From a candidate division TM6 bacterium GW2011_GWF2_30_66 (GTDB lineage: Bacteria > Babelota > Babeliae > Babelales > Vermiphilaceae): 33,123 bases of DNA. Shown here piece after piece: positions 1 to 33,123 of the stretch. Position 1 is the stretch's first letter. Every line of letters begins with the position of its first letter. The stretch lies in assembly GCA_000989195.1 (NCBI GenBank), contig LBOA01000007.1:1-33123 (forward strand), given 5' to 3'. Under the pieces are notes generated by a model that was not told where the DNA came from, did not search any database, and saw nothing but the letters and a program-made list of their open reading frames with translations. The translations under genes and the position numbers were made by a program.

Positions 1-90
1 TGTTGGGCTAAAAAAAGAAAATCTTATGATAGCTTTTTGCATCTTGCTTGTTCTTTAAGGCTTTATAAGATGGCTGGAATTTTCGGATAA
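1..90 (+). pseudogene. 3' end of an IS5-family-like transposase (partial at window edge)
   Basis: The first 90 bases are open in frame 1 and end in TAA at 88-90. The 29 residues read CWAKKRKSYDSFLHLACSLR and then LYKMAGIFG. The pattern W-x-KK-x4-Y-x2-FLHLAC is typical of the extreme C-terminus of IS5-family (IS427-like) DDE transposases. The rest of the gene lies outside the window, so I cannot tell whether it is intact. I did not find a terminal inverted repeat in the 170 bases that follow. The family assignment rests on a short tail and is tentative. Confidence 0.5.
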
Positions 91-262
91 GCTCTAATAA
101 ATACGAAACAAAAAATTATAAAATATAAAAGTCTAAATTTTTTCTTCATACTTCCCTTTCTCCTTAGATTAAAATAAAAAAACAACCCCCATAATTTTTT
201 CTACAGAAGCCCTGCTTTTATTTAAATTTATAATTATCTTTTGATTAACCTACAAACTTAAC
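91..262. other. AT-rich intergenic stretch
   Basis: About 170 bases between the transposase tail and the next gene. They are very AT-rich and hold no ORF, RNA gene or convincing hairpin. The outer end of the insertion sequence should fall here if the transposase call is right. Confidence 0.4.
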
Positions 263-682
263 CTAATAATACAAGTCTTCTAAAAATAATTCAACATCAG
301 TATACGTTCTAAAATGTTTATTATAATCTCCAAGTTTATTTTGTAAATTTTCATGAAATATTTCTGTTTCATTACTAAAATTTTTCAAAAAATATTCTTT
401 CATCTCGTTACTGCAAATAAAAATAACTTCATTTATAATTTCCCTATCAACTTTTATTTTACCGCTGTTAATAAACATTTTAACACCATTAAAATCGTTT
501 CGCTTTAAAGCTAACTCAAAATTATTTTTATTGGCATAGTCAACGTACATATCAACTAAAATTTGTCTTAAACATGGAGCAACTGGATATTCATCACATA
601 AACCTATAGCAAGCAAGTTTGAAGCTAAAGATGTGCAAAAAACAAGAATAATTACTGTTTTTTTTATTTTTTCATTCAACAT
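263..682 (-). CDS. small secreted protein, weakly ankyrin-like
   Basis: A 139-residue protein of unknown function. Residues 1 to about 26 form a signal peptide: Lys-rich start, hydrophobic core VIILVFCTSLASNLLA. The mature part is mostly helical and charged. Around residues 55-100 the pattern FELALKRNDFNGVKMFINSG resembles one degenerate ankyrin repeat, so it may be a shortened relative of the ankyrin proteins in this genome. The ATG is preceded by AAAGGA at a suitable distance. It stands alone, with the divergent dnaJ gene next to it. Export is well supported; function is not. Confidence 0.65.
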   Translation of the reverse strand: MLNEKIKKTVIILVFCTSLASNLLAIGLCDEYPVAPCLRQILVDMYVDYANKNNFELALKRNDFNGVKMFINSGKIKVDREIINEVIFICSNEMKEYFLKNFSNETEIFHENLQNKLGDYNKHFRTYTDVELFLEDLYY

Positions 683-817
683 AAAAAATTCCTTTAATTT
701 TATTATTTAAACCACAATCATTTTACTATAAATTCAAAACAAACACATATATTAACATAACACATCAAAAATTACATACTGTCAACCAAAAGTTTATGTT
801 ATTTTTGCTTAAATTTA

Positions 818-826
818 TGCTATAAT
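818..826 (+). promoter_or_regulatory. extended -10 promoter of dnaJ
   Basis: TGCTATAAT, a consensus -10 with the TGn extension, lies about 50 bases before the dnaJ ATG. There is no good -35 at 16-18 bases, as expected for extended -10 promoters. The same nonamer style recurs at other genes in the window. No heat-shock operator of the CIRCE type is visible. Confidence 0.5.
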
Positions 827-875
827 ATTAAATATATGGCTTATTTTAGGGGTTTAAATCAGGGAATAAATAATT

Positions 876-2015
876 ATGAATAAAAGAGACTACTATGAGA
901 TTTTAGGGGTAAGTAAAACTGCCACTAAAGAAGAAATAAAAAAGGCATATCGACAGCTTGCCATGAAGTATCATCCTGACCGCAATCCAGGTAACAAGGA
1001 AGCTGAAGATAAGTTTAAAGAAGCTGCAAGCGCATATGAAGTACTTTCTGACGATCAAAAACGCAAAAAATATGATCAATATGGCGACTCGGCAGACACC
1101 ATGGGTGGGTTTGGAGGTTATAATGGCCAAGAAATGAATATGGATGACATATTCTCATCTTTTGGCGACATATTCGGAGATATTTTTGGTCAAGGACAGC
1201 AGCAAAAAAAATCTAAAAAAAAGGGTGGGCCAGAACCAAAACATGGACATGATCTACATAAAAGCATAAATATAACATTAAAAGAAGCTTACACCGGAAC
1301 AAAGCAAGAAATTCAATATTATAGATTCTTTCCTTGCGACGCATGCGGAGCAAAAGGAACAAAATCAGGTTCTTCTGCTCAAACATGCAAAAATTGTAAC
1401 GGCGCAGGCCAAATAAACATAAGACAAGGCTTTTTTATGTATTCCCAAACTTGCAGTACCTGCAGAGGCGAAGGCTATATAATTACAGACCCTTGCACAA
1501 GATGTTCTGGCCAATCAAGAATACAAAATTATGACAAATTCACTGTAAATATACCAAAAGGAGTATTTAACGGTGCAGAACTAAGAATTCCTGGTAAAGG
1601 TGATGCTGGAGTTTATGGTGGAAATGCTGGCGACTTATTTATACAAATAAATATAGCGCCTGATAAAAAATTCCAAAGAATGGAAGATGACTTAATTGTA
1701 AAAGTAACGCTAACATACCCACAATTAGTTTTCGGCTCACAAATTGAGATAGAAAATATAGATGGTTCAAAGGTAGCTATTAAAATTCCTAAGGGTTGCC
1801 CTGTCGACGAAAAACTAATTATCCCTGGAAAAGGCTTTGAAAGACTAAGAGGCAAAGGTACCGGCAACTTAGTAGTTATTACACAATGCCATATACCAAA
1901 AAAACTCGATTCGCAGGCTCATGATTTACTTAAAGATTATGCAAAAATTATAGGTGATACACCTACAGAAGAAGCCGGCGGAATTGGCGCATTCTTCAAA
2001 AAGTTTCTTGGTTAA
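876..2015 (+). CDS. dnaJ: chaperone DnaJ (Hsp40)
   Basis: Full-length 379-residue co-chaperone that stimulates DnaK ATPase and delivers unfolded clients in the cytoplasm. The J domain occupies residues 1-70 with HPD at 33-35. A Gly/Phe-rich linker follows (about 75-110). The zinc region has four CxxC pairs: C154/157, C171/174, C193/196 and C207/210. Two beta-rich client-binding domains and a dimerisation tail complete the protein. The fourth zinc motif is CTRCSGQS, with Gln-Ser where the consensus has a final Gly, a small deviation. The gene is monocistronic, with no dnaK or grpE beside it. It has an extended -10 promoter upstream and a hairpin terminator downstream. Confidence 0.98.
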
Positions 2016-2048
2016 AAATAAATAAATTAATTTATTTAAATATAATTT

Positions 2049-2076
2049 AGGCCCTGTGTAAACGGGGCCTTTTTTT
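2049..2076 (+). terminator. rho-independent terminator after dnaJ
   Basis: A 6-bp perfect stem, AGGCCC (2049-2054) with GGGCCT (2065-2070), closes a 10-base loop and runs into a seven-T tract. It is GC-rich in an AT-rich background and lies 34 bases after the dnaJ stop. Confidence 0.9.
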
Positions 2077-2194
2077 AAGTTAAAATTTGCACTTTTAGAA
2101 AAACACATAACTTGAATAAATTGCAAAATAATGCTAATTTCATGCAAACAAAGAAGCTTATAGTTTAATTATTTATAAAAAAAGGAAAAAGTAG

Positions 2195-4099
2195 ATGTTT
2201 GAAAAAAATTATTTCAAAATTACTTTATTTACACTGACAATATTAATAATACCTACAGTATTTTATTTAATTTATCCAAAAAGTAATCATATACCACTAA
2301 AAGTTCTTTTTGGTACGCCTGCAAAGTCTGGACTAAAGATCTCTCCTGATGGGAAAAAACTATCTTATCTTGCTCCAACTAATGGCGATGGCATGCGCAA
2401 TATCTGGGTAAAAACAATAGGTCAAGATGACGATAGAGCAATAACAATACAAAAAGAAAGAGATATAGTCCAATATATATGGGCTTTTGATAATGAACAT
2501 CTATTTTACATTCAAGATAATAACGGAGATGAAAATTATCACATATATAAAGTAAACATAAACACTAAAGAAACAAAAGATCTAACTCCCTTCCAAAATA
2601 CAAGAGCAAGTTTTTTATCTTACGAAAAACATTTACCAAATCAAATGATAATTACACTCAACATGCGAAACAAAAAAGTTTTTGATGTATACAAAATAGA
2701 TCTAAAAACAGATATCTTAATTTTAATTGCGCAAAATCCTGGAAATATCGATTCTTGGCTTACAGACTTTAGCAATAACATTAAAGCTGCAACAATAGCA
2801 AAACCAGATGGCCGATACGATGCTCTCGTAAAAGATAATAATAATAGTAACTGGAGAAAAATAGCGTCTTGGAGTCTAGAAGAAGATAGAAGCAAACTTT
2901 TGCATTTCTCAAGAGATGGCCAATTTATTTATGCATGTGATTCACGAGATTCAGATACAACTAGGCTTGTAAAAATTAATTTCAAAACAGGAAAAACTGA
3001 AGTTGTTTTTTCAGATCTAAATTACGATTTTGATGACATAATAAAAAATCAAGACACAAATGAACTACTTGCAGGCTATTATCAAAAAGAAAAGAAAGAA
3101 TGGATTTTTTTCAATAAAAAATTTGAAAGCGATATGAAACTCGCCATGAAATTAGATACCGGTGATATTAGTCTACAAAGCAGAGACAGCCAAGACAAAA
3201 AATGGATTATCGTTTTTATAAAAGATAATGGGCCAATTTCTTACTGGTTATTCGATAGAGAAACAAAAAAAGGCGAATTTCTATTTTATAATATGCCAGA
3301 ACTAAATAAATATAAACTTGCGAATACAGAACCTATATCTTTTATATCAAGAGATAACATAAAAATAAACGGCTATCTAACTTGCCCTATAAATAAAAAG
3401 TGCAAAAATTTACCAATGGTTCTTTTTGTTCACGGCGGACCATGGACTAGAGATAACTGGGGCTATAATCCTGTTTCACAATTATTTGCAAATCGTGGGT
3501 ATGCAGTTTTGCAAGTTAATTTCAGAGGTTCAACAGGGTATGGTAAAAACTTTTTAAATTATGGCAACAAGCAGTGGGGAAAAAATATGCAAAATGATTT
3601 AACCGATGCTGTAAATTGGGCAGTTTCAACCGGATTAGCAAACCCAAAAAAAGTTGCAATATACGGCGGATCTTATGGCGGATACGCAGCACTTGCTGGC
3701 GCAGCACTAACACCTGATATTTTCTGCTGCGCAATAGATATTGTTGGTCCAAGTAATTTAATAACTCTTTTGCAATCAATACCCCCATATTGGAGTACTG
3801 GAAAATATATGTTCCAAAAACGTGTTGGAGACTTAGAAACTGAGAAAGAATTTTTGCAATCCATATCACCGCTATTTCATGCAGATAAAATAAAAATTCC
3901 AGTTATGGTGGTTCAAGGTGCAAATGACCCTAGAGTTAAGCAAGCTGAATCTGAACAAATAGTTGAAGCTATGAAAAAAAATGGCGTTAATTACGAGTAT
4001 TTGCTATTTACAGATGAAGGCCATGGATTACTAAAAGAAGTAAATAAACTTAAATTTTATCAAGCTGCCGAAAAATTTTTGACTAAATACTTAGGATAA
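2195..4099 (+). CDS. S9-family serine peptidase (acylaminoacyl/dipeptidyl peptidase type)
   Basis: 634 residues with prolyl-oligopeptidase architecture. Residues 8-28 form an N-terminal hydrophobic anchor or signal. Residues about 40-360 are a beta-propeller that gates substrate entry, including a TolB-like SPDGKKLSYLAP near the start. The C-terminal alpha/beta-hydrolase has an HGGPW oxyanion segment, the nucleophile Ser493 in GGSYGG, Asp578 in QGANDPRV and His610 in EGHG. All triad residues are present, so it should cleave short peptides outside the inner membrane. In a host-dependent bacterium it probably helps supply amino acids from peptides. It is a single gene between dnaJ and a convergent gene. 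The exact S9 subfamily is not certain. Confidence 0.93.
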   Translation: MFEKNYFKITLFTLTILIIPTVFYLIYPKSNHIPLKVLFGTPAKSGLKISPDGKKLSYLAPTNGDGMRNIWVKTIGQDDDRAITIQKERDIVQYIWAFDNEHLFYIQDNNGDENYHIYKVNINTKETKDLTPFQNTRASFLSYEKHLPNQMIITLNMRNKKVFDVYKIDLKTDILILIAQNPGNIDSWLTDFSNNIKAATIAKPDGRYDALVKDNNNSNWRKIASWSLEEDRSKLLHFSRDGQFIYACDSRDSDTTRLVKINFKTGKTEVVFSDLNYDFDDIIKNQDTNELLAGYYQKEKKEWIFFNKKFESDMKLAMKLDTGDISLQSRDSQDKKWIIVFIKDNGPISYWLFDRETKKGEFLFYNMPELNKYKLANTEPISFISRDNIKINGYLTCPINKKCKNLPMVLFVHGGPWTRDNWGYNPVSQLFANRGYAVLQVNFRGSTGYGKNFLNYGNKQWGKNMQNDLTDAVNWAVSTGLANPKKVAIYGGSYGGYAALAGAALTPDIFCCAIDIVGPSNLITLLQSIPPYWSTGKYMFQKRVGDLETEKEFLQSISPLFHADKIKIPVMVVQGANDPRVKQAESEQIVEAMKKNGVNYEYLLFTDEGHGLLKEVNKLKFYQAAEKFLTKYLG

Positions 4100-4133
4100 A
4101 AACAAAAACCATATTGCGTCAAAAATAAATGCC

Positions 4134-4159
4134 GGCTCTAAAATAAAATTTTTAGAGCC
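4134..4159. terminator. bidirectional hairpin between convergent genes
   Basis: A perfect 10-bp stem, GGCTCTAAAA with TTTTAGAGCC, around a 6-base loop. It lies between two converging genes that end at 4099 and 4168. There is no long T tract on either side, so termination efficiency is uncertain, but stem and position fit a shared terminator. Confidence 0.6.
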
Positions 4160-4167
4160 AATACAGC

Positions 4168-5508
4168 TTACTTTAATACCTTATATCCCTCTTTTTTATA
4201 TGCATCTATCAAAAGATTACACTTACCAAAAAATATTTTATTATCATCAAGCTGATAAATCAAAGCATTTTTAGAAACTGTAGATTTAATAATATCATAA
4301 AATGAATATCTCTGACTCTGGCTCATACTTATATTTATTTTATGATTTTCAAGAGAACAACAAAATTTATCTTGCCATATTACAGGCCAATTAAGACATA
4401 AATCAAGAGATCTAATGAAATTTGCTCTATCTTTATAACCCTTGTAAGAATTTATACAAGAAAATAAGCAATCTCTTTTTAAATTACAAAAATTAGTATT
4501 AATATTTTTATCAAAATCTAAATTATCACTCTTATAAAAAATCTTGGGATAACCTTCATATGGCAACAAAAATACAATTTCACAAGCTTTTTGATCTTTT
4601 ACGCTAACATGATTTACATAAATTGGATCTTTAGTTTCAAGAAGCTCTGCAAATAATTTCATAGGATCAATCAAAAGTAAAATATCTACCCTATTTTTAC
4701 CCCATGTTTTTAAAAAATCAAAATAAGTTGTATAAGAATTAATTTTTTTTATACAATTACAAGACTTTGCTAGCTTACAAAAAGCGCAGAGAGAGTCTTT
4801 TTCATCAAAACTTTCACCTTTTTTCCTGCAAAATGTTTTTAAAAAATCATCTACGTCAATTCCGTTATTAATACTTATATTACTAGTATTTGCATAACCC
4901 AAATCGATCAAATTAACATTAATATTTTTAAACCCAGCCGCTACAAGCCCCTTAATTATCAAATAATCCTGTAAAAGCTTCCCAGATCCAAACGAAACAT
5001 AAACAAGTTCTTTATTTTTGTCCCTACCTGCAAGCTCATTAATAATATGTGTTACTAAATAAAGACGAGTACTAGCCCTTGCTTTTCGACACGAACACCA
5101 ATCAAATTTATTCTTTAAATCCTGCTTTTTTACTCCTGTGACCTTACTTTTGGTTGAAACCCTGCAATTTAGATACTCATCAAAAATAGACTGAGTAATT
5201 TTTTTAGAAATATTTGGAAAAGTGTAATCATATGCCCCATTATTCTTGTTTTTTACATATAAATTATTAATAATATAATTTTTGTTTTTTTTATATAAAC
5301 TTTTATTATTAATATTTTTAAGACCCTTAATTTCTATAAAATTTTTATTAATAAACTCTTTTATAGACTCTAAGTAACTTTTATTTATATTTATATTTTT
5401 ATCTAATTTGTTATTAATATTTTTTTGTGCAAACTCACACAGTGCTATTGGACGCAATAAAATTAAACAAAACAATAACAAAAATAAAAAAATTATCTTT
5501 TTTACCAT
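4168..5508 (-). CDS. secreted Cys-rich protein with methyltransferase-like core
   Basis: 446 residues, function unknown. A longer ATG at 5523 adds MGGWA, but a run of six G's lies just before the ATG at 5508, so I take 5508 as the start. Residues about 1-25 are a signal peptide (KKIIFLFLLLFCLILL). A low-complexity Asn/Lys stretch follows. The middle has VYVSFGSGKLLQDYL and then NVNLIDLGY, which resembles motif I and the acidic end of strand 2 in Rossmann SAM methyltransferases. It also has IDILLLIDP-like strand patterns and a Cys cluster CAFCKLAKSCNC. Exported methyltransferases are rare, so the core could be degenerate or act on host targets. There is no operon partner on this strand except the next secreted gene, about 140 bases upstream. 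Confidence 0.6.
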   Translation of the reverse strand: MVKKIIFLFLLLFCLILLRPIALCEFAQKNINNKLDKNININKSYLESIKEFINKNFIEIKGLKNINNKSLYKKNKNYIINNLYVKNKNNGAYDYTFPNISKKITQSIFDEYLNCRVSTKSKVTGVKKQDLKNKFDWCSCRKARASTRLYLVTHIINELAGRDKNKELVYVSFGSGKLLQDYLIIKGLVAAGFKNINVNLIDLGYANTSNISINNGIDVDDFLKTFCRKKGESFDEKDSLCAFCKLAKSCNCIKKINSYTTYFDFLKTWGKNRVDILLLIDPMKLFAELLETKDPIYVNHVSVKDQKACEIVFLLPYEGYPKIFYKSDNLDFDKNINTNFCNLKRDCLFSCINSYKGYKDRANFIRSLDLCLNWPVIWQDKFCCSLENHKINISMSQSQRYSFYDIIKSTVSKNALIYQLDDNKIFFGKCNLLIDAYKKEGYKVLK

Positions 5509-5650
5509 TGCCCATCCCCCCATTATTATTTAGACATGCAACCTCAACCTTAAAATACCAAAAATAATATTATTTGATCAATAAATTAACCATAAAAGTC
5601 TAATAACATTAGATATGAATTAAAAGCTATTTGTTTTATTTTTTATATAA

Positions 5651-6607
5651 TTATTTATCTTTAATTTTATAATCTATCTCATATCCCCTGAAAAATGCCA
5701 TATCATTTGTAAAAATATCTTTTTTTAATTTTTCGCCATTTTTTAATTTTTCTAAATAACATCTCTTCTCATGCCCTTCACCACCGGCAATATAAATAAA
5801 ATCTTTTACTTTTTTACTATATCTAGGCACAGAGCCAAGATCAATCTCTTTTGCTACCAAACCATATCTATTAATAATAGAATCCAAAACAAGCTTTACA
5901 ATAATATTTTTTTCGTTTTTTTCTCCTGGAATTAGAACAAAATAAACAACTATTGTAGCTATAGAACCATTAACCATATCACTGTCTTTAAAAGGCTTGG
6001 CAAGGAACTTAAACGCACATAAATACTTTTTACACTCACTATTTGTTATCATAAATTTTTCAAAATCCTCAATAAAAGACTTATAGTATTCCTGTTTTAT
6101 CTGAAAATGAATCTTGTATCTGCCAGAAGATGCAACTAGAGCCTCGTCCTGTATTTTTAAAAAATCTTTTTGGTGTAACAACTCAAACTGCTTTCTCATA
6201 CATCCTAAACCTTCAGGAGAAATCTTATTTTCCTCTGGTATTTCCCCGTTCTGTATATCCATAAATAAAAAATTAAAACGTAAATTTTCAAACAACTCTT
6301 TATTTAAATATTCTGGATAATAACTTACCCAATCAGTTACTGGCCATACAAAAAATTTTGATTTCTTTTCTTCTTTTATTAAAAATGTTTCTTTCATCAT
6401 TTCTTCACCATCTTTTCTATATACATATATCCAATGAGGTTTTTCTTTTACTAAAAAATCTTTTGGTATTTTAATAGACTTATAACCTTTATACTCGCTA
6501 GCCTTTGGCTTAAAAACTGTATCCTTTTTTTTAAAAAATGCTTGAGAAAAATTTGTAAAAAAAATAGTGAATATCAAAAATATAAATTTAAAACTTATTC
6601 TTTTCAT
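5651..6607 (-). CDS. secreted protein of unknown function
   Basis: 318 residues. Residues 1-23 are a clear signal peptide (KRISFKFIFLIFTIFFTNF, then SQA before the mature FFKKKD). The mature protein is soluble, Lys- and Phe-rich, with no repeat, no membrane segment and no motif I recognise. AGAGGG stands at a good distance before the ATG. It shares strand and export signal with the next secreted gene, 140 bases downstream, so the two may be cotranscribed. Confidence 0.65.
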   Translation of the reverse strand: MKRISFKFIFLIFTIFFTNFSQAFFKKKDTVFKPKASEYKGYKSIKIPKDFLVKEKPHWIYVYRKDGEEMMKETFLIKEEKKSKFFVWPVTDWVSYYPEYLNKELFENLRFNFLFMDIQNGEIPEENKISPEGLGCMRKQFELLHQKDFLKIQDEALVASSGRYKIHFQIKQEYYKSFIEDFEKFMITNSECKKYLCAFKFLAKPFKDSDMVNGSIATIVVYFVLIPGEKNEKNIIVKLVLDSIINRYGLVAKEIDLGSVPRYSKKVKDFIYIAGGEGHEKRCYLEKLKNGEKLKKDIFTNDMAFFRGYEIDYKIKDK

Positions 6608-6702
6608 GCAAAGCCCTCTTTAATTTTAAAAAACTCAATAATTTAAATATTTTCAAACTAATAATATAATATCTATATTTTCATATAAAACACAATTTTA
6701 AT

Positions 6703-6853
6703 TACTCACAAATAAACTAAACGCTCATGCCAAGCTTTTTTCTACTCTTTTGAGATATTTTAAGCTCTCTATTTTGCTCAAAACCCTTTTTATTAATCAA
6801 ATAATAAAAAAATTCCCTATCGGCCCCTTTAACAACCGCCTGCTCATGCGCTT
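6703..6853. repeat. direct repeat, left copy: 3' end of the NurA-domain gene
   Basis: 151 bases that match 7597-7747 without gaps at about 141 positions. On the minus strand it still encodes the last ~45 residues of the NurA-domain protein and its own stop (TAG instead of TAA). Five codon differences are synonymous; the only amino-acid changes are two adjacent codons (Glu-Leu for Gly-Met). It lies on the far side of the hicAB module. Confidence 0.9.
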
Positions 6854-6899
6854 ATGTAATAACCCCGGAGAACCTATTCCTTTTGGCTATTTACAATGG

Positions 6900-6908
6900 T
6901 GCTATAAT
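6900..6908 (+). promoter_or_regulatory. extended -10 promoter of hicAB
   Basis: TGCTATAAT about 60 bases before the hicA GTG start, with no good -35. HicB proteins usually repress their own promoter through the C-terminal DNA-binding domain, so the AT-rich stretch at 6909-6960 is the likely operator. I see no clean palindrome there. Confidence 0.5.
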
Positions 6909-6966
6909 GTGGTACTATTTTATTTATAATAAGTATTATTGTTTAATATTAGAAAACTAGGTACAC

Positions 6967-7230
6967 GTGAATAAAAAACAAAGAGAAATGTTAAAAGCTA
7001 TTTTTGAAGAGCCAACTCTCTCAAATGTAAAATGGGCCAATATTGAGTCTCTTTTTAAGAATCTTGACGCAGAAATAAGTGAAGGAAACGGATCAAGAAT
7101 ACGCGTTATTCTTAATTGAATAAAGGCCGTTTTTCACAGGCCGCATCCGAGAAAAGAGACTGATAAAGGAGCTTTAGTGTCGGTACGTAGGTTTCTAGAA
7201 AATGCAGGGATAAGATATGATGAAATATAA
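6967..7230 (+). pseudogene. hicA: HicA-type mRNA interferase toxin, interrupted by a nonsense codon
   Basis: Reading from GTG 6967 gives 50 residues, then TGA at 7117-7119, then 36 residues in the same frame to TAA at 7228-7230. The two halves together match the HicA family: EGNGSRIRVILN before the stop, AVFHRPHPRKETDKGA and SVRRFLENAG after it. The stop replaces a position where family members usually have Gly (LNG), so a single GGA to TGA change explains it. HicA folds like a double-stranded-RNA-binding domain and cleaves mRNA; the fragment lacks half the fold and should be inactive. The 3' end overlaps hicB by 14 bases, the normal module layout. GC content looks higher than in the neighbours, which suggests transfer. 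Confidence 0.85.
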
Positions 7231-7534
7231 AGGTTATTTGGGCGAAGTTACTTATGATGCAGAAGCAAAAATATTCCACGGTGAAGTCCTTGGCCTAAAA
7301 GACGTAATAACGTTTCAAGGCACAACCGTAAACGAATTAGAAAAAGCATTCAAAGATTCAATCGATGACTACATTAATTGGTGCAAAGAACGCGGCGAAG
7401 AACCTGAAAAAACATTTTCAGGAAATATTAGAATACGAATCTCGCCTGACCTTCATGCAAAACTTTCGCAAGCCGCTACAATTAAGGGTTTAAGCTTAAA
7501 TTCTTTAATTATTGATAAATTACAAAAAAAATAA
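7217..7534 (+). CDS. hicB: HicB-family antitoxin
   Basis: 105 residues, apparently intact. The N-terminal half (YKGYLGEVTYDAEAKIFHGE, then DVITFQGTTVNELEKAFKDS) is the partial RNase-H-like fold that binds HicA. The C-terminus (RIRISPDLHAKLSQAATIKG and following) is a ribbon-helix-helix-type DNA-binding domain. It should neutralise HicA and repress the module. Because hicA is broken, it is now an orphan antitoxin, possibly still able to block related toxins. ATG codons at 7217 and 7220 are both possible, with AGGGAT just upstream inside hicA. Confidence 0.92.
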   Translation: MMKYKGYLGEVTYDAEAKIFHGEVLGLKDVITFQGTTVNELEKAFKDSIDDYINWCKERGEEPEKTFSGNIRIRISPDLHAKLSQAATIKGLSLNSLIIDKLQKK

Positions 7535-7596
7535 ATAATAATTTCTAAAATCGGGGGTCACAGCTAATAAAAATCGTGGCTCACCATTTTTTATTT

Positions 7597-7747
7597 TACT
7601 CACAAATAAATTAAACGCTCATGCCAAGCTTTTTTCTACTTTTTTGAGATATTTTCATGCCTCTATTTTGCTCAAAACCCTTTTTATTAATCAAATAATA
7701 AAAAAATTCCCTATCGGCCCCCTTTACAACAGCTTGCTCATGCGCTT
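7597..7747. repeat. direct repeat, right copy: inside the intact NurA-domain gene
   Basis: The in-place copy of the 151-base repeat. It covers the C-terminal codons and stop of the NurA-domain gene plus 14 bases beyond. Together with 6703-6853 it brackets the hicAB module. Confidence 0.9.
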
Positions 7748-8789
7748 CGGCAATTGCTACAGGATAGCCCATGCCTTTAATCGTCTGATCAGCAATAATA
7801 GTCGCAACTTGATCAACTTTCTCTTGATCATTTGCGATCCAAGCCGGAATCTCTATACGCGCAATTTCATGCCCAATATTAATATAAAAAAAATGTGGCT
7901 TTAGATGCTCAGGATAATACTCAGTAATTTTTGAAGTATTTTTAAAAATAATTGTTCGCTCAAACTCTTTTAGATAAAATCCAGCTATCGTGGCATCAGA
8001 AATACAATCTACAACTTTATATGCCTGTGAATCTTCAACATTAAAATCACATAACGCAACCCTAATTAAACTTAAAAGCTCTTTACTTTTAGTCAAACTT
8101 ATATATCCAGCCATAAGAACTTTGTCTTCATAAAACTTATTCATTATGCTCAAATATTTTTCTAAAAAATACTTTTTAACACTTTCTGCTTTTGCCTCGA
8201 GGTGCCAAAATATAATAGATCCATCAAACAAAAAAACCATAGGCAAATTTAATTTTACATACTCAGTCGCCAGATCATAACCTGCGATAAATTCATAATC
8301 TTGTCTGCTACAATTTACCAAATCAACAGGACTATCTTGAAAGTCATCAAATAACAAGTCGCTAAACACATGTGGCTCTGAATTAAAATAGACGCGTTTT
8401 TCTTGAAAATTTTGCCCCGCTTCTATAACCTGCCCATCTAACCCAACTCGCCCAGTCTCAATGCCATAATTTATTGCTACATACCCGATATTTATCAAAT
8501 GACAAAAAGTACCAGAATGCCTGTCTGGATAAATTTGTGAACCGTCAGAAGATAAAATAACATACTTATCTATACTTTTTTTCACCTCAAAAACATCGCA
8601 TAAATCACCATACCAATCTGGAATAATCAATTTTGATTGCGTTAGGTGTTTAATTTTATATTTAAAAACAGGATCTTTTGAAATTTTATCCCAAACTTCT
8701 TTTGCTATATTTATTTCATGAGAGAAATCTACGAATAGTTTATCTGAAACTTCGTTTATCTCTTTTATTAACTTACACCGGTCAAGCAT
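7611..8789 (-). CDS. NurA-domain nuclease
   Basis: 392 residues from ATG 8789. A longer frame exists, but it only runs through the upstream gene; AAGG precedes this ATG, which overlaps the sufU stop by 8 bases and implies translational coupling. Family landmarks: ILSSDGSQIYPDRH (Asp82), FLFDGSIIFW (Asp189), and near the end GYPVAIAEAHEQA (Tyr342, His350). In NurA these acidic, Tyr and His residues build the Mn-dependent 5'-3' nuclease site. NurA proteins normally work with the HerA/FtsK-like translocase in DNA end resection; no herA is in the window. The last 45 codons are duplicated beyond hicAB. Confidence 0.85.
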   Translation of the reverse strand: MLDRCKLIKEINEVSDKLFVDFSHEINIAKEVWDKISKDPVFKYKIKHLTQSKLIIPDWYGDLCDVFEVKKSIDKYVILSSDGSQIYPDRHSGTFCHLINIGYVAINYGIETGRVGLDGQVIEAGQNFQEKRVYFNSEPHVFSDLLFDDFQDSPVDLVNCSRQDYEFIAGYDLATEYVKLNLPMVFLFDGSIIFWHLEAKAESVKKYFLEKYLSIMNKFYEDKVLMAGYISLTKSKELLSLIRVALCDFNVEDSQAYKVVDCISDATIAGFYLKEFERTIIFKNTSKITEYYPEHLKPHFFYINIGHEIARIEIPAWIANDQEKVDQVATIIADQTIKGMGYPVAIAEAHEQAVVKGADREFFYYLINKKGFEQNRGMKISQKSRKKLGMSV

Positions 8790-9159
8790 GCTTAGCCTTA
8801 TACTCAAGTATTCCCTCTTTAAGGGCCATAAGCGCAAGCAAAGCACACTTAATACGCATAGGCCCCAGAGGCATACCAATTATTTCACTTATTTTACTAT
8901 CTTGAAACCCCAAAACCTCTTCTATCTTTTTACCAACAAAAAACTCTGTCAGCATAGAAGCTGTCGCCAAACTAATTACACAACCTTTGCCCTCAAAAGC
9001 CAACGCCTTTATAATTCCATCTTCAATAATACCTTCAAAAGATATGCTATCACCACATGATGGATTATATTGTACCGTTGAAAATACTGGCTTTTCAAGA
9101 TGCCCTCTATTTCTTGGATTTTGATAATGATCCATTAAAATTTCTTTATAAAACTTCAT
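8782..9159 (-). CDS. sufU: SufU/IscU-type Fe-S cluster scaffold
   Basis: 125 residues. It starts with FYKEILMDHYQNPRNRG, typical of NifU-N/SufU proteins. The cluster or zinc ligands are Cys35 and Asp37 in NPSCGD, Cys60 in GKGCVIS and Cys105 in RIKCALLA. The RIKCA context favours SufU over IscU, although the protein is short for SufU. It accepts sulfur from a cysteine desulfurase and helps assemble Fe-S clusters in the cytoplasm. No desulfurase or other suf gene is next to it; its only partner is the overlapping NurA-domain gene, an unusual pairing. Confidence 0.9.
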   Translation of the reverse strand: MKFYKEILMDHYQNPRNRGHLEKPVFSTVQYNPSCGDSISFEGIIEDGIIKALAFEGKGCVISLATASMLTEFFVGKKIEEVLGFQDSKISEIIGMPLGPMRIKCALLALMALKEGILEYKAKHA

Positions 9160-9208
9160 GACTAATCCTGTAAAAAAAGCAAAAATAATAATTTTTACAA
9201 CTAAATTC

Positions 9209-9217
9209 AGTATAGCA
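9209..9217 (-). promoter_or_regulatory. extended -10 promoter of the sufU-nurA pair
   Basis: On the minus strand the bases read TGCTATACT, 50 to 60 bases before the sufU ATG, with no clear -35. It matches the TGn extended -10 style seen at dnaJ, hicAB and the ABC exporter. Confidence 0.45.
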
Positions 9218-9302
9218 AATAATAGACTATTTTTTTAAAAAAGATTATAAATATAAGTATTATAAATGAAAAATAACCTAAATTTACAAGAAATAAGAGA
9301 TT

Positions 9303-10154
9303 ATGTTGAAAAATATAAAAAAATTAAGCACTAAAAACTTAATATTAACTTTAATATTACTTTTTAGCACACAATGCTTTGGCCTAAATATTATCTTTGA
9401 CTTAGGCGGCGTATTGGTAGGAACAGACACAAGTTCTTTTGCGAACCAAATCCCATTAAAAAGCTTTCTTATTTATTTAGCCCACTTTAATAATCCTCTT
9501 TTGATAAAAAAACGCCTATTTCAAACGCTGGCAAATATACCTTCAAAAACAACCAACACATTTGGTGCCAGTGACGATAATGGCAAACCACTTCCAAATA
9601 TCATGTGCGACTGGCTTTCTGGAGACCAAACATCTACAGAAATAAAAACACAGGCTTTAGATTTTTTAGAAAATAATCCAACTTTTCTGCGCCCAGGCGA
9701 AAAAGATTTTCTTAGCAAAATAATAAGCCTAATATTCACCCCTCAAGATATGGCTAAATCCTGTAGAATCTCACAAGAAGGCTTAAAATTTGTAAAAATG
9801 TGCAAAGAAAGTGGGCATAAATTATTTATTCTCTCAAACTGGGATCTAGAATCTTCTTATCTTGCCATACAACAATTGCCTGAGCTTTTTGATCTATTTG
9901 ATAAAAATAATATCGTATTTTCCGGTCGCGTAGGGCTTATAAAGCCAGATCCAAAAATATATGAATATATTCTTGATAAATATAATTTAGACCCTAAAGA
10001 GTGTATTTTTTTCGATGATCAGGCAATAAACGTAAAATCTGCAAAAAAAGCTGGCATTTATTCTGTAATTCATAGAAACGGCACATGCATAGATATGATA
10101 AAAGAACTAAACAAATTTACAAAAATTATTGCAATGCAAAACTATGCAATCTAA
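9303..10154 (+). CDS. exported HAD-superfamily phosphatase
   Basis: 283 residues. Residues about 10-27 form a signal peptide (NLILTLILLFSTQCFG), directly followed by the HAD core. Motif I is IIFDLGGVL with nucleophile Asp33; the +2 position is Gly rather than Asp, as in YihX-like members. Motif II is FILSNWD, the motif III Lys lies in GLIKPDP, and motif IV is CIFFDDQAINV. A helical cap of about 100 residues follows motif I. It probably hydrolyses a phosphate ester outside the cytoplasm; the substrate is unknown. It is a distant paralogue of the cytoplasmic HAD protein at 18805-19557, which lacks the signal. It may allow use of host phosphorylated metabolites, but that is inference. Confidence 0.85.
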   Translation: MLKNIKKLSTKNLILTLILLFSTQCFGLNIIFDLGGVLVGTDTSSFANQIPLKSFLIYLAHFNNPLLIKKRLFQTLANIPSKTTNTFGASDDNGKPLPNIMCDWLSGDQTSTEIKTQALDFLENNPTFLRPGEKDFLSKIISLIFTPQDMAKSCRISQEGLKFVKMCKESGHKLFILSNWDLESSYLAIQQLPELFDLFDKNNIVFSGRVGLIKPDPKIYEYILDKYNLDPKECIFFDDQAINVKSAKKAGIYSVIHRNGTCIDMIKELNKFTKIIAMQNYAI

Positions 10155-10256
10155 GAATTATAATAATTATTAAGTTTTACTTTTGTAGTAAATAAACTTA
10201 ACAAGACTTTAAAATACTTTCTAATTGTTTTAATAAAACATAAGTAATCAGGCCGT

Positions 10257-10285
10257 TTGACAACAAAATCCTTTAGAGATAGTAT
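10257..10285 (+). promoter_or_regulatory. sigma70-type promoter of the small membrane protein gene
   Basis: A consensus -35 TTGACA is followed after 17 bases by TAGTAT. It ends about 60 bases before the ATG of the 137-residue protein. This is the best -35 on the plus strand of the window. Confidence 0.55.
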
Positions 10286-10346
10286 TTTATGAGTATATTA
10301 AAATATATAATATTAAAACCCCTTTAATAATCCGTTTGAGTAATCC

Positions 10347-10760
10347 ATGATAAACAATACAAAAAAAACACGCAAGCTATTTACACTTATAGCTATATTC
10401 TCTCTTGTTGCAACACAATGTACAACACAAGCATATTTTTGGCCATTTAAAGAAAAACCAAAAAAAACATCCAAAAAAAAGTATATTATAGCCGGAGCTT
10501 CTGGTCTTACAATTTTTGGCATAATAGCTGCAATAATATGGGGTAATAGTGATCAAAGTGGCGAACGCATTTCAGAAGAAGAATTATATCCAAAGGGCGG
10601 ATTCCATTTAAAAGATAAAGACAAATATGAAAAAATTGACCCTATGCGCATGTACAATGAAATAAAACCAAAAATCACAAAAGAACAAGATCAAGTTAAA
10701 GTTAAAGATCATAAAATACCAACAATTGACGATAATGGCGATATAACTTACATAATTTAA
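10347..10760 (+). CDS. small membrane or secreted protein of unknown function
   Basis: 137 residues. An N-terminal hydrophobic signal (LFTLIAIFSLVATQCTTQAY) is followed by a Lys-rich stretch. A second hydrophobic segment lies at about residues 48-67 (YIIAGASGLTIFGIIAAIIW), then a hydrophilic, acidic and Lys-rich tail. If the signal is cleaved, the tail is anchored by one membrane helix. No family is recognised. It ends 7 bases from a convergent gene, and its own promoter is visible upstream. Confidence 0.6.
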   Translation: MINNTKKTRKLFTLIAIFSLVATQCTTQAYFWPFKEKPKKTSKKKYIIAGASGLTIFGIIAAIIWGNSDQSGERISEEELYPKGGFHLKDKDKYEKIDPMRMYNEIKPKITKEQDQVKVKDHKIPTIDDNGDITYII

Positions 10761-10766
10761 ACAAAA

Positions 10767-11489
10767 CTATTTATTATTAAAATAACGACTCAATAAAATT
10801 GGCAATAAAGATAATAAACTTAATAAAACAATAACCAAAATAATCGGCCAAGAGAGTATATCCTTGGTCGATTCCATTTTTAAAAATTGTTGTCCAATAA
10901 AAACATACACCAGCGACCCTGGCAATATTCCAATAGAAGTTGTCCAAATAAATGTCCATAAACTAATTTGTGTTAACCCTGATAATGTATTTATCAAAAA
11001 AACTGGTGTAGCAGGAAACAACTGCATAGATAAAAGGTAGCTAGCTCCATTCTTTTTTATATTTTCATCGAAATATTTTAATCTACTCGAGTATTTTTTA
11101 TTAATAAAATCGCCAAGTAAATATCTAAACATTAAAAATGCAGCTGCCGAACCAAAAACCGTAGCAATATTTACATACACGGTTCCCCAAAAAAGACCAA
11201 ATAACAAACCTGCTATTAAGTTCATTATTACAGCGATAGGTATAAATAAAACTATTGATATGCTAAAAACGAATAAATATATTAAAACTGATAAAAAATA
11301 ATTTTGTGATACAAAATTTATTAAATAATATTGATATAATTCGATTTTATCAAAAGATATATATTTTTCTAAATCTATATATCGCAAAATTAAAATTAAA
11401 AAAATAAACGCAAGAAGCAAAAAAAATTTAGCTTTATAACTATAAAAATACTTAAAAAACAGTTTTTTTGTATTTAAACTTAAAAACAT
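10767..11489 (-). CDS. TVP38/TMEM64-family membrane protein (second copy)
   Basis: 240 residues with about five or six hydrophobic helices. The VTT/DedA-type signature is visible: NLIAGLLFGLFWGTVYVNIA in the middle, then FPATPVFLINTLSGLTQISL and ILPGSLVYVFIGQQFL. Family members are integral membrane proteins linked to lipid scrambling or transport. It lies 23 bases after its paralogue in the same direction, so the two form an operon from a tandem duplication. Confidence 0.85.
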   Translation of the reverse strand: MFLSLNTKKLFFKYFYSYKAKFFLLLAFIFLILILRYIDLEKYISFDKIELYQYYLINFVSQNYFLSVLIYLFVFSISIVLFIPIAVIMNLIAGLLFGLFWGTVYVNIATVFGSAAAFLMFRYLLGDFINKKYSSRLKYFDENIKKNGASYLLSMQLFPATPVFLINTLSGLTQISLWTFIWTTSIGILPGSLVYVFIGQQFLKMESTKDILSWPIILVIVLLSLLSLLPILLSRYFNNK

Positions 11490-11512
11490 TACATACTCTC
11501 TTTTTTAGAATT

Positions 11513-12223
11513 TTATGATTTATTTTTAGTTAGAAATTTTGCTATTAAAGGCAAACTCACAATAAATAAAAGCATAATTATAATTAATATTACATGCCAA
11601 GAAAAAATATCGTTTACTGATTTTATAGATAATAATTTTTGGCCAGAAAATGCATACACATATGCACATGGCAAAAAGCCAATAAAAGTCGTCCATATAA
11701 ATGTCAAAAAAGAAACTCCAGAAATTACAGCTAAACTATTAATTACAAAAAATGGCACCAAAAAAGTAAAATGTAAAAACAATAAATAAAAGGAACCGTA
11801 CTCTTGCACACCACGCCTGAATTTTCCAACCTTATCTGTATAATCTTTAGGCAAAACACCTACAGGCACATCCTCTATGGCAGCATCAGAAAAAAACTTT
11901 ATCAATAAAAAAGATACCATTGCTCCACAAGTTGCTGCAATTGTTGAATAAACTACAGTTGGCATGGTCCCGAATAAAAAACCGCCTATCATGCTCATTG
12001 GAGCAGTTGAAGGAATTGCCGAAGCTATTATTAAAAAATAAGCTATCATGTAAATAATTACTGAAATTACATAATGCTTAGATACAATTTCTGAAAAATA
12101 CTGACTGTGTGCTTTTATATTTTCTAGGCTCAAATATTGAGCAAACCCAAACTTATATGCAATATACAAGCCAACCAAAATACAAATCGCCAAAAAAGCC
12201 AATATTTTTTTATTTATCTTCAT
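11513..12223 (-). CDS. TVP38/TMEM64-family membrane protein (first copy)
   Basis: 236 residues. It starts with a membrane helix (ILAFLAICILVGLYIAYKFG). The family core has PSTAPMSMIGGFLFGTMPTV, and near the C-terminus FFVINSLAVISGVSFLTFIW and then FLPCAYVYAFSGQKLL. It aligns along its whole length with the downstream paralogue, although the two have diverged a lot. The likely role is in membrane lipid homeostasis at the inner membrane. ATG context and spacing look normal. Confidence 0.87.
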   Translation of the reverse strand: MKINKKILAFLAICILVGLYIAYKFGFAQYLSLENIKAHSQYFSEIVSKHYVISVIIYMIAYFLIIASAIPSTAPMSMIGGFLFGTMPTVVYSTIAATCGAMVSFLLIKFFSDAAIEDVPVGVLPKDYTDKVGKFRRGVQEYGSFYLLFLHFTFLVPFFVINSLAVISGVSFLTFIWTTFIGFLPCAYVYAFSGQKLLSIKSVNDIFSWHVILIIIMLLFIVSLPLIAKFLTKNKS

Positions 12224-12260
12224 GCAACTCCCAATAACTAAATTAATTTTTTAATAATTA

Positions 12261-13112
12261 TTAAACAACAGCTCCCTGAGTTTTTTCAACAATAATTTTT
12301 TTAACTTCACCTACATCACTGCCAATTTTTGTAACTTTATTGTCCAAATCCATAAAATTATTACCAAATTCAGTTTGCTTTCTCTCTACTCGTTCAAGAT
12401 ATTGTCTTAACAATACAAGCTTAGGGTCAATATCATTGACAACCTTATCACAAGAAATTTCTAATTTATTTTTTAAATCTTCTTTTATTCTAAGTTCTGA
12501 TTCTTTAATAATTACACCAATTTCATTTCGCAAGTTATTAAGTTTATCTTCAATTAATTTTGCTGTTTTTTTAAGATCACTTAAATCTTCTTTTGTTGCT
12601 AAAGTTGTAATATCCTGTTTTATTGAATTAATACTTAAATCAAGACTCTTATAATTTTCTTGCAATTCCTGACGAACATTTTGCTCCGTTGTTTTAATTA
12701 AATCGCTTAAAATCTTCTCTTTATTTGATAACTCTTTCATAAGAGTGACTTTGGTTGCTAAAACTTCACTTTTAACTTCTATAAAATTTTTATCAGTTTT
12801 TTTATCAAAATTATTGACTGTTCCATGCACAGCCTCAACTTTTTCGTCTATTACAGTGACCTTATTATCTACTACAGTAACTTTTACATTTATTTCACGA
12901 GTCTCTCGCCTAACTTCATCAACACCATTCTGCAAATCACGCATTTTTTTATCATTATTTATTTTAAATAATCCAACAACGGTAACTGCAACAGGGATAA
13001 GATATGGATAATATGGCAACAAAGCCACCAAAAATCCTATAGAATTCGTATTTCTAGGAGACAACAATAACAAAATAAAAATAACTGCACAAAACTTTTT
13101 TTTAAACAACAT
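12261..13112 (-). CDS. secreted or membrane-anchored coiled-coil protein
   Basis: 283 residues. Residues about 5-25 are a signal sequence (FCAVIFILLLLS). A second hydrophobic segment at about 26-48 (IGFLVALLPYYPYLIPVAVT) may stay in the membrane. From about residue 55 to the end the protein is almost all heptad-like and charged, with repeated short units of the form VTVVDNKVTVIDEKVEAVHG, predicting a long coiled coil. It contains no Cys-rich or catalytic region. It could be a structural or host-contact fibre, but no family is recognised. Confidence 0.65.
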   Translation of the reverse strand: MLFKKKFCAVIFILLLLSPRNTNSIGFLVALLPYYPYLIPVAVTVVGLFKINNDKKMRDLQNGVDEVRRETREINVKVTVVDNKVTVIDEKVEAVHGTVNNFDKKTDKNFIEVKSEVLATKVTLMKELSNKEKILSDLIKTTEQNVRQELQENYKSLDLSINSIKQDITTLATKEDLSDLKKTAKLIEDKLNNLRNEIGVIIKESELRIKEDLKNKLEISCDKVVNDIDPKLVLLRQYLERVERKQTEFGNNFMDLDNKVTKIGSDVGEVKKIIVEKTQGAVV

Positions 13113-13133
13113 TTTAATTCCCTTTTTAAAAAA

Positions 13134-13162
13134 ATTATACCCTTAAATAAATATACTTTAAA
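13134..13162 (-). promoter_or_regulatory. possible promoter of the coiled-coil protein gene
   Basis: On the minus strand a TATAAT (13139-13134) is preceded after 17 bases by TTTAAA, a weak -35. It ends about 20 bases before the ATG, which leaves room only for a short leader carrying GGGA. The background is very AT-rich, so chance is a real alternative. Confidence 0.3.
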
Positions 13163-13188
13163 ACCAAAATATTTCGCTATACTTTATA

Positions 13189-13569
13189 TTAAAATCCTCT
13201 TCTTTTCCACCAATAATCAGTTGTGAAGTCAAAAGGCAGATCAACATAAAATTCATTACTCTTACCCTTACTATCAACATTTATTTCGTAATAAGTCCCG
13301 GTTTCTGAATTACAATATATTTTAAATTCACTTTCCAAGATCTCATGGTATTCATCCACTAAACTCTCTGGAAATTCAAAACCACACCAAGGACAATTAT
13401 AAATTACAAGCTTTCCATTTCTTGGTGATTTTAAACCAATAAAATATTCTCGATAAATAGGGTTATAATAAATTGAAACTTTTTTTTCCTCCAAAAAATA
13501 ATCCATGCTTTCACAGCAATGCTCAATTTCTTTTTTTACAACTTTTTTTGTTTTCACTTTTATAGCCAT
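13189..13569 (-). CDS. small HCC/CPWCG protein, subtype 1; candidate immunity protein (fourth in array)
   Basis: 126 residues, no signal peptide, so cytoplasmic. HCCESM near residue 18 and NCPWCGFEFP around residue 60 form a CC plus CxxC set that could bind zinc. The C-terminus ends TDYWWKRRGF. The region YREYFIGLKSPRN is shared almost exactly with the second gene of the array, so the two are subtype 1. As I remember it, the layout resembles DUF6980-type proteins. Position downstream of a colicin E3-like toxin suggests an immunity or antitoxin role, which is inference. GGGA lies just before the ATG. Confidence 0.75.
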   Translation of the reverse strand: MAIKVKTKKVVKKEIEHCCESMDYFLEEKKVSIYYNPIYREYFIGLKSPRNGKLVIYNCPWCGFEFPESLVDEYHEILESEFKIYCNSETGTYYEINVDSKGKSNEFYVDLPFDFTTDYWWKRRGF

Positions 13570-13593
13570 CTGAAAATCCCATACCTTAAAAAT

Positions 13594-13893
13594 TTACAAA
13601 TTTCTTTTCTTCCACCACTCATCACTATTAAACTCTTTGGGAACTTTACTCGATTGCTCATCACTTGTTGGATCATCTAAATCATATTCTTTTTCCAAAA
13701 TCTCCAACCATTTCTTATGTAAATTTTCAGGCAACTTACTACCACAAAAGGGACAATACAATATAAACTCGTCTGCTTCTGGACCCATATCAATATAATA
13801 ACCCCTAGAATATTCTAAATATTCAACATCTACTCTTGGATCAGCTACAAATTTTGTCATCAACTGACAACAATGCTTAATTTTATCACTCAT
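13594..13893 (-). CDS. small HCC/CPFCG protein, subtype 2; candidate immunity protein (third in array)
   Basis: 99 residues from ATG 13893. A longer start at 13920 lies inside the preceding gene, but AGGAG at 13903-13907 sits 9 bases before ATG 13893, which decides the start. That ATG lies just past the preceding gene's stop. Motifs are HCCQLM near residue 7, YCPFCGSKLPENL near residue 48, and the tail SDEWWKKRNL. It is closest to the first gene of the array (RGYY plus DEQ and WWKKR regions) and shorter than subtype 1. It has no signal peptide. The proposed role is the same as for its paralogues. Confidence 0.75.
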   Translation of the reverse strand: MSDKIKHCCQLMTKFVADPRVDVEYLEYSRGYYIDMGPEADEFILYCPFCGSKLPENLHKKWLEILEKEYDLDDPTSDEQSSKVPKEFNSDEWWKKRNL

Positions 13894-13895
13894 TT

Positions 13896-14291
13896 TTATA
13901 ATCTCCTGTTTTTCCACCATTTGTCATTCTTAAACTCATCTGGCAACTCAAAATCTCTCTCATCATGAAAATCTTCCGCATCTACAAAACCTTGTAAATA
14001 ACCCCCAGTATATGAATTACGGAATACATCAAAATCTTTTAACAATATATCATGGTATACTTCTACCAAACTTTTTGGAAACTCAAAACCACACCATGGA
14101 CAATTATAAATTGGATGCTTCGCATTTCTTGGTGATTTTAAACCAATAAAATATTCTCGATATATTAAATTATAAAAAATTGTGGCTTTTTCTTTTTTCA
14201 AAGAACTATCCATTTTCTTACAACAATGCTCAATTTTTTTATCTTCAACTTTCTTCTTTTCAACTACTTTTGCTTTTGTTTTTACCGTCAT
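13896..14291 (-). CDS. small HCC/CPWCG protein, subtype 1; candidate immunity protein (second in array)
   Basis: 131 residues. A Lys-rich N-terminus precedes HCCKKM near residue 22. YREYFIGLKSPRN and NCPWCGFEFPKSLV follow, and the tail is NDKWWKNRRL. It has the same length class and central sequence as the fourth gene. AGGA stands before the ATG, inside a short leader (CAAATAAATTAGGAATT) also found before the first gene, so the leader was duplicated with the gene. Confidence 0.75.
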   Translation of the reverse strand: MTVKTKAKVVEKKKVEDKKIEHCCKKMDSSLKKEKATIFYNLIYREYFIGLKSPRNAKHPIYNCPWCGFEFPKSLVEVYHDILLKDFDVFRNSYTGGYLQGFVDAEDFHDERDFELPDEFKNDKWWKNRRL

Positions 14292-14318
14292 CTCAAAATT
14301 CCTAATTTATTTGATAAA

Positions 14319-14645
14319 TTATAACTCTCTTTTCTTCCACCACTCTTCACTCTTAAATTCTTCTGGAATTTTACCAGCCTGTTCATCGTCATACGGATCT
14401 ATCTTGCATTCTTTTTTTATAATTTTAGCCCTTTTATCGCTTAGATCCTCTGGAAATTTAAATCCACACCACGGGCAATTAAACATTAATTGTACCCCGA
14501 TCCCAGTCGTTTCCAGATAATAACCTCTCCAATCTGGATAATAAGAAATTCTTATCCTTGGATCATCTATAAATTTCGCCATCAATTGGCAGCAATGCCC
14601 GGTTTTTTTATCTACGATCTTCTTTATCTTTACTTTTTCCGTCAT
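14319..14645 (-). CDS. small HCC/CPWCG protein, subtype 2; candidate immunity protein (first in array)
   Basis: 108 residues, cytoplasmic. Motifs are HCCQLM near residue 17, NCPWCGFKFPEDL near residue 55, an acidic linker with DPYDDEQAGKIPEEF, and the tail SEEWWKKREL. It is the intact gene nearest to the toxin, which ends 160 bases upstream, the place where polymorphic toxin loci normally carry the cognate immunity gene. It shares subtype 2 features with the third gene. Zinc binding is predicted from the Cys pairs only. Confidence 0.75.
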   Translation of the reverse strand: MTEKVKIKKIVDKKTGHCCQLMAKFIDDPRIRISYYPDWRGYYLETTGIGVQLMFNCPWCGFKFPEDLSDKRAKIIKKECKIDPYDDEQAGKIPEEFKSEEWWKKREL

Positions 14646-14648
14646 TTA

Positions 14649-14740
14649 ACAATTCCTAATTTATTTGACAACTTTTTTTCTCGTCACCAATCACTTTTAA
14701 ACTCTTATTATCAAAACAACAATTCAACCTGTTTTTCATA
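14649..14740 (-). pseudogene. decayed fifth copy of the HCC/CPWCG family (C-terminal relic)
   Basis: Between the toxin gene and the first array gene the minus strand encodes EFKSDW, then a TGA, then REKK. This aligns with the C-terminal EFKSEEWWKKREL of the array. It is followed by the same AATTTATTTG-type spacer that follows the other copies. Upstream the frame is broken by three stops in a row, and no HCC or CPWCG part is left. It is too short for certainty, but spacer and tail match together. Confidence 0.45.
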
Positions 14741-14808
14741 CCACTATCTTTAAAAATTAATCTCTTTATCTCTCACAAAAAATTCTCTAAAAATAATATT
14801 TCATCTTC

Positions 14809-16161
14809 TCATTTTGGAAACGGCCTACCAATAATACCCAACTTATACATTAAATTTCGAATAGCATCCCAAGATCCCATATGTTTTTTTGATGCATTAA
14901 AAATTTCCACATCATTGTGATCATAATCCCAATAAACATATTCTGCATCCTTGTTTAACCCTGGCCTACCTGGCCTTCTTTGATATATCTCACCTCTACT
15001 TGACTTTCTAAGAAATTTATAATCTTTTTTAATATCAGGCCGATGAAGAAACTCTGTTTTCGTAACATTATTTAATGCTCGATCTTTTTTCCCCTCCCTA
15101 TTATTTTTATTATTTCGATTATTATTCCCAGGAGGAGTTGATTCTGATTGAGCACCTCCGTTATTTTTTACTTTTTCTTTCTTCTGCTTCTTAGCATTAT
15201 TATTTTTTCTTTTATTATTATTTCTGCACCTCCTACAATACTTTACTGGCGAACATTTATTAGATTGCGTAGAACTAGACCCCGATTTAGCTGCGCTTAC
15301 ATTTGTGGTCCCAGAATTTGCCTTATTTCCCGATTTACCACTATTAGCAGTACAAGCCGCCGCCAAAGCACAAACAGTAGCAGCCTTCAATCTAAACCTT
15401 ACAACCGCATTTGCACCAATCTTTTTTACAAATTTTATAAGTGGAGTAGCAACAAATTTACAAGTACCTATAACCCCTTTAGCTGTATCTTTTAGCTTCA
15501 CCAATTTACCACTATCTTTAAGCCAAGAAAAAACTATACTGCCTACAAAAAAACAAACCCCTAGCCAGCCAGCTCCGCCACTAGTAGCACCACCAGGAGC
15601 GCCACCACTAAAACCACCAGAATTAAATATAGCTGCAGGAATAGCAGGCCCAACATTATGAACTAAAATTTGTGATTTATAAATAAAAAATGTATTTGGC
15701 TTTTTTAATGAACCTTCATATGCCTTAGCCTCTTGATCTAAACTCTCTACGCCTAGGCACTGATGCTTATTTTTATCACAATCAACAATAAAACTTCTAT
15801 CAGTAAGATTTTTAGCTTTAACCCAATCATCAATAGAAGAATCATAAAAAAGATGATCTTTCCCTACCAACAAAGTCTCTTTATCAATTTTAATTCTAAC
15901 TACAGGTTGTTTATCTTCTTCTTTTATATTTATTATTTCAGCTTCAACAAGAGACTCTTTTTCTAAACCTAATACTCGATTTCCAACAACCAAAGCCTCA
16001 ATAGGAACCATGCCCTGTGAGGTTTTAATCATGGTGCCGGTAATAATAGCTGGAAATACAGCCGCATTCCAAAGCAGCAACAAACAAAGACTAACCGAAA
16101 CAAACTTATAAAATCCTGAATAACCAACACTAATCGACAATTTAAACTTTCGTGCGAACAC
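14809..16161 (-). CDS. secreted Hint-domain polymorphic toxin with colicin E3-like rRNase C-terminus
   Basis: 450 residues from GTG 16161, with AGGAGAG just upstream. Residues 18-40 are a hydrophobic export signal. Residues 38-169 are a Hint domain: ITGTMIKTSQGMVPIEALVV, KDHLFY (His103), and the terminal ILVHN (His168, Asn169). The usual N-terminal Cys nucleophile is Ala38 by alignment, so normal self-cleavage is doubtful. Next come a Gly-rich segment, a hydrophobic segment (198-214), Cys residues and a basic Asn/Lys linker (about 313-365). The last 50 residues contain YVYWDYDHNDVEIF and ASKKHMGSWD, matching colicin E3 YEWDSQHGELEGYRASDGQH and LGSFD. Asp412, His415 and Glu419 correspond to E3 Asp510, His513 and Glu517; Arg435 may stand for Arg545. 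I infer a 16S rRNA-cleaving toxin. Four candidate immunity genes follow on the same strand. Confidence 0.85.
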   Translation of the reverse strand: MFARKFKLSISVGYSGFYKFVSVSLCLLLLWNAAVFPAIITGTMIKTSQGMVPIEALVVGNRVLGLEKESLVEAEIINIKEEDKQPVVRIKIDKETLLVGKDHLFYDSSIDDWVKAKNLTDRSFIVDCDKNKHQCLGVESLDQEAKAYEGSLKKPNTFFIYKSQILVHNVGPAIPAAIFNSGGFSGGAPGGATSGGAGWLGVCFFVGSIVFSWLKDSGKLVKLKDTAKGVIGTCKFVATPLIKFVKKIGANAVVRFRLKAATVCALAAACTANSGKSGNKANSGTTNVSAAKSGSSSTQSNKCSPVKYCRRCRNNNKRKNNNAKKQKKEKVKNNGGAQSESTPPGNNNRNNKNNREGKKDRALNNVTKTEFLHRPDIKKDYKFLRKSSRGEIYQRRPGRPGLNKDAEYVYWDYDHNDVEIFNASKKHMGSWDAIRNLMYKLGIIGRPFPK

Positions 16162-16212
16162 TACACTCTCCTGAAAATCATTTCAACACTTAAAACTCTC
16201 ATTAGACCCGTA
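16073..16212. repeat. direct repeat A: 5' end and leader of the toxin gene
   Basis: 140 bases covering the first 30 codons and the leader of the toxin gene. They match 18479-18618 without gaps at about 127 positions. The leader and first codons (16157-16207) are almost identical, while the coding part has drifted more. Confidence 0.9.
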
Positions 16213-16223
16213 GCTTAACTAAA

Positions 16224-16251
16224 ATTATATAAAAATTTATGCTAAACCTAA
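16224..16251 (-). promoter_or_regulatory. possible promoter of the toxin gene
   Basis: On the minus strand TATAAT (16229-16224) is preceded after 16 bases by TTAGGT. It would give a leader of about 55 bases before the GTG start. It lies just outside the duplicated segment. The -35 is weak. Confidence 0.35.
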
Positions 16252-16265
16252 TTTATGCGAAATTA

Positions 16266-18329
16266 TTAAGCCGTTGCGCCTTGTAAAATCAAGTACTCTG
16301 CCATCTCTTGATTGCCACTTTCAAAAGCAATTCTTAATGGCATATTTCCATCAACATCAGCTATATTTATTGATTTTTGTGCACCATTTTCTATAAGATA
16401 TTTTACAACTTTAAAATTATTTTTATAGCAGGCAAGTTGAAGTGGTGATGTAAAATTGTTGTTTGTTTTATTAACATCTGCACCCTTAAAAACAAGATAT
16501 TTTACTAAATCAAAGTTTATTTTTTCAGATGCCAATGCATATAATAATGGAGTTGCTCCAATAATATCTTCAGCTTCAATATCTGCCCAATTTTCGATTA
16601 GATACTTTACAACTTCAAGATTATTTTTGTAACAGGCAATGTGAAGTGGTGATGTAAAATTGTTATTTGTTTTATTAACATCTGCATCATGAGAAACAAG
16701 ATATTTTATTACACTAAAATTTATTTTTTCTGAGATTAATGCCTGTATAAGTGGTGTTGCTCCAAGGATATCTGACGCATTAATATCGGCTCCATAAGAA
16801 AGCAATAAGTCAATTATTTTTATAGATCCTTTTCTCGATGCATAATGTAATGCATTCAAACCATAACTATCATTTTTATTTATATCTGCGCTTAATTCTA
16901 GCAAATATTTAATAGTTTTAATATCTTCTGCACTACAAAATAATATAATCGGCGTTACTCCAAAAAAAATATTTTTATTAATATCGGCTCCGTAAGAACG
17001 TAATAATTCAATAATTTTTTTGTTATTTTTACAAAATGCAAAAAAAATTGGCGCTATCGCGATATAGTTATCTTTATTTTTATCTGCACCTTCTTTTAAT
17101 GAGAATCGAATATAACTAGCTTTATTTAAATCTGCCCCCATTTCTAATAAATGTTCAATTATTTTAAAATTTGGCTCTACGCAACAAAGCGTGAGAGGCG
17201 TAATATCCATTTTAAATTCTTTATCCATGTCAGCTTCGGCAAATGAAATAAAATTAACAACTTCCGTAAAATTTTTATTTAATTTAAAAAATTCACAAAG
17301 AGGTTTTGTTATATCTAAAGTAATTTGTTTATTAATATCGACTCCATATTTAATAAATAAATTAATCATGTCCATATCTTCCGAAATTAACGCGAAAAAA
17401 AATGGCGTAACTCCATTAAAACTAACCTTATTTATATCTGCTCCTGCATTCAGCAAGCATTCAACAACTTTAATATTTGAGCCTATACAATAAAACATTA
17501 ACGGCGTAATATTCATAATAATCTTATTATTAATTTCAGCTTCATTAGATAGAAAAATTTTAATTAATTTAGAAGATTTTTGCTCAGAACTCAATATATC
17601 TGTTAAATCTACAGAAACTTCTTGATTAATTTTAGCTCCATACCTAATAAATAAATTAATTATTTCTATATTTTCTGAGCTTAGGGCATAAAAAAATTGA
17701 GTGAAACCATAAATATTCGTTTTATTTATATTTGCTCCAGATTCTAATAATAACTTCACAATTTTAACATTTTTATTAAAGCATCCACTCATAAGAGGCG
17801 TTTCGCCATCAAAATCTTCTTTATCTATATCACAGCCATTTTCAATAATAAATTTTACCAAATCTAGATTTTCATCCATACATGCATAATGAAGTATTGT
17901 CGACCCAAGCTCATCAACTATTTGATTAATATCAGCCCCATTGTCTATAAGATATTGCATAATTTCTTTATTTTCATTTATGCATGCAACAAATAAAGGT
18001 GAAAAATTTATTGTATTTATAAATTTTCCTGCACCATATTTAACTAATATTTTTACCATTTCCAAATTATTATTTCGACAAGCCCAATAAATAGGCGTTT
18101 CCCCCTCGCCATTTGCTATATTAACTATTTTTTCTTGGCTTTTAAATAATAAAACTTTGACTTTATTCAGATCATTTTTTTTGCAAGCGCATAAAAGTTC
18201 TGAATATACAAAATTTAAATCTAAACCTAAATTCTCTTTTTTATTTATTTGCACTGCCTGCATTGTTATAGAAAACACGTCTATAAGAAAAACAATACTT
18301 ATTACTTTTAATTTTTTTGAAAACTTCAC
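16266..18329 (-). CDS. secreted ankyrin-repeat protein
   Basis: 687 residues from GTG 18329. Residues about 7-26 are a signal peptide (VISIVFLIDVFSITMQA). The rest is a string of about 17 ankyrin repeats of roughly 33 residues, with units such as GETPIYWACRNNNLEMVKIL and GLNALHYASRKGSIKIIDLL; the middle repeats are degenerate. Near the end a two-repeat block of 68 residues occurs twice in a row, both with NKTNNNFTSPL. Secreted ankyrin proteins of intracellular bacteria often bind host proteins, and this one may be an effector; that is inference. The gene lies between two copies of the toxin gene's 5' end. Confidence 0.9.
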   Translation of the reverse strand: MKFSKKLKVISIVFLIDVFSITMQAVQINKKENLGLDLNFVYSELLCACKKNDLNKVKVLLFKSQEKIVNIANGEGETPIYWACRNNNLEMVKILVKYGAGKFINTINFSPLFVACINENKEIMQYLIDNGADINQIVDELGSTILHYACMDENLDLVKFIIENGCDIDKEDFDGETPLMSGCFNKNVKIVKLLLESGANINKTNIYGFTQFFYALSSENIEIINLFIRYGAKINQEVSVDLTDILSSEQKSSKLIKIFLSNEAEINNKIIMNITPLMFYCIGSNIKVVECLLNAGADINKVSFNGVTPFFFALISEDMDMINLFIKYGVDINKQITLDITKPLCEFFKLNKNFTEVVNFISFAEADMDKEFKMDITPLTLCCVEPNFKIIEHLLEMGADLNKASYIRFSLKEGADKNKDNYIAIAPIFFAFCKNNKKIIELLRSYGADINKNIFFGVTPIILFCSAEDIKTIKYLLELSADINKNDSYGLNALHYASRKGSIKIIDLLLSYGADINASDILGATPLIQALISEKINFSVIKYLVSHDADVNKTNNNFTSPLHIACYKNNLEVVKYLIENWADIEAEDIIGATPLLYALASEKINFDLVKYLVFKGADVNKTNNNFTSPLQLACYKNNFKVVKYLIENGAQKSINIADVDGNMPLRIAFESGNQEMAEYLILQGATA
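16441..16848. repeat. 204-bp tandem duplication inside the ankyrin gene
   Basis: The sequence from about 16441 recurs with an offset of exactly 204 bases (68 codons) from about 16645, including the shared stretch AGTGGTGATGTAAAATTGTT. It encodes two successive two-ankyrin blocks. Outer limits are approximate because homology fades into ordinary ankyrin similarity. Confidence 0.7.
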
Positions 18330-18474
18330 GTTTTTACTTTCAAGTTATATTTCTATTAATCAATACGATCGCTATGACAACTTCCATAGTTAAATAATAT
18401 TCTGAATCGATAATTTTCTATAATAAACTCACTATAGCCCCTTTCATCAATTCTTTCGCATGTAAACATTGTCT

Positions 18475-18567
18475 TTATAGCAACGACAAACAAAGACTAA
18501 CCGAAATAAACTTATAAAGTCTTAGATGAGCAACACTAATCAATAATTTAAACTTTCTTGCGAACAC
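18475..18567 (-). pseudogene. truncated 5' copy of the Hint toxin gene
   Basis: GTG 18567 to TAA 18475 encodes 30 residues, starting MFARKFKLLISVAHLRLYKF, against MFARKFKLSISVGYSGFYKF in the full toxin. The identical AGGAGAG ribosome site precedes it. Homology stops just after the signal-peptide core, so only the leader and export signal remain. It lies upstream of the ankyrin gene in the same direction. Confidence 0.85.
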
Positions 18568-18618
18568 TACACTCTCCTGAAAATCATTTCAACACTTAAA
18601 ACTCTCATTAGACTCGTA
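18479..18618. repeat. direct repeat B: second copy of the toxin gene 5' end
   Basis: Partner of 16073-16212 at a constant offset of 2406 bases. The two copies bracket the ankyrin gene. The region 18330-18474, between the ankyrin start and this copy, holds nothing else I recognise. Confidence 0.9.
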
Positions 18619-18729
18619 TGATCTTATAATTTTTCAAAAATCTATTCAACAAAAACTTTTGTGAAATTCATAATAAATTTTAATGTAATAACGACAAATG
18701 GTACAAATAACCATAATTTATCTATATAT

Positions 18730-18759
18730 TTGTTAATTTAACCTAAATTGATGTATAAT
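18730..18759 (+). promoter_or_regulatory. promoter of the cytoplasmic HAD gene
   Basis: TTGTTA, 18 bases, then a consensus TATAAT at 18754-18759. The ATG follows 45 bases later, with GTGGGA as ribosome site. Confidence 0.5.
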
Positions 18760-18804
18760 TGTTGTATATAGGGGATAAAAACAAAAAACCATAGAAAGTG
18801 GGAC

Positions 18805-19557
18805 ATGAAAAAATCAAATATTATTTTCGATTTAGATGGCGTACTTTTTAAAGAAAACAAATTAAAAATAGTAAAAAAAAGCGGGCTTTATAAAATTTTA
18901 TTCTATTTAATAACATATAGAAAAAATCCCGTAAAAATAGGTGCCGACGTATTTAAAAAAATGCATGAACAATGGGATCAAAACTCAGAGCCTGTTTTGT
19001 ATTATAAAAAAACACCACTTCCAACATGTATAAATCATTGGATGAAAGGTGCAATATCTGATAAAGTTTTGCTTGATAATATAGATAAATTTATAGAAAA
19101 ATTAAAAAAAATGCATTATTTTGCAAGTGAATTTGAAAAAAACTTGGTACAACAATCTATAAAAATAATTTTAGACGAATCAGAAATTGCTACAAACATG
19201 CAACCTATCGCTCCAATGATAAAACTTGTAGAAAATATAAAACGCGAAGGCAAACATAATATATACATAATTTCTAATTATGCGAAAAATGCTGCAGACT
19301 TTTTGATAGAAAAAAATAAAGAATTTTTCTCCTTATTTGACGATATAATAATATCTGCAGAAATTGGCATGATTAAACCAGACAGAGAAATATTCGATTA
19401 TTTTTTAACTAAGCACAATACAGAACCTGATAAATGCATATTTATAGATGATCAAGAACAAAATGTTCTTGCAGCTGAACAAATGGGCATAACAAGTCTT
19501 CAGTACAAAAATTTTAACGATATAAGAAATAGCCTACATAATTTGGGAATTATATAA
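18805..19557 (+). CDS. cytoplasmic HAD-superfamily phosphatase
   Basis: 250 residues, no signal peptide. Motif I is IIFDLDGVLF with nucleophile Asp9 and acid/base Asp11. Motif II is IYIISNYA, the motif III Lys lies in GMIKPDREIF, and motif IV is CIFIDDQEQNV. All catalytic positions are present. A helical cap of about 120 residues follows motif I. It resembles the exported HAD protein at 9303-10154 in order and in the tail, so the two are paralogues placed on opposite sides of the membrane. Substrate unknown; sugar phosphates or nucleotides are common for this class. It is monocistronic and convergent with the LysE operon. Confidence 0.88.
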   Translation: MKKSNIIFDLDGVLFKENKLKIVKKSGLYKILFYLITYRKNPVKIGADVFKKMHEQWDQNSEPVLYYKKTPLPTCINHWMKGAISDKVLLDNIDKFIEKLKKMHYFASEFEKNLVQQSIKIILDESEIATNMQPIAPMIKLVENIKREGKHNIYIISNYAKNAADFLIEKNKEFFSLFDDIIISAEIGMIKPDREIFDYFLTKHNTEPDKCIFIDDQEQNVLAAEQMGITSLQYKNFNDIRNSLHNLGII

Positions 19558-19579
19558 CAAATAACTTAAAATATCTTAA

Positions 19580-19627
19580 TATTAAGTCTAATTTTATTAC
19601 AAAATTTTAATAAAACTAGACTTAATA
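19580..19627. terminator. long hairpin overlapping the end of the LysE gene
   Basis: An 11-bp outer stem (TATTAAGTCTA with TAGACTTAATA), one A/C mismatch, then an 8-bp inner stem (TTTTATTA with TAATAAAA) and an 8-base loop. It sits between convergent genes and runs 31 bases into the end of the LysE coding region. It probably terminates both transcripts. Confidence 0.6.
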
Positions 19628-20262
19628 AATGCCCTTAAAATTATTAAAACACCAAAACAAATAATAACTACTCCAGATATTCTATTTAGCCACAAAAGTA
19701 AGTTTCCAGAAGTTAATTTGCTTTTTAAAATAGACGCCACATAAGATAAAAATATCCACCAAATTACTGCGCCAAAAAATACACCTGTCACCAAACTAGA
19801 ACTTGAAAGCATATCTTCTGTTTCCAAATTAAGACCTGCAAAAATTACCATAAACAATAAAATTGTAACCGGATTTGTTAACGTTATAAAAAATGTCGAA
19901 ATAAAATTATGAAATAAACTATAATGTGTAACGTCTTTATCTAATTCACTATTTTTTAGACTACCACTAGATAATTTTGAACGACTCATAAAAGTTCTTA
20001 TTCCCATATAAATTAAATATATACCTCCAAACAAACTCAAAACAAAAGCTTTGCCAAGCAAAAAATTTGATATTACTGTTATACCAAACGCTGTAATCGC
20101 AGCATATATGGCATCCGCAAGTGCGGCACCAACGCCTGTAGAAACACCTGCCCAAAAACCTTCTGATATAGATCTCTTAATGCACAATATACCAATTGGC
20201 CCAATAATGGCCGATATTGTAAATCCAAGAAATAAACCTTTCATTAAAACATAAAAAAACAT
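19597..20262 (-). CDS. LysE/RhtB-family amino-acid exporter (second copy)
   Basis: 221 residues with about six membrane helices. The LysE signature is clear: GFTISAIIGPIGILCIKRSI, then GFWAGVSTGVGAALADAIYA. A hydrophilic loop follows helix 3 (about residues 93-115), then TNPVTILLFMVIFAGL. Family members export amino acids or similar small metabolites. In a host-dependent cell it may balance amino acids after peptide uptake. It lies 28 bases after its paralogue in the same operon. Confidence 0.88.
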   Translation of the reverse strand: MFFYVLMKGLFLGFTISAIIGPIGILCIKRSISEGFWAGVSTGVGAALADAIYAAITAFGITVISNFLLGKAFVLSLFGGIYLIYMGIRTFMSRSKLSSGSLKNSELDKDVTHYSLFHNFISTFFITLTNPVTILLFMVIFAGLNLETEDMLSSSSLVTGVFFGAVIWWIFLSYVASILKSKLTSGNLLLWLNRISGVVIICFGVLIILRAFIKSSFIKIL

Positions 20263-20290
20263 AATTTTATCCCGTCAAAAATTTAAAATA

Positions 20291-20917
20291 TTATTTATCG
20301 CATAACTTAATTAAAGCTCTAAAAATCATTGATAATCCAAAAAAAGCTATAACTATACTAGAAACTCTGTTAACTATAACAATAAATTTATCAGAGGAAA
20401 GCTTGTTTTTTAATAAAGCACCAATAAAAGACAACATTGTCCACCAAATCATTGCTCCAACAAAAATGCCCATAATAAGAAATACCCCACAAAAAAAATT
20501 TTCTGGATGCGCACCAAGGCCTGTAAAAATAACAATAAAAGACAAAATAGATATTGGATTTGATATAGTAACCAAAAAAGTTGCCACAAAAATCTGTAAA
20601 AAATCTCGTTTACTTAAACTTCTTTTTGAAGTTTCTGGTTTTTTAAAAAAAGTTGTATACCCAACATATATCAAATAAATACCACACAAGATACCAAATA
20701 AAATTGTATTTTTAATTAAAAAAGCAGAAATACCAAACATACCAAATGCCGCAATAGATGCATATGTTACATCTGCTAAAGCTGCCCCTAAACCTGTAAA
20801 AACACCTGCTGTAAATCCTTTAACGATAGACCGCCTTATACACGATATTAATCTTGGTGATATTATCGTTGATACTGCAAATCCTGATACAGCACCATTT
20901 AAAAAATGCGCATACAT
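20291..20917 (-). CDS. LysE/RhtB-family amino-acid exporter (first copy)
   Basis: 208 residues from ATG 20917. A TTG at 20953 would overlap the upstream gene, while GAGGG sits 8-9 bases before this ATG. The family region is preserved (STIISPRLISCIRRSIVKGF, then GVFTGLGAALADVTYASIAA), with Ser-Pro-Arg where its paralogue has Gly-Pro-Ile. Later TISNPISILSFIVIFTGL matches the paralogue. It starts 14 bases after the ABC-F stop, so all three genes probably share one transcript. Confidence 0.87.
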   Translation of the reverse strand: MYAHFLNGAVSGFAVSTIISPRLISCIRRSIVKGFTAGVFTGLGAALADVTYASIAAFGMFGISAFLIKNTILFGILCGIYLIYVGYTTFFKKPETSKRSLSKRDFLQIFVATFLVTISNPISILSFIVIFTGLGAHPENFFCGVFLIMGIFVGAMIWWTMLSFIGALLKNKLSSDKFIVIVNRVSSIVIAFFGLSMIFRALIKLCDK

Positions 20918-20931
20918 CTTCAGAGCCCTCT

Positions 20932-22851
20932 TTATATAAGCGTGCTTTCCCAAATTTTATTTTTATCTTTTAGCATTTCTTGCAACTCTTTTAATTTAGC
21001 CTCAGCTTCATAATATTCACGTGAACCATAATTAAGTTTCTCAAATTTAATTATTAAATCTGCAATCTCTTTTTCTAATTTTTCTATGCTAAGTTCAATT
21101 TTTTTTAACTCTTTTTTATTATTATAAGAGTTTTTATCATTTTTTTTATCATTATTTTTATCGTTAGTAAACTCTTTTCCTACAATATCATCTTTTTTTT
21201 TACCGGCATCTAACTTATCTTTATCATCTTTAGCAAAACTAGCTTTCAAATTTTCCATATACTGTTTATGATACAAATACTCATCATAGTTGCCTTTATA
21301 ATCAGAAATACCTTCGTGCGTTAACTCTAAAATATCTGTAGATAAGCTATTTAAAAAACTTCTATCGTGAGAAACGAATAAAATAGTACCTTCGTACTTT
21401 GACAAAACTTCTAATAAAACATTTTTAGACTGTATATCCAAATGGTTTGTTGGTTCATCAAGAATTAAAAAATTCGCATCTTGAAGCAAAATTTTAACCA
21501 TTGCAACCCTGTTTTTTTCACCACCACTTAGCACAGATATTCTTTTAAAAACATCGTCGCCACTAAATAAAAAAGCTCCCAACATAGCACGCATACGCTT
21601 GCGAGACTCTTCTGTTTTACAAACACTTTCAACTTCTGCAAGTATAGTATTATCTGGATTTAAAGACTTATTTTGATCTTGCTCAAAAAAAGCTGCTTTT
21701 ACATTATAACCTAATTCAAACTTACCACTCTTTGGAGTTAATTTTCCCATTAATACATTTAATAATGTAGACTTACCTGTACCATTTGGCGCAACTATAG
21801 CAACTTTGCTTGCACGTCCAATTTCAAAACTAACATTTTCAAAAATATTCTTTTCCCCAAAAGAAAAACTTAATTTATTTGCTGTAAGAACAGTCTTGCC
21901 AGACTGTGGCGGCGTCGCTAATCTAAATTTAATAGTTGATTGGTCGCGTTCAACCTCAACTTTTTCAATCTTGTCCAACTGCCTGAGCATACTCTGTGCC
22001 ATTTTTGCCTTTGAAGCCTTGGCCTTAAATCTATCAATAGTCTCCATTCTCTTTTTTATAAACTTTTGCTGTTCTTCATATTTTTTTTCTGTTACAGCTT
22101 TATTTTCTTCTTTTTGCTCAATATATTTACTATAATTTCCAGTATAAAAAACAAGCTTGCCCATTGAGATATCACAAATATAGTCACACACAGTATCTAA
22201 AAAATACCTATCGTGAGAAACTAGAATAAACCCAAAACTTGCATTACGCAAAAATTCTGCAAACCAATCTTTTGCTATTAAATCAAGGTGGTTTGTTGGT
22301 TCATCAAATAAATAAAAATCTGCGTTTTGAAGTAATAATTTTGCTAAAACAAGTCGCATCTTCCAACCAACACTTAATTTAGAAACAGGTTCATCTAACT
22401 GTTCTTGCCCAAAACCAAGACCTGTAAGAATTTTCTTTGCTTTAACTATTTTATTTTCATAATCTATTTCGTTTAATTCACCATGAACATGAGCATATCT
22501 TTCTAATAAATCATAGTTGCCTGGATCTTGCATTAAAAGAGTCTCTACTTCATGCAACTCATCTACTAATTTTTCTATGTCTTTCGTTGAACAAACAGCT
22601 TCATGCAAAGAGGTTCTTTCTGACATTAAAATAACATCTTGTGACATATAAGCGCACTTAAAAGTTTTTGGCATATAAACGCTTCCAGAATCAATATGCT
22701 GCTGCCCAACAATAACTTTTAAAAGCGTAGACTTTCCAGCTCCATTGCGACCTACTAAACCTATTTTCTGATGCGGCGAAATATTACACGATTCTTCATC
22801 AAAAACAACCTGCTCGCCATATGATAAGCTTATATCTTCTAATTTAATCAT
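20932..22851 (-). CDS. ABC-F family ATPase (ribosome-associated type)
   Basis: 639 residues with two ABC domains and no membrane helices. Domain 1: Walker A GRNGAGKS (Lys40), signature LSVGWKMR (159-166), Walker B FYLFDEPTNHLD. Domain 2: APNGTGKSTLL, LSGGEKNR, FLILDEPTNHLD. Between them lies the charged helical linker (roughly 240-310) that enters the ribosomal E site in EttA/Uup/YfmR proteins. The C-terminal 90 residues are a Lys/Asn-rich spacer plus a coiled coil, as in Uup. The first signature has Val for the second residue of SGG, a small deviation. It probably rescues or regulates stalled ribosomes. Why it leads an operon with two LysE exporters is unclear. Confidence 0.93.
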   Translation of the reverse strand: MIKLEDISLSYGEQVVFDEESCNISPHQKIGLVGRNGAGKSTLLKVIVGQQHIDSGSVYMPKTFKCAYMSQDVILMSERTSLHEAVCSTKDIEKLVDELHEVETLLMQDPGNYDLLERYAHVHGELNEIDYENKIVKAKKILTGLGFGQEQLDEPVSKLSVGWKMRLVLAKLLLQNADFYLFDEPTNHLDLIAKDWFAEFLRNASFGFILVSHDRYFLDTVCDYICDISMGKLVFYTGNYSKYIEQKEENKAVTEKKYEEQQKFIKKRMETIDRFKAKASKAKMAQSMLRQLDKIEKVEVERDQSTIKFRLATPPQSGKTVLTANKLSFSFGEKNIFENVSFEIGRASKVAIVAPNGTGKSTLLNVLMGKLTPKSGKFELGYNVKAAFFEQDQNKSLNPDNTILAEVESVCKTEESRKRMRAMLGAFLFSGDDVFKRISVLSGGEKNRVAMVKILLQDANFLILDEPTNHLDIQSKNVLLEVLSKYEGTILFVSHDRSFLNSLSTDILELTHEGISDYKGNYDEYLYHKQYMENLKASFAKDDKDKLDAGKKKDDIVGKEFTNDKNNDKKNDKNSYNNKKELKKIELSIEKLEKEIADLIIKFEKLNYGSREYYEAEAKLKELQEMLKDKNKIWESTLI

Positions 22852-22985
22852 TAAAATTACCTTACGAAAAAAAACTTTTATTAATTTAACCCCATTTTCT
22901 TAGATTCTTATAATTATAAAATTATATTTTTGCTCTAAGACGCTCAAAGTAAACTAGGAAAAAATAAAATTATTAATAAATAATT

Positions 22986-23777
22986 TTATACAAAATCAAG
23001 TCGCTTTTTAAACCTGCAAATGCCAAAATAACCGCATACTATTATAAATAGCCAAAGCACAGCACAACATAGCCAAAAAGATAAATAACCTTCTTGTCCA
23101 GAAACTGCTGCATGTATCCCCTCCATCGCATAAACCAATGGATTTAATAAAGCCAAGTATCCAATTCTGCTGCTAACTTCAAATAAAACACTCCATGAAT
23201 ATTCTGTTGCGCCAAAAAACCACATAGGGAATAAAAGTCGCATTCCAACATTTTCTACTTTATATGAACTCTTTAAAAAGCTTGAAATAAACAAAAAGAA
23301 AAAACCTGTGAATAAATTTATTGTTATTAAAATAAACAAAAATTTAAATAACGAAAAATGTGATAAATCTATTCTTTTTCCAAGCAAAAATTTAAATACC
23401 GGCAAAATAAATATTGATGGCAAAATTTTAACAATAAAATGCTTAAAAGCCTGTTGCAAAATAACCATCCAAGATGGCATAGGCAAAGTTAAAGCATAAT
23501 CTATTGTTTTTTCACCCTCAATATCCTCTAAAATTTTATATGAAGAATCCCATATTCCCCAAAAACTATTTGCTATAATAGAACTTATAGCCATAAATTC
23601 GCCAAACTTTTCTGACATTCCAAGTTTTGGGAATATAAAAGCTGCAACAACAACAATTGATCCACTCCAAATTAATATATTTACGAGTTGCCCAATAAAA
23701 AACTGTTTTAAAATTGCCAAATCAGTCTTGATTAAAAGCCAAAAAATATTTAAATAATTTCTGTATTTAAGTAACAT
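22986..23777 (-). CDS. ABC-2 type transporter permease
   Basis: 263 residues with about six membrane helices, ABC-2 fold like NodJ/DrrB. The segment MRLLFPMWFFGATEYSWSVL and then LLNPLVYAMEGIHAAV carries the typical P-x-x-Y-x-x-E-x-I-x end motif of this family. Its ATPase partner ends 4 bases upstream, so the two are translated together. Polysaccharide, lipid or drug export is typical; the substrate cannot be read from the sequence. Confidence 0.88.
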   Translation of the reverse strand: MLLKYRNYLNIFWLLIKTDLAILKQFFIGQLVNILIWSGSIVVVAAFIFPKLGMSEKFGEFMAISSIIANSFWGIWDSSYKILEDIEGEKTIDYALTLPMPSWMVILQQAFKHFIVKILPSIFILPVFKFLLGKRIDLSHFSLFKFLFILITINLFTGFFFLFISSFLKSSYKVENVGMRLLFPMWFFGATEYSWSVLFEVSSRIGYLALLNPLVYAMEGIHAAVSGQEGYLSFWLCCAVLWLFIIVCGYFGICRFKKRLDFV

Positions 23778-23781
23778 ATTT

Positions 23782-24528
23782 TTATGCCTCTTCTTCTATT
23801 AATTGAACAAAAACATCTTCTAACCTACTCTTTTTAAAGTCTCTCATAAGATTTTTCGGTGTATCTATTAATTTTACGCGCCCCTTATGCAACAAAACAA
23901 CCCTATCTGATAAAACTTCAATTTCATCCAAATAGTGGCTAGTCAAAATTACCGTAACACCTAAATTTTTTAGATCTTTAATATTTTCCCAAATTTTTCT
24001 TCTTACATTTGAATCTAAACCAACGGTCGGCTCATCTAAAATAAGAATTTTTGGATTACTCATCAATGATCTAGCTATCAAAAGTCTACGCATATATCCA
24101 CCAGATAACACATAAGGCTTCATATGCCTATATTTACACAAATCATATTTCTTTATTAATTCATCTACTCTTTGCTTAACTTCTTGCTTAGAAAATCCAT
24201 AATACATGCCTGCAAACGTAAGATTTTGCTCTACAGTCAAATCTCTAATAACATTTGGTTTTTGTGGACAATAACCTATTATTTTTCTAAACTCATTAAC
24301 ATCTTTATAAATACTTTCACCGTTTAATAGAATATCCCCCGATGTAGCCGGGTGTAACGTAACCAAAATCGACGATAATGTTGTCTTGCCCGCACCATTT
24401 ACACCCAAAAGACTTATAACTTCACCTTTGTAAATGTCAAAAGTAACATCCTCCAAGGCCTTAACGGTTCTTTTCCCAACAGTATAGTACTTTTTAAGAT
24501 TTTGAATTTTAAGCAATACATTTTCCAT
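23782..24528 (-). CDS. ABC transporter ATP-binding protein
   Basis: 248 residues. Walker A is GVNGAGKT (42-49), the Q-loop lies in GYCPQKPNV, the signature is LSGGYMRR (141-148), Walker B is ILILDEPTVGLD with Glu166, and the switch His198 lies in LTSHY. It resembles NodI/CcmA-type ATPases that drive ABC-2 permeases, and its permease follows after 4 bases. It energises export across the inner membrane. The operon has a strong upstream promoter with a palindrome just after it. Confidence 0.93.
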   Translation of the reverse strand: MENVLLKIQNLKKYYTVGKRTVKALEDVTFDIYKGEVISLLGVNGAGKTTLSSILVTLHPATSGDILLNGESIYKDVNEFRKIIGYCPQKPNVIRDLTVEQNLTFAGMYYGFSKQEVKQRVDELIKKYDLCKYRHMKPYVLSGGYMRRLLIARSLMSNPKILILDEPTVGLDSNVRRKIWENIKDLKNLGVTVILTSHYLDEIEVLSDRVVLLHKGRVKLIDTPKNLMRDFKKSRLEDVFVQLIEEEA

Positions 24529-24646
24529 AATAAACCCAAGAAATTAAAACAAATTTTAAAATAAAGAAATAAATATATAAACTAAATAAAAATTTAAAAA
24601 ATTTCTTATAACAATTTAGGAGTCGACTTTTAGGTCATAACCACAA

Positions 24647-24658
24647 ATAAGCGCTTAT
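24647..24658. promoter_or_regulatory. palindrome near the ABC exporter transcription start
   Basis: ATAAGCGCTTAT is a perfect 12-bp palindrome, GC-centred in an AT-rich region. It lies about 12 bases beyond the -10 element of the promoter, where a repressor would block initiation. No regulator gene is next to it. Confidence 0.4.
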
Positions 24659-24670
24659 ATATTTACTAAT

Positions 24671-24698
24671 AGTATAGCAAAAACCAAAAACAAGTCAA
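24671..24698 (-). promoter_or_regulatory. promoter of the ABC exporter operon
   Basis: On the minus strand TTGACT (24698-24693), 16 bases, then TATACT (24676-24671) preceded by TGC. It has both a good -35 and an extended -10, and is the strongest promoter I see here. The leader to the ATG at 24528 is about 135 bases. Confidence 0.65.
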
Positions 24699-24897
24699 TC
24701 AACTAAGACAAAATTTCTCGATTATAATGACCTAATCAACAAAATACTACCCATGAAAATCTATAATATTATTAATGATTTTTTTTGTATTTTTAACCCC
24801 ATTTATTAAAAACAACCTGCACTAGCTAATTCCACAAACAAATCAAGTTTAATAACTCTGTAAATAGCTACGATTGCTTGGCATTTATCTTAAAACA
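24699..24897. other. intergenic stretch without recognised features
   Basis: Part of the 470-base gap between the ABC operon and dacB. Besides the promoter, palindrome and dacB terminator listed separately, I see no ORF, RNA gene or hairpin. It is plain AT-rich sequence. Confidence 0.4.
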
Positions 24898-24931
24898 ATA
24901 AAAAACCCGTAACGAAGTTAATCATTACAGG
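24898..24931 (-). terminator. rho-independent terminator after dacB
   Basis: On the minus strand CCTGTAATG pairs with CGTTACGGG (9 bp including two G-T pairs) around an 8-base loop, then TTTTTTATTG follows. It lies 70 bases beyond the dacB stop. Confidence 0.75.
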
Positions 24932-25001
24932 CATTTGTTTATAATTTTAAAGTCTATTAAATAATCTAAAACAACTTTTATTTTATTAATTTATAATTAG
25001 C

Positions 25002-26285
25002 CTAATTCGCCAATAACCTGCATATCGCATCTTCTAATTCTAATTTACATGATGGAGAATTAATAGATTTTGATATATAGCCACCATTTAAAATAGAAAA
25101 TACTAACGTGTCGTCACAAGCTTTAATGTATCCTGAAAGCGCAGAAACGCCTGCCAAACTCCCAGTTTTCGCCTTAACATTAGGTGCAAGATCAACCATT
25201 CTATTTTTTAATGTACCGTCAACCCCTGCTACAGATAATATACTAATAAAACAATCATAATATGTTTGCTTGTAAGCCCAAGAAAGCAATTTTACTATTT
25301 GCTCGGCAGACACCAAATTATATCTAGAAAGTCCAGAACCATCATAAATCTTTATTTTACTTGAACTTATACCAACTTTATTTTTCAAAAAATTTTTTAA
25401 TGCCTCAAGCCCACTTTCCCAAGTTCCAACGCTATTATATTTAACTGAACCTGCTTTTTTAAACATACAATCAGCGTATAAATTGTCAGAATCTTTCATC
25501 ATAACACTTAACAATTCATATAATTTTTTGGACTTATGACTTAAAATTATAGCCGCTTTTTTATCCCCAATAAAATTTTTACAAACTATCTTGCCATTTA
25601 AAACTATATTATATTTTGCAAACAAATATTCAAAAAATTTTATTCCGTCAAAGAACATTGCATCAAGCTTTTTTTCATTTATAAAATTAACACAGTTTAC
25701 TTGATTTATAGAAACTGATTTTCTGTCTATAATTAATGAATCAACGAAATTAAACCATGACTGACCTATGCAATCTATCGTAGAACCTGGAGCAAAATAT
25801 TCACTATCAAATACCCCTTTATCTACACAAAAATCACCATTAATTTTTTTAATACCAATTTTTTGCAGACTCTTAAATAAACTATCAACATCAATAGACG
25901 TTAAAGATGGATCTCCTGATCCTACAATATACAAATTTCCTTCAACAGAATTTAGGCCCAAATAACCATCAGTCAAAATTAAAGTTTCAAACCTATAATC
26001 TTTTCCAAGTACATCTAGAGCCAGCAAACTCGAAAATATCTTTGTATTACTTGCAGGTATAAACAATTGATTTTGATTTTTAGAATATATAACTTTCTTT
26101 TTTTTAGTTGAATATATCTCTACACCAGTATGCAAAACTAAATGCTTACTAATTATAGCATCTATTTTTTTTACTAAATTCTTACTGCTCAGATCTTTAA
26201 CACCAGCAAAAACTACAAAAACATTAATATTTAAAATCAAACTAAAAATTATAATTTTTTTAATAAAACATTTAAAAAAAATCAC
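25002..26285 (-). CDS. dacB: D-alanyl-D-alanine carboxypeptidase/endopeptidase (PBP4 family, S13)
   Basis: 427 residues from GTG 26285, which has GGGGA 7 bases upstream; a TTG at 26300 would add five residues. An N-terminal signal of about 25 residues is followed by the S13 catalytic set: SNTK (nucleophile Ser79 in this numbering) in IPASNTKIFSS, SDN in MKDSDNLYAD, and KTG in VKAKTGSLAGVS. The DGSGLSRYN family box is also present. The enzyme trims D-Ala from peptidoglycan stem peptides and cuts cross-links in the periplasm. With the VanX-like gene 100 bases upstream it suggests active wall turnover. Confidence 0.95.
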   Translation of the reverse strand: MIFFKCFIKKIIIFSLILNINVFVVFAGVKDLSSKNLVKKIDAIISKHLVLHTGVEIYSTKKKKVIYSKNQNQLFIPASNTKIFSSLLALDVLGKDYRFETLILTDGYLGLNSVEGNLYIVGSGDPSLTSIDVDSLFKSLQKIGIKKINGDFCVDKGVFDSEYFAPGSTIDCIGQSWFNFVDSLIIDRKSVSINQVNCVNFINEKKLDAMFFDGIKFFEYLFAKYNIVLNGKIVCKNFIGDKKAAIILSHKSKKLYELLSVMMKDSDNLYADCMFKKAGSVKYNSVGTWESGLEALKNFLKNKVGISSSKIKIYDGSGLSRYNLVSAEQIVKLLSWAYKQTYYDCFISILSVAGVDGTLKNRMVDLAPNVKAKTGSLAGVSALSGYIKACDDTLVFSILNGGYISKSINSPSCKLELEDAICRLLAN

Positions 26286-26389
26286 AAGAAATCCCCGCAA
26301 ATAAAATAATAAAAATATAAAAATTTTAAGCCTTAATTATACAATTTTACATTTTAATAAACAAGAATTTCTCGACAACTAAATTTAAC

Positions 26390-27166
26390 TTATTCTATGG
26401 CAAAATTAAAATAGCTACTGTCTATGCCGGCAGGATAAGGCTCAGGTTTAAATGTAAAATGCCACCATTCTTTTGAATATGGCTCAAAACCAAACTTCTC
26501 CATAACATTTCTCAAATATATTCTATTTTTTTTATATTCTTCTTCAATAAGACTATTTTCAAAATGCGAAGCTATGTCAAATAAATCAAACGACGACCCC
26601 ATATCAACAGTTCCATCATCCAAAAATTTAATTTCAAAGCCATCTAATAATTTACGTTTTTTTTCTATAATTCTGTGTAACTTTTGCCCATCTTTAATAA
26701 TAGTTACATCTACTGTAGCACCTCTACTGTGCCCCGAACGTCTTGCAATATATCCAAGCTCAAAAGCATCTGCTTTATTTACCCTTGGATAATATTGGTT
26801 TTTTTTCTTTTGATTTTCAACATCTTTACTCCACCTAACAAAATGATCAACTGCCATTTGTGGGCGATATGCATCATAAACAACCAAGCAATAACCATCT
26901 TTTTTTACTTCTTGCTGCACTTTTTTAAGCGCCTGCGCAACTTGTTCAATTAAAACAACACAATCTTTTTTATAGCCGTCTACTGGAGTGCCCAAAAAAT
27001 TTTCATTTGTTATATAACGCAAAGACGTCATAATTGTAGGATCAATTTCACTCAGCTCAACAAAACCTTTTGATCTAGCATATTGTGATAATGCAAAACA
27101 AGAACCAAAGCTAACAAAAATAATTAAAAAAAATACCATAAAACTTTTATGTTTTAAAAAAATCAT
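26390..27166 (-). CDS. D-Ala-D-Ala dipeptidase (VanX/DdpX family, M15)
   Basis: 258 residues with a signal peptide at about 8-25 (FMVFFLIIFVSFGSCFA). The M15D zinc site is complete: YDAYRP (Arg101), SGHSRGATVD (His146, Asp153) and EWWHF (Glu233, His236). Enzymes of this family split D-Ala-D-Ala. With an export signal it would act in the periplasm, like DdpX, releasing D-Ala from wall turnover products rather than giving vancomycin resistance. It lies upstream of dacB on the same strand, and the pair probably cooperates: cross-link cutting, then dipeptide hydrolysis and reuse. Confidence 0.92.
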   Translation of the reverse strand: MIFLKHKSFMVFFLIIFVSFGSCFALSQYARSKGFVELSEIDPTIMTSLRYITNENFLGTPVDGYKKDCVVLIEQVAQALKKVQQEVKKDGYCLVVYDAYRPQMAVDHFVRWSKDVENQKKKNQYYPRVNKADAFELGYIARRSGHSRGATVDVTIIKDGQKLHRIIEKKRKLLDGFEIKFLDDGTVDMGSSFDLFDIASHFENSLIEEEYKKNRIYLRNVMEKFGFEPYSKEWWHFTFKPEPYPAGIDSSYFNFAIE

Positions 27167-27228
27167 AATCTTCCCTTTGGTTTTAAAACTATTGGTTAAA
27201 ATTTTTAATTTATTAACACCAAACTTTT

Positions 27229-27245
27229 ACTTCTTTCAAAGAAGT
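27229..27245. promoter_or_regulatory. dyad-symmetric site between divergent genes
   Basis: ACTTCTTT-C-AAAGAAGT, 8-bp arms with a 1-base centre, lies between the divergent VanX-like and MNT genes. A 1-base loop cannot form a stable hairpin, so a protein-binding operator is likelier than a terminator. Confidence 0.4.
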
Positions 27246-27380
27246 TTCACATATTTAAAATAATTTAACAATAAATTAATCATTAATTCGAACCAATAAA
27301 GCAACTCCAATTATCTTGTCTAAATAACGCAAACCTGTAAAACTATTTTTATGAACCAAAATAAAATAATAGAGGTACGC

Positions 27381-27701
27381 ATGATAGATAAAAAAACCAT
27401 AGAAGAAGTAAAAAATCGCCTTGTAAAAACATACAACCCACTTGCAATATATATTTTTGGGTCTTATGCATGGGGAAGTCCAACAGAAGATAGCGATCTT
27501 GACTTGCTAATTATCATTGATAAATCAAACGAAAAATCTTATTCTCGCTCAATAGCTGGCCATAAAGCTTTATTTGGAGTTGGAATCTCAAAAGATATAA
27601 TCATTTACACAAAAGAAGAATTTGATAAAATTTCAGAAAACATAACAACTCTTGGTTATAAAATAAAAAGAGAAGGGGAGCTTATTTATGCAAGGGCATA
27701 A
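27381..27701 (+). CDS. MNT-type minimal nucleotidyltransferase (antitoxin of a HEPN/MNT pair)
   Basis: 106 residues from ATG 27381, which AGAGG precedes by 5 bases; an upstream ATG at 27351 has no ribosome site. The pol-beta-like nucleotidyltransferase motif is complete: IFGSYAWGSPTEDSDLDLLI, with GS and the DxD pair, and a third acid in KDIIIYTKEEF. MNT proteins AMPylate or otherwise silence HEPN RNase toxins encoded next to them. Here the next gene is only a HEPN stub, overlapping by 14 bases. The antitoxin therefore appears to be an orphan. Confidence 0.88.
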   Translation: MIDKKTIEEVKNRLVKTYNPLAIYIFGSYAWGSPTEDSDLDLLIIIDKSNEKSYSRSIAGHKALFGVGISKDIIIYTKEEFDKISENITTLGYKIKREGELIYARA

Positions 27702-27738
27702 AGAATGGCTTGACTCCGGTCAAAAAAATATTTTTTAA
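27688..27738 (+). pseudogene. truncated HEPN-domain gene (stub)
   Basis: ATG 27688, with GGGGAG upstream, encodes MQGHKEWLDSGQKNIF and stops at TAA 27736-27738. The pattern H-x-x-WL-x-S/A matches the first helix of HEPN proteins, and the 14-base overlap with the MNT gene is the normal layout. The remaining ~100 codons of a HEPN domain are missing: no continuation is visible before the next gene end at 27761. The HEPN toxin is therefore deleted. Confidence 0.55.
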
Positions 27739-27760
27739 AATTTAATATAATTTAATATTT

Positions 27761-28783
27761 TTAAAATTTTTTCACCAAATTAATTAACTTCCCCTGCTTA
27801 AATCCATTAATATTATCAATAGTTGCATTTAAGATTCTTTCAAGCGCCTCGCATGTATTAAATGCATTATGTGGCGTAATAATAACATTTGGCATACTCA
27901 ACAAAACACGATTTTCTTCCAAAATTTTTGTATCACATTTACTTTTAAAATCTCTATTTTCCAACTCCCGCTCTTCAATCAGATCACACTCGCCTTCTAA
28001 AACATCAAGCCCCGCACCTGCAATTTTCTTTGCTTTAAGAGCTCTTACTAAAGCTTCTGTGTCAATTATACCTCCCCGAGAAGTGTTTATTATAATCGCA
28101 TTTTTACGCATTATATCAAATTTTTCATCATCTATTAAATGGTGTGTACCCTCACAATGAGGCACATGAAGCGTAACAATATCTGATTTTTCGAGCAATT
28201 CTTGCAAACTAACATAAGAAAAATTTCCATCTTTTTCCAATTCAGCATCTTTACAGACATCAAAAGCAAGAACCTTCATTCCAAAACCATTAGCAATTTT
28301 AATGACATATTTGCCTATATTCCCTGTTCCTACAACACCTAAAACTTTATATTTCAAATCAAATCCACACAAACCTGTTATATCAAAGTTTCCTTTTCTC
28401 GTTCTATTAACAGACTCTACAATTTTTCTACTTAATGCCAAAATTAACGCAAAAGTATGCTCAGCAACAGTATTCTTGCCATAATTTGGCACATAACAAA
28501 CTTGAATACCTCTATCATGACAAGCTTTTAAATCAATATGATCAAAGCCAACACTCCTTGTTGTTACAAGTTTTAAATTGGGCATATTTTGTAAAACTTT
28601 TTTATCAACTTTTGAATGCACAAAAACAGAGATAATTTCTAAATCTTTAAATTCACTGGCATTTTCAGAATTAAGAATTTGATCAGAAAGTGAATAATTA
28701 ACAAATAAAAGCTCATCATCTAAAAAAGCCTTTTTTAATATTTCTTCTTCGCTACTATCAATTTCAAAAAATCCAATTTTCAT
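27761..28783 (-). CDS. D-2-hydroxyacid dehydrogenase, D-lactate dehydrogenase type
   Basis: 340 residues from ATG 28783; GGAGG sits 8 bases before it, so a longer start at 28804 is rejected. The NAD-binding site is GVVGTGNIGK (152-157). Catalytic residues are Arg236 in NTSRGG, Glu265 in VLEGE and His305 in TPHNAF. The insertion after VLEGE and the tail order match LdhA-like D-lactate dehydrogenases, which reduce pyruvate to D-lactate and recycle NADH in the cytoplasm. The start lies 1 base past the stop of the SDR gene, so the two are coupled. Confidence 0.9.
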   Translation of the reverse strand: MKIGFFEIDSSEEEILKKAFLDDELLFVNYSLSDQILNSENASEFKDLEIISVFVHSKVDKKVLQNMPNLKLVTTRSVGFDHIDLKACHDRGIQVCYVPNYGKNTVAEHTFALILALSRKIVESVNRTRKGNFDITGLCGFDLKYKVLGVVGTGNIGKYVIKIANGFGMKVLAFDVCKDAELEKDGNFSYVSLQELLEKSDIVTLHVPHCEGTHHLIDDEKFDIMRKNAIIINTSRGGIIDTEALVRALKAKKIAGAGLDVLEGECDLIEERELENRDFKSKCDTKILEENRVLLSMPNVIITPHNAFNTCEALERILNATIDNINGFKQGKLINLVKKF

Positions 28784-28784
28784 T

Positions 28785-29639
28785 TTAAAAACCTCCAATA
28801 GCATTGTAAATAAAATCTGGACAAAGCTGTAACGCTAATTTTACAAATATTTGTCGCCTTGAGATATAAGCAATTTTATCTTTATTTTGTATGGACTCAA
28901 AAATTTGTCGAGCTGCAACATCTATAGGAGTAACCCAATAAGTTCTAGGCATTTGACTAAACTTTGCCGCCTCTATGTCAACCCAGCCAGGGACAATATC
29001 AGTTATATAAACTGGAATTTTACTTTGAATCATGTGATTCCTAACCCCTTCAAGATATCTAGAAATAAATGCTTTAGCGCCAGAATAAACGGGGCAACCC
29101 GCATCGCCTCGCACTCCAGAAATTGAAGAAATTCCAACTAAATGTCCAGATTTTTGATTTTCAAAAAATTCTACTGCCACCTGAGCTGCCACATAAAAGC
29201 CTAACAAATCTACAGCTATCGTCTTTGCATCCTGCTCTTTCTTATTATCTTTTCCAATAAAATCTGCAAACGAAGATACAGCAATTAAAATTAAATCCAA
29301 TCCTCCCATTTCTGCAATTAACTCTACTAATAACTCTTTTGCTTGCTCGTGATTAGAAACATCTATTTGTTTTATATATGTTTTTGTTTCTTTGGCCCCT
29401 TTTGTCTCCTGAATTTCTTTTGAAAGTGATTCGAGCAAATTTAATCTTCTACTAACAAGCCCAACTTGATAGCCACCTTCTGTTGCTAATAATTTTGCAA
29501 CTTGCCGCCCCTGTCCTGAAGTTGCACCAACAACTATCGCACGCCTTACGCAATCTTTTGCTGAAACTGGAACCTCACAAAAAAATATAATTATAAAAAT
29601 AATAGAAACTAATTTACGCAAATAAAAACAAAACTTCAT
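28785..29639 (-). CDS. short-chain dehydrogenase/reductase with N-terminal signal
   Basis: 284 residues from ATG 29639, preceded by GGGG; a start at 29669 is less likely. Residues about 8-27 (RKLVSIIFIIIFFCEVPVSA) are a good signal peptide or anchor. The SDR core follows: cofactor motif GATSGQG (38-44), RR for NADP preference at SRRLN, Ser in SSISG, and the catalytic pair Tyr185 and Lys189 in YSGAK. The usual NNAG is IAVSS. SDRs are normally cytoplasmic, so an export signal is odd; it could be membrane-anchored with a cytosolic face, as in eukaryotic ketosphinganine reductase-like enzymes. Confidence 0.85.
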   Translation of the reverse strand: MKFCFYLRKLVSIIFIIIFFCEVPVSAKDCVRRAIVVGATSGQGRQVAKLLATEGGYQVGLVSRRLNLLESLSKEIQETKGAKETKTYIKQIDVSNHEQAKELLVELIAEMGGLDLILIAVSSFADFIGKDNKKEQDAKTIAVDLLGFYVAAQVAVEFFENQKSGHLVGISSISGVRGDAGCPVYSGAKAFISRYLEGVRNHMIQSKIPVYITDIVPGWVDIEAAKFSQMPRTYWVTPIDVAARQIFESIQNKDKIAYISRRQIFVKLALQLCPDFIYNAIGGF

Positions 29640-29767
29640 AACCCCATCTCCCCATTTAAAAAAGAACAAAAAAATATGCTACCAACATTTTACTTCTAAA
29701 ACATTAATAACATATTCTCAATTAAAAAATCTGCAAAATAATTAAATCTATTAAAACACCTGCTCTT

Positions 29768-30208
29768 TTACCAGCCAAATTCACTATAAAACACACCATC
29801 ATTTATTTTATCAATAACATATCTAAGGTGTGGAATAGTATTTTCAGGCAAAGCATTAAGTGGAAACCATTGCAAATCATCATGCTTGTGAGGCTCCATA
29901 TTTTGTAGCTGGCCCTCCCACTCTTTCGCCTCTATAAAAAAGCCTACTGTTTCATATTTCTCTTTATGCATTGTGTGCAGAACATGCACAACCTTTAAGT
30001 CTTCTTGTTTCACCTTTATTCCAACTTCTTCTAAAGCTTCACGCGCAACAGCTTGCGTTACAGGCTCATTACCATCTACACCACCACCAGGCAAACTATA
30101 AAAACCATCGTAACTACCAGTTTTAGCGCGCCTTATTAGTAAAACATCTTCGCCTTTTCTTAGTATCACCGTAACATAAGTACCAATTTTAAATCGCTCT
30201 TTTATCAT
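29768..30208 (-). CDS. Nudix hydrolase
   Basis: 146 residues. A complete Nudix box, GGVDGNEPVTQAVAREALEE then VGI, covers residues 42-64, with Arg56, Glu57, Glu60 and Glu61 as Mg ligands. It probably hydrolyses a nucleoside diphosphate linked to another group, such as an oxidised nucleotide or a nucleotide sugar, in the cytoplasm. The protein has nothing besides the domain. It stands apart from its neighbours by 130 and 200 bases, so it is probably transcribed alone. Confidence 0.92.
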   Translation of the reverse strand: MIKERFKIGTYVTVILRKGEDVLLIRRAKTGSYDGFYSLPGGGVDGNEPVTQAVAREALEEVGIKVKQEDLKVVHVLHTMHKEKYETVGFFIEAKEWEGQLQNMEPHKHDDLQWFPLNALPENTIPHLRYVIDKINDGVFYSEFGW

Positions 30209-30412
30209 AAATCTTTCCCAAAAACTATTTTATAAAAATATAAACAAATTTTTGTATACCTCAAAAAAAATAATTATCTCTTTAAAGCTAACCAGAACAA
30301 TAATTTTTTTAAGTTAATTTTTACAAGCTAAACAAAATAAAAATTCAACAGATATACGACACTTGAATTATACCTGTTTTATAAAAATTTTTAACAATTA
30401 TTAAAAAAACCT

Positions 30413-31276
30413 TTATTTATCAATTTTTAAATTTGCTGCGACTTTTTGTAATAACTTAGATTTCTCTATGTCATACCCCATTAAAATAAAACCTTCTTTT
30501 ATATTTTTAGAATCAATCTCTTGCTTATAAAAATCCCAAGAAGAATAAACAATTACACCATTTTTATTTGTATCTAAAACATAAACTTTTATTTGTGTGA
30601 GATTTGGAACAATTTTTAAAATAGAACTCGCCATCAACTTACCAAGACCTCTGTCTCTATCTTCAGGCCTAGAAACAATATCTCTTATAAAAACATCTCC
30701 ATAATCATACTCTCCACCAATTCCAAATATCACCGACCCAAGTAACTTATCAGATTTCTTATCTCTTGAATTAACAAAAAATAAAATCTCATCTTTATCT
30801 GAAAAATCGTCCGGTGAAAACACTAATTTACCAAGCTCACAAGCTTTTTCTTTTACCAAATCTAGATTAATATTATTCTTATCCTCTTTTATAAAATCTT
30901 TCATTAATTCTGGACATTTTTCAGGATGCTTACGCCAAAAATCTAATTGCACATCAATCCTAGACAAACAATAAAGATCAGAAACCTTTTTAGTCGCTTC
31001 GAAATAACTTTTATCTTTAGGATTTACCATTTCCCAATCTAAAACTACAAAATTACCCTGCTTATCTTTAGCCAAAAATTTCCCCTCTTTTGTGCTACCA
31101 AGCGACTTATTAACACGCCCTAGCCAATCAGACTTCTTAAGCCCCGCATCAAAAAAAGTTCTAGTTAAAATAAAATATAAAAAAATAAGAAAAAATAAAA
31201 CTAAAACAACATAACCATGACCAATATAATTATAAAGAAATTTTTTAGCATTTTTTTTACTTGTTATACGATTCAT
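30413..31276 (-). CDS. membrane-anchored GNAT-family acetyltransferase
   Basis: 287 residues. A single membrane helix at about 18-40 (YVVLVLFFLIFLYFILTRTF) precedes a soluble domain. The C-terminal half has the GNAT core: strand KLLGSVIFGIGG, strand DVFIRDIVSRPED, and the acetyl-CoA motif DRDRGLGKLMASSIL, with R/Q-x-x-G-x-G as RGLGK. The final segment VYSSWDFYKQE matches the usual last helix and strand. It probably acylates a small molecule or protein near the membrane. The middle region (about 60-150) has no known domain. It is divergent from the MFS gene. Confidence 0.75.
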   Translation of the reverse strand: MNRITSKKNAKKFLYNYIGHGYVVLVLFFLIFLYFILTRTFFDAGLKKSDWLGRVNKSLGSTKEGKFLAKDKQGNFVVLDWEMVNPKDKSYFEATKKVSDLYCLSRIDVQLDFWRKHPEKCPELMKDFIKEDKNNINLDLVKEKACELGKLVFSPDDFSDKDEILFFVNSRDKKSDKLLGSVIFGIGGEYDYGDVFIRDIVSRPEDRDRGLGKLMASSILKIVPNLTQIKVYVLDTNKNGVIVYSSWDFYKQEIDSKNIKEGFILMGYDIEKSKLLQKVAANLKIDK

Positions 31277-31507
31277 AAACTTACTCCTAATTTTTCAAAA
31301 AAAACTTTTAAAACTTAGCTCCATTTTTTAAAGTTCATCGTATCACATTATTTTTTTTTTTACACCAATTAAACAAGATTATTATTTAACTTAAAATTTT
31401 AAGCGAAAGCTTATCAGGTAAAAAATTAAACATTCGCATAACAAAAAACTATTATTATATAAACCCAACACCAATATATTACTAAATTATGCCGTTGCCA
31501 AAACAAA

Positions 31508-32980
31508 ATGACTATGATAAACTTTAAAAATAAGGCCTTAAAACCTTTTTCCTTAAAAAATCACCCAAACAATTTAAAAAATAGAAAAATTATGATAAAA
31601 AATAAATATAAAATGCTATTAATGTTCGCACTATCAAGCTTTCTAACGCCATTTGTTGGCAGCTCAATGAATCTTGCCCTGCCGATAATAGGCAAAGATT
31701 TTGGCATGAATATTATTTCGCTAGGCTGGATTGCAACAATATTTTTACTTTCTACATCAATATTCTTAGTTCCATTTGGTAGATTAGCAGATATTCTAGG
31801 CAGAAAAAAAATATTTATTACTGGAATTATTACATTTACTCTGGCCTCTATTTTATGCGGCCTTTCAAATTCTGGAACATTTTTATTAATAGCACGAGCA
31901 ATACAAGGTATTGGTAGCGCTATGATCTTTGGAACATCTATGGCACTTTTAGTTTCAATATTTCCACCGAGAGAACGCGGTCAAGCTCTAGGATTTAATG
32001 TATCCGGAGCACAAATGGGAAATTCTGTTGGCCCAATAATCGGCGGATTTGTCACCCAATATCTTGGATGGCGGTATATTTTCGCTATTTCTACTATCTT
32101 TGGAGCTATTGTTATTTATCTTGGCTTAAAATATATAGACGGCGAACACGCAAACTCAAAAGGCGAAAAATTCGATATAATTGGCTCAATTTTATATGCA
32201 ATTTCTGTAATTTCTATACTATATGCTCCAAGCATACTCCCATCACTAACTGGATTTGCTATTATTGCAATTGGAATATCCGTTTTTACAATTTTCAGTT
32301 TATACGAAAAAAAGATAAAGCACCCTGTTTTCGATATTGATCTACTGTTAAAAAATAAAAAATTTGCCATGTCTAGCTTAGCCGCGTTACTTAATTTCAG
32401 TGCCGCATTTGCAGTTCCATTTTTAATAAGTATGTATTTACAATACGCAAGAGGCTTTCAACCAAACGAGGCTGGAATTATTTTATTATTTTTAGCAATC
32501 ACAATGGCTATATGTGCTCCAATTGCAGGCAGACTTTCTGATCTAAAAGACAAACAAATTATTGCCGCAACCGGCATGTCTATTGCCGCAACAGCGATAC
32601 TAACTCTTAGTTTTATTCTCACACAAAATACGCCAATATCTGCAATTGCAATCTTACTTGCAATATTTGGATTCGGTCTAAGCTTATTTTCTACCCCAAA
32701 TACACACGCAGCTATGGACTCTGTTTCCCATAAACATTTGGGCCTTGCATCTTCTGTGCTAGGCACAATGCGTATGCTTGGACAAGCTCTTAGTATGTCA
32801 ACAACAATGCTTATATTTTCACTAATTATAGGCAAAGTAAAGATATCAAGCAGCGTATTACCACAGCTTATGCAAAGTATTCATATAATTTTATTTATTT
32901 TTGGAGTTTTATGTATTCTAGGCGCACTTGCATCACTTGTTCGCGGCACAAAAGATAAAGAAATTATAGAGAAAATTTAA
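31508..32980 (+). CDS. MFS drug or metabolite exporter, DHA2/EmrB-QacA type
   Basis: 490 residues, about 14 membrane helices, the count of the DHA2 family. Motif A is GRLADILGRKKIFI between helices 2 and 3; motif C-like GAQMGNSVGPIIGGFV lies in helix 5; the second half has a motif A remnant GRLSDLKDKQII. These proteins export drugs, bile acids or other small molecules with proton exchange. The start is uncertain: ATG 31508 has no clear ribosome site and adds about 28 hydrophilic residues; ATG 31592 is an alternative close to helix 1. No TetR or MarR regulator is adjacent. Confidence 0.9.
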   Translation: MTMINFKNKALKPFSLKNHPNNLKNRKIMIKNKYKMLLMFALSSFLTPFVGSSMNLALPIIGKDFGMNIISLGWIATIFLLSTSIFLVPFGRLADILGRKKIFITGIITFTLASILCGLSNSGTFLLIARAIQGIGSAMIFGTSMALLVSIFPPRERGQALGFNVSGAQMGNSVGPIIGGFVTQYLGWRYIFAISTIFGAIVIYLGLKYIDGEHANSKGEKFDIIGSILYAISVISILYAPSILPSLTGFAIIAIGISVFTIFSLYEKKIKHPVFDIDLLLKNKKFAMSSLAALLNFSAAFAVPFLISMYLQYARGFQPNEAGIILLFLAITMAICAPIAGRLSDLKDKQIIAATGMSIAATAILTLSFILTQNTPISAIAILLAIFGFGLSLFSTPNTHAAMDSVSHKHLGLASSVLGTMRMLGQALSMSTTMLIFSLIIGKVKISSSVLPQLMQSIHIILFIFGVLCILGALASLVRGTKDKEIIEKI

Positions 32981-33123
32981 TTCTCCTAAAAACTATTTTT
33001 TTCATTTAATTCTTTTTTTTATTTAACAATACAGTGGACAGTTTTTGAAAATTTAATAAAAAAAACTTGAGCTTCATAATAACGCTGACATACTGATTTT
33101 TATAATGAATCAGATTAAAAAAA
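32981..33123. other. intergenic tail of the window
   Basis: 140 AT-rich bases after the MFS gene. No hairpin, RNA gene or gene start is convincing. Confidence 0.4.

Follow-up and report, generated by a model that had tools for sequence, protein, structure and literature searches.

We find that a hicAB gene pair in the DNA analysed here (the window, 33,123 nt, which is contig C7 of genome G000, a Babeliales bacterium) lies between two directly repeated copies of the 3′-end of a NurA-domain gene, and that these copies look like alleles of two strains. We suggest, with a probability of roughly 55%, that DNA from a related strain was added to the chromosome by means of an anchor of nurA homology and without an integrase, that the old 3′-end of the gene was displaced in the process, and that the toxin gene died later. 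The features of the region are the following.

6702-6853, minus strand: orphan nurA 3′-end, consisting of 44 codons, the stop and 15 bp (93.4% identity to 7596-7747)
6890-6918, plus strand: promoter-like site (TTTACA, 17 nt, TACTAT) upstream of hicA, on weak evidence
6967-7230, plus strand: hicA pseudogene with a GTG start, HicA toxin family PF07927 (38.5 bits when read through with X; cut-off 27)
7117-7119, plus strand: in-frame TGA at hicA codon 51, truncating the frame after 50 codons (a sense codon in relatives)
7217-7534, plus strand: intact hicB antitoxin gene (PF05534, 69.4 bits; cut-off 21)
7552-7591, plus strand: hairpin followed by a T-rich tract, downstream of hicB (-11.5 kcal/mol, z -3.25)
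7596-7747, minus strand: gene copy of the repeat, consisting of the last 44 nurA codons, the stop and 15 bp downstream (repeat match)
7611-8789, minus strand: NurA-domain gene of 392 aa, the target gene (PF09376, 80.5 bits; cut-off 21)

The two copies have the same orientation on either side of hicAB and measure 152 bp (93.4% identity, E=4e-63). This upholds the bracket reported in a first-pass annotation of the window, which had put the repeat at 151 bp; 6703-7747 spans the whole structure. A chance repeat is ruled out by the E-value, and a dispersed repeat is ruled out as well, since BLAST against 1.09 Mb of the genome (1.11 Mb in 53 contigs, unfinished) returned exactly two copies. The orphan end keeps its frame of 44 codons and its stop; the start is absent, and an in-frame stop lies immediately upstream. 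The NurA-domain gene, preceded by an iscU-like gene (8782-9159), has orthologues in 49 of the 51 genomes searched, and its relatives are found in Candidatus Dependentiae / Babeliales. With the domain present and a HerA-type ATPase on contig C4 of the same genome (PF01935 match, 109.6 bits), its product qualifies as a NurA nuclease whose activity is predicted.

Ten coding differences separate the two nurA ends, seven of them synonymous, and they are distributed as 1, 1 and 8 over codon positions 1, 2 and 3. By codon, five sense codons differ synonymously, the stop is TAA in one copy and TAG in the other, and two neighbouring codons are replaced (GM versus EL), so the earlier description of the distal copy, with frame and stop kept and changes synonymous but for two adjacent codons, was accurate. 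Relatives were too distant to place the ancestral state of GM versus EL. Tested against random change, the synonymous excess has p=0.0005; tested against target duplication plus decay, a null in which the gene copy takes synonymous changes only while the orphan drifts, it has p=0.013. Pooling of nine 3′-end pairs, which were picked by the bracket survey described below and not chosen beforehand, gave 31 synonymous changes among 50 coding differences (p=1.5e-10 and p=4e-5 against the same two nulls). With two 5′-end pairs added the pooled test gave p=0.001, and without the three strongest pairs it was not significant (11 of 22 synonymous, p=0.08). The 5′-end pairs, belonging to the ankyrin gene of the window and to ruvA in G020, are without synonymous excess (3:9 and 2:5). 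The random decay of a dead duplicate, which the first-pass annotation had argued against, is thus disfavoured both by the window pair and by the pooled pairs. The codon pattern argues with moderate strength that the nurA ends diverged while both were coding, which would make them probable alleles of two strains.

The 742 bp between the repeats hold only hicA and hicB, on the plus strand and tail to tail with nurA. As in other type II HicAB systems, a HicA-family gene (PF07927) adjoins a HicB-family gene (PF05534) in the usual order and with an overlap, here of 14 nt, and the hicB product is a ~54% match to annotated HicB antitoxins. It differs from such systems, which have two intact frames, in that hicA is interrupted by a stop and the antitoxin alone is intact. 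A reading of TGA as a sense codon is ruled out, as TGA ends 48 of ~615 long ORFs in the genome and is thus an ordinary stop; since codon 51 is a sense codon in relatives, hicA is therefore a pseudogene. Judged from its reading frames, hicAB is a module that no longer works as a toxin-antitoxin pair, with a broken toxin gene and an intact hicB. The hairpin downstream of hicB is a probable terminator, and it is absent from the output of a pattern scan. A close hicB is present in 11 other genomes. Of these, five have an intact hicA (G008, G013, G020, G021, G029) and three a broken one (G006, G012, G016), while none was detected in the last three (G007, G009, G028), so that loss of the toxin with the antitoxin kept is common in the group. 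Across the genomes searched, hicB is scattered (present in 13 of 51), and HicB and NurA distances are not correlated (rho 0.08, seven genomes, among genera), which suggests that hicAB may have moved independently. Near an fkbM-type gene, hicAB was also seen in two genera, in opposite orientation (L049 4199-8311, L055 5270-8446); at the G012 hicAB locus near an fkbM-type gene, hicA is decayed and a search for a copy of the fkbM 3′-end found none.

The arrangement recurs in Babeliales with other genes. On contig C8 of the same genome, a prmC-like gene has its 3′-end (31301-31430) duplicated at 32231-32360 with 90% identity, and the two copies enclose a HigBA-type toxin-antitoxin pair (Gp49/HTH). 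G008, from a different genus, has an fkbM methyltransferase gene whose 3′-end is present three times, in the order fkbM gene, PF09820 AAA-ATPase gene, 73-bp copy (99%), intact inverted hicAB and 49-bp copy (96%). The survey, which covered G012 in part, found there a pcrA 3′-end bracketing a PF09820 gene; a PDDEXK_2 gene 3′-end around an MNT-HEPN pair (169 bp, 97%, all five coding differences synonymous); a PLA2_B gene 3′-end around an Rpn-type nuclease gene; a metallo-hydrolase gene 3′-end around a secreted-protein gene of unknown kind; and a histidine phosphatase gene followed by two successive orphan ends. Across these brackets, all in unfinished assemblies, the repeats are imperfect and 49-169 bp long, the inserts are ~0.7-2.5 kb, and targets and cargo vary; tandem arrays were seen twice. 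In control sequence, no bracket was seen over 250 kb of E. coli, and nurA loci from outside Babeliales (198 kb) held a single one, which is not at a 3′-end. The enrichment of brackets in Babeliales is suggestive only, the control sequence being too small for a firm contrast. Repeats at C10 44612/45490, L244 and L062/L068 were excluded as ordinary tandem gene duplication, those on C10 being paralogous neighbours, and multi-copy repeat families on C33 and C43 were excluded from the bracket list. PF09820 AAA-ATPase genes have undergone expansion in some Babeliales, with seven matches in the source genome and 17 in G012, and are absent in most (loci L057-L086).

We propose that related-strain DNA carrying its own nurA 3′-end followed by hicAB would have entered the cell, and that the donor nurA end would have paired with the resident nurA as a homologous anchor. 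Upstream of hicA, the other end of the incoming DNA could then have been linked, with no homology involved, to a point within the resident nurA 3′-end; a closed circle that integrated via one crossover would be an alternative route to the same product. This would leave nurA intact with one of the two 3′-ends, presumably that of the donor, followed by hicAB and then by the other, displaced 3′-end, and the chromosome would have lost nothing. Such additive integration would require no integrase, and we suggest that additive events persist because no gene is damaged. Death of hicA would have come afterwards, with hicB staying. Genes of the ComEC and DprA families, which most bacteria possess, are present in the source genome, so DNA uptake by this organism is possible. 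No same-genus genome, and with it no empty site, was found in the genome collections searched, and viral contigs searched with the NurA alignment gave nothing useful. At ~50 Babeliales nurA loci of other genera, neither hicB nor a second nurA tail was found nearby, which is consistent with arrival in this lineage only.

The layout is like that left by insertion with long target duplication or by homology-facilitated illegitimate recombination. The former is described for restriction-modification genes (Nobusato et al. 2000 and Furuta et al. 2010, as related in PMC3874152, PMC1643837 and PMC3031569), and as portrayed there it shares with our bracket a direct target duplication of ~100 bp and variable length (here 152 bp, on both sides), an addiction-type gene pair, the lack of any transposase or integrase, and repeats between which recombination could remove or amplify the insert. 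Compared with that portrayal, the cargo here is not restriction-modification but toxin-antitoxin, AAA-ATPase, Rpn-type nuclease or other genes, and the copies have diverged at synonymous sites, with the second copy resembling another allele. No report of such insertion of toxin-antitoxin modules was found in the literature searched, outside which the two original papers lie. A true long target duplication could have led to the same arrangement: a staggered double cut in the nurA 3′-end would have been filled in around hicAB to give identical copies, after which the orphan hardly changed and the gene copy diverged, in part through exchange of alleles with other strains. Insertions with a long and variable duplication of ~100 bp are described for restriction-modification genes (PMC3874152, PMC1643837), and such an origin would sit well with the lack of synonymous excess in the 5′-end pairs and in L262/L277. 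We nevertheless consider it unlikely, if the most serious of the rivals, given the seven of ten synonymous differences in the window, the five of five at L245 and the pooled count over nine pairs, and given that the orphan still has its frame and stop.

Tyrosine integrases act at tRNA or gene ends, and the first-pass annotation had likened the structure to an integrative element. This likeness holds for the product, as the 3′-end is duplicated and the gene is intact, but not for the process: there is no integrase, the insert is only ~0.7-2.5 kb, the repeats are imperfect (49-169 bp), and neither target nor cargo is fixed. Its overall reading is thus partly supported, and its remark that the window has no integrase is borne out, for none was found near hicAB and the only two tyrosine recombinases found in the genome are on contigs C2 and C43. 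A trans-acting recombinase that inserts elements site-specifically at gene 3′-ends, with each element bringing a replacement 3′-end, could account for the predominance of 3′-ends, the intact restoration of the target gene and the tandem arrays. However, nothing between the repeats encodes an integrase, neither recombinase is near, the targets, repeat lengths and cargo all differ, and a comparison by eye of the nurA, prmC and fkbM repeats revealed no shared core. Because the recombinases are distant and inspection by eye showed no shared site, integrase insertion is disfavoured, and we judge it improbable. A tandem duplication of nurA and hicAB, followed by deletion of one hicAB and most of one nurA, would also leave a directly oriented 3′ remnant, but it needs two precise deletions here and at every other bracket, it leaves the many different cargos unexplained, and relatives have one nurA tail; we regard it as very improbable. 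Least credible is an artefact of mixed-strain assembly that strung both alleles on one contig. The assembly is indeed unfinished, with its 53 contigs, and the copies differ like strain alleles, but hicAB lies between them, and the same anatomy is found with different genes in the unrelated assemblies of G008 and G012.

Homology-facilitated illegitimate recombination, which our preferred reading of addition through a nurA anchor follows, has been proposed for the same layout and for serial arrays at Vibrio cholerae T6SS effector-immunity loci (PMC5361080) and for CDI orphans in Acinetobacter (PMC6336857). As in those arrays, a homology anchor in a gene, the addition of new genes, an old 3′-end left as a downstream orphan, and serial arrays are all seen or proposed here, and the allele-like divergence of the copies that such recombination entails was found in the window (p=0.013) as in the pool (p=4e-5). 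The tandem arrays fit successive displacement, as proposed for T6SS effector and CDI orphan 3′ regions. Here, in contrast, the insertions lie at housekeeping genes or unrelated ones (nurA, prmC, pcrA) and leave the product of the target unchanged, and the genes added are not effector-immunity pairs of that target. Recurrence around other toxin-antitoxin and nuclease genes suggests that modules spread without an integrase. We put forward, tentatively, the wider idea that modules in Babeliales may travel with the 3′-end of a host gene, insert there by homology and displace the end of the recipient, so that a "long target duplication" could be two alleles. If this is true, such a duplication would be two alleles lying adjacent, with no target duplication at all. 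Lone chromosomal toxin-antitoxin modules without a mobile element are common. Recurrent two-allele gene-end brackets would be a readable record of module arrivals, and they offer a test, in a little-studied phylum with small genomes, of how "long target duplications" arise.

Some further repeats lie at other kinds of site. A second bracket in the window (16073-16240 and 18479-18645, 86-91%) surrounds an ankyrin-repeat gene (16266-18329), and its repeat covers the 5′-end of a PT-HINT-domain gene (14809-16161) together with the promoter, with mostly non-synonymous differences. In G020, the 5′-end of ruvA is doubled (L054 2249-2400 / 3960-4111, 94%) around two small secreted-protein genes, and this bracket directly adjoins hicAB. 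On contig C6 of G000, a Bro-N domain gene lies inside a 153-bp, 95% intergenic repeat unique to the site (14563-14745 / 15623-15775). A dispersed repeat of ~90 bp (94-98%) occurs at several sites in the genome, including C43 13635-13725, with 18 BLAST hits when partial ones are counted, and is possibly a small mobile repeat. Tandem paralogues with 77-80% DNA identity are found at 13189-14645 in the window.
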